Assembly: GCA_902812415.1 (NCBI GenBank)
Contig: CADDZJ010000038.1
Span: forward strand, 1-37,006
DNA: 37,006 nt
Direction of reading: 5' to 3'
DNA from: Acidobacteriota bacterium
GTDB lineage: Bacteria > Acidobacteriota > Terriglobia > UBA7540
Shown in pieces: positions 1-37,006 of this stretch. The translations under genes and the position numbers were made by a program. Positions within the stretch are counted from its first letter, which is position 1. Each line of letters opens with the position of its first letter. The notes beneath the pieces were generated by a model. It worked only from the letters and a program-made list of their open reading frames with translations, was not told the origin of the DNA and ran no database searches.

Positions 1-81
1 GATTCAGCCCTTCAACGCTGTTTCCAGCAACTCGAGGCTGAGATCGAGCGACGAGTCGAGCAGGCGAAAATCGCTGCCTGA
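1..81 (+). CDS. C-terminal end of a gene truncated by the window edge
   Basis: Frame 1 is open from the first base to a TGA at 79-81 and encodes 26 residues ending in ERRVEQAKIAA. The stretch is rich in Glu, Arg, Gln and Ala, as in an amphipathic C-terminal helix. The fragment is too short to assign to a family. It is called a gene end because the frame is open to the edge and the composition looks protein-like; chance openness over 27 codons cannot be excluded. Confidence 0.4.
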   Translation, partial: DSALQRCFQQLEAEIERRVEQAKIAA

Positions 82-426
82 AAACTTGACTCAAACACAA
101 CAAGTTTGCCGGGTCTAGGGGTCTAGCCAGCGCGTAGACGGCTATTCCCACACTGGCAATTGGTTTTCCCGCATAAGCCCTCCCTCATAGCGCTGGGTTT
201 AACCGATGTTGAATCCATGTATCGGCAGACTGATTATCCGACGCTTGGCATCAGGCCAAAATACCGAACCGACAGGGAATTTCGACTTGGTAAAGTTGAG
301 TTCAGAAGAAATGGAGCGTCCACCCAGCCGGGAGCTGATACCCTTGATGGAGCTTACGCTACTGCGAGCAATCGAGGATATCAAGTCGCCGCGAGATTAA
401 AATCCGGGAAGGTATAACCGAGGCGG
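82..426. other. gene-free spacer of about 345 bases
   Basis: No convincing gene is seen. Short frames at 160-417 (+), 206-400 (+) and 199-384 (-) overlap one another, lack ribosome-binding sites and have no recognisable domain. Both the left-edge gene (+) and folP (-) end into this spacer, so it is a convergent intergenic region. No clear hairpin followed by a T-run was found. Confidence 0.5.
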
Positions 427-1455
427 TCAATTATCAATGTCGTTAGCCAATGCGGCGGCGAGAATGGCGTCGGCAATCTGCGCCGCAGGCCGGATGGCCG
501 CTACATCGTGAACGCGGACAATATGGGCGCCGCCCAGGATTGCAGCGGTCACGGCGGCGGCATCGCCATACTGAAGTTGGGCTGGAAAATCTGTATTCTG
601 GCGATCCGACGCTTGCGGCCGATTTGGAGCGCGCAAACCGTGATGAAATTTCGCAGTCAGCTTCCAATAATTTCCACCGGCGGTTCGGGTTGCCTTTAAA
701 CCTTCTCCCGCTACGATGGCCTGCACGAAGGATTTGCGCGAAGCGCCCACCAGAATGGGCAGCCGAAAGCGGCGCAAGCGAGCGAGATGCGCCAGGATTT
801 CATAATTCTGTCGCCGGGTTTTGCCGAAGCCCAACCCCGGATCGATGATCAACTGCGAGCGCCGGGCGCCAAGGCTCAACGCACGGCGAATCGACCACGT
901 TAAGCCAATGGCCAATGACCGCAGGATCGACCGCGCGAAGGGTTTCTGCTGCATAGTGGCCGGACGGCCGCGGAGATGCATCAGCACCAGGGGCGTGCGA
1001 TAGCGTCTGACCACATCCGCGATTCTTTCATCAAATCGCAGGCCGCTCACATCGTTAATCAAGCTCGCGCCAGCGCGAATCGCCTGCTCGGCCACCGCTG
1101 CTTTTGTCGTATCGATGGAAATCGGCAACTCGGGCAGCCGCTTGCGAATGTCGGCAATAACGGGCAGGACGCGCCGGAGTTCTTCTTCCTCGCTCACAGG
1201 CTTCGCGCCTGGCCGCGTGGATTCACCGCCCACGTCGATCCAGTCCGCCCCCTGGCGCGCCATCTCCAAGGCGTGTTCGACGGCGAGGCCGCTGTCAAAG
1301 TAGAGGCCGCCGTCGGAAAATGAGTCGGGAGTGACGTTGAGAACGCCCATCAAGATGGTGCGAGCGCCCAGGCGCACCTTGCGACCGCAGAGGGTGATCT
1401 CATATTGGGGACGGGATTTCACTCGTTCACCGAGAATTATTGAATTGAGCGACAC
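427..1455 (-). CDS. folP: dihydropteroate synthase with an internal insertion
   Basis: It condenses 6-hydroxymethyl-dihydropterin diphosphate with p-aminobenzoate to give dihydropteroate, the sulfonamide-sensitive step of cytosolic folate synthesis. Family signatures are clear: MGVLNVTPDSFSDGG at about residues 36-50, DWIDVGGESTRPGA at 71-84, IDTTK at 114-118, INDVSG at 133-138, DPGLGFGK at 205-212, GASRKSF at 237-243 and the closing RVHDV at 314-318. The protein is 342 residues, longer than the usual 270-290. Roughly 40 extra residues lie between GASRKSF and GDAAAVTAAI (about residues 255-296), where most homologues have a short ERLWGT-type linker. The reading frame stays open through the insert. 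The start used is GTG at 1455; a second GTG a dozen codons in is possible. It is divergent from uvrC. folC, two steps later in the pathway, lies at 27-28 kb. Confidence 0.93.
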   Translation of the reverse strand: MSLNSIILGERVKSRPQYEITLCGRKVRLGARTILMGVLNVTPDSFSDGGLYFDSGLAVEHALEMARQGADWIDVGGESTRPGAKPVSEEEELRRVLPVIADIRKRLPELPISIDTTKAAVAEQAIRAGASLINDVSGLRFDERIADVVRRYRTPLVLMHLRGRPATMQQKPFARSILRSLAIGLTWSIRRALSLGARRSQLIIDPGLGFGKTRRQNYEILAHLARLRRFRLPILVGASRKSFVQAIVAGEGLKATRTAGGNYWKLTAKFHHGLRAPNRPQASDRQNTDFPAQLQYGDAAAVTAAILGGAHIVRVHDVAAIRPAAQIADAILAAALANDIDN

Positions 1456-1496
1456 TTGCGCTCGTGACGCCGGCAGTCAGGCGAATTCCCTGCCTG

Positions 1497-1511
1497 CCGC
1501 GCCTGGCGCGG
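1497..1511. promoter_or_regulatory. perfect 7-bp inverted repeat in the folP/uvrC divergent spacer
   Basis: CCGCGCC-T-GGCGCGG is a perfect dyad around one central base, inside the 174-bp spacer between divergent folP and uvrC. It could be an operator or simply a GC-rich palindrome. A CATAAT hexamer at 1600-1605 could be the uvrC -10 element, but no good -35 lies at the right distance. No function is claimed. Confidence 0.25.
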
Positions 1512-1629
1512 GACCCAATGTTCCAACAACCGCCGCCGAGATGGCGGCGCGATAAGTGCAGCGCGGGCTGATTTCTGGAAAAACTGCGCCGGCCTAACGC
1601 ATAATAAATCAAGCGAGGCTTGCGACTCC

Positions 1630-3450
1630 GTGAACCCAACGCTTCTTGAGAAGGCAGAATCGCTTCCCCTCCAGCCCGGAGTGTATCTCTTCAAGGATGA
1701 AGGCGGACGCCCCATTTATGTGGGCAAGGCCAAATCATTGCGTCACCGCGTCCGCTCCTATTTCCAGGGGTCGCGGCTGCTGGACGAAAAAGGCGAGCGA
1801 ATGCTCGAGGCAGCCCATGACCTGGAATGGATTCTCGTCGATAACGAGAAAGAGGCCATGGCGCTGGAGAACAACCTCATCAAGCAGCTCAAGCCCCGGT
1901 ATAACGTGCTGCTGCGCGATGACAAAACCTATCCCTACATCAAGTTCACTGTCGGCGAGCGCTTCCCGCGCGTCTATGTGACGCGGCGGATGAAGCCGGA
2001 TGGCTCGCTCTATTTTGGCCCGTACCTGCCCGCCAACCTGGCTTACCGCGTGGTGGACCTGATTCATCGCTGCTTTCAGATACCCTCCTGCTACGTGGAC
2101 CTCACCCGCTTTCATCCCCGCCCCTGCCTTCAATACTACATCAAGCGCTGCCTCGGCCCGTGCGTTCAGGGGCTGACGACGCCGGAACAATATACCGATC
2201 GCGTCGCGCAGGTGCGCCTGCTGCTGGAAGGCCGGGTGGGCGACCTGGTGCGCAGCCTGCACCAGCGCATGACCCAGGCTTCCGAAGAACAGCGCTTTGA
2301 AGAGGCCGCGCGTTTGCGCGACCAGATCCGCGTGGTCGAAGAGGTTCGCGAGCGCCAGAAGATGGCCGCCCTGAGCGGCCAGGATGCGGATATCTTCGGA
2401 TTTCATCAGGAAGGCTCGCTGGTGGCTGTGAATCTGTTTCATCTGCGCAGCGGCCGCGTGGTGGATCGGCGCGAGTTCTTCTGGGAGGACCTCGAAGACT
2501 TCAGCGCGCCGGAATTTTTCTCATCGCTTCTGAAACAGCTTTACCTCGACCAGCAACACCTGCCGCGCGAGATTCACATCCCTGTGGACTTTGAGGATCG
2601 CTCGACGCTTGAAGAGATGCTCTCCGAAAAGTGCGGCGCGCCCGTGCGCATCTTTGCTCCCCAGGCGGGATCCAAGCGATCCATGATGGAGCTGGTGGCC
2701 AAGAATGCGCGCCACTCTTTCGACCGCCGATTCCGGGTTCTGAAGCCCGCGGTCCACGAAATGCTCGAAAGCCTGGCGGAGGCGCTCGACCTTCCGAAAC
2801 CGCCGAGACGCATCGAGGCGTTTGATGTCTCTCACATTCAGGGGAGCGATATCGTGGCGTCGATGGTGGTGTGGGAGGACGGAAGCATGAAAAAATCCGA
2901 CTACCGCAAGTTCATCGTGAAAAGCGTGCCTCAGAATGATGACTTCGCCAGCATGCGGGAAGTGGTGGGCAGGCGCTATCGCCGGCTGATCGAAGAGAAA
3001 AAGAAATTTCCCGACCTGATCCTGATTGACGGCGGAATCGGCCAGCTTCATGCAGCAGCCGAGGCGCTGGATGCGTTGCAGGTGATTAATCAACCTCTGG
3101 CCAGCATTGCCAAGAAGGAAGAGATTCTCTATGCGCTAGGCAAAGAGGATGAGCCTGTTATCCTGGAGCACCATTCACCTGCCCTTCATTTAATTCAACA
3201 AATTCGGGATGAGGCGCACCGATTTGCGGTTTCGTTCCATCGCACTCGACGCTCAGCGCGCGAAATTGCCACCGAATTGGTAAAGATTCCAGGCATAGGC
3301 GAAAGGACAGCGCGGAAGCTGTTGTCTCATTTCGGGAGCCTGGAAGCTATCCGAAAGCTTTCGACTGAAGAACTGGGGCAAGTTGTAACGGCGACTCAAG
3401 CCATAACAATTCACGAATACTTGGCCCAAGATGAAACCTCTCAGTGCTGA
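1630..3450 (+). CDS. uvrC: UvrABC system protein C (excinuclease subunit)
   Basis: UvrC makes the 3' and 5' incisions either side of a lesion held by UvrB during nucleotide excision repair. The 606 residues match the family length and order. An N-terminal GIY-YIG nuclease domain has GVYLFKDEGG and IYVGKAKSLRHRVRSYF in residues 17-45. A cysteine cluster region (CLQYYIKRCLGPC) follows. Next comes a UVR helical hairpin (RFEEAARLRDQI) for UvrB contact. An RNase-H-like second nuclease domain carries FDVSHIQG and LILIDGGIGQL. Tandem helix-hairpin-helix DNA-binding motifs close the protein (IPGIGERTARKLLSHFGS). The start is GTG at 1630, just before the first family-conserved residues. It is divergent from folP, and the next gene has its own promoter, so it is probably monocistronic. 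Confidence 0.97.
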   Translation: MNPTLLEKAESLPLQPGVYLFKDEGGRPIYVGKAKSLRHRVRSYFQGSRLLDEKGERMLEAAHDLEWILVDNEKEAMALENNLIKQLKPRYNVLLRDDKTYPYIKFTVGERFPRVYVTRRMKPDGSLYFGPYLPANLAYRVVDLIHRCFQIPSCYVDLTRFHPRPCLQYYIKRCLGPCVQGLTTPEQYTDRVAQVRLLLEGRVGDLVRSLHQRMTQASEEQRFEEAARLRDQIRVVEEVRERQKMAALSGQDADIFGFHQEGSLVAVNLFHLRSGRVVDRREFFWEDLEDFSAPEFFSSLLKQLYLDQQHLPREIHIPVDFEDRSTLEEMLSEKCGAPVRIFAPQAGSKRSMMELVAKNARHSFDRRFRVLKPAVHEMLESLAEALDLPKPPRRIEAFDVSHIQGSDIVASMVVWEDGSMKKSDYRKFIVKSVPQNDDFASMREVVGRRYRRLIEEKKKFPDLILIDGGIGQLHAAAEALDALQVINQPLASIAKKEEILYALGKEDEPVILEHHSPALHLIQQIRDEAHRFAVSFHRTRRSAREIATELVKIPGIGERTARKLLSHFGSLEAIRKLSTEELGQVVTATQAITIHEYLAQDETSQC

Positions 3451-3476
3451 TTAGGCAAACCGCACCGGGCTATATT

Positions 3477-3504
3477 AATAAGAAGTCTAGCCGGACTATT
3501 TATT
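3477..3504 (+). terminator. AT-rich hairpin downstream of uvrC
   Basis: Arms AATAAGAAGTC and GACTATTTATT around loop TAGCCG pair over 11 positions with one wobble and one mismatch. It starts 26 bases after the uvrC stop. There is no long T-run, so this is at best a weak terminator. Confidence 0.3.
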
Positions 3505-3532
3505 ATAGCTAGCATTTACATATATTTTCTGA

Positions 3533-3560
3533 TTGACTTTATAAGGCTCATCGTCATAAT
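3533..3560 (+). promoter_or_regulatory. sigma70-like promoter for the YtxH genes
   Basis: TTGACT (3533-3538) and CATAAT (3555-3560) are separated by 16 bases, each one mismatch from the housekeeping consensus. They lie in the most AT-rich stretch of the window. The predicted start point is about 25 bases upstream of the first YtxH gene, which has the purine-rich binding site GGGGAGAAAGAGAGG before its ATG. Confidence 0.6.
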
Positions 3561-3591
3561 AAATTTTTGAGGGGAGAAAGAGAGGGTTTAA

Positions 3592-3870
3592 ATGGCTAGA
3601 CAATGTGCAGGTAGTTTCGTGGCATATTTTCTTGCCGGGTTAGGGATTGGGGCCATTGTGGCTCTGCTTTTTGCCCCCCGTAGCGGTGAAGAGACGCGCG
3701 AAATTATCAGCCGTAAGGCGGACGAAGGCCGTGAATATGTAGCCGCCAGAAAAAGAGAGTTGCGTCGCAAGGCGGAAGATGCCGTGACCGAAGCGCGGAG
3801 GAAGCTTGAAGACCTGCAGGACAAGGGTAAGGAGATTGCCTCGCGGATTGGGTTGGATTCCGAATCTTAA
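3592..3870 (+). CDS. YtxH-domain small membrane-associated protein, copy 1
   Basis: This 92-residue protein has one N-terminal hydrophobic segment (about residues 6-26, SFVAYFLAGLGIGAIVALLF) followed by APRSGEETREII, the signature of the YtxH (GvpP-like) family. The remainder is a charged Lys/Glu/Arg-rich helix predicted to form a coiled coil on the cytoplasmic side. YtxH proteins are known mainly as general-stress or envelope-associated proteins without a biochemical activity. It has its own promoter and a purine-rich ribosome-binding site. A paralogue follows at 4137. The name is firm at domain level; the function is unknown. Confidence 0.85.
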   Translation: MARQCAGSFVAYFLAGLGIGAIVALLFAPRSGEETREIISRKADEGREYVAARKRELRRKAEDAVTEARRKLEDLQDKGKEIASRIGLDSES

Positions 3871-4136
3871 TGGCAATGGGAAGGGATGGAGGGATTTCCT
3901 TATTCTGAGCCCCGAAGGATTTCCGCAATTTGGACCGGAAAGGAAATCGAGCTGGCGCTGAAGACGGTCAGCCGTCGGACGTTCTAAAGAGAGCAAAGTT
4001 CGTAAGTCTATGCCGTGATGCCAGCGCGCCACCCAACATTTTAATTCCGCGAGCTTTCGCACGAATTGCTCGGCGGAGGCGGGTCACATCAAAAAGGGGA
4101 TAATCCTGACACAGACAACGTTCGAGGAGGTCAACC

Positions 4137-4442
4137 ATGGGAGAGCATGATAGCGGTGCTTCAAAATTCGCTTATTTTTTGGCGGGCATAGGATTCGGAG
4201 CGGCTCTGGCGCTGCTGTTTGCCCCGCGGACGGGCGAAGAGACTCGAGATCTGATCGGCGCCAAGGCCACGCAAGGCAAAGAGTACGTCACGGCCAAAAG
4301 CAAGGAAATGCGCGAGCAGGCGGAACAGTTTGTTGAAAAGGCCAAAGACATGGTCGCGCAACAGAAGGAACAGCTTTCCGCAGCGCTCGAAGCCGGCAAG
4401 CAGGCCTATCACGAAGAGAAGGCCAAAACTCAGACCCCTTAG
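4137..4442 (+). CDS. YtxH-domain small membrane-associated protein, copy 2
   Basis: This 101-residue paralogue of the gene at 3592 shares YFLAGIGFGAALALLFAPRTGEETRDLI with near identity, then a lysine/glutamate/glutamine-rich amphipathic helix (about residues 45-100). It has a strong ribosome-binding site, GAGGAGG, a few bases before ATG. A 266-base spacer separates it from copy 1, so it may have its own promoter; a GATAAT at about 4098 has no matching -35. Its tail diverges from copy 1 much more than its head, as expected of an older duplication with selection on the membrane segment. Confidence 0.87.
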   Translation: MGEHDSGASKFAYFLAGIGFGAALALLFAPRTGEETRDLIGAKATQGKEYVTAKSKEMREQAEQFVEKAKDMVAQQKEQLSAALEAGKQAYHEEKAKTQTP

Positions 4443-4483
4443 CGCGCGATTGACGGGGCCGCGCTCATGGAAGGAAGGAAATT

Positions 4484-4996
4484 ATGGACCACGGAACTCT
4501 TATCGCCGTGTTCGTGGTGATTGCTGCAATTGCCATTGTGCTGCAACTGCTCATCTTGCTGGGTTTGTATCTGGTGGCGCGCAGAATTCACGGGGAAGTG
4601 AGTGAAACGACCCGCGAGGCAAAGCAGCGCCTGGATGCCGCAGCCCGGGCAATTGCGGCTCCCTTTGCTGAGTCCCGCGAGCAGATCAAGGCTGTGACGC
4701 TCAATGTGGCGGAGGTGAGCCGCATCATTCGTGAGCGGACAAGCTCCGTGGACGACGTGCTTGCAGAGATGATCGAAAGAACCCGTCAGCAGATGCAGCG
4801 GATTGACCAGTTGATTTCAAACCTCGCTGAGAGAGTGGATTCGACGGCGGGCGTGGTGCAGCGCAGCGTCATTGCGCCATTTCAGGAGATTGCGGCGATT
4901 ACAAAGGGGATTCAATGCGCCTTCGACTTCTTCCTCTCGCGCCGTCAGCCGTCAACTGTTCGTGAAGCCACCCAGGATGAAGAGATGTTCATCTGA
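4484..4996 (+). CDS. membrane-anchored coiled-coil protein of unknown function
   Basis: This 170-residue protein has one strongly hydrophobic N-terminal segment (about residues 6-32, all small and aliphatic residues). A long, almost uninterrupted helical region rich in Arg, Glu, Gln and Ala follows to about residue 140, and a short tail ends in EEMFI. The design (one anchor plus a soluble coiled coil) resembles DUF948-type proteins that often sit beside YtxH genes, but no family was firmly recognised. The ribosome-binding site AAGGAAGGAAATT precedes the ATG. It starts 41 bases after YtxH copy 2 and is probably co-transcribed with it. Confidence 0.8.
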   Translation: MDHGTLIAVFVVIAAIAIVLQLLILLGLYLVARRIHGEVSETTREAKQRLDAAARAIAAPFAESREQIKAVTLNVAEVSRIIRERTSSVDDVLAEMIERTRQQMQRIDQLISNLAERVDSTAGVVQRSVIAPFQEIAAITKGIQCAFDFFLSRRQPSTVREATQDEEMFI

Positions 4997-5135
4997 TTTT
5001 GTGGCGTGCCTGGTGTTTATCTGAACGGAAGCATTTCGAGCGACGCTCGATGACCCGTTTGAAAGCTTTGAATGTAGCGCCAGCATCTTGCAGACCGGAA
5101 CCGCCGGGAGGGCGGTGCTGGGTGGATAATCCTCT

Positions 5136-5867
5136 TTGCCGCTTCCTTCTAAAATCATTTCTCCCGCTAACATCCCTGAAACCGCGCTGGCGATTTTCGC
5201 GCGCGCGCCGCTCCCCGGACAATGCAAAACTCGGCTGATCCCTTTGCTAGGATCTCAGGGCGCGGCGGCGTTTCAGCGCGCGTTGCTCGGGGATACCTTG
5301 CGTAAAGTCGCGCCGCTCGGCGGCAAGCTGGCGCTCTGCTTGATGACGGCAGGCTCAGGGTTCAATTTCACAGAGAACGGAGAGCAGGGAATTTCCCGGT
5401 TTACGCTCCTTCGGCAGCGCGGAAGCGATTTAGGCGAGCGGTTGGAGAATGCATTCCGCCTCTTATTGCGAAGGCACGCGCGCGTCCTCATCATCGGCAC
5501 AGACTCGCCGCAACTGACCCGGCAAATCCTACGCCAGGCGATTGGAGAATTGCGCTGGTGCGATGCGGTGCTAGGCCCGTGCCCCGATGGCGGCTATTAT
5601 CTGATCGGGCTGCGGAGAGAAGCGGGCAAGCAGTTAGGGAAAGGGCTGTTGCGCCATATCCGGTGGGGCACAGCGCGCGCATTCGAGGACACTCTGCGAA
5701 ATCTGCTCACCGCGGGCATGGCCTGTTCTCTGCTCGAATCTCTGGAAGATGTGGACCGGCCTGAAGACTTGATGAGGCTCAAACGACGGATGATGAGCGG
5801 CGCTCGCACCCGGCATTGGTCTCCAATGACCTGGCGATTCCTGCGAAAGGGATCACCAGGTTTCTGA
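5136..5867 (+). CDS. DUF2064 / GT-A fold transferase (TIGR04282-like)
   Basis: This 243-residue protein carries the conserved blocks of the DUF2064 family: ARAPLPGQCKTRLIPLLG near residues 22-39 (nucleotide-binding loop), IIGTDSPQL around 125 and AVLGPCPDGGYYLIGL around 145-160. The fold is the GT-A nucleotide-diphospho-sugar transferase type. Some members are assigned to arsenosugar or other glycolipid synthesis; the substrate here cannot be told. The start is TTG at 5136. No ATG is available upstream of the conserved block and no strong ribosome-binding site is visible, so the start is uncertain by a few codons. It precedes the amidase on the same strand with a 75-base gap holding a repeat remnant. 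Confidence 0.82.
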   Translation: MPLPSKIISPANIPETALAIFARAPLPGQCKTRLIPLLGSQGAAAFQRALLGDTLRKVAPLGGKLALCLMTAGSGFNFTENGEQGISRFTLLRQRGSDLGERLENAFRLLLRRHARVLIIGTDSPQLTRQILRQAIGELRWCDAVLGPCPDGGYYLIGLRREAGKQLGKGLLRHIRWGTARAFEDTLRNLLTAGMACSLLESLEDVDRPEDLMRLKRRMMSGARTRHWSPMTWRFLRKGSPGF

Positions 5868-5871
5868 CGCG

Positions 5872-5896
5872 CGGCGCCGGGGACAGCGCCGCTACA
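5872..5896. repeat. degenerate half copy of the twin-hairpin repeat
   Basis: The bases CGGCGCCGGGGACAGCGCCG followed by CTACA match the reverse complement of the first hairpin of the full element at 29359-29477 at 24 of 25 positions. The flank ACGAAAATCATCACAATC resembles its outer arm more loosely. It lies just after the stop of the DUF2064 gene. Confidence 0.6.
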
Positions 5897-5942
5897 ACGA
5901 AAATCATCACAATCAAGGGCGCTCTCCATCGGGAAATCTCAG

Positions 5943-7373
5943 ATGAATGAATTATGTTTTCTTTCAGCGGCGGAGATTGCGGTGCGGATTCGCAGCCGCA
6001 AACTTTCTCCACGGGAGGCAGTCCACGCGCATCTGGAGCGCATCGAAAAGCTGAATCCGCGTCTCAATGCGCTGATTTACGTGGATCGTGACCGTGCTCT
6101 CAAAGCCGCTCAGGAAGCCGAGCGCGCTGTGATGAAGGGCTCACCCCTGGGGCCGCTGCACGGAGTGCCGATCACCGTCAAGAGTTCGGTGGAGGTGGCC
6201 GGTTGGCCCTGGGAGGCTGGGACGCGCCTGCGAGCGGGTCTGCGAGGGACCACAGATGCGCCGTTGGTCGAGCGGCTCAGGCGCGCCGGAGTGATTTTGC
6301 TGGGCAGCACCAACGCCCCTGAATATTTGATGGCCTACGAAACGGATAATCTGCTCTACGGCCGCACCAACAATCCCTGGGACTTGAATCGCACTCCGGG
6401 AGGGTCAAGCGGCGGTGAGTCTGCTGCTATCGCAGCAGGACTTTCGGCAGGCGGTGTGGGGAGCGATGGCGGCGGCTCCATTCGCATTCCGGCGCATTAC
6501 ACGGGCATCTGCGGTCTGAAGCCTACGCCGGGGCGCATTCCCGCGACAGGTCATTTCCCCGCTTCGCTCGGTCCCTTTGCCCTCATCGGCGTTGTTGGCC
6601 CCATGGCCCGGACCGTTCGAGACCTCAAACTCCTTTTTGAAGTGATGGCAGGATATGAGGCGGGCGATCCCTCGTCAGCGCCCGTCGCCTTGCGAAAATT
6701 GCGCGCGGCAGAAGCGCGTCGAATCCGTGTGGGTTGGTTTGAGGATGATGGCTGCGCGCCCCCAACGCGCGAGACGCGCGCCGCCGTGCGTCAGGCTGCA
6801 GAGGCGCTTACGCAGAGTGGTTTTGTGGTTGAGCCTTTCCGGCCCAAAGGCTTGGAGCGCGCTCGACAATTATGGTGGAATATCTTTGGGCGGGCAGGCG
6901 GCTGGATCCTGAACCCGGTGGTCGAGGGACGCGAAGGAAAGTTAAGTCCGATTTTCAAGGAGTTCCGTAGTTTCGTCGCTGCGGAGCCGCCGCTTATTTT
7001 AGACGATCTGATGCAGACGTGGATTGAGCGCGACGAACTTCGCATTCAATTCCTGAGACAGATGGAAAAATACCCCGTCATTCTCTCCCCGGTTTGCGCC
7101 GTGCCTGCTTTCCGCCATGGCGAGCGCGAATGGGTAGTGGACGGGCAGAAGGTGAAGTATCTTGAAGCGATGAGTCATACGCAGGTCTTTAACATTCTCG
7201 GCAATCCGGCGGCGGTTGTGCCGGTGGGGCGCTCGCCGGAAGGGATGCCAATAGGAGTGCAGGTGATCGGCAGGCCCTACGAAGAAGAAACCGTGCTCGC
7301 CATCGCTGCGGAAGTTGAGAAGCGCTGCGGAGGATGGCAGAAGCCGCCAATCGACGAACTGGGAAGCAATTGA
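5943..7373 (+). CDS. amidase signature family hydrolase
   Basis: This enzyme hydrolyses a carboxamide C-N bond. At 476 residues it fits the amidase signature family. The Ser-cisSer-Lys triad is visible: Lys80 in VPITVKSSVE, Ser155 in TPGGSSGGES and nucleophile Ser179 in GSDGGGSIRIPA, with the usual 24-residue spacing between the serines. It closes with FNILGNPAAVVPVG and GVQVIGRPYEEE. It is not GatA: there is no gatB or gatC alongside, and the middle differs. The closest general type is the acetamidase / fatty-acid amide hydrolase-like branch; the substrate is unknown. ATG at 5943 directly precedes the conserved ELCFLSAAEIAVRIRSRKLSPREAV block. It may be transcribed with the rhodanese-like gene 31 bases downstream. 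Confidence 0.9.
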   Translation: MNELCFLSAAEIAVRIRSRKLSPREAVHAHLERIEKLNPRLNALIYVDRDRALKAAQEAERAVMKGSPLGPLHGVPITVKSSVEVAGWPWEAGTRLRAGLRGTTDAPLVERLRRAGVILLGSTNAPEYLMAYETDNLLYGRTNNPWDLNRTPGGSSGGESAAIAAGLSAGGVGSDGGGSIRIPAHYTGICGLKPTPGRIPATGHFPASLGPFALIGVVGPMARTVRDLKLLFEVMAGYEAGDPSSAPVALRKLRAAEARRIRVGWFEDDGCAPPTRETRAAVRQAAEALTQSGFVVEPFRPKGLERARQLWWNIFGRAGGWILNPVVEGREGKLSPIFKEFRSFVAAEPPLILDDLMQTWIERDELRIQFLRQMEKYPVILSPVCAVPAFRHGEREWVVDGQKVKYLEAMSHTQVFNILGNPAAVVPVGRSPEGMPIGVQVIGRPYEEETVLAIAAEVEKRCGGWQKPPIDELGSN

Positions 7374-7404
7374 TTCAGGAAAATTTGATAAAGGAGCTTT
7401 TAAA

Positions 7405-7911
7405 ATGCGTGTTTCGCGGACGAGATCAAGACGGATTTGTTTGAAGGCAATCTTGGGGGCGATATGCGCGTGTCTTTTTGCGTCCGTTCAAGTCTGGGCG
7501 GCAAATGCAACCTTGCCTGGGGCGAAAGGCCCATGGCGACCTTCGCAACTCATCACGCCCCAGGAGTTAATGCAGGAGCTTGCCCATCCGCGCGGCCTGA
7601 AGCCTGTGATTGTCTGCGTGGGCTTCAAATTTCTGTATGATGGCGCGCATATTCCGGGCGCGGTCTACGAAGGGCCGGCGCGTGAGCCGGCGGGCATGGC
7701 GAAACTTCGGGAGTGGGCCCGATCGATCCCCAAAGGCGCTCCCGTTGTGATGTATTGCGGCTGCTGCCCTTTCGATCGCTGCCCGAATGTCCGGCCAGCA
7801 TTTGAAGTTCTGCGCGAAGCGGGCCTCACACGCCTCCGAATCCTCTATATCGAACATGACTTTGCTCAGGACTGGGTTGCCAAAAACTATCCAATTCAAA
7901 AGGGGAATTAA
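7405..7911 (+). CDS. exported cysteine-rich rhodanese-like protein
   Basis: This 168-residue protein has a signal peptide: basic MRVSRTRSRR, a hydrophobic core at about residues 12-29 and likely cleavage after VWA at 31-33. The mature part has a rhodanese layout with PQEL, HIPGAVY and a catalytic-loop position reading MYCGCCPFDRCPNVRPA (Cys118, 120, 121 and 126). An ordinary rhodanese loop has one Cys; four here suggest metal or persulfide binding. The start is placed at ATG 7405 because AAGGAG at 7391-7396 is well spaced and the signal peptide begins there; a longer open frame begins at 7315 inside the amidase. It is likely periplasmic. Its physiological partner is unknown. Confidence 0.83.
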   Translation: MRVSRTRSRRICLKAILGAICACLFASVQVWAANATLPGAKGPWRPSQLITPQELMQELAHPRGLKPVIVCVGFKFLYDGAHIPGAVYEGPAREPAGMAKLREWARSIPKGAPVVMYCGCCPFDRCPNVRPAFEVLREAGLTRLRILYIEHDFAQDWVAKNYPIQKGN

Positions 7912-8015
7912 GAAGCAATCAGCTTTCAACAAACAGGAATCCTTCGCAGCGACCTCCGCATCAAGGCTGCCTTTAATTACACCTGCGCTTCCATTGCTTC
8001 CATCACGCCTACGAT

Positions 8016-8029
8016 GCCGAAATATCGGC
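8016..8029. repeat. 14-mer palindrome-like hairpin, two copies in the window
   Basis: GCCGAAATATCGGC (5-bp arms, 4-base loop) occurs here and again exactly at 24795-24808, both times in gene-free DNA. It is probably a fragment of a dispersed palindromic repeat. The spacer 7912-8195 around it holds no other feature. Confidence 0.4.
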
Positions 8030-8195
8030 ACATGCCGACATTCTGGCGAATGAGCAGTGCCGGAGATGATATTCGCTTTCTTTAAAAATTACTCTAACTC
8101 ATTTTCTCCAAAGCACTTAATCGAAGCATCGGTTCCTTCCTCATTTTGGTCTCCTAAATGCCCTTCTAAAGGTTTTGAATTGGAGGAATTCGGCT

Positions 8196-8501
8196 GTGCT
8201 TAAGATCACTGTCGAAAGTGCAGAGGGAACCACGACGTTTAAGCTCGAAGGTAAGCTCACAGGCCCCTGGGTCTCGGAGCTTGAGCGAAGCTGGCGGGCG
8301 ACGGCCATCGATTGCGGCGGAAAATGTGTGAAGGTAGATTTGAGCGATGTGACCTATGTGGATGGAGAGGGGCAAAAGCTGTTAAGCCGCATGCACCAGG
8401 AAGGGGTGCGCTTACAAGCTTCCGGCATTCTGACCAAGAGCATCATTGAGCGGATCGAGGAGGATGCTTGTGCCGAGAACAAGCATTCGGACATCCCTTA
8501 A
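8196..8501 (+). CDS. small STAS-like domain protein
   Basis: This protein of about 101 residues has the alternating strand/helix pattern of a STAS (anti-sigma-factor antagonist) domain: TTTFKLEGKLTGPWVSELERSW, then CVKVDLSDVTYVDGEGQKLLSRM and GVRLQASG. At the position where SpoIIAA-type antagonists carry the regulated serine (VDSSG), this protein has Gly57 (VDGEG), so it cannot be switched by the usual kinase. The start is placed at GTG 8196, nine bases after GGAGG at 8182-8186; an in-frame TTG at 8175 lies upstream of that site. No anti-sigma kinase gene is nearby, so its partner is unknown. It precedes the efflux operon by about 190 bases. Confidence 0.72.
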   Translation: MLKITVESAEGTTTFKLEGKLTGPWVSELERSWRATAIDCGGKCVKVDLSDVTYVDGEGQKLLSRMHQEGVRLQASGILTKSIIERIEEDACAENKHSDIP

Positions 8502-8695
8502 GGATAAGGGCTCACGTAAGGCTGCGCGAGGCCGCGGTCACAACAAACCTGACGCCGTACCTGCTTCTGAAGGATTGCAGCGTACATCGAGTGCCCACGG
8601 CATCCGAAACCCGTGTTTCTCAGAAAGCCGTTTCATCATGATGGGGGATAACGAAGCATCCGATTTTTTGTAGAAAGTGGAAGGATCAAAGCGCA

Positions 8696-10192
8696 ATGAT
8701 GGCCAGAGTTCATAAAGTTGAAATGCTTCAAGATTTTATCCGAACAGTCCTCATTCTCGGTTTTATGAGTTTCAGCGGTTTGGCGGTGGCGCAAGCTCCG
8801 ATGGCTGCGCCCGGAACGTTGAGCTATGAGATGAGCGTCGCTTCCAGTTCCAGTCCGTCCAGTGGGGCTGGTTCAGCACAAAATCCATTTCTGGGCAGCG
8901 TCCCTGCAGGCAAGGCCACTTCGCAGGTCCTGCCGATTACGCTTAAGGACGCGCTGGAGCGCGGCTTGCGCTATAACCTGGGCATCCTGTTGAGCGAGCA
9001 GACGACTGAAGGCGCGCGAGGCCAGCGTTGGCAGGCTCTAAGCAAGCTGTTGCCGCATCTGACGACCAGCACAGGGGAGGCCCGCCAGGAAATTAACCTT
9101 GAGGCGTTGGGGTTTCCCGCCAACAAGTTTCCCGGCTTTCCGGTCATTGTGGGGCCGTTCAACACGTTTGATGCGCGCGCTTATTTGACCACGCCGATTC
9201 TTGATCTCCAGTCGTTGCGCAAGGAGCGAGCGGCCTCCGAAGATGTTCGCGCGGCGCGCTACAGTTACCAGGATGCCCGCAACATGGTGGTTTTAGTAGT
9301 GGGCAATGCCTATCTGCTCGCGAATGCAGGTGCGGCAAGGGTGCAATCGGCAGAGGCTGAAGTGAATACCGCCCAGGCGCTTTATCAGCAGGCCGTGGAC
9401 CGCTTCCATGCAGGGTTAAGCCCGCAAATCGATATGCTACGCGCCCAGGTGGAGCTGAAATCGCGGCAACAGAGGTTGATTGCGGCGACGAACGATTACG
9501 CCACAGAGAAACTGAATCTTGCCCGCGTCATCGGTCTGCCCACCGACCAGCCGTTTACGCTGGCTACGAAAACTCCGTATGAGCCGCTGGAGGGCCTCAA
9601 TCTGGAGAAGGCGCTCACGGACGCTTATAACAACCGTCCCGACTATAAAGCGGCTCTCGCCCAGGTGCGGGCTGCGGAGGCTCGTCGTCGGGCGGTAGCA
9701 GCCGAGCGATATCCCTCCATCAGCTTTAACGGCAATTTCGGAGACATCGGCCTCACCCCGAGCAATTCTCATGAAACCTTCACGGTCGCGGGAACCTTGA
9801 ATATCCCCATTTTTCAGGGAGGAAAGATTCATGGCGAACTCATTCAGGCTGACGCCCAGCTTAAGCAAACGCGGGAACAATTGGACAATTTAAGGGCACA
9901 AATCGATTATGACGTGCGCACGGCAATGATGAATCTCAGAACCGCTGCGGATCAGGTTAATGTTGCGCGCAGCAATGTGACGCTGGCGGACCAGACTCTG
10001 AGTCAGGCGCGCGACCGCTTTGCGGCAGGCGTGACCGACAATATTGAAGTAGTTGAGGCGCAGGAGGCGGTAGCGAACGCCGATGAGGCGTATATCTCCA
10101 GCCTCTATCAGCATAACCTGGCCAAGGTGGCCCTCGCCCGCGCAGTAGGGATTGCGGAGCAGGCGGTTTTGCAGTATTTGGGAGGAAAATAA
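8696..10192 (+). CDS. TolC-family outer-membrane efflux protein
   Basis: This 498-residue protein has a signal peptide (hydrophobic TVLILGFMSFSGLAVAQA, cleavage near residue 33). Two repeats of the outer-membrane efflux protein domain follow, with long helices containing ITLKDALERGLRYNLGI, FHAGLSPQIDMLRAQVELKSR and the duplicated match RFAAGVTDNIEVVEAQEAVANA. Such proteins form the trimeric channel-tunnel across outer membrane and periplasm. ATG at 8696 follows AAGGA at 8681-8685. The gene for its adaptor starts 4 bases after the stop, its ribosome-binding site lying inside the tail of this gene. It is therefore the first gene of a tripartite efflux operon. Confidence 0.93.
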   Translation: MMARVHKVEMLQDFIRTVLILGFMSFSGLAVAQAPMAAPGTLSYEMSVASSSSPSSGAGSAQNPFLGSVPAGKATSQVLPITLKDALERGLRYNLGILLSEQTTEGARGQRWQALSKLLPHLTTSTGEARQEINLEALGFPANKFPGFPVIVGPFNTFDARAYLTTPILDLQSLRKERAASEDVRAARYSYQDARNMVVLVVGNAYLLANAGAARVQSAEAEVNTAQALYQQAVDRFHAGLSPQIDMLRAQVELKSRQQRLIAATNDYATEKLNLARVIGLPTDQPFTLATKTPYEPLEGLNLEKALTDAYNNRPDYKAALAQVRAAEARRRAVAAERYPSISFNGNFGDIGLTPSNSHETFTVAGTLNIPIFQGGKIHGELIQADAQLKQTREQLDNLRAQIDYDVRTAMMNLRTAADQVNVARSNVTLADQTLSQARDRFAAGVTDNIEVVEAQEAVANADEAYISSLYQHNLAKVALARAVGIAEQAVLQYLGGK

Positions 10193-10195
10193 ATC

Positions 10196-11482
10196 ATGGC
10201 GCAGAAGACTGATTTGGAACAAGAAAGGATCTTGCAGGCTGGACTGGCATCTCCGAGTGACGCAAACGGCGGCGCTTCTGGAGAGAGAGCTTCGGGTCAC
10301 AAGGACCAGGGGACGCCTGCCACAAGGTCCCGGAAGACGTGGCCGATCATCTTGGTGGTGCTGATCCTGATTGTCGGCTCGATCATGGTCTGGCGACACT
10401 ATGCGGCGTGGGTTTCGACCGACGACGCCGAGATCGATGGCCATATTCATCCGATCAGCTCGCGCATCGCGGGGCACGTGATCAAGGTCACCGTCGATAA
10501 CACCCAGTACGTTGAAAAGGGAACGGTGCTGGTGCAGCTTGATCCGACCCTCTATCAGGTTGCGGTGGATCGAGCCAAGGCCCAGTTGGCTGACGCTCAA
10601 GCCACGGCGCAGGCGGCCCAGGTGGGCGTTCCCATCACCTCCATCAACACCATGAGTCAGGTGCATTCAGCGCAGGCGGATGTGGACAGCGCGCAAGCCG
10701 GAATTACGGCTGCTGAAAGGCAGTTTCAAGCCGCGGAGGCCAAGCTCGAAGAAGCGGAAGCCAACAACGTGAAAGCCCAATCGGACTTGAAGCGCTACGC
10801 GCAGCTTGTAGGCAAGAACGAGATTTCGCGCCAGCAATATGATGACGCGGTAGCAGCCGCCAAGACCAGCGCCGCCATGGTGTCGGCCGCTCAGGCTTCT
10901 GCGGCGGCAGCCGAGCAACAGGTCACGCAGGCCCGCAGCCGCCTGGCGCGGGCGAATGCGGAACTTCATTATGCGCAAACGCGACCGCAGCAATTGCGCG
11001 TGATCCGGGCGCGGGCGGAAGCGGCGGCATCCTCTGTGCAGGCGGCGGAGGCGGCGTTACACCAGGCTGAACTCAATCTTCAGTTCACCACCATAGTCGC
11101 GCCGATCAGCGGCATTGTCGGCAACCGCACTGTCGTGGCGGGGCAGAACATTCAGCCGGGGCAGGCGCTCATGGCCATCGTTCCCACCGAAGATATCTGG
11201 GTCACGGCCAACTTCAAGGAGACGCAATTGCAGCACATGCGCTTGGGACAGCCGGTGAAAATCCACGTGGACGCTTATGGACGCGATTACAACGGACATG
11301 TGGTGGGCATCGCCGGCGCTACAGGAGTCCAATTCAGCCTGTTGCCGCCGGAGAACGCAACTGGAAACTATGTGAAGGTTGTGCAACGCGTGCCGGTGCG
11401 CATCGCCATCGACCCGGGCCAGGACCCGCAGCATCTGCTACGGGTGGGAATGTCGGTCGAGCCGAACGTCAAGGTGAACTGA
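10196..11482 (+). CDS. emrA: EmrA/HlyD-family membrane-fusion (adaptor) protein
   Basis: This 428-residue protein has a cytoplasmic N-tail, one membrane segment at about 49-66 (WPIILVVLILIVGSIMVW) and STDDAEIDGHIHPISSRIAGHV starting the biotinyl-lipoyl-like domain. An unusually long Ala/Gln-rich alpha-helical hairpin spans about 125-290. The second lipoyl half follows (IVAPISGIVGNRTVVAGQNIQPGQAL), then the beta-barrel domain (VTANFKETQLQHMRLGQPVKI). It links the inner-membrane transporter to the TolC channel. ATG follows GGGAGGAAAA in the end of the TolC-like gene. The EmrA subtype is inferred from the MFS-type partner at 12436. Confidence 0.94.
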   Translation: MAQKTDLEQERILQAGLASPSDANGGASGERASGHKDQGTPATRSRKTWPIILVVLILIVGSIMVWRHYAAWVSTDDAEIDGHIHPISSRIAGHVIKVTVDNTQYVEKGTVLVQLDPTLYQVAVDRAKAQLADAQATAQAAQVGVPITSINTMSQVHSAQADVDSAQAGITAAERQFQAAEAKLEEAEANNVKAQSDLKRYAQLVGKNEISRQQYDDAVAAAKTSAAMVSAAQASAAAAEQQVTQARSRLARANAELHYAQTRPQQLRVIRARAEAAASSVQAAEAALHQAELNLQFTTIVAPISGIVGNRTVVAGQNIQPGQALMAIVPTEDIWVTANFKETQLQHMRLGQPVKIHVDAYGRDYNGHVVGIAGATGVQFSLLPPENATGNYVKVVQRVPVRIAIDPGQDPQHLLRVGMSVEPNVKVN

Positions 11483-11606
11483 CCGATGTTAAGTTTTGTT
11501 CAAAACTGTCGGGGCATAGGCATCGGGGCGGACGGCGCCCACCCGCAAACGACGGGGCGCGCACCACGCAATGCTCCAACGATCATCGATTGAGAGGAAT
11601 GAATTC

Positions 11607-12248
11607 TTGATTCGCATTATTGCCATCGAGCGGGAATACGGCAGCGGGGGCGCAGCCATCGCGCAGGAACTGGCGGCGCGCCTGGGCTGGAAACTCTGGG
11701 ACCAGGCGCTCACCCAGGAGATTGCCCGGATGGCGCAAGTGGATCAGGCGGAGGTCACACGCCGCGAGGAACGCGTTGACGCTTTGTTCTACCGCCTGGC
11801 CAAGGTTTTCGCGCGCGGCAGTTTTGAACGGAGCCTTCCCGTGAGCGGTCTGGAAGGATTGGATGCGGATCGCATGGTGGAACTGATGCAGCGTGTGATG
11901 GAGCGGGCCGCCTCCGCGGGAAGTTGCGTCATCGTGGGAAGGGGGGCGCCCTATTTTCTACGCGACCGCCCGGATGTGTTCAGCGTTTTTATTTTTGCGC
12001 CTCTCGAAGAAAAACTCCGGCGCGTTAAGGCTCTCGGCAAGAGTGAGAGCGAGGCCATTGAACTGATTTCAGATATTGACCGGGATCGCGCCACTTTCGT
12101 GAAGAAATACTACGGCAAGGAATGGCCCACGCGGCACCTCTATCATCTGATGATCAATTCCAAGGTGGGAGATGACGTGGTGGTGAGAATGATCATGCAC
12201 GAAGTCGCGTTGCTGGATGAGATAAAGCGGCAATCGGGCGCGTCCTGA
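11607..12248 (+). CDS. cytidylate-kinase-like protein inside the efflux operon
   Basis: This protein of 213 residues from the start chosen opens MIRIIAIEREYGSGGAAIAQELAARLG, the P-loop of the cytidylate-kinase-like family (AAA_26). It continues with CVIVGRGAPYFLRDRPDVFSVFIFAPLEEKLRRV and DRDRATFVKKYYGKEW, matching the lid and C-terminal blocks of that family. The family is related to CMP kinase, but most members have no proven nucleotide substrate; true CMP kinase (Cmk) is a different branch. The start is TTG 11607 because GAGAGGA at 11592-11598 lies 8 bases before it and the family motif begins immediately; an ATG 36 bases upstream lacks a binding site. It sits between adaptor and transporter genes, 124 bases from the first and 187 from the second. 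Confidence 0.85.
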   Translation: MIRIIAIEREYGSGGAAIAQELAARLGWKLWDQALTQEIARMAQVDQAEVTRREERVDALFYRLAKVFARGSFERSLPVSGLEGLDADRMVELMQRVMERAASAGSCVIVGRGAPYFLRDRPDVFSVFIFAPLEEKLRRVKALGKSESEAIELISDIDRDRATFVKKYYGKEWPTRHLYHLMINSKVGDDVVVRMIMHEVALLDEIKRQSGAS

Positions 12249-12300
12249 CAGATTGCCAAAACGTTTCGGTGAGCGCTGTGTCATTCCGAATTCGTCACTT

Positions 12301-12325
12301 GTCATCCTGAGCGCAACGAGGAATC
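12301..12325. repeat. dispersed intergenic repeat, GTCATCCTGAGCG type
   Basis: GTCATCCTGAGCGCAACGAG followed by GAATC is one copy of a motif that recurs with variation at 14099-14125, about 24690-24725, about 20845-20875 and about 34006-34100. All copies lie in gene-free DNA. Related repeats are very common in acidobacterial and deltaproteobacterial spacers. Confidence 0.5.
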
Positions 12326-12435
12326 ACTGTATTTTGGCTCAGGGAGATCCACGCGGAATCTCACCAGCGCTCGCGAAAGCGCCGGCGCAACTTGCATGGT
12401 CACGATCAGGGTAGTTCTCAACCAGTGAGGATCGC

Positions 12436-14025
12436 TTGAACGGACAGACAGCAACAGCTAGAGCGGCTTGGAAACCCGACATCAATCCCTGGATCATCGC
12501 CTGCACGGTGATGCTCGCGACCTTCATGGAAGTGCTGGACACCAGCATTGCCAACGTCGCCCTGCCTCATATTGCCGGCAGTCTTTCGGCGAGCGTGGAT
12601 GAGAGCACCTGGGTGCTTACCTCCTATCTGGTCTCGAACGCCATCGTGCTGCCCCTGACAGGATGGTTTTCCACGCTTTTTGGCCGCAAACGCTTTTATA
12701 TGGCCTGCGTGGCCATCTTCACGGTCAGTTCGTTTCTCTGCGGCCTTGCTCCGAATCTGGGAGCGCTCGTGATCCTGCGCGTGATTCAGGGCGCAGGCGG
12801 CGGCGGCTTGCAGCCGGTTTCGCAGGCGATTCTGGTGGAAAGCTTCGAGCAGGAACAGCAGGGCATGGCGATGGCCGTCTATGGCATGGGCGTGGTCGTG
12901 GCTCCCATCATCGGTCCGACGCTCGGCGGATGGATCACGGATAACTATTCCTGGCGCTGGATCTTCTTCATCAACATTCCCGTCGGCATTCTGGCGCTGC
13001 TGATGACTTCGACGCTGATCAAAGATCCGCCTTACCTCGTTCGCAAAGGATTGAAGGACGGGCTCAAGATCGATTTCGTTGGCCTGGGCCTGCTCAGCGT
13101 GGGCCTGGGTTTCCTCCAGGTGATGCTTGACAAGGGCCAGCGCGACGACTGGTTTAGCTCTCATTTCATTGTGGCGTGCGCGATCCTGGCGATCATCGGC
13201 CTGGTCGGAGTTGGGATCTGGGAGCTGAGGCAGAAGGAGCCCATCATTGATCTGCGTCTGTTGAAGGACAAGAATTTTTCAGTCTCCACATTCACCATGT
13301 TTGCGCTGGGAGTGGTGCTCTACGGAACCACTGTGCTGCTGCCAATCCTCGTGCAGACGCTCATGGGTTACACGGCGGAATGGAGCGGCCTGGTGCTTTC
13401 GCCGGGCGCTGTGCTGACCATGTTCACCATGCCTTTAGTGGGCTGGCTGCTCGGCCGCTTTGAGGCAAGATGGCTGGTGGTTTGGGGTCTGATCGTGCTC
13501 TCGGTCGGCATGTTTGAGCTGGCGCACATTAATCTGACCGTCAGTTTCTGGACGCTAGTGCTCATCTGGTGCATCTCGCGCTTCGGGCTGGGATTTCTCT
13601 TTGTCCCGATCAATGTGATGGCCTTCGCCTTCGTCCCGCGGGAAAAGACCAACAATGCGACGGGAATCATCAACGTGGCGCGCAATATCGGAGGCAGCGT
13701 GGGAATCTCCCTGGTGACGACGCTTCAGGCCCGCCGCGCCCAGGTGCATCAGAATATTCTGGTGGCCCATCTGACGCCCTACAATCACACCTATCAGTCC
13801 ATGTTGGATGGAGCCGCGCGGATGCTCGAATCAGCAGGTTCCAACGCGACGCAGGCCCTCGAGCAGGCTCACGCCTTGCTCTACAGCCAACTGGTGCGTC
13901 AGGCCTCAATACTCTCCTTTGTCGACGTCTTCTGGCTGTTGGCGATGACCTGCCTGGGGATGATTCCGTTGATGTTTCTGATGAAGAAGATGCGGCCACA
14001 GAAGGGCCGCGTCCCGGTGCACTAA
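12436..14025 (+). CDS. emrB: EmrB/QacA-type MFS multidrug transporter (DHA2, 14 TM)
   Basis: This 529-residue, highly hydrophobic protein has the DHA2 pattern. The first TM carries MLATFMEVLDTSIANVALPHIAGSLSASVDESTWVLTSYLV (motif D1). The loop after TM2 reads GWFSTLFGRKRFYM (motif A). Motif C is GMGVVVAPIIGPTLGGWI, and about 14 membrane segments follow. It exports hydrophobic drugs or metabolites by proton antiport, passing substrate through the EmrA-like adaptor and TolC-like channel encoded just upstream. The start is TTG at 12436 with GTGAGGATC before it. The 187-base upstream gap holds a dispersed repeat, so it may be an operon gene or have a separate promoter. No dedicated TetR or MarR regulator gene is present. 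Confidence 0.95.
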   Translation: MNGQTATARAAWKPDINPWIIACTVMLATFMEVLDTSIANVALPHIAGSLSASVDESTWVLTSYLVSNAIVLPLTGWFSTLFGRKRFYMACVAIFTVSSFLCGLAPNLGALVILRVIQGAGGGGLQPVSQAILVESFEQEQQGMAMAVYGMGVVVAPIIGPTLGGWITDNYSWRWIFFINIPVGILALLMTSTLIKDPPYLVRKGLKDGLKIDFVGLGLLSVGLGFLQVMLDKGQRDDWFSSHFIVACAILAIIGLVGVGIWELRQKEPIIDLRLLKDKNFSVSTFTMFALGVVLYGTTVLLPILVQTLMGYTAEWSGLVLSPGAVLTMFTMPLVGWLLGRFEARWLVVWGLIVLSVGMFELAHINLTVSFWTLVLIWCISRFGLGFLFVPINVMAFAFVPREKTNNATGIINVARNIGGSVGISLVTTLQARRAQVHQNILVAHLTPYNHTYQSMLDGAARMLESAGSNATQALEQAHALLYSQLVRQASILSFVDVFWLLAMTCLGMIPLMFLMKKMRPQKGRVPVH

Positions 14026-14098
14026 AAATCCTGGCGTGACGCAAGCGAAATACGTGAAATATCTTGGGGCTTGAATGCCACACTGAGCCCCTTCGCCT

Positions 14099-14125
14099 GT
14101 CATTCTGAGCGGCAGCGAAGAATCC
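14099..14125. repeat. dispersed intergenic repeat, GTCATTCTGAGCG type
   Basis: GTCATTCTGAGCGGCAGCGA followed by AGAATCC is a second copy of the motif at 12301. It lies in the spacer between emrB and the DoxX gene. Confidence 0.5.
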
Positions 14126-14199
14126 CTGCAGTTCATTGAGAAAAATGCAGAGACCCTTCGCTACACTCAGGTGACCGGCCATCGACAAGGAGGAAAGCC

Positions 14200-14583
14200 A
14201 TGAATATCGCGTTTCTCATCGGTCGAATTATCGTGGGCGGATATTTTATTTCCGCAGGGGTCAATCACTTCAGGAATTTGAATTACATGAGCGAATACGC
14301 CAAGAGCAAGGGTACGCCGGCTCCTAAAATCGCTGTGGCCGGGACCGGAATCCTGCTCCTCCTGGGTGGGCTGAGCATGCTTCTGGGCGTTCTCCCCCTC
14401 ATCGGCGTCATCCTGCTCATCATCTTCCTGCTCGGCGTATCCTTCCAGATGCACGCTTTCTGGAAGGTTTCAGACCCGCAGGCGCGCGCCATGGAAATGA
14501 TCAACTTTATGAAGAACATGGCGCTGATTGGCGCGCTCCTTATGTTTCTGGCAATTCCCACCCCCTGGCCGCTCGGTTGGTAG
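14200..14583 (+). CDS. DoxX-family membrane protein
   Basis: This 127-residue protein has four predicted membrane helices and the DoxX signature at its start: IGRIIVGGYFISAGVNHFRNLNYMSEYAKSKGTPAPKI. The middle helices are LLLLGGLSMLLGVLPLIGVILLIIFLLGV, then FQMHAFWKVSDPQARAMEMINFMKNMALIGALLMFL. DoxX-type proteins are inner-membrane proteins related to the thiosulfate:quinone oxidoreductase small subunit, but most, including short ones like this, have no proven reaction. AAGGAGG precedes ATG 14200 at good spacing. It stands alone between two repeat-rich spacers. Confidence 0.88.
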   Translation: MNIAFLIGRIIVGGYFISAGVNHFRNLNYMSEYAKSKGTPAPKIAVAGTGILLLLGGLSMLLGVLPLIGVILLIIFLLGVSFQMHAFWKVSDPQARAMEMINFMKNMALIGALLMFLAIPTPWPLGW

Positions 14584-14657
14584 ACGGGATATCAAACGCC
14601 TGCTGATTCATGATCCCTGAGGTGGTGTCACCGGCTGCGCATCGGCTTTAACAGCCT

Positions 14658-14733
14658 GGATTCCCGCCTGCGCGAGAATGACGACATTTTTAGTCTGGGA
14701 GCGAAATAGTCATTCCCGCGCAGGTGGGAATCC
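14658..14733. repeat. REP-like inverted repeat (GGATTCCCGC...GCGGGAATCC type)
   Basis: Two 25-base arms (14658-14682 and 14709-14733) are inverted copies differing at 2 positions, around a 26-base loop. A single related unit lies at 34253-34275. This is the widespread GTCATTCCCGCG...GGGAATCC palindromic repeat class. It occupies the 305-base spacer 14584-14888, which otherwise holds nothing recognisable. Confidence 0.75.
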
Positions 14734-14888
14734 ACCGGCGATGCGTCAACTCACTTCTTTCCCGCACACGCTCCCTTCCTTTCAAAAATCAATGGCATTT
14801 ACTGACCCGAATCGTGCATAATGCGGTCATTCAGCCCTGCCGTAGTCACAGGGCAGTTTTTTCCCAAACATACAGGATGAGGCTGATT

Positions 14889-16238
14889 ATGCGCATCCGG
14901 CAATTTCATGACCCGAGGCTTTCGATCTGGCAGTCTGCGGTGGATGAGGTGCTGGCGAAAAAATTGGTGGCGGCACAACAGAAGACTCCTGCCGCCGCCC
15001 CGGCCGCCGTCACGACGGCCGCACGGCCAGATACTTCCCATCCGGCGGTGCAGGAAGCCGCCTCCTATTGCGCGGCCATCGATGATGACAAGTCTCTTTC
15101 GGAACTTACATCGGGGCCACCGACGGCAGCCGGGGTGGCGCACACATTGAGCTATTGTTCAGTTGCAGCCATGAAATTGGCTGAGGCCATTCTGACGCAC
15201 AATCAGCAGGACTGTCAGCGCTATCGGGATGAACTCGGCAAATTCACGGACTGTGATCCGCTCTACGCCGAGGCAGCCGAAAAATATGCGGAATATTTTA
15301 TCGCTCAGTGCAAGAAAATCCCTTATCGAGTCCATCAGAATCTGGAAGATTTTGTCATCGACGGCAAGCTGCCGCCCAAGGCGCGCGTGGCCATTCTAGG
15401 CGACTGGGGCACTGGCCAGGCTATCGCCAGGAAAGTGCTGCAACAGATCGCGGGGAAGGCGCCGGATGTGGTGATTCACCTGGGGGATATCTACTACTCC
15501 GGAACCGATTTTGAAGTGCAGACTTACTTCTATGGACCCTGGACGCAGATTTTAGATCTGACGCATCGTGGCATTCCCACGTTCACGCTGGCCGGTAACC
15601 ACGATATGTACTCCGGAGGCGTAGCCTATTACAACCTCATTGACCGGCTGGGGCAGCCTGCCAGCTATTTCTGCCTGCGGAACGATGATTGGCAGTTCCT
15701 GGCCATGGACACGGGCCTGCACGACTCCAACCCCACAGCGGCAGGAACGACGGCAACGTATCTCGAAGATACAGAGCTTGCGTGGCATCAGGATAAAATC
15801 AATAAGGCTGGCAATCGCCGGACCATTTTGCTTTCCCACCATCAGCCCTTTACCGCCAACGAAGCGATTGACGGTCGCGAGATCAACCTGCGACTCTATC
15901 CCCAGGTTTCCGGCTTTTTCCCTCACGCCGCGCTCTGGCTTTGGGGACATGAACATAATTTTGTGATTTACGAGCCGTATATGGGCCTTGAACGCGGGCG
16001 GTGCATAGGCCATGCGGCATTTCCGGTGGGCATTGACGAGATCGCCTCACAACCGAAATTTCCGAACGTTCCGGTCAAAAGAACGGATGAAAACGGCAAG
16101 AGCCTGACGCTGGGTGTGAACGGCGGGCTTTACAACCATGGTTACGTCGTGATGGACTTGGACGGTCCTTCGGCAAAAGTTTATTATTTCCAGGACAGTG
16201 ACGAGAACACGCCGCTTTTTCAGGAGACAATTCCGTAA
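14889..16238 (+). CDS. purple-acid-phosphatase-like metallophosphoesterase
   Basis: This protein of about 449 residues has a helical N-terminal third without recognised domain (through about residue 150), then a calcineurin-like metallophosphoesterase domain. The metal ligands appear in order: GDWGTG (Asp172), HLGDIYYSGT, LAGNHDMYSGG, LSHHQPF and LWGHEHN. GDWG at motif 1 is the form found in purple acid / ACP5-like phosphatases rather than the DxH form. There is no signal peptide, so it is probably cytoplasmic. The start is ATG 14889, six bases after GATGAGG; ATG 14877 is also possible. An open frame extends to 14724 but runs through the REP-like repeat and is not believed. It precedes the giant GMC gene by 129 bases on the same strand. 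Confidence 0.87.
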   Translation: MRIRQFHDPRLSIWQSAVDEVLAKKLVAAQQKTPAAAPAAVTTAARPDTSHPAVQEAASYCAAIDDDKSLSELTSGPPTAAGVAHTLSYCSVAAMKLAEAILTHNQQDCQRYRDELGKFTDCDPLYAEAAEKYAEYFIAQCKKIPYRVHQNLEDFVIDGKLPPKARVAILGDWGTGQAIARKVLQQIAGKAPDVVIHLGDIYYSGTDFEVQTYFYGPWTQILDLTHRGIPTFTLAGNHDMYSGGVAYYNLIDRLGQPASYFCLRNDDWQFLAMDTGLHDSNPTAAGTTATYLEDTELAWHQDKINKAGNRRTILLSHHQPFTANEAIDGREINLRLYPQVSGFFPHAALWLWGHEHNFVIYEPYMGLERGRCIGHAAFPVGIDEIASQPKFPNVPVKRTDENGKSLTLGVNGGLYNHGYVVMDLDGPSAKVYYFQDSDENTPLFQETIP

Positions 16239-16367
16239 GCCGAACTGATAGCAGTCAGGGAACCCGGCGCCTTTGAAGGGGGTCGTCTGCGGGCCTTTTT
16301 GTCCTTATAACAGCCATCCTACGCACGCTTTGTAGGTGGTTATAGGCTTTGCATCAAGGAGGCATCC

Positions 16368-19300
16368 ATGCTGGCAAAGGATTGGGATCAGCGAAAGACA
16401 AAATATGATGTGGTGATTGTCGGCTCGGGATATGGCGGCGCGATCACGGCGGCCCGAATTTCCAGCGCGCCCCTGAATCCCAGGAAATCCGTATGCCTCC
16501 TGGAGCGAGGGAGGGAATGGCCGGTCGGCCAATTCCCCGATACTCTAACGAGGGCCGTGGAGCAGGTGCGCAACACGGTGACGAATCCCACCGGCCTTTA
16601 TGATTTTCCAGTCTTTGAGGAAATCGCCGTGATGAAGGGTTGCGGACTGGGAGGAACTTCGCTCGTCAATGCCAACGTGGCGATCATTCCGGATGATGAT
16701 GTCTTTCTTCAATCCAATTGGCCGCGCAGCATCAATCGGCCTCTGCTCCAGCCTTATTACGACACGGCGCTGAAGGCGCTTGCCTCACGGCCCCATCCGC
16801 GCGCCAAGGAGTTGCTGAAAGTGCAGGCGCTCGAACGGCGGGCCAAAGAAATCGGCCTGGAGGCTTTCGGCCTCAACATCAACGTCAATTTCGATATCGA
16901 CGGATTGAATTCCTACGGCGTGCTGCAGAAACCGTGCATCGATTGCGGTGATTGTGTCACGGGCTGCAACGTGGGCGCCAAGAATACCCTCTATATGAAC
17001 TACCTTCCGATGGCCCACGCGAACGGGACGGACATCTTCACGCAAACGCAGGTTGATTGGCTGGAAAAGCTGCCTGACGGTGGTTGGAGAATTCATGGGA
17101 GGCGGCACGAGCGCTTCTTCCCAGAGTCGTTCACTTTGGATGCCGGCTGCGTAATTCTGGCTGCGGGCTCGCTGGGAAGCCCGGAAATCCTGCTGCGTTC
17201 GGAGGTTCACGGCCTTTCGCTTTCTCCGATGGCGGGAACGCACTTCAATGGAAATGGGGACTTTTTTGGTATTGCTTTCAACGGCGAATATCGAACCAAT
17301 GTGCTGGGCTTCGGGAATCACCCGGACAGCCCCTGGCGGCCCTATGCGCCTGGGCCTACGATTGTCGGAGGCATCCGCTACAACAAAGACCTCCCCATAG
17401 GCCGGCGTATGACGATTGAAGATCTATCCTTTCCCAGCGCTTACATCAGCGCGGCGATGATCGCTTTCGGGGCGATGGGCGGCCAGCCCACCGTGGCGGG
17501 CCACGAATCCGAAGAAAAAGCCCGGCGCGCAAAAGATAATCCCTTCGATCCCTACCAGCCCGACAATGCCATGAACCATACAATGTTCTATCTCGTGGTC
17601 TCCGAAGACAACGCCAAAGGAACCATGCGTTTGAACACCAATTTTCTGGATCCGCACGGAAGGCTCGAGATCGACTGGGACGATGCTGGAAACGAACCCA
17701 TCTTCACGCTGATTAATGAAGAGCTTCGCCGTCACGCGCGAGCGTTGGAGGCCGAGTTTATCGAAAACCCCTGGTGGCATTTCCTGAATCTGCACCGGCT
17801 GATTACGGCCCACCCCCTGGGAGGACTGCCGCTGGGCGAGGACTACCTCCAAGGCGCTGTCGATCCCTTCGGGCGGGTCTTTGATGGAAAAGGCTCAGTG
17901 CACGATGGCCTCTTTGTCGCGGATGGTTCCCTCATCCCCTGCGCTTTGGGAGTGAATCCGTTGCTTACCATCTCCGCGCTTTCCGAGCGGATTGCGGAAA
18001 AAATGATTCGCAAATTTCAGGGTGAGCCTTATCCGGCTCCCCCAGCTTCCGTAAGCGTGCATCTTATCGATCCTCTCGATGCACCAAACGACGATGAAGC
18101 AGACCTTGAGCGCGTCTTCACACGCGTGGAAACGCAGAGCGTCGATACGATGGTCAATACTGGCGAGTGGTCCGTTGATCTGGAAAAGAAGCTTATCCGG
18201 AATGACATCGCCTGGAAGGGATTTTTCCCTCGGGGACACGTATTGAACCGTATTTCGACAGCGCTTCGGGAAGGGTTTAGGAAGAAGTTCACGCGGGGAG
18301 CTTCCGGCATCACGGGCATCACCAGCGATTCCGACGGGCATATCAACGTGGCGAACACTTTGGAGGAAATCACGCTGGAGAAGCCCTCCGGAACGCTCGA
18401 AGAGGGCAAGTACATTCTGCTGCGATATACCGGAGCGCCCTGGTCGGCGTTTTACGACATCTTCAAGGTGATCAATCACGATTTGCTGATCGGACGGGTT
18501 TACATCGGCGAATATCCTCATGGCGCGCGGATGTTCACGTTCCCGATGACACGCGTCTACGCCCTTGAGGATATGACGGCCTCCGATCATCAAGTTCTTT
18601 ATCAGCGCTCGCCTGCAGCCACGCCCTCTCAGCTTGCCGGCGTCTGGGAAATGAGAGCGGTTGCCAACGCGATGGATACCGGTGTGATCGCCTGGCTCAG
18701 GTTTGATTTGAAACCCGATGGGAGATTGGAAGCTCGCTACCGCTTTCTTGGCCTTTTCGAGGGGCTAGTCGAGCCGGTCTTCGGCAAAGACCATTTCCAG
18801 CTCTACGATTTCACACCCTTTCACGATGAAATTCGTTGCGTCGCGCCGGACTTTATGGTGGGACGATACACTACCCATGCCCCTTCGCTCCTTAGCGACC
18901 TCTTCGGTCCGGACTCGCTGGGACTCTTTCATATTGATCGCGCGCCCGGCGGGGCGGAACAAATCTCTTTCTATTACACCCTGACGCGCAGCAAGGCGGA
19001 GGATATGCCCGCCTCCGGCTTTCTTGAGCCGCTTCTGGATATTCAACTGCCGGATGGGCTCAGTATGACCTTCGATGAGCGGATGGTGGGCTATTACTTC
19101 CCCGGTCTTTCGCTGCCCTTCAACCGCCAGGGCGATCAGGAAATCGAAGCTCGCGTACCGGCTTTCGGTAAGCCAGCGGGAGCGGTGGATTGCTATTTTC
19201 AAATGCGCGTCACCATCCGAGACGTCAATGAATTTCTGATGAGTCCGGAGCATGAAGCCGGACTGAGCGGCACGATTCATTTCGGCGACTTTCAGGGGCA

Positions 19301-20798
19301 GGGAGAGACTACTTTCATTGTCGATTCCCTCCGCAGCCGGTTTAATTATCTGCGGGTGGATCCGGGGACCCAGGAAGCTGAAATTCTCTATCACATTTAT
19401 TTTCAGGACTCGCAAAAGAAGGATTATCTCTTCTTTGCGCGCAAGTATATGGAGCGCGATCCGCTCCAGTCCATGGCTGGGGTGCGCGAGATCCTTCATG
19501 ATTACACCACGGCTTACTGCCACCTGACCGAGACAGAATCCGGTAAGGAGCTGGGCATGGCGTTGCTGAAGTTCAAAACCTTCGAGGACTTACCGGCCGT
19601 CGAGAGCTTTGCCGAATTTCTCAAATCATATCAGGTGACGGGAACGGAGAGTTCGTGGCTCAAAGCCCAGGCGCTCCTGCGCTTTCTGGCTTTCACCAAT
19701 CAGTTCGTCATCCGCGAGTATGAGCCTCTCAGCGTGGCCGCGGATATGACAGCGGACGAAGTGCGGGAAGAGGTCTTGCGAGGGGCGACCACAGCGGATG
19801 AATTCAGCACACGGCCCACAACCGAATTGCAGCAGATTCTGCGCGAAACGCCGACTCTTCCGCTTGAAACGCTCCTGAACCGCGGCGGCGTGACCATCGA
19901 TTACGCCAACCGGCGCATCTGGCGCGATTCCTTCTGGAAAGGATCTTTTTCCAAAGATTCACTCCTCGGCTGGGAAGAGCGCGTCCGCAATGCTGCTTTA
20001 GGTGAAGGCGCATCGCAAACGGCCTCGGTTTATACCGGCGGTAGCTTCTGGAAAAGGTTTGATTCCATTCAGGACGGCGAAGCCGTGGGTTATGTTGTGA
20101 ATTATGAGCTTCATTGCCTGCCCGGCAAGCCCCTCGTGAAACAGGTAAAATACCCGGACGACAACCGCAAGTATTTCCGCGCCGGTGACGATATCCTGCT
20201 ACTCACCTACCAGAATGAGCCTTACCGCAAGGTCTACGATACGATCAAAGCCATCGACAAGGACAACTGCATCGGCGTGATGCATCTTGGAGAATTTCCA
20301 AACGGCGTCGAGTTCGCCACGTTTGTGATGGCTCGCAACAATTATCCCTTTGAAAAGATGTCGGCGCCTGACCATCAGGCTATTTTTAACGGCGATCACG
20401 TTCATGTGCCTTCGCCGAACGAAATTGCCGGCGCATGGGAGGGCCACCTGATCTTCCTCACACGACCGGATGTGAGCTTGTTAAATCAGTTGGATCCTGT
20501 AGCATTCCGGCTGAAGTTTTTGCCTGCCTCGAATGGTGTGGCCGGACATTACCAGTTCGGGATTCTCTCGGGAAGCATGCAGGTGCAGTTCACCGATGAG
20601 TTTGTGGAGCTGCTGGATTTCACAAAATTCCACGATGAGATCCGCATGATTGACCATCAGACGATGATTGGCAAGTGGGTGTCGCCGCAGGCACCCGTCT
20701 GGCTGAATAATTCGCTGGTGCGTAAAGCGCTGGAAGGGTATCTTGAGCCGGGCAAGGACCGGCTGGCGTTTTATTATCTCCTGACGCGCGCATCATAG
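16368..20798 (+). CDS. giant GMC-type FAD oxidoreductase with a duplicated C-terminal module
   Basis: 1476 residues. Residues 1-555 are a GMC (cholesterol/choline oxidase-like) FAD enzyme: YDVVIVGSGYGGAITAARIS (Gly19-Gly24 loop), Glu47, GLGGTSLVNANV, the cysteine motif CIDCGDCVTGCNVGAKNTL and the active-site pair His482 (AHPLGG) and Asn530 (GVNPLLTI). The remaining 920 residues are not part of usual GMC enzymes. About 603-876 and about 1175-1476 are two copies of one module, shown by FYDIFKVINHDLLIGRVYIGEYPHG against VYDTIKAIDKDNCIGVMHLGEFPNG, LAGVWEMR against IAGAWEGH, and DFTPFHDEIR against DFTKFHDEIR. Between them lies a different domain (about 877-1172) resembling one found after GMC domains in other large fusions. 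AAGGAGG precedes ATG. No signal peptide or membrane segment. The substrate is unknown; a sterol or other lipid alcohol is a guess. Confidence 0.9.
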   Translation: MLAKDWDQRKTKYDVVIVGSGYGGAITAARISSAPLNPRKSVCLLERGREWPVGQFPDTLTRAVEQVRNTVTNPTGLYDFPVFEEIAVMKGCGLGGTSLVNANVAIIPDDDVFLQSNWPRSINRPLLQPYYDTALKALASRPHPRAKELLKVQALERRAKEIGLEAFGLNINVNFDIDGLNSYGVLQKPCIDCGDCVTGCNVGAKNTLYMNYLPMAHANGTDIFTQTQVDWLEKLPDGGWRIHGRRHERFFPESFTLDAGCVILAAGSLGSPEILLRSEVHGLSLSPMAGTHFNGNGDFFGIAFNGEYRTNVLGFGNHPDSPWRPYAPGPTIVGGIRYNKDLPIGRRMTIEDLSFPSAYISAAMIAFGAMGGQPTVAGHESEEKARRAKDNPFDPYQPDNAMNHTMFYLVVSEDNAKGTMRLNTNFLDPHGRLEIDWDDAGNEPIFTLINEELRRHARALEAEFIENPWWHFLNLHRLITAHPLGGLPLGEDYLQGAVDPFGRVFDGKGSVHDGLFVADGSLIPCALGVNPLLTISALSERIAEKMIRKFQGEPYPAPPASVSVHLIDPLDAPNDDEADLERVFTRVETQSVDTMVNTGEWSVDLEKKLIRNDIAWKGFFPRGHVLNRISTALREGFRKKFTRGASGITGITSDSDGHINVANTLEEITLEKPSGTLEEGKYILLRYTGAPWSAFYDIFKVINHDLLIGRVYIGEYPHGARMFTFPMTRVYALEDMTASDHQVLYQRSPAATPSQLAGVWEMRAVANAMDTGVIAWLRFDLKPDGRLEARYRFLGLFEGLVEPVFGKDHFQLYDFTPFHDEIRCVAPDFMVGRYTTHAPSLLSDLFGPDSLGLFHIDRAPGGAEQISFYYTLTRSKAEDMPASGFLEPLLDIQLPDGLSMTFDERMVGYYFPGLSLPFNRQGDQEIEARVPAFGKPAGAVDCYFQMRVTIRDVNEFLMSPEHEAGLSGTIHFGDFQGQGETTFIVDSLRSRFNYLRVDPGTQEAEILYHIYFQDSQKKDYLFFARKYMERDPLQSMAGVREILHDYTTAYCHLTETESGKELGMALLKFKTFEDLPAVESFAEFLKSYQVTGTESSWLKAQALLRFLAFTNQFVIREYEPLSVAADMTADEVREEVLRGATTADEFSTRPTTELQQILRETPTLPLETLLNRGGVTIDYANRRIWRDSFWKGSFSKDSLLGWEERVRNAALGEGASQTASVYTGGSFWKRFDSIQDGEAVGYVVNYELHCLPGKPLVKQVKYPDDNRKYFRAGDDILLLTYQNEPYRKVYDTIKAIDKDNCIGVMHLGEFPNGVEFATFVMARNNYPFEKMSAPDHQAIFNGDHVHVPSPNEIAGAWEGHLIFLTRPDVSLLNQLDPVAFRLKFLPASNGVAGHYQFGILSGSMQVQFTDEFVELLDFTKFHDEIRMIDHQTMIGKWVSPQAPVWLNNSLVRKALEGYLEPGKDRLAFYYLLTRAS

Positions 20799-20801
20799 CC
20801 C

Positions 20802-20957
20802 GGCAGGTTGCTGAAAAACTCTCGCAGCCTCTCATTCCGAGGAGCCCAAGGCGACAAGGAATCTTGTAAGCGTCTTCTTTCCCGAGCGCGATCCCTCCCC
20901 GCCGATTCGCTCCGGGTCGGAATGACGGCGTTCAGAATCGTTTTCCAGCAACCTGCC
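20802..20957. repeat. 156-bp intergenic element with 18-bp terminal inverted repeats
   Basis: GGCAGGTTGCTGAAAAAC (20802-20819) and GTTTTCCAGCAACCTGCC (20940-20957) are inverted copies with one mismatch. Inside are CATTCCGAGG...GACAAGGAATC and its approximate inverse GATTCGCTCCGGGTCGGAATGAC, so the interior is also roughly palindromic. It starts four bases after the GMC stop and may also act as its transcript end. It fits a non-autonomous mobile or REP-type element. Confidence 0.65.
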
Positions 20958-21016
20958 AGCGGTCGGAAGCCCTGCGGGAATTGATGTGAACAGGCTCTGC
21001 CTGGTTTGTGCTCTGG

Positions 21017-21046
21017 TTGACAGAGTTTGGAAGAGACCGGTAAACT
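21017..21046 (+). promoter_or_regulatory. promoter for rplU-rpmA
   Basis: A perfect TTGACA at 21017-21022 is followed after 18 bases by TAAACT at 21041-21046 (4 of 6 matches to TATAAT). The predicted transcript has a leader of roughly 75-80 bases before rplU, including the dyad CTTAAT-CA-ATTAAG at about 21059-21072, a possible operator or leader hairpin. Confidence 0.5.
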
Positions 21047-21130
21047 TTATTAATTGGGCTTAATCAATTAAGTTCGCTAGCAGGCCTTACCATGGATTTG
21101 ATCAGGGTGAGGCCGCGATGAGGTCTTTTT

Positions 21131-21442
21131 ATGTATGCCATTTTTAGAACGGGCGGCAAACAGTACAAAGTTTCCCCCGGCGATGTGATTCGAGTAGAAA
21201 AGTTGCCGGCGCAGGAGGGCTCCCAGGTGGAGTTCCATCACGTCTTTGCCGTGCGCAAGGAGACACTGCGAGTGGGGGACCCTTTAGTGAAAGACGCCAG
21301 GGTGACCGGCGTCGTGCTGCGCAACGGAAGGGCCAGGAAAGTTCGGGTGTTGAAGTACAAGCGCAAGAAGCAATATCGGAGGACTTTAGGCCACCGGCAG
21401 TCCTTCAGCGAAGTGCTGGTCCAGGAGGTTGTGGGTGGCTGA
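21131..21442 (+). CDS. rplU: 50S ribosomal protein L21
   Basis: 103 residues, the full family length. MYAIFRTGGKQYKVSPGDVIRVEKL, then the KVRVLKYKRKKQYRRTLGHRQSF signature near residues 68-90. L21 binds domain V of 23S rRNA near L20. GATGAGG at 21117-21123 lies 7 bases before ATG 21131. It is first in the rplU-rpmA operon, 45 bases from rpmA, an order conserved in most bacteria. Confidence 0.98.
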   Translation: MYAIFRTGGKQYKVSPGDVIRVEKLPAQEGSQVEFHHVFAVRKETLRVGDPLVKDARVTGVVLRNGRARKVRVLKYKRKKQYRRTLGHRQSFSEVLVQEVVGG

Positions 21443-21487
21443 TCGGTCTTGTCTGAGGCTGGAACTTGACTCCGAGAGGGTGATGGA

Positions 21488-21751
21488 ATGGCGCACAAGA
21501 AAGGTTTAGGCAGTTCACGCAACGGGCGCGACTCCAACTCGCAGCGCTTGGGCGTTAAACGCTTTGACGGCCAACTCGTTTCAGGCGGATCGATTCTGGT
21601 TCGGCAGCGTGGAACGCGACTGAAGCCGGGCGTGAATGTGGGGATCGGTAAGGATGACACGCTCTACGCCAAAGTGAGCGGCGTGGTGCGATTTGAGGAT
21701 AAGGGCCGATCGGGTCGCTACGTCAACATTGTCGTTCCTGCGGCAACCTAG
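21488..21751 (+). CDS. rpmA: 50S ribosomal protein L27
   Basis: 87 residues, full length. [31 protein letters not shown] and [10 protein letters not shown] are family signatures. The N-terminus begins directly with AHKKG, the form without the cleavable extension seen in Firmicutes; the tail reaches the peptidyl-transferase centre. The ribosome-binding site is GAGAGGGTGA. It is followed by an unexplained spacer and a terminator before obgE. Confidence 0.98.
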
Positions 21752-21754
21752 CGA

Positions 21755-21923
21755 GTGGAGCACAAATCCTTGATGCTTCATCGCGCGGCTTCTTGCGCAG
21801 CGTTAGCGGAAAAGAATACGGGCACAGTAAGGGGAATAAAGTTTTCGTTTCAAGACGTGGAAGCAGGTAGGTTTTCCACATGGAGAGGCGTTAAACGCCA
21901 ACCTGGCGACAAGTTAAGCTCCG
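21755..21923 (+). ncRNA. possible structured RNA or 3' leader between rpmA and obgE
   Basis: This gene-free stretch carries several nested dyads: GATG-CTT-CATC, GCGC...GCGC, GTGGAA...TTCCAC (21857-21879), GGCGT-TAA-ACGCC and AGGTT...AACCT enclosing it. A strong terminator follows directly. The density of pairing and the terminator suggest a small RNA or an RNA-based 3' end. No Rfam family was recognised, so the call is tentative. Confidence 0.3.
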
Positions 21924-21970
21924 AAGCGGCGGAGGGCTAAAGAGTAAGTTTGGCCTTCCACCGCTTTTTT
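21924..21970 (+). terminator. Rho-independent terminator between rpmA and obgE
   Basis: AAGCGGCGGAGGGC (21924-21937) pairs with GCCTTCCACCGCTT (21953-21966) over 14 positions, two of them wobble pairs in RNA. The loop is 15 bases and the stem runs into a T-tract ending at 21970. It is the clearest terminator in the window. Confidence 0.75.
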
Positions 21971-22036
21971 GTTTGTGGCTGATGAATCGAGCAGCCGGTG
22001 GCCGTGTGGCCACGGGTCGCCAGCCGGAAGCTTTCC

Positions 22037-23098
22037 ATGTTCATTGATGAAGCCAAAATTCGCGTGATGGGCGGCCATGGCGGCAACGGCTGCGTGGCTT
22101 TCCGCCGTGAAAAGTATGTTCCGCGCGGCGGACCGAGCGGGGGTGATGGCGGCGATGGCGGCAACATTTATCTCGAAAGCAGCGAACACCTCAATACCCT
22201 GCTGAAATTCCGCTATAACCCTGAGTATACGGCAGAGCGTGGTCGCCACGGTGAGGGATCGAATCGGCACGGCAAAAGCGGCGGGGATTTGATCGTTCAG
22301 GTGCCGGTGGGCACTCTCATTTACAATAATCAGACCGACGAGTGTTTGTGGGATTTTACAGCGCCTGGCCAGCGATTCCTGGCTGCCCGAGGCGGCCGAG
22401 GCGGAAGGGGAAATGCGCGCTTTGCCACCTCGGTGAATCAGGCCCCCCGCCGCGCCGATCCGGGCCAGCCGGGGGAAGAGCTGGAACTGAGGCTGGAATT
22501 GAAGTTGCTCGCGGATGTGGGGCTGGTCGGATTCCCCAATGTCGGCAAGTCCACACTCCTTGCCCGCCTGAGCGCAGCGCGGCCTCGAATCGCGGACTAC
22601 CCTTTCACGACGCTTGAGCCTTATCTGGGCGTTGTCGGGCTGGATGGAGAGAGATCATTCGTCATGGCGGATATTCCTGGTTTGATTGAGGGCGCGCACG
22701 AGGGCCGCGGTCTGGGCACGCGATTCCTCCGGCACATTGAGCGCACCCGCTTGTTGCTTCACCTGATCGATGTGGCGGAGGGCAGCGAGCGCGATCCGGT
22801 GGAAGATTACCACGTGATCTTGAGCGAGCTTGAAAGCTTCAGCCCCGAGGTGGCGCACAAGCCGATGCTCCGCGTGGCCTCCCGCGTGGATGCGGCCGGG
22901 AACGGCGAGAAGCTTGGCGCGCTCAGGTGGTTCTGCCAGCAGCAAGGAGAGCCGCTTTATGAAATCTCCGCCGTGACAGGCGAGGGCCTGGAAGGGTTGA
23001 AAAATGCGGTTTGGGCAGCCCTGGGAAGCCTCTCCCGAGTTCCTGTCCCAGCGCAGAATTCTCGAAAGGCACATCTTGAAGGACCGATTTCCAGGTGA
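22037..23098 (+). CDS. obgE: Obg/CgtA GTPase for ribosome assembly
   Basis: 353 residues. The glycine-rich Obg fold opens [42 protein letters not shown], followed by the GTPase domain with G1 GFPNVGKST (about 165-173), G3 [16 protein letters not shown], and a switch with [11 protein letters not shown]. The classic NKxD G4 motif is replaced by ASRVDAAG (position VASRVD), a relaxed form. The GTPase binds the 50S subunit and couples its maturation to nutrient state. The start is ATG 22037, at the family's first residue, with GGAAG upstream; the open frame reaches 21998. The stop overlaps the nadD start by four bases. Confidence 0.96.
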
Positions 23099-23754
23099 AA
23101 ATCGCGCTGTTTGGCGGCACGTTTGACCCCATTCATTTCGGCCATTTGCGCGCGGCCCGCGCTGCCGTCCGCAAGTTCCGCCTGGATCAAATTCTGTTTG
23201 TGCCCTCAGGTCACCCGCCCCATAAACCCGAAGGCGATTTGACGCCCTTTGCCCATCGTTTTGCGATGGTTTCGCTCGCCTGCGCCGGCGAGCCGAAATT
23301 TGTTCCGTCGCTTCTGGAAGCCCCTGACGGCGAGCCGAGGTACTCGATTGACACCGTCCAAAGGTTTAAGAAATCATTCGGGCCACAGGATCATCTTTTC
23401 TTCATGATGGGAATGGATGCTTTTCTTGACCTGCCGCACTGGAAAGATCCTCACAAGCTCCTGAACCTGATAGATTTTATTATCGTCTCCCGACCGGGGT
23501 TCCGTGTTGAAGACATCCTGAAAATGATTCCGAGTCGGATGGTCAAAAAGGGCAGGAGAGAAAAGGTGATCCAGCTTCAGCGCGTTCAACTCCACATTTT
23601 GGGCGGAGTCCACGTCCCTGCCGCTTCGCATGAAATTCGCAGCGCAATTCGTAATGGGCGCTCCGTTGCTGGCCTTATCCCGCCGCTTGTGGAAGAATAC
23701 ATTATGAAGGAAAAAGTTTATAAATCAGAACCTCGTCGGAGAGCGCGCTCATGA
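23095..23754 (+). CDS. nadD: nicotinate-nucleotide adenylyltransferase
   Basis: 219 residues. It adenylates nicotinate mononucleotide to deamido-NAD, the penultimate step of NAD synthesis. The nucleotidyltransferase motif [18 protein letters not shown] at residues 4-21 and the GxDxxLxxxxW block ([14 protein letters not shown]) are present. The ISSTxIR position reads [14 protein letters not shown], with the Arg kept. The GTG start at 23095 lies in GTGA overlapping the obgE stop. The end overlaps rsfS by ATGA at 23751-23754, so obgE, nadD and rsfS are translationally coupled. Confidence 0.96.
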
Positions 23755-24098
23755 GCCCGGGGCTTCGGGATGCCATCGGGGCCGCGCAGGACCGAAAGGC
23801 GTTGGATTTGAGCGTGCTGGACCTGAAGGAGGTTTCCTCCTTCACAGACTTCTTTTTGATTTGCACCGGCACCTCTACCCGCCACACGCAAGCCATCTGT
23901 GACGGCATTGTCGAGCGGCTTAAGAATTCCGGGCTGACGCCGGCTCACATGGAAGGCTATTCGCAGGCGGAATGGATTTTGTTGGACTATCTCAGTTTTG
24001 TCATTCACATTTTTGTGGAGCGCGCGCGCCTTTTTTACGATTTGGAGCGGCTGTGGAAAAATGCGCGTCGGGTTGAGGTGCCCGTACAAGAAGGTTAG
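23751..24098 (+). CDS. rsfS: ribosomal silencing factor RsfS
   Basis: 115 residues. The family blocks are present: DRKALDLSVLDLKEVSSFTDFFLICTGTSTRHTQAICDGI, HMEGYSQAEWILLDYLSFVIHIFVERARLFYDLERLW. RsfS binds L14 and blocks 30S/50S joining when nutrients are scarce. The ATG overlaps the nadD stop. The next gene, rlmH, follows after 81 bases, the usual neighbour. Confidence 0.96.
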   Translation: MSPGLRDAIGAAQDRKALDLSVLDLKEVSSFTDFFLICTGTSTRHTQAICDGIVERLKNSGLTPAHMEGYSQAEWILLDYLSFVIHIFVERARLFYDLERLWKNARRVEVPVQEG

Positions 24099-24179
24099 CG
24101 CGCAGTTTGAGGGTTTGACTTCAAACTGCCGGACACAATCGTCGCGGTATCTTACAGCCATCCATTGTCTTGAGTGTTT

Positions 24180-24644
24180 ATGCGCATCCGCCTCATCTGG
24201 GAGGGTAAGACCAAAGACGAACATCTCAGAGCGCTTCAGGCCGACTATCAGGCGCGCATCGCTCATTTTTCAAAGCTGGAAGTGGAGGAGCTCGCGGCAG
24301 ATCGCTCTTCTCGAATGCGAAAAGAGGGAGGCTTATCGACATCTGAGAAGAGACTTCTGGAAAAAGTGGCGGGCAGCCGAAAAGTGGTTTTGGATGAACG
24401 CGGCGAGGAGTGGACATCCGCTGAATTCGCCCAGTGGATGAGCGCCTGCGCCGTCAAGGGAATCCGCGAACTGGCCTTTCTGATCGGAGGGCCGGAAGGT
24501 TTTTCAGGAGCTTTTCGGAAAAAGGCCGACGTGCTGCTTGCGCTCAGCCGCATGACTTTAACGCGCGATTGGGCCCGAACGCTGCTATTGGAGCAAATCT
24601 ATCGCAGCTTCACCATTCAGCAGGGATATCCCTATCCGCGGTAG
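24180..24644 (+). CDS. rlmH: 23S rRNA (pseudouridine-1915-N3)-methyltransferase
   Basis: 154 residues, normal length. It methylates pseudouridine 1915 in helix 69 of 23S rRNA in the assembled 70S ribosome, using AdoMet. The SPOUT knot is visible: LDERGEEWTSAEFAQWM, LAFLIGGPEGFS and LLALSRMTLTRDWARTLLLEQIYRSFTI. The C-terminus reads GYPYPR, whereas most homologues end with PYHK/R. The start is ATG 24180, because MRIRLIWEGKTK aligns with the family's first residues; GTG 24174 is two codons upstream, and neither has a strong binding site. It follows rsfS, the conserved order. Confidence 0.94.
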   Translation: MRIRLIWEGKTKDEHLRALQADYQARIAHFSKLEVEELAADRSSRMRKEGGLSTSEKRLLEKVAGSRKVVLDERGEEWTSAEFAQWMSACAVKGIRELAFLIGGPEGFSGAFRKKADVLLALSRMTLTRDWARTLLLEQIYRSFTIQQGYPYPR

Positions 24645-25340
24645 TGTAGTGTGACAAAAGTAGATTGACAAAATCGAGAGCCTGTAATCCTGAGCCGTAC
24701 CGGGATTCTTCGCTGTCGCTCAGGGCGCCATGTCGCTTTGCGACGCCCTGAAGGATGAAAATTACGCCGAGACTCGCCGGGATTCGGATCGCGGGCCGAA
24801 ATATCGGCGTTTTGTTCAGGGCCGAATGACCGGCTGCAAAATGTGGGCCCCAAAAACAAGAGGACGCCGAAGCAGAGGAAAAAGCGTCTCAAATGTCTCA
24901 TCCGTCTCCCTCCCCGCGGCCCGCTCTGCTATCCTGAAGCGGCTATGAAGATGAAGGATGGCAACCCATGGACCCGCACTCTGGAGCCGGCGGTAGTAGC
25001 GTAGCGCAGAGCGCCACCCTGGCGGTCTGCGGGCTTTCCGATAGGGGTCACGAGAGAAGACGCGGGCCGCAAAAACGACGGCGGGGCGCCAGGTGTGGTG
25101 CGATGGCTGGAAGGCCATGGGGCGGATGAAGGCGAACCGAGGATGTGCTGAAAACGCAAGCAGTTACGAAGATAATTCTCGAATCCCGATTTAACCTGAA
25201 GGCCATGCGCGAGGCCGCGCGCTGCGGGTTTGTCTTCGGGCGTATTTTTCAGGGCGGAATGACAGGTGAAGGGTTCGGCATGACATTAAAGCTCCAGGAT
25301 ATGCCAGGTTTTTTAGTTGTGCCGCGCTAAAGGAGGCGTT
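24645..25340. other. gene-free, repeat-rich spacer of about 700 bases
   Basis: The longest gene-free stretch. Short frames here (24730-24948 +, 24816-25118 -, 25145-25330 +) have no recognisable domains or ribosome-binding sites. It holds a GTAATCCTGAGC...GGGATTCTTCGCT repeat near 24690-24725, GCCGAAATATCGGC at 24795-24808, and a direct repeat TCAGGGCSGAATGACMGG at 24816-24833 and 25249-25266. No cobalamin-riboswitch core was found upstream of cobO. It looks like a graveyard of dispersed repeats. Confidence 0.5.
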
Positions 25341-25880
25341 TTGCCCGAAGCGAAAAAAGGGTTGATCATCGTTCATACCGGTCCAGGCAAAGGGAAGACG
25401 ACAGCCGCCTTGGGGACCGCTTTCCGCGCTGTCGGCCAGGGTATGAAGGTATTGATGGTGCAGTTCATCAAGGGATCGTGGCATTATGGCGAGTTGGATG
25501 CCGCCAAGATGCTGGGGGAAGAGAAGTTTCAAATCCTGCCCATGGGACGCGGTTTTGTGAAAGTGGGAGTGGAAAAGCCCGATCCTGAGGATGTCCGCCT
25601 GGTAGAGGAAGCCTGGGCCTTTGCCTGGGAGAAGATCGCGAGTCGCGTATACGACCTGATCATACTGGATGAAATCAATTACGCCATCAGCTATAAAATG
25701 CTGGACCCGGAAAAGGTTGCCGCCGCGCTGCGCCAGAAACCGGAAGCGGTCCATGTAATTCTGACGGGGCGCAACGCCCATCCCTCGATCATCGAACAGG
25801 CAGACCTGGTCACAGAGATGCGCGAAGTGAAGCATCCTTATCAGAAGGGAATCATGGCGCAACGAGGCATTGAATATTGA
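25341..25880 (+). CDS. cobO: cob(I)yrinic acid a,c-diamide adenosyltransferase
   Basis: 179 residues of the CobO/BtuR/CobA type. It transfers the adenosyl group of ATP to cob(I)alamin or corrinoid precursors. GLIIVHTGPGKGKTTAALGTAFRAVG holds the P-loop (Gly14-Thr21), followed by VQFIKG, LIILDEINYA and HVILTGRNAHPSIIEQADLVTEM, all family blocks. The start is TTG 25341, four bases after the strong AAAGGAGG at 25329-25336; an open frame extends to 25317 upstream of that site. It stands apart from any other cobalamin gene, so salvage or repair of imported B12 is likelier than de novo synthesis. Confidence 0.93.
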   Translation: MPEAKKGLIIVHTGPGKGKTTAALGTAFRAVGQGMKVLMVQFIKGSWHYGELDAAKMLGEEKFQILPMGRGFVKVGVEKPDPEDVRLVEEAWAFAWEKIASRVYDLIILDEINYAISYKMLDPEKVAAALRQKPEAVHVILTGRNAHPSIIEQADLVTEMREVKHPYQKGIMAQRGIEY

Positions 25881-26018
25881 GCGATAGGATATGCGGTTAT
25901 CTGTCGCTCCGCTTCCAGGGCAGGAGGCGCAGCATAAGGTCTGGTGTTAAAATCAGGTAGTCTCGTGAAACAAGGCAAGTTTTCCTGAACCTGACTGCCG
26001 GCCCGAAAATCGACTTCG

Positions 26019-26897
26019 ATGAGCTGGTTTCGCAAAGAAAAGCAGCCTTTGGAACCGCCAAAGGCCAAGCGAGTGCAGACGGAAGGCCTTTGGGTCAAGT
26101 GTGTGAATTGCAAACAGACGCTCTGGAAGAAGGACCTGGAGGCCAATTTTCATTGCTGCCCTAAATGCGATTATCACTTTCGCATCTCAGCCCGTGAACG
26201 GCTGCGCATGCTTTTCGATGGCGGCCAGTACACGGAACACGACGCTGAACTCCGCTCGTCTGACCCTCTGAATTTTAAGGATACGAAAACCTATCGCGAC
26301 CGCCTCAAGAAAGCCGAGAAAGAGACCGGCTTGAAAGACGCTTTGATCACCGGCGAAGGTCTGCTCGAGGGGCGGCGCGCCATGATTTGCGCGATGGAGT
26401 TTAACTTCATCGGCGGAAGCATGGGAGCGGTCGTGGGTGAAAAAATCGTGCGCGCGATCGATCGTTGCATTGCACAGCGCTTGCCGCTCATCATTGTTTC
26501 CTGTTCCGGAGGGGCGCGGATGATGGAAGGGGCCATCAGCCTGATGCAAATGGCCAAAATCAGCGCTGCTCTGACCCGATTGGAGGAAGCCAGGCAGCCT
26601 TATATTTCGATTCTGACCGACCCCACCACCGGCGGCGTAACTGCCAGCTTTGCCATGTTGGGAGATTTAAATATTGCGGAGCCGGGCGCCCTGATTGGCT
26701 TTGCCGGACCTCGCGTGATCGAGCAGACCATCCGGCAGAAGCTGCCTGAAGGTTTTCAGAAGGCGGAGTTCCTTCTGGAACATGGCATGCTCGATGCGAT
26801 CGTTTCCCGTAAGGAATTGAAAGCTTACCTCGGTCGGATTTTGGGCTTTCTTGCTGCGTCGGATTCTCAAGGAAAATTGTCAGCGCAAGGGGCCTGA
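26019..26897 (+). CDS. accD: acetyl-CoA carboxylase carboxyltransferase subunit beta
   Basis: 292 residues. It forms malonyl-CoA with AccA in the first committed step of fatty acid synthesis. The N-terminal zinc ribbon has Cys28, Cys31, Cys47 and Cys50 (CVNC...CPKC). The crotonase-like carboxyltransferase domain shows ALITGEGLLEGRRAMICAMEFNFIGGSMGAVVGEKI, SCSGGARMMEGAISLMQMAKI, DPTTGGVTASFAMLGDLNIAEPGALIGFAGPRVIEQTI and LPEGFQKAEFLLEHGMLDAIV. No strong ribosome-binding site is seen before ATG 26019, but MSWFRKEK is a typical start. It precedes folC by 107 bases, a conserved pairing. Confidence 0.97.
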   Translation: MSWFRKEKQPLEPPKAKRVQTEGLWVKCVNCKQTLWKKDLEANFHCCPKCDYHFRISARERLRMLFDGGQYTEHDAELRSSDPLNFKDTKTYRDRLKKAEKETGLKDALITGEGLLEGRRAMICAMEFNFIGGSMGAVVGEKIVRAIDRCIAQRLPLIIVSCSGGARMMEGAISLMQMAKISAALTRLEEARQPYISILTDPTTGGVTASFAMLGDLNIAEPGALIGFAGPRVIEQTIRQKLPEGFQKAEFLLEHGMLDAIVSRKELKAYLGRILGFLAASDSQGKLSAQGA

Positions 26898-27004
26898 GGC
26901 TGGGTATTTACGACCCGGCGCGGACCTTTGGTTCCTGCACAGCGGCTCCCTCGCCCCTGTCGCACATCTTCGCTGGCGGAGGACCGGCGACCAATCTTTG
27001 CCCT

Positions 27005-28354
27005 ATGAATTATGACGAGTGCCTCCGTTATCTTGCCGATCTCGGCCATGAGTTGCGCGGCGTCAAGTTTGATCTCGTAGCCATCCAGCGCATGCTGGCT
27101 GAACTTGGCCAGCCACACCTCCGCTATCCCACCGCTATCGTGGCGGGAACCAATGGCAAAGGTTCAACCTGCGCCATGCTCGCCTCGATTCTCCATTGCG
27201 CGGGCATCCGCGCCGGGCTTTACACTTCGCCGCATCTGGTGCGGGTGAATGAGCGGATTCAGGTCGGGAGGCGGGAAATCGCGGATGAAGCTTTTGCCGA
27301 TTCCTTGACGGATGTCGTCAAAGCGGTGGAACAACTTCTTCGCCAAAAAGCCTTACCGCAGCGCCCGAGCTTTTTTGAGTTTCTTACGGCGACCGCCTTT
27401 CTGCATTTTGCGCGAGAACAGGTGGATTTTGCCGTGCTGGAAGTCGGGATGGGAGGCAGACTGGACGCCACGAATGTGACCGAGCCGCGCGTGGCCGTCA
27501 TCACGAATGTGGAACTCGACCATCAGGAATTTTTGGGGAAGACCCGCGCGGCAATCGCTTGGGAAAAAGCCGGGATCATTAAGCCACACCGGCCGGTGAT
27601 CTCAGGCAGCGACAACCTTGAGGCGGCGGAGGTCATCCGCCGAAAATGCCGGGAAGTGGGCGCCGAATTGTTGGAATTACCTCGCGCCGCCGAAATCTCC
27701 AACGTTCGTAACCGCGAAGGGTATTTCACTTTTGACCTTGCGTTGTCGGGTTCCCATTTTCGTGAACTTGCGCCGTCGCTTGCTGGAAGATTCCAGATTC
27801 AGAATGCGACCGCTGCCGTGGCCGCCGCCCTCAGCCTGCGCCAGCAAGGGTTCACAATTTCCATCGAGGCCATCGACGAAGGTTTGCATGAGGCAAAGTG
27901 GCCGGGACGGCTTGAGGTGGCGCAGGAGCGCCCGAGAATCATATTGGATGGCGCGCACAATCCGGCGGCGGCGGAAGCCTTGGCGACTTTTACGCGAGAG
28001 CAGTTTCAAGGCCGGCAAGTGCGCCTGATCTATGCCTCCATGAAGGATAAGGCGATTGAGGAAATTTCTGAGTTGCTCTTTCCGCTCGCATCAGAAGTTT
28101 ACCTCACGCAAGCCCCGCTGGCGCGCGCGGCGCAGCCTGAAGAGATCCTTCAGCGCGCGCGCTACCGGCCCGATCGCGTCGTGATTGAGCCTGTTCCCGG
28201 GCAAGCGCTGGAGGCCGCCATTCAGGCCAGCGCGGAAGAAGATGTCATCCTGGTGGCTGGCTCGCTTTTTCTCGTGGGCGCTATCGAGCGTTATCAACAG
28301 GAGAAGGAGGCTGCGCTCGAACCATCTTCTTCTTGGAGCGCAATGCGGCTGTAG
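27005..28354 (+). CDS. folC: folylpolyglutamate / dihydrofolate synthase
   Basis: 449 residues of the Mur-ligase fold. It adds glutamate to dihydropteroate and/or folates using ATP. The P-loop is GTNGKGST at 48-55. YTSPHLVRVNERI, LEVGMGGRLDATN, TNVELDHQEFLG, EKAGIIK and the C-terminal ILDGAHNPAAAEAL are all present. ATG at 27005 begins MNYDECLRYLADLG, the usual opening. It lies downstream of accD and upstream of plsC with small gaps, so probably one operon. It acts two steps after FolP. Confidence 0.96.
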   Translation: MNYDECLRYLADLGHELRGVKFDLVAIQRMLAELGQPHLRYPTAIVAGTNGKGSTCAMLASILHCAGIRAGLYTSPHLVRVNERIQVGRREIADEAFADSLTDVVKAVEQLLRQKALPQRPSFFEFLTATAFLHFAREQVDFAVLEVGMGGRLDATNVTEPRVAVITNVELDHQEFLGKTRAAIAWEKAGIIKPHRPVISGSDNLEAAEVIRRKCREVGAELLELPRAAEISNVRNREGYFTFDLALSGSHFRELAPSLAGRFQIQNATAAVAAALSLRQQGFTISIEAIDEGLHEAKWPGRLEVAQERPRIILDGAHNPAAAEALATFTREQFQGRQVRLIYASMKDKAIEEISELLFPLASEVYLTQAPLARAAQPEEILQRARYRPDRVVIEPVPGQALEAAIQASAEEDVILVAGSLFLVGAIERYQQEKEAALEPSSSWSAMRL

Positions 28355-28397
28355 CGGGTTATCATTTGTCGCTTCTGCCGCAAATTTCCCGCAATCG

Positions 28398-29330
28398 ATG
28401 GAACCCGGGACTGCCGAACGAAACGTGGAGAGCCGCGCGCCTGCGCAGGGTCAGGGAAAATCCGCCGGAAGCCGCTTCCGGGAATTCCTCAGTTTGCTGC
28501 GCGCGCTGCTTTTCACCGACCTGCTGATCTATTTCTACACCGTGGTCTGCGGGGCCGCGTCTCTGATCGGATCACTGTTCGATTCCAAGGGGCGCTGGCA
28601 GCACGGTTGCGCGCGCCTGTGGTCCCGGCTCATTCTGAAAACCAGCAGGATTCGGCTCAAGGTGGAAGGGCTTGAGAATATTCCCCGCGACCGGACGCTG
28701 ATTTTCTGCGCCAACCATCCGAGCGCCATGGATATTCCCATTCTTTTCGTTTGCCTGCCGGTTCAGTTCCGCTTTGTGGCGAAGCGCTCGTTATTCAATC
28801 TTCCATTTCTGGGATGGCATCTGTGGCGGTCAGGTCACATTCCGGTGGAGCGCGACAAGCCCCACAAGGCGATGAAAAGCATGGATCAGGCCGCGGAACG
28901 CATTCGCGCAGGTTGCTCAGTGGTCTTGTTTCCGGAAGGGCATCGCAGCCGTGATGGCAGCCTAGGCGCTTTTAAGTCGGGATCGTTTTATCTGGCCGTC
29001 AAGTCCGGAGCGCCCGTCGTCCCCATCACCATTCGTGGAAGCCGGGCGGTCCTGAAACCCGACTCTCTCCATGTGCGGCCGGGAGTGGTTGAAATCATCA
29101 TCCATCCACAAATCTCAACCGAGGGTCTGACTGTGGATGATGTGAATGCTCTTTCCGACCGCGTTCGGGAACGCATTCTTTCGCGATTCCAACCGGAAGT
29201 TGTAGTAACTCCTCCTTCGCCTGATGATTCGCATCATCCTCTTCCCCGGAAGGGCGAAAGGGTGAAATTGGATAAGAACGGTTCTTCCCTGAGCGGAGAG
29301 TCGGAGAGTAAGGGGGTAGCGCAAACTTGA
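28398..29330 (+). CDS. plsC: 1-acyl-sn-glycerol-3-phosphate acyltransferase family protein
   Basis: About 310 residues from ATG 28398. A hydrophobic anchor at about 33-60 is followed by the PlsC domain: CANHPSAMDIP (His107-x4-Asp112, the catalytic motif), RFVAKRSLFNLPFLGWHLW, VVLFPEGHRSRDGSLGAFKSGSFYLA and PVVPITIRGS. It acylates lysophosphatidate at the inner membrane. The start is uncertain: an open frame reaches back to 28185 inside folC, and no clear ribosome-binding site marks 28398. The last 45 or so residues, rich in Pro, His and Lys/Glu (HHPLPRKGERVKL), are not part of the domain and look like translated intergenic-repeat DNA. Confidence 0.88.
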   Translation: MEPGTAERNVESRAPAQGQGKSAGSRFREFLSLLRALLFTDLLIYFYTVVCGAASLIGSLFDSKGRWQHGCARLWSRLILKTSRIRLKVEGLENIPRDRTLIFCANHPSAMDIPILFVCLPVQFRFVAKRSLFNLPFLGWHLWRSGHIPVERDKPHKAMKSMDQAAERIRAGCSVVLFPEGHRSRDGSLGAFKSGSFYLAVKSGAPVVPITIRGSRAVLKPDSLHVRPGVVEIIIHPQISTEGLTVDDVNALSDRVRERILSRFQPEVVVTPPSPDDSHHPLPRKGERVKLDKNGSSLSGESESKGVAQT

Positions 29331-29358
29331 CTCCACTGCAACAAACGATCGAAATTAT

Positions 29359-29477
29359 TGAGGATTACAAATTATCGTGACAACGAAAACTGTAGCGGCG
29401 CTGTCCCCAGCGCCGAAAAACGCCGGTGAGGACACCGGCGCTACAGAAAACGGTGTCACGATAATTTGTAAACCTCA
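29359..29477. repeat. twin-hairpin inverted-repeat element, full copy A
   Basis: The 23-base ends (29359-29381 and 29455-29477) are inverted copies with one mismatch. Between them lie two perfect 8-bp hairpins: CGGCGCTG-TCCC-CAGCGCCG (29396-29415) and CGCCGGTG-AGGA-CACCGGCG (29421-29440), joined by AAAAA and flanked by CTGTAG and CTACAG. No coding content and no clear target-site duplication. It behaves as a small palindromic mobile element. It lies between plsC and the LolA-like gene. Confidence 0.8.
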
Positions 29478-29525
29478 GTAGAAAGTCCGGCATCATCTGA
29501 CTGCCCCGGTCTCAGGGTGAGAACG

Positions 29526-30389
29526 ATGAATTTATGGCAACCTGACTTCCAGATGCGGCGCTTCATAATTCCTGCCGCGAAACCTACCGGGCTTGGCTGG
29601 CAAAAATTGCCCGCTGGAATCGCGCTGAGCCTGATCGCTGCCTGCCTCGCCACAGTCTCTGTTCTGCGCGCTCGTTCTGCGCAAAATCCCGCTCTTCCTC
29701 CTTCTCAAATAAATCCAGCGGCGCAGGCGCTTCTGAACCAGGCAATTCAGGCGCTGGGCGGAAGCGCATTTTTAAACGCCAGAACCTTGAGCAGCACGGG
29801 GCGCATTTTTTCGATCGCTGATGGAGTGACTCAGGGCTTTGTGCAATACCAGAGCGCTATGGAGTTTCCCGATAAGCGCCGGCTTTCTTACGGCCTGGGC
29901 AGCAAAAAGGGCGTCACCCTGATCAATAGCGGCGATCAGGGTTGGGAAATTGACCGTTACGGAATGATCGAGCAGAGCCAGAAGCAGGTCGAACGATGGA
30001 AGCTGGCCAATCGTTACAGCCTGGAAAATCTGCTTCGTCTGGTCATTCACGAGCCTGGCACTCTGATTCAGAAAGGCGGGCAGGACTTTGTGGATAATCT
30101 GCCGGCTCTGATCGTCGACATTATTGATGCTCGCCAGGTGGACGTGAAGCTTTATTTGAACAGCCAAACTTACTTGCCCATGCGCATTGCTTATCGGTTG
30201 CTGAATCCTCAGAGCCACGAGTGGGACGAATACGCTGACGTTTACGTGGACTATCGGTCGATTCAGGGCATTCAGACTCCCATGCACCTGATCCGATACC
30301 TGAATGACGAGCGCGTGGCGGAGACTTTTCGTTTTCAGGTAAAGTACGGCGAGACGTTTCCTCCGGGCTTTTTCCAGCCGGGCGGCTAG
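29526..30389 (+). CDS. exported LolA/LppX-like protein of unknown function
   Basis: 287 residues. An N-terminal basic segment and hydrophobic stretch (about 29-46, LPAGIALSLIAACLATVSVL) suggest a late signal peptide or anchor. The mature part begins INPAAQALLNQAIQALGGSAFLNARTLSSTGRI and continues with strands of alternating polarity (VKLYLNSQTYLPMRIAYRL, YADVYVDYRSIQGIQTPMHLIRYLND). This pattern resembles half-barrel lipid-carrier folds of the LolA type. The likeness is structural and approximate; no signature residue proves it. The start is ATG 29526 because AGGGTGA at 29514-29520 is well spaced; GTG 29517 overlaps that site. It lies 40 bases upstream of hslV. Confidence 0.72.
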   Translation: MNLWQPDFQMRRFIIPAAKPTGLGWQKLPAGIALSLIAACLATVSVLRARSAQNPALPPSQINPAAQALLNQAIQALGGSAFLNARTLSSTGRIFSIADGVTQGFVQYQSAMEFPDKRRLSYGLGSKKGVTLINSGDQGWEIDRYGMIEQSQKQVERWKLANRYSLENLLRLVIHEPGTLIQKGGQDFVDNLPALIVDIIDARQVDVKLYLNSQTYLPMRIAYRLLNPQSHEWDEYADVYVDYRSIQGIQTPMHLIRYLNDERVAETFRFQVKYGETFPPGFFQPGG

Positions 30390-30403
30390 GGAATCATGCC
30401 GTC

Positions 30404-30412
30404 TGCTATAAT
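30404..30412 (+). promoter_or_regulatory. extended -10 promoter for hslVU
   Basis: TGC-TATAAT is a perfect TATAAT with the extended TG element. No good -35 is seen, as is usual for extended -10 promoters. The start point would fall near 30419, almost on the hslV ribosome-binding site, predicting a very short 5' leader. Confidence 0.5.
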
Positions 30413-30429
30413 GGCCCTTGGGAGGCCAC

Positions 30430-30972
30430 TTGACTCCGAAACAACGTGTGCGGGCGACGACGATTCTGAGCGTGCGCCAGAATGGTCGCCTGGCGATGGG
30501 CGGCGATGGACAGGTGACGATGGGCGAGAGTGTGGTTAAGCAGAACGCCCGCAAAATTCGCCGTCTCTACAGCGACAAGGTTCTGGCTGGTTTTGCAGGC
30601 AGCACCGCGGATGCGCTTTCGCTCTTCTCGCGCTTTGAGCAGAAGCTGGAGGAATACCACGGAAACCTGAGCCGCGCCGTGGTGGAACTGGCCAAGGACT
30701 GGCGGACGGATAAAGCGCTGCGTCATCTGGAAGCCTTGCTGGTGGTCGCCGACGCAAAAAATACCTATTTAGTCAGCGGCAACGGCGATGTGATCGAACC
30801 GGATGATGGCATTGTGGCGATCGGTTCCGGCGGACCTTACGCCTTATCTGCCGCGCGCGCCCTTGCCAAACATACCTCCTTGAGCCCCAGGGCGATTGTG
30901 GAAGAGGCTTTGCATATTGCCGGCCAGATTTGCATCTTTACGAACGAGCACCTGGTGATTGAGGAATTGTAA
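30430..30972 (+). CDS. hslV: ATP-dependent protease subunit HslV
   Basis: 180 residues from TTG 30430. A threonine peptidase related to 20S proteasome beta subunits; hexamers stack and work with Hsl[39 protein letters not shown] holds the catalytic Thr and the conserved [20 protein letters not shown] and [25 protein letters not shown] follow. The start is supported by GGGAGG four bases upstream, which would place nine residues (MTPKQRVRA) before the catalytic Thr and require their removal. A GTG at 30448 (MRATTIL) is an alternative closer to other HslV proteins but has no binding site. hslU follows after a 323-base gap. Confidence 0.95.
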
Positions 30973-30986
30973 TTATTGATGGGTGC

Positions 30987-31086
30987 AAATTACCGTGACA
31001 GCTTCGGCTGTCGCGCCGGTGTCCCCACCGGCGATTTTTCGGTGCTGCGGACAGCGTCGCTACAGGAAATATTGTCACTGTAATTT
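30987..31086. repeat. twin-hairpin inverted-repeat element, full copy B, between hslV and hslU
   Basis: Ends AAATTACCGTGACA (30987-31000) and TGTCACTGTAATTT (31073-31086) are inverted with one mismatch. Similarity to copy A continues a few bases outward on the right (CTCAG). Inside are hairpins CGCCGGTG-TCCC-CACCGGCG (31014-31033) and CGGTGCTG-CGGA-CAGCGTCG (31040-31059), the latter with two wobble pairs, then CTACAG. The remainder of the 323-base hslV-hslU spacer shows nothing else. Confidence 0.8.
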
Positions 31087-31295
31087 CCAAGTCTCAGGGG
31101 CAGCCATCCGATGTTTTTTCCTTGCTCGCGGTTCCTATTCGAGGAAAGGGAGAACCCCAAAGAGCCGGAAGGGGCAGGTGAGGCAAACACAACTCGTTGA
31201 GTCTGAGGCGAAGTCTCGCCTGGGATCACCGATGGGAACCTGCCATGAACGTTGGACAACTGACAGCCAACAACTAACGACGGACGATCTTCCCA

Positions 31296-32693
31296 ATGGT
31301 CTTCTACTTGCCTGAGAGCGTTGAAACCGCAACCACGCTGGAGGAAATGTCTCCGCGCCAGATCGTGGCGGAACTGGATAAATACGTGGTGGGACAATCC
31401 GATGCCAAGCGCTCGGTGGCTATCGCGTTGCGGAACCGTCTGCGGCGTCAGAAGCTTTCGGAAGAGCTTGCCGAGGAAATTCTTCCCAAAAATATCATCA
31501 TGATCGGGCCCACCGGCGTTGGGAAGACCGAGATTGCTCGGCGCCTGGCGCGACTAACCAATTCACCTTTCCTCAAGGTTGAGGCTTCGCGGTTTACGGA
31601 AGTGGGGTATGTAGGCCGTGACGTGGAGTCCATGGTCCGCGACCTGGTTGAAATCTCCATTGATATGGTGCGCGAGGAGAAAGTGAACGAGGTGGCGGAA
31701 AAGGCCGAGCAGAACGCGGAAGAGCGGCTTTTGGATCTTTTGCTTCCGCCTGTTCCCGCGCAACGCTCGGATAAAGTCCCGCCTGAAGATTCCGACCGGC
31801 AGCGCGAGCAGCATCAACGCACGCGCGAGAAGTTGCGCGTCCAGCTTCGTGAGGGGAAATTGGATGAGCGGCAGGTTGAAGTGGATGTCCGCGAGCGCAG
31901 CTTCCCGGCCTTTGAAATCATCTCTTCCCAGGGCATCGAAGAGATGGATATCAACATTAAGGATATTCTTCCCGGCCTCTTCGGCCAGCGCTCCAAGAAA
32001 CGCCGCATGCGTGTTTCGGAAGCGATGGAATATCTGATCCAGGAAGAGGAAAGCAAGCTGATCGACATGGATCAGGTGACGCGAATCGCGGTGGAGCGCG
32101 CGGAGCAATCGGGCATCATTTTCCTGGATGAGATCGATAAGATCGCAGGCCGCGAGCGCGGGCATGGCCCGGATGTAAGCCGCGAAGGCGTGCAGCGCGA
32201 CATCCTGCCGATTGTGGAAGGGACAACGGTGAATACCCGCTATGGCATGGTGCGCACCGACCATATTCTCTTCATCGCCGCCGGCGCTTTTCACGTGAGC
32301 AAACCCTCGGACTTGATTCCAGAGCTTCAGGGCCGCTTCCCAATCCGCGTGGAGCTCCATTCGCTGACAGTGGAGGATTTCATCCGCATCCTGAAGGAGC
32401 CGAAAAGCGCCCTGGTCAAGCAGTATACGGCTTTGCTTGAGACAGAAGGCATCAAGCTGAGTTTCACCGAAGAGGCTCTGGAAGAGGTCGCCAAATATGC
32501 GGCGGTGGTGAACGAACAGGCGGAAAACATTGGCGCCCGTCGCCTGCATACCATCATGGAAAAGTTGCTGGACGAAATTTCCTTTGAAGGCCCCGACCTG
32601 AAAAAGAAGAACGTGCGGATTGACGTTGCTTACGTGCAGAAGCAGTTGGCGGATATTGTCAAGAATCAGGACCTGAGCCGCTACATCCTGTAG
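31296..32693 (+). CDS. hslU: ATP-dependent protease ATPase subunit HslU
   Basis: 465 residues, family length. This AAA+ unfoldase feeds Hsl[31 protein letters not shown], Walker [10 protein letters not shown] at 71-79, [22 protein letters not shown] (pore and switch), an I-domain at about 110-240, Walker [14 protein letters not shown] at about 273-285, then [21 protein letters not shown] and [12 protein letters not shown]. The C-terminus ends SRYIL, as in HslU tails that insert into HslV. ATG 31296 gives a 17-residue lead before [10 protein letters not shown] 31347 is the minimal start. Separated from hslV by an inserted repeat. Confidence 0.97.
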
Positions 32694-32761
32694 GCATTCC
32701 CAATAACCCTGCCCCGGATGGAACGCCCGGGCAACTGACGCATTGGGGTTGAAGTTGGCGC

Positions 32762-33916
32762 ATGGCATCGAGTCAACGTCAACTCCAGCCGCTCCGGCGT
32801 GATCAACGCGAGCCGCCCTTGATCCGGCCCTCTCGGCAATACAGCAAAATTCTCCGCTTGCTCCTGTTCCTCTCAGCGGCCTGTTTCTTTTGGGGCTGCG
32901 CGGCGGAAGGACCGCCGCGCCCTCCTCGCATCCAGCGGCCCACGAAAGTGACCGACCTCGCTGTAGCGCAGGCAGGCCAAACCCTGCGGCTCAGCTTCAA
33001 AGCACCACTCCGCGCGATGGACGGGCGAAGACTTACGAAGCCTATCAGCGTCGAAATCTTCCGCCAAGTGACGCCGCCTGGGGAATCCCTTCCGAATGTT
33101 TTTGTCGGCGTGAAACCCTGGGTTTCAATTTCGCCACGCGATCTTGCTCGCTACCAGCATGAGCAGGAGATCGTTTATGAGGATCGTCTTCCCAGCCAGG
33201 AATTCGACCGGTCGGTCGGCGATACCTTCTCGTTTATGGTCGTGACGCTAACGCGCGGTTTTCGGGGGCGACCGAGGCCCAGCGATCCCTCAAACGTTGC
33301 TCGGATGAAACTTCTGAATGTTTCGCCTCCCGTTCAAGACTTGCAGGTCACCCAATCGCCTCGATCTTTAAATTTGCGGTGGGCCGCTCCGACCCAGAGT
33401 CTCACAGGCGGCAGCCTGCCTCCACTTGTGGGCTACCGGATCTATCGCCGCGAAGAAACGCATTCAGCCTCGACAGCCAAGCTTGTAGCAGAGACACAGA
33501 AGCCTTCATTTTTTGACACGGATTTTCAATATGATCAAACGTATTCCTACACGGTTCGAGCGGTTTTCGAGAAAGATGGGTATACCGCAGAGACCGCCGA
33601 TTCCGCCCCTGCCAACATTACCCCGCGCGATATCTTTCCACCCAATGCGCCGCAGGGCCTGACTGCGGTTTTCACTGGCCGGTCGGTTCAATTAATCTGG
33701 AAGCCTGCGCTCGCTCCCGATATTGCCGGATATAACGTCTATCGACAGATACAAGGACAGTCGCCTGAACGCCTGAATCAGGGACTACTTCGCACCCCCG
33801 TTTTTTCGGATTCCAGCATTGTTGAAGGCAGGCAATACACCTACTGGGTGACCACGGTGAACCTTGTTCACCACGAAAGCCTGCCCTCCCAGAAAGTGAC
33901 TCTCAAAACCAAGTAA
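32762..33916 (+). CDS. fibronectin type III repeat lipoprotein
   Basis: 384 residues. A charged N-terminus of about 30 residues is followed by a hydrophobic stretch ILRLLLFLSAACFFWGC, with the Cys a likely lipid-attachment site. Then AAEGPPRPPRIQRPTKVTDLAVAQAG begins the first of about three fibronectin type III-like beta-sandwiches: LNLRWAAPTQ...YRIYRREE...YTVRAVFEKDGY around the middle, and LIWKPALAPDIAGYNVYRQIQG...YTYWVTTVNLVHHES at the end. These modules usually bind surfaces or other proteins. It probably faces the periplasm on the membrane. The long basic region before the hydrophobic stretch suggests the true start may be further in; no strong binding site was seen at 32762. Confidence 0.8.
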   Translation: MASSQRQLQPLRRDQREPPLIRPSRQYSKILRLLLFLSAACFFWGCAAEGPPRPPRIQRPTKVTDLAVAQAGQTLRLSFKAPLRAMDGRRLTKPISVEIFRQVTPPGESLPNVFVGVKPWVSISPRDLARYQHEQEIVYEDRLPSQEFDRSVGDTFSFMVVTLTRGFRGRPRPSDPSNVARMKLLNVSPPVQDLQVTQSPRSLNLRWAAPTQSLTGGSLPPLVGYRIYRREETHSASTAKLVAETQKPSFFDTDFQYDQTYSYTVRAVFEKDGYTAETADSAPANITPRDIFPPNAPQGLTAVFTGRSVQLIWKPALAPDIAGYNVYRQIQGQSPERLNQGLLRTPVFSDSSIVEGRQYTYWVTTVNLVHHESLPSQKVTLKTK

Positions 33917-34212
33917 TGCCGTTTCAGGCAGATCCAATTCGGGCTGAAGTTCTGTTTCTAACAGACTACTGAATAATACTTCGGACATATCACGCTTGGT
34001 CGCTCGCATGTCATTCTGAATTCCTCACCATCATTATTGCGTGTCCTTCACCCGCCATTCTAGCGGTAATTTTTCTATAAGGTTATTCTGAGCGCAGCAA
34101 AGCCGCCATGAGCTTTTGGCTCATCACCGGCATGAAAACGTGGCGTCAACATCTCGCTGGCCCTGGGCGAGGCTTGCAAAGCCTGCGCAGAGCGCAGCGA
34201 AGCGATGCCCGA

Positions 34213-34249
34213 GCTACAGAAAACGATGTCACATAATTTGTAAACTTCA
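34213..34249. repeat. right-end fragment of the twin-hairpin element
   Basis: From GCTACAGAAAACGATGTCAC to TTGTAAACTTCA this matches bases 29439-29477 of copy A with two substitutions and one deletion. The left end and hairpins are absent or unrecognisable. Confidence 0.7.
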
Positions 34250-34378
34250 TTTGATTCCCGCTTTCGCAGGAATGAGACCGCCCTTTTCATGCATTGCGGT
34301 GAGGCGGAGGCTGATGGCACCAACTTTCTCCTGCCCTTCCGAACGACAGCCGGAAGGTCGAAAGCCCTCACAATGCCT

Positions 34379-34384
34379 TATAAT
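34379..34384 (+). promoter_or_regulatory. possible -10 element for mutM
   Basis: A perfect TATAAT, 63 bases before the mutM ATG. No convincing -35 at 16-18 bases upstream and no extended TG. Plausible but weak. Confidence 0.3.
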
Positions 34385-34447
34385 GACCCTTTAGCGCGGC
34401 TTTTGCGAGGCATCTCAATTTTCCTGCCGCCCATCATCCATCTTTCA

Positions 34448-35323
34448 ATGCCTGAATTACCTGAAGTTGAAACTGTCCGGCGGGGGCTGGAGCGCCGCGT
34501 TCTGGGAAGGATCATTTCCACCGTTCACATCCTGAGTCCCTGGGTGATCCGCAGCGATCCCCGGAGGTTCCCGCGTGAGATTGAAGGCTGCCGGGTTGAA
34601 CGCTTGCGGCGGAAGGGCAAGACATTAGCGCTCGAACTTGAAAGCGAGAACTCCACGCCTTCCCGTTATTTGATCGTACGCCTGGGGATGACCGGCCAGT
34701 TGACAGTCGCTCCAACCGAATCCCCCCTTTTGCCGCACACCCATGTTCGCTTGCTGCTCGATGATGGCTACGAGGAACTTCGATATCGCGATCCCCGCCG
34801 GTTCGGCATGCTGCGCTGTTCGACACCTGCGGAGGCGGAAAAGATTTTCCATTCGCTCGGTCCCGATGCGCTCGAGATCAGTCAGGAAGAATTTGAGCAA
34901 GCGCTGCGCGGGCACCGCGGCGCAATCAAAGGCTGGTTGCTCGATCAAAGCATGCTGGCCGGGCTTGGCAATATCTACGCTGACGAGGCGCTTTTTGAAG
35001 CGCGAATTCACCCGCAGACGCCTGCCGGGAAGATTCCAGGCAATGCCCGCATCCTGCTCCACAGGGCGATCCGCAAGGTCCTTCAGCGCGCGGTGAACTT
35101 GCAGGGCACAAGCTTCCGCGACTATATCGATATTGAGGGGCGCCCGGGGAACTTTGAGCCTCGCCTTCGCGTTTATGGGCGAGAGGATAAGCCCTGCCCG
35201 CGCTGCTCGACGCCCATCCGGCGCGTGGCAGTCTGCGGTCGCAGCAGCCATTTCTGCCCGCGCTGCCAGCCGCGCCCGCGCCGAATCGCTCCGCCCGGCA
35301 GGCCGCGAAAAAAGCAGCAATGA
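34448..35323 (+). CDS. mutM: formamidopyrimidine-DNA glycosylase
   Basis: 291 residues. It removes 8-oxoguanine and formamidopyrimidines, then cuts the abasic site by beta/delta elimination. The start is fixed by chemistry: MPELPEVETVRRG puts catalytic Pro2 and Glu3 at the N-terminus, so the open frame back to 34289 must be non-coding. Lys58 (RRKGKTLALEL) is the conserved lysine. RLGMTGQL, DPRRFGML, LDQSMLAGLGNIYADEALFEARIHP (helix-two-turn-helix) and a C-terminal zinc finger (CPRCSTPIRRVAVCGRSSHFCPRCQ, two CxxC pairs) follow. A short basic tail (PRPRRIAPPGRPRKKQQ) extends past the finger and may add DNA affinity. It converges with the minus-strand gene at the right edge. Confidence 0.97.
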   Translation: MPELPEVETVRRGLERRVLGRIISTVHILSPWVIRSDPRRFPREIEGCRVERLRRKGKTLALELESENSTPSRYLIVRLGMTGQLTVAPTESPLLPHTHVRLLLDDGYEELRYRDPRRFGMLRCSTPAEAEKIFHSLGPDALEISQEEFEQALRGHRGAIKGWLLDQSMLAGLGNIYADEALFEARIHPQTPAGKIPGNARILLHRAIRKVLQRAVNLQGTSFRDYIDIEGRPGNFEPRLRVYGREDKPCPRCSTPIRRVAVCGRSSHFCPRCQPRPRRIAPPGRPRKKQQ

Positions 35324-35528
35324 ACGCCGCGCGGCCTGACGGCCGAAATCAAAGCCCAATCTCAAATTCCAAATCCCAGAAAGCAGCCCCTGCAAACGCA
35401 AGATAAGACTCGCATCCCGAAAAGTCTTTGCGAAGCAAGAAGAATTTTGGGATTAGTAGTGCGGGGAGCGCAAATTAAACTGCCAGCCTGAATGCTTGGC
35501 TCGAACGCAATCGGCTTACTGAATCAGG

Positions 35529-37006
35529 TTATCTCGTGCGCACGACAAAATACGGTGTTCTCACCCTGGGATCCGGCTCAAACCATCCCCCAAGTCCCTT
35601 GTCGAGTATCTCGAAGTAGTACATCAGATCCCATTTCAGGGAAATATCCTCTCCGGGGATCGTGAATGTGAGATGAGGCAAATCCGCTTCGATCATTTTG
35701 AACTGGGCAAGCTGGTGCACGGGGCGGTAGTAGAGCCGAACGGCACTCGCGTGGGTGAGCGGCGAGATGTGCAACGTAAGTGTCAGCGATTTTCCCGCCT
35801 GGGCGGATTGGGGCGGGGCATGGAGGATTTCAGGGCGGCTATACGCTTCGCTCTTCTGCTTTCTCTGTGGCAATGGCGGAGGCGATCCCGAACGCTTGAT
35901 CACCAACCCGCTCATGGACCATGCGCCCTGCGGGAACGGAATGTTGAGGGCGCCGCTTTCAGTGCGCAGTTGCAGCGTTGACGTGGTGTGATCGGGATGG
36001 AGGAACATCACCGTGTATTCGCCGGGAGGGGACTTCACGCGAAAGCGTTCATCGCCTTCTCCCTGAATGTAGTCTCGAAATAAAACGTCGTGAGGGAGAT
36101 GCGTGGGATTTTTAGCCACCGACCGAACTTCCAGATAGGGCGTGAGAGGGATGCCGACAGCCTTCCGAGTCCCGTCCGTGGTCCAGCCATAACCTGTAGC
36201 CTCGGAATATCGCCTCTCCGGATCAACAGGCAGGAAACGCGGCTCAACGTTATTCTCCCCAATACAAAGGTCCCTGCGATAGGAAGGGCCTCGCAGCCGC
36301 GGCGCTGGAGCGCCAAAATCAAAACCGAAATCGAATCGCCCGAACTGCTTGAAGATGGTCTCGCGCTCCTCAATCAGCTTCAGATCGCACCGGACGTAAG
36401 GTAATTTATCCTTCCAGTCGCCGATGTCATCCGGCCCGTAGACCATCTGTCCTGGATAAAGACCGACGGTGAATTCAACAAGCGTTTTCCAGATATTGAG
36501 GGCGTTTGTCAATTCGCTTTTAGCGACGCCTAATGCATCCGGATCGCCGGTGCGATAAAAGTATTCGAGATGGTTGGCAGCCAGCATTTTGCGCGCATGA
36601 TAACGCGCCATCCAGGCGAGCACTCTGAAATCTGGTTCGGAAGACGACCATTCCTTGTTCCCTGCTTCAACCTTTCCTTTTGCCCGCTCCACCGCGTGGT
36701 CAACGTTGGAGGCGATGCGGTCGAGTTGTTCCAATGTCTGCTGCGGCGTCTGCTTGGCGGACGCAACACCCGCGATGCGGTTGTGAACAGCCTCCGGAAC
36801 GGAGGCAATGAAACGCCAGTCGCTGGGCTGCACATCAATATAGTCATCGATCAGTCCGCCAGGATTGATTTCTGGCCAGATGTACATATTGGGGTCAGCC
36901 ATGTGGGTTGCGACAATCTCATTAATCACCCGGCTCGACTGCTGATAAGCTTCAAGAACATCGCGGGCCGCCGGACCAAAACGGCGCTCCAACTCTCTAA
37001 GCCAAA
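35529..37006 (-). CDS. C-terminal part of a large protein of unrecognised family, truncated by the window edge
   Basis: The frame is open from the TAA at 35529-35531 to the right edge, so the true start lies outside; about 491 codons are visible. No family was recognised. The first half is mostly helical (RFGPAARDVLEAYQQSSRVINEIVATHMADPNMYIWPEIN...HARKMLAANHLEYFYRTGD). A beta-rich segment follows, including RFRVKSPPGEYTVMFLHPDHTTSTLQLRTESG, a pattern of carbohydrate-binding or malectin-like modules. An Ig-like C-terminal sandwich ends the protein (SAQAGKSLTLTLHISPLTHASAVRLYYRPV...KWDLMYYFEILDKGLGGWFEPDPRVRTPYFVV). A secreted glycoside-hydrolase-like or polysaccharide-associated protein is a guess from the module mix. 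Confidence 0.75.
   Translation of the reverse strand, partial: WLRELERRFGPAARDVLEAYQQSSRVINEIVATHMADPNMYIWPEINPGGLIDDYIDVQPSDWRFIASVPEAVHNRIAGVASAKQTPQQTLEQLDRIASNVDHAVERAKGKVEAGNKEWSSSEPDFRVLAWMARYHARKMLAANHLEYFYRTGDPDALGVAKSELTNALNIWKTLVEFTVGLYPGQMVYGPDDIGDWKDKLPYVRCDLKLIEERETIFKQFGRFDFGFDFGAPAPRLRGPSYRRDLCIGENNVEPRFLPVDPERRYSEATGYGWTTDGTRKAVGIPLTPYLEVRSVAKNPTHLPHDVLFRDYIQGEGDERFRVKSPPGEYTVMFLHPDHTTSTLQLRTESGALNIPFPQGAWSMSGLVIKRSGSPPPLPQRKQKSEAYSRPEILHAPPQSAQAGKSLTLTLHISPLTHASAVRLYYRPVHQLAQFKMIEADLPHLTFTIPGEDISLKWDLMYYFEILDKGLGGWFEPDPRVRTPYFVVRTR

Follow-up and report, generated by a model that had tools for sequence, protein, structure and literature searches.

Related enzymes and barrel families

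Cholesterol oxidases of the GMC type (PDB 3cnj and 1b4v; NCBIfam NF058674) have the GMC fold, a catalytic His/Asn pair and the motifs HPLGG and NP.LT in common with a long protein encoded in the window, i.e., the whole stretch of 37,006 nucleotides analyzed here. Identity is only 24 to 25%, however, and the window protein carries approximately 900 residues beyond cholesterol oxidase and a four-cysteine loop that cholesterol oxidase lacks in the alignment. The 3Fe-4S GMC dehydrogenase B. cepacia GDH alpha (PMC6719666) has its cluster loop at a comparable position in the polypeptide. GMC-middle-alpha/beta-hydrolase fusions (Azospirillum oryzae WP_149201188.1 and G000:C52) belong to the same GMC branch (40 to 43% identity) and share a middle domain with the window protein, but have neither of its modules, A or B; their last domain is an alpha/beta hydrolase.

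Parts of the modules resemble the GXWXG/DUF4334 family (PF14231 and PF14232), in which the solved structure 4mve (Tcur_1030) was placed in this analysis, and, more weakly, DUF3598/BFA1-type proteins (2o62 and 5yvf), which are lipocalin-like with two lobes and for which no oxidoreductase fusion was seen in this analysis. We know of no function for DUF4334. Lipocalin-like barrels also act as enzymes or pure scaffolds. Searching the literature for DUF4334, 4mve, DUF3598 or fusions of GMC enzymes with lipocalins yielded nothing useful.

Gene and domain architecture

As the sequence-only reading had stated, positions 16368 to 20798 form a single plus-strand open reading frame (ORF) of 1,476 residues, comprising a GMC domain, module A, a middle domain and module B:

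16368 to 18062, plus strand: GMC flavoenzyme domain of the cholesterol-oxidase branch, residues 1 to 565 (Pfam, NCBIfam, model match to 3cnj)
18099 to 18572, plus strand: module A, N-lobe, residues 578 to 735, predicted lipocalin-like barrel resembling GXWXG/DUF4334 (model versus 4mve)
18579 to 19001, plus strand: module A, C-lobe, residues 738 to 878, second lobe in the predicted model, with DFTPFHDEIR at 814 to 823
19005 to 19757, plus strand: middle domain, approximately residues 880 to 1130, mixed beta-barrel/helix (alignment with the Azospirillum protein; model match to 4u8u_O)
19818 to 20357, plus strand: module B, N-lobe, residues 1151 to 1330 (homology to module A; lipocalin matches)
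20358 to 20795, plus strand: module B, C-lobe, residues 1331 to 1476, with DFTKFHDEIR at 1417 (module A/B alignment)

In two relatives (L013 and L014) the GMC and A-middle parts lie on separate ORFs, as might be expected if the long ORF were an assembly artefact or if separate genes had been read through by chance. That explanation has a negligible probability and was rejected, since full-length orthologues with 56 to 77% identity occur in other genomes and the same domain order is found in 17 to 18 named loci. The protein is therefore a real, family-wide bacterial enzyme. Its enzyme class (GMC) is known and the domain layout of the GMC-A-middle-B fusion is new.

GMC domain and four-cysteine loop

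The suggestion that the protein begins with a complete GMC enzyme holds, with each of the diagnostic motifs located in the ORF:

16422 to 16439, plus strand: FAD dinucleotide-binding (GxGxxG) motif GSGYGG, residues 19 to 24, conserved to 90% or more across 41 relatives
16935 to 16967, plus strand: ferredoxin-type four-Cys loop CIDCGDCVTGC (C190, C193, C196 and C200), candidate Fe-S site on the basis of conservation
17811 to 17813, plus strand: catalytic His482 (HPLGG), invariant in 41 relatives
17955 to 17957, plus strand: catalytic Asn530 (NPLLT), invariant in 41 relatives

Pfam GMC_oxred_N and GMC_oxred_C both exceed their gathering cutoffs (43.9 versus 23 bits and 44.3 versus 24.6 bits), and the predicted GMC domain matches cholesterol oxidase 3cnj over 451 residues (Z 35.9, 2.9 Å). 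The NCBIfam cholesterol oxidase equivalog NF058674 scores 143.6 bits, below its cutoff of 850. Within the GMC enzymes the protein belongs to the cholesterol-oxidase branch, and it is probably an alcohol oxidase or dehydrogenase that depends on FAD. The N terminus (MLAKDWDQRKTKYDVVIVGSGYGG) has no signal peptide evident by eye, suggesting a probably cytosolic protein.

All four cysteines of the loop are invariant in the 41 relatives. Their spacing, Cx2Cx2Cx3C, is unlike that of Cys212, Cys218 and Cys222 in the 3Fe-4S loop of B. cepacia GDH alpha (PMC6719666).

A diverged pair of modules

Modules A and B align over 330 residues with 28% identity (BLASTP E of 1e-30), and their family profiles match with a probability of 100 and an E value of 2.9e-44 (hhalign). 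In the AlphaFold2 model, secondary-structure state is equal at 74% of aligned A/B positions, versus 27 to 38% with a shifted alignment, and the predicted folds of the two modules agree. Sequence and structure prediction thus bear out the proposal of two strongly diverged copies of one module. The limits first given (about 603 to 876 and 1175 to 1476) were slightly too narrow and become 578 to 878 for A and 1151 to 1476 for B. Recent tandem duplication was rejected: A and B form two separate tree groups, joined by a branch of approximately 1.5 changes per column. They are ancient copies.

Each module consists of two lobes. The three patterns noted earlier (YD-K-I---IG, AGxWE and DFT-FHDEIR) are present, but YD-K-I---IG and FHDEIR, judging from their sequence, are probably one motif occurring once in each successive lobe; AGxWE is probably the G-x-W motif opening the second lobe. 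Similarity between N- and C-lobes is modest (2 of 100 column shuffles scored equally high).

The module A N-lobe (model residues 1 to 157) matches 4mve over 123 of 148 residues (Z 11.2, 3.0 Å, 20% identity), and only this lobe matches the fold of that solved DUF4334 member. The structure-comparison tool gives a background Z of 7 to 8, and all other module matches are at or below it. They include lipocalins and retinol-binding and fatty-acid-binding proteins (Z 5 to 7), 3g7x (Z 6.3) and 1iiu (Z 5.4) being the lipocalins matched by the module B N-lobe (model residues 578 to 756). The C-lobe of module A (model residues 164 to 303) has a weak likeness, within the common range, to BFA1 5yvf (Z 5.7) and DUF3598 2o62 (Z 5.6), at 17 to 18% identity; confidence is low at model residues 221 to 245. 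Strand order in the predicted module is barrel-like, and in each module the first lobe, at a minimum, is predicted to be lipocalin-like. In the A-middle-B model (pTM 0.46), the second lobe and the arrangement between domains are weak.

The module and the middle domain gave nothing above the cutoff in Pfam, NCBIfam or PDB sequence searches, and the module family profile matched no PDB sequence at an E of ≤10. A viral fold library gave no meaningful match, and a defense-system library gave none at all. GXWXG/DUF4334 reaches approximately 12 bits at best, against a gathering cutoff of 25, with E of 0.1 to 0.2 in 7 of 18 members. With only these sub-threshold matches, the module has no assigned role. 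Neither DUF4334 nor GXWXG turned up in Acidobacteriota genomes, in a search whose controls were equally silent. The module A N-lobe and GXWXG/DUF4334 share, in addition to the predicted fold, a W-x-G near the start and the pattern YD...V..D..+G..G.P...F...R, whereas the module differs in its second lobe and its fusion to a GMC enzyme. Sequence similarity between N-lobe and 4mve is modest: 2 of 200 shuffles equaled or exceeded the real score, a larger test used in place of a first one (0 of 100). The analysis therefore defines a domain family of approximately 300 residues that is absent from Pfam and NCBIfam, with a lead to its fold: two lobes, the first GXWXG/DUF4334-like.

Allene oxide cyclase and carotenoid hydratase-like proteins are lipocalin-like barrels with catalysis. 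The modules could likewise be second catalytic domains of a multistep enzyme, in which barrels isomerize, hydrate or cyclize the GMC product. Conserved polar motifs of module A (YD..K, DH and HDEIR), in which 11 orthologues all share H242, D243, E244 and R246, are consistent with this explanation, which we nevertheless judge improbable. Much of the HDEIR motif is missing from several B copies, being eroded in the B C-lobe of several relatives, and from the A-type copies that stand alone (L035 and L036); an equivalent occurs in DUF4334, a family without known activity; and in barrels a motif of this kind may have a structural role. A putative AttH structure, 2ich, is among the matches, but on the middle domain and weakly (Z 5.8).

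The middle domain

The middle region has no match to A or B comparable to that between A and B, and differs from them, as proposed; it is not unique, recurring in GMC-middle-alpha/beta-hydrolase fusions from several phyla, one such fusion being a paralogue within this genome (G000:C52). The Azospirillum fusion matches the window middle domain with an E of 2.5e-9. Structural matches of the modeled middle domain of the window protein include 4u8u_O (Z 9.2) and, within background, a catalase-like barrel (Z of about 5.7).

Distribution and gene neighborhood

The GMC-A-middle architecture occurs in many Acidobacteriota, and free-standing module copies also exist; two genomes of this phylum have them next to separate GMC genes. 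At one locus of genome G456, module, middle domain, GMC, hydrolase and aldehyde dehydrogenase are separate neighboring genes, and in G027 metallophosphoesterase, GMC-A-middle and GMC-middle-hydrolase genes are consecutive. The module is ancient and has moved between contexts; it was not found on plasmids. A metallophosphoesterase also lies upstream of the fusion in the window:

14724 to 16238, plus strand: metallophosphoesterase gene, 504 residues (PF00149, E of 2.6e-16)

Members of this superfamily are near the fusion at 14 of 52 loci, versus approximately 0.8 expected from genome density. An Azospirillum metallophosphoesterase adjoins its GMC fusion but has no detectable BLAST relationship to that of the window, and the Azospirillum case is therefore only a parallel. 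Fusion and neighborhood tie the module to GMC enzymes and provide a testable context for DUF4334-type barrels, as partners in flavin-dependent alcohol oxidation.

Module B is optional and its state (gain or loss) changes at least six times on the tree, as for a dispensable accessory. This pattern, the fairly compact GMC-A-middle model (pTM 0.72) and the occurrence of parts as neighboring separate proteins would suit modules that are scaffolds, oligomerizing or holding partners (hydrolase, phosphoesterase or acceptor) and binding no small ligand. We consider such a role unlikely: no feature specific to scaffolding was found, the fold class of module A is mostly ligand binding, and A is kept in every fusion while partners vary, partly by construction because module A was the query of the scan.

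Proposed function

An oxidase joined to extra domains, as first envisaged, is supported by sequence and model. The accompanying idea of a binding or second catalytic domain for a poorly soluble substrate fares less evenly: the predicted lipocalin-like fold fits binding, and any role given to the barrels is still conjectural. Our preferred explanation, held tentatively and at a little under even confidence, is a GMC alcohol oxidase or dehydrogenase whose barrels bind a poorly soluble alcohol or aldehyde and present it to the flavin site. Either the alpha/beta hydrolase or the neighboring metallophosphoesterase would free an alcohol from an ester; the barrels might hold or present this alcohol, which would be oxidized at His482/Asn530 on FAD, with electrons passing to oxygen or, via the possible Fe-S centre, to another acceptor. 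Barrels that hold and present the alcohol would thus be binding and presentation domains, not a second active site.

The intact GMC active site, the 4mve match and A/B homology are in keeping with this explanation, as are free-standing modules beside GMC genes, the G456 and G027 loci, metallophosphoesterase enrichment and the apparent lack of a signal peptide; the background-level Z of the remaining structural matches, the weak parts of the A-middle-B model, the enzymes and scaffolds among lipocalin-like barrels, and the sub-threshold similarity to DUF4334, modest against shuffled controls, weigh against it.

A relay is a more speculative and rather improbable extension, in which a hydrophobic alcohol would be handed from one lipocalin-like barrel to the next and on to a GMC dehydrogenase with an Fe-S centre, so that a single cytosolic polypeptide would bind, transfer and oxidize it; the module would then be a new substrate-carrier family that also exists as free proteins. 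For biocatalysis, members of this GMC branch that act on hydrophobic alcohols would be of interest.

Architecture of the fusion protein

The 1476-residue fusion protein belongs to a known enzyme class, shows a new fusion layout, and has a putative function in the oxidation of a hydrophobic alcohol. It carries a GMC enzyme, a two-lobe module (A), a middle domain, and a second two-lobe module (B).

16368-20798, +: fusion gene, 1476 codons in one unbroken frame
16935-16967: Cx2Cx2Cx3C loop (C190, C193, C196, and C200) in the GMC domain

The sequence-only reading had proposed a duplicated module within a single long GMC protein, and this was confirmed. Residues 578 to 878 (A) and 1151 to 1476 (B) share 28% identity across 330 residues (E 1e-30), and profiles built from relatives align with a probability of 100 (E 2.9e-44). 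In an AlphaFold2 model of A-middle-B (pLDDT 79), the secondary-structure state is identical at 74% of aligned A/B positions, compared with 27 to 38% in shifted alignments. In the sequence alignment, the middle region gave no match to either module comparable to that between A and B.

GMC domain and cysteine loop

Pfam assigns residues 85 to 280 to GMC_oxred_N and 416 to 538 to GMC_oxred_C. The active site is intact: the FAD motif GSGYGG (residue 19), HPLGG (482), and NPLLT (530) are all present, and His482 and Asn530 are invariant in 41 relatives. The closest NCBIfam model is cholesterol oxidase, at a score far below the cutoff. A GMC-A-middle model (pLDDT 80.7, pTM 0.72) gave Z 35.9 (451 residues) against cholesterol oxidase and Z 31 to 34 against GMC dehydrogenases that carry an Fe-S cluster (fructose dehydrogenase and Burkholderia cepacia glucose dehydrogenase). 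Aligned cholesterol oxidases lack the four-cysteine loop, whereas the fusion has it with ferredoxin-like spacing and all four cysteines invariant in the 41 relatives. B. cepacia glucose dehydrogenase holds a 3Fe-4S cluster on a loop containing Cys212, Cys218, and Cys222 (PMC6719666), at a similar position along the chain. An Fe-S center at the loop of the fusion is a plausible prediction and, if present, would suggest a dehydrogenase rather than an oxidase.

Fold and motifs of the module

None of 18 module members reached a Pfam cutoff, 7 of the 18 had subthreshold matches to DUF4334 (E of about 0.1), and PDB sequences gave nothing at E values up to 10. The module is a real domain family, undescribed as far as the searched libraries show. 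For the modeled N-lobe of A, the structural match to 4mve (Thermomonospora curvata Tcur_1030) has a Z of 11.2 (3.0 Å, 123 residues, 20% identity); retinol-binding proteins, fatty-acid-binding proteins, and lipocalins follow at Z 5 to 7, the background level of the search. A composed DUF4334-like probe sequence matched PF14231, PF14232, and 4mve (5e-30), which identifies 4mve, by sequence, as a GXWXG/DUF4334 protein. The C-lobe of A resembled two-lobe DUF3598/BFA1 proteins weakly (Z 5.6 to 5.7).

Two motifs listed separately in the sequence-only reading are probably one motif present once in each lobe, since segments of the N-lobe (FYDIFKVINHDLLIGR), C-lobe (FTPFHDEIRCVAPDFMVGR), and 4mve (QPIIDHFRRVNDDMVVG) align. 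Shuffle support for these likenesses is modest: controls scored as high in 2 of 200 cases for N-lobe/4mve, 0 of 200 for C-lobe/4mve, and 2 of 100 for N-lobe/C-lobe.

Distribution and history

Of 396 genomes drawn from across the phylum, 6 carry the module. Scanning named genomes yielded 52 loci, of which 50 are labeled as Acidobacteriota or lineages inside it, one as Armatimonadota, and one as Acidimicrobiia; their open reading frames (ORFs) were mostly GMC-A-middle (n = 29) or GMC-A-middle-B (n = 17), with a few truncated or variant. Every B copy falls in one group and every A copy in a second, and the long branch between the two groups indicates that the duplication is old, as judged from the tree, and that B has probably been lost repeatedly. 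Well-supported branches of the A-middle tree carry at least 6 changes in the presence of B, and the best tree has 11. The locus labeled Acidimicrobiia (Actinomycetota; L086) is nested within Acidobacteriota in both trees and probably comes from a mislabeled or mixed MAG. In another MAG (L090:2766-7032), the fusion gene is split into several overlapping frames, through sequencing error or decay.

Fused and separate forms

The window genome also encodes a paralogue from the same GMC branch as the fusion, and the parts lie as five adjacent separate genes in another genome, G456 (L040:253-6181).

L002:1465-4611: paralogue, GMC-middle-alpha/beta hydrolase
L040:253-1737, -: aldehyde dehydrogenase
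L040:1798-2463, +: middle domain
L040, within 2497-3618, -: module B
L040:3502-5079, +: GMC enzyme with CVHCGDCYLGC and HPLGG
L040:5096-6181, -: alpha/beta hydrolase

The four-cysteine loop occurs in both the paralogue and the split G456 enzyme and is thus a property of the enzyme branch, not of the fusion. The middle domain of the paralogue had no Pfam match in the scans made. The paralogue layout is widespread, with plasmid-borne examples in Azospirillum, Leptospira, Rhizobium, Persicobacter, and Bernardetia, and the Azospirillum middle region aligns with that of the window (E 2.5e-9); the middle domain is thus one that generally accompanies GMC enzymes of this branch. Compared with these proteins, the fusion has module A between the GMC and middle domains, and the hydrolase occupies the place that module B has in the fusion.

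Besides the free-standing B-type module of G456, A-type modules stand alone in G216, divergent from a GMC gene, and in G414, with no GMC gene nearby; a further free-standing copy in an Armatimonadota genome (L095) also has none seen nearby. In G010, GMC and A-middle are two adjacent ORFs. Fusion in some genomes and adjacency in others are good evidence that the parts concerned work together. Free-standing Acidobacteriota modules nest inside fused groups on long branches, so their origin is compatible with either fusion or fission.

Gene neighborhood and proposed function

14724-16238: metallophosphoesterase (PF00149), directly upstream of the fusion gene

Of the 52 loci, 14 have a member of the metallophosphoesterase superfamily close to the fusion, against about 0.8 expected in 431 kb of flank (from 9 such genes in the 4.84-Mb window genome), a comparison that is not a formal test because the loci are related to one another. 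In G027, metallophosphoesterase, GMC-A-middle, and GMC-middle-hydrolase genes follow one another in this order on one strand. A hydrolase or phosphoesterase may split esters of a hydrophobic alcohol, which the lipocalin-like barrels would bind and the GMC domain would oxidize, with an aldehyde dehydrogenase acting next in some organisms. The main rivals to binding by the barrels are that they are catalytic or serve purely as a scaffold.

A parallel pairing occurs on an Azospirillum oryzae plasmid (L096:6110-11390), where a metallophosphoesterase gene lies 34 bp ahead of a GMC-middle-hydrolase gene; its product belongs to a different branch, with no BLAST similarity detected to that of the window. 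The window also has a multidrug-efflux-like cluster (8696-14025, +) with an outer-membrane-efflux-like protein (by eye), an HlyD-type membrane fusion protein, and an MFS transporter, and inside it a cytidylate-kinase-like ORF (by eye; 11571-12248).
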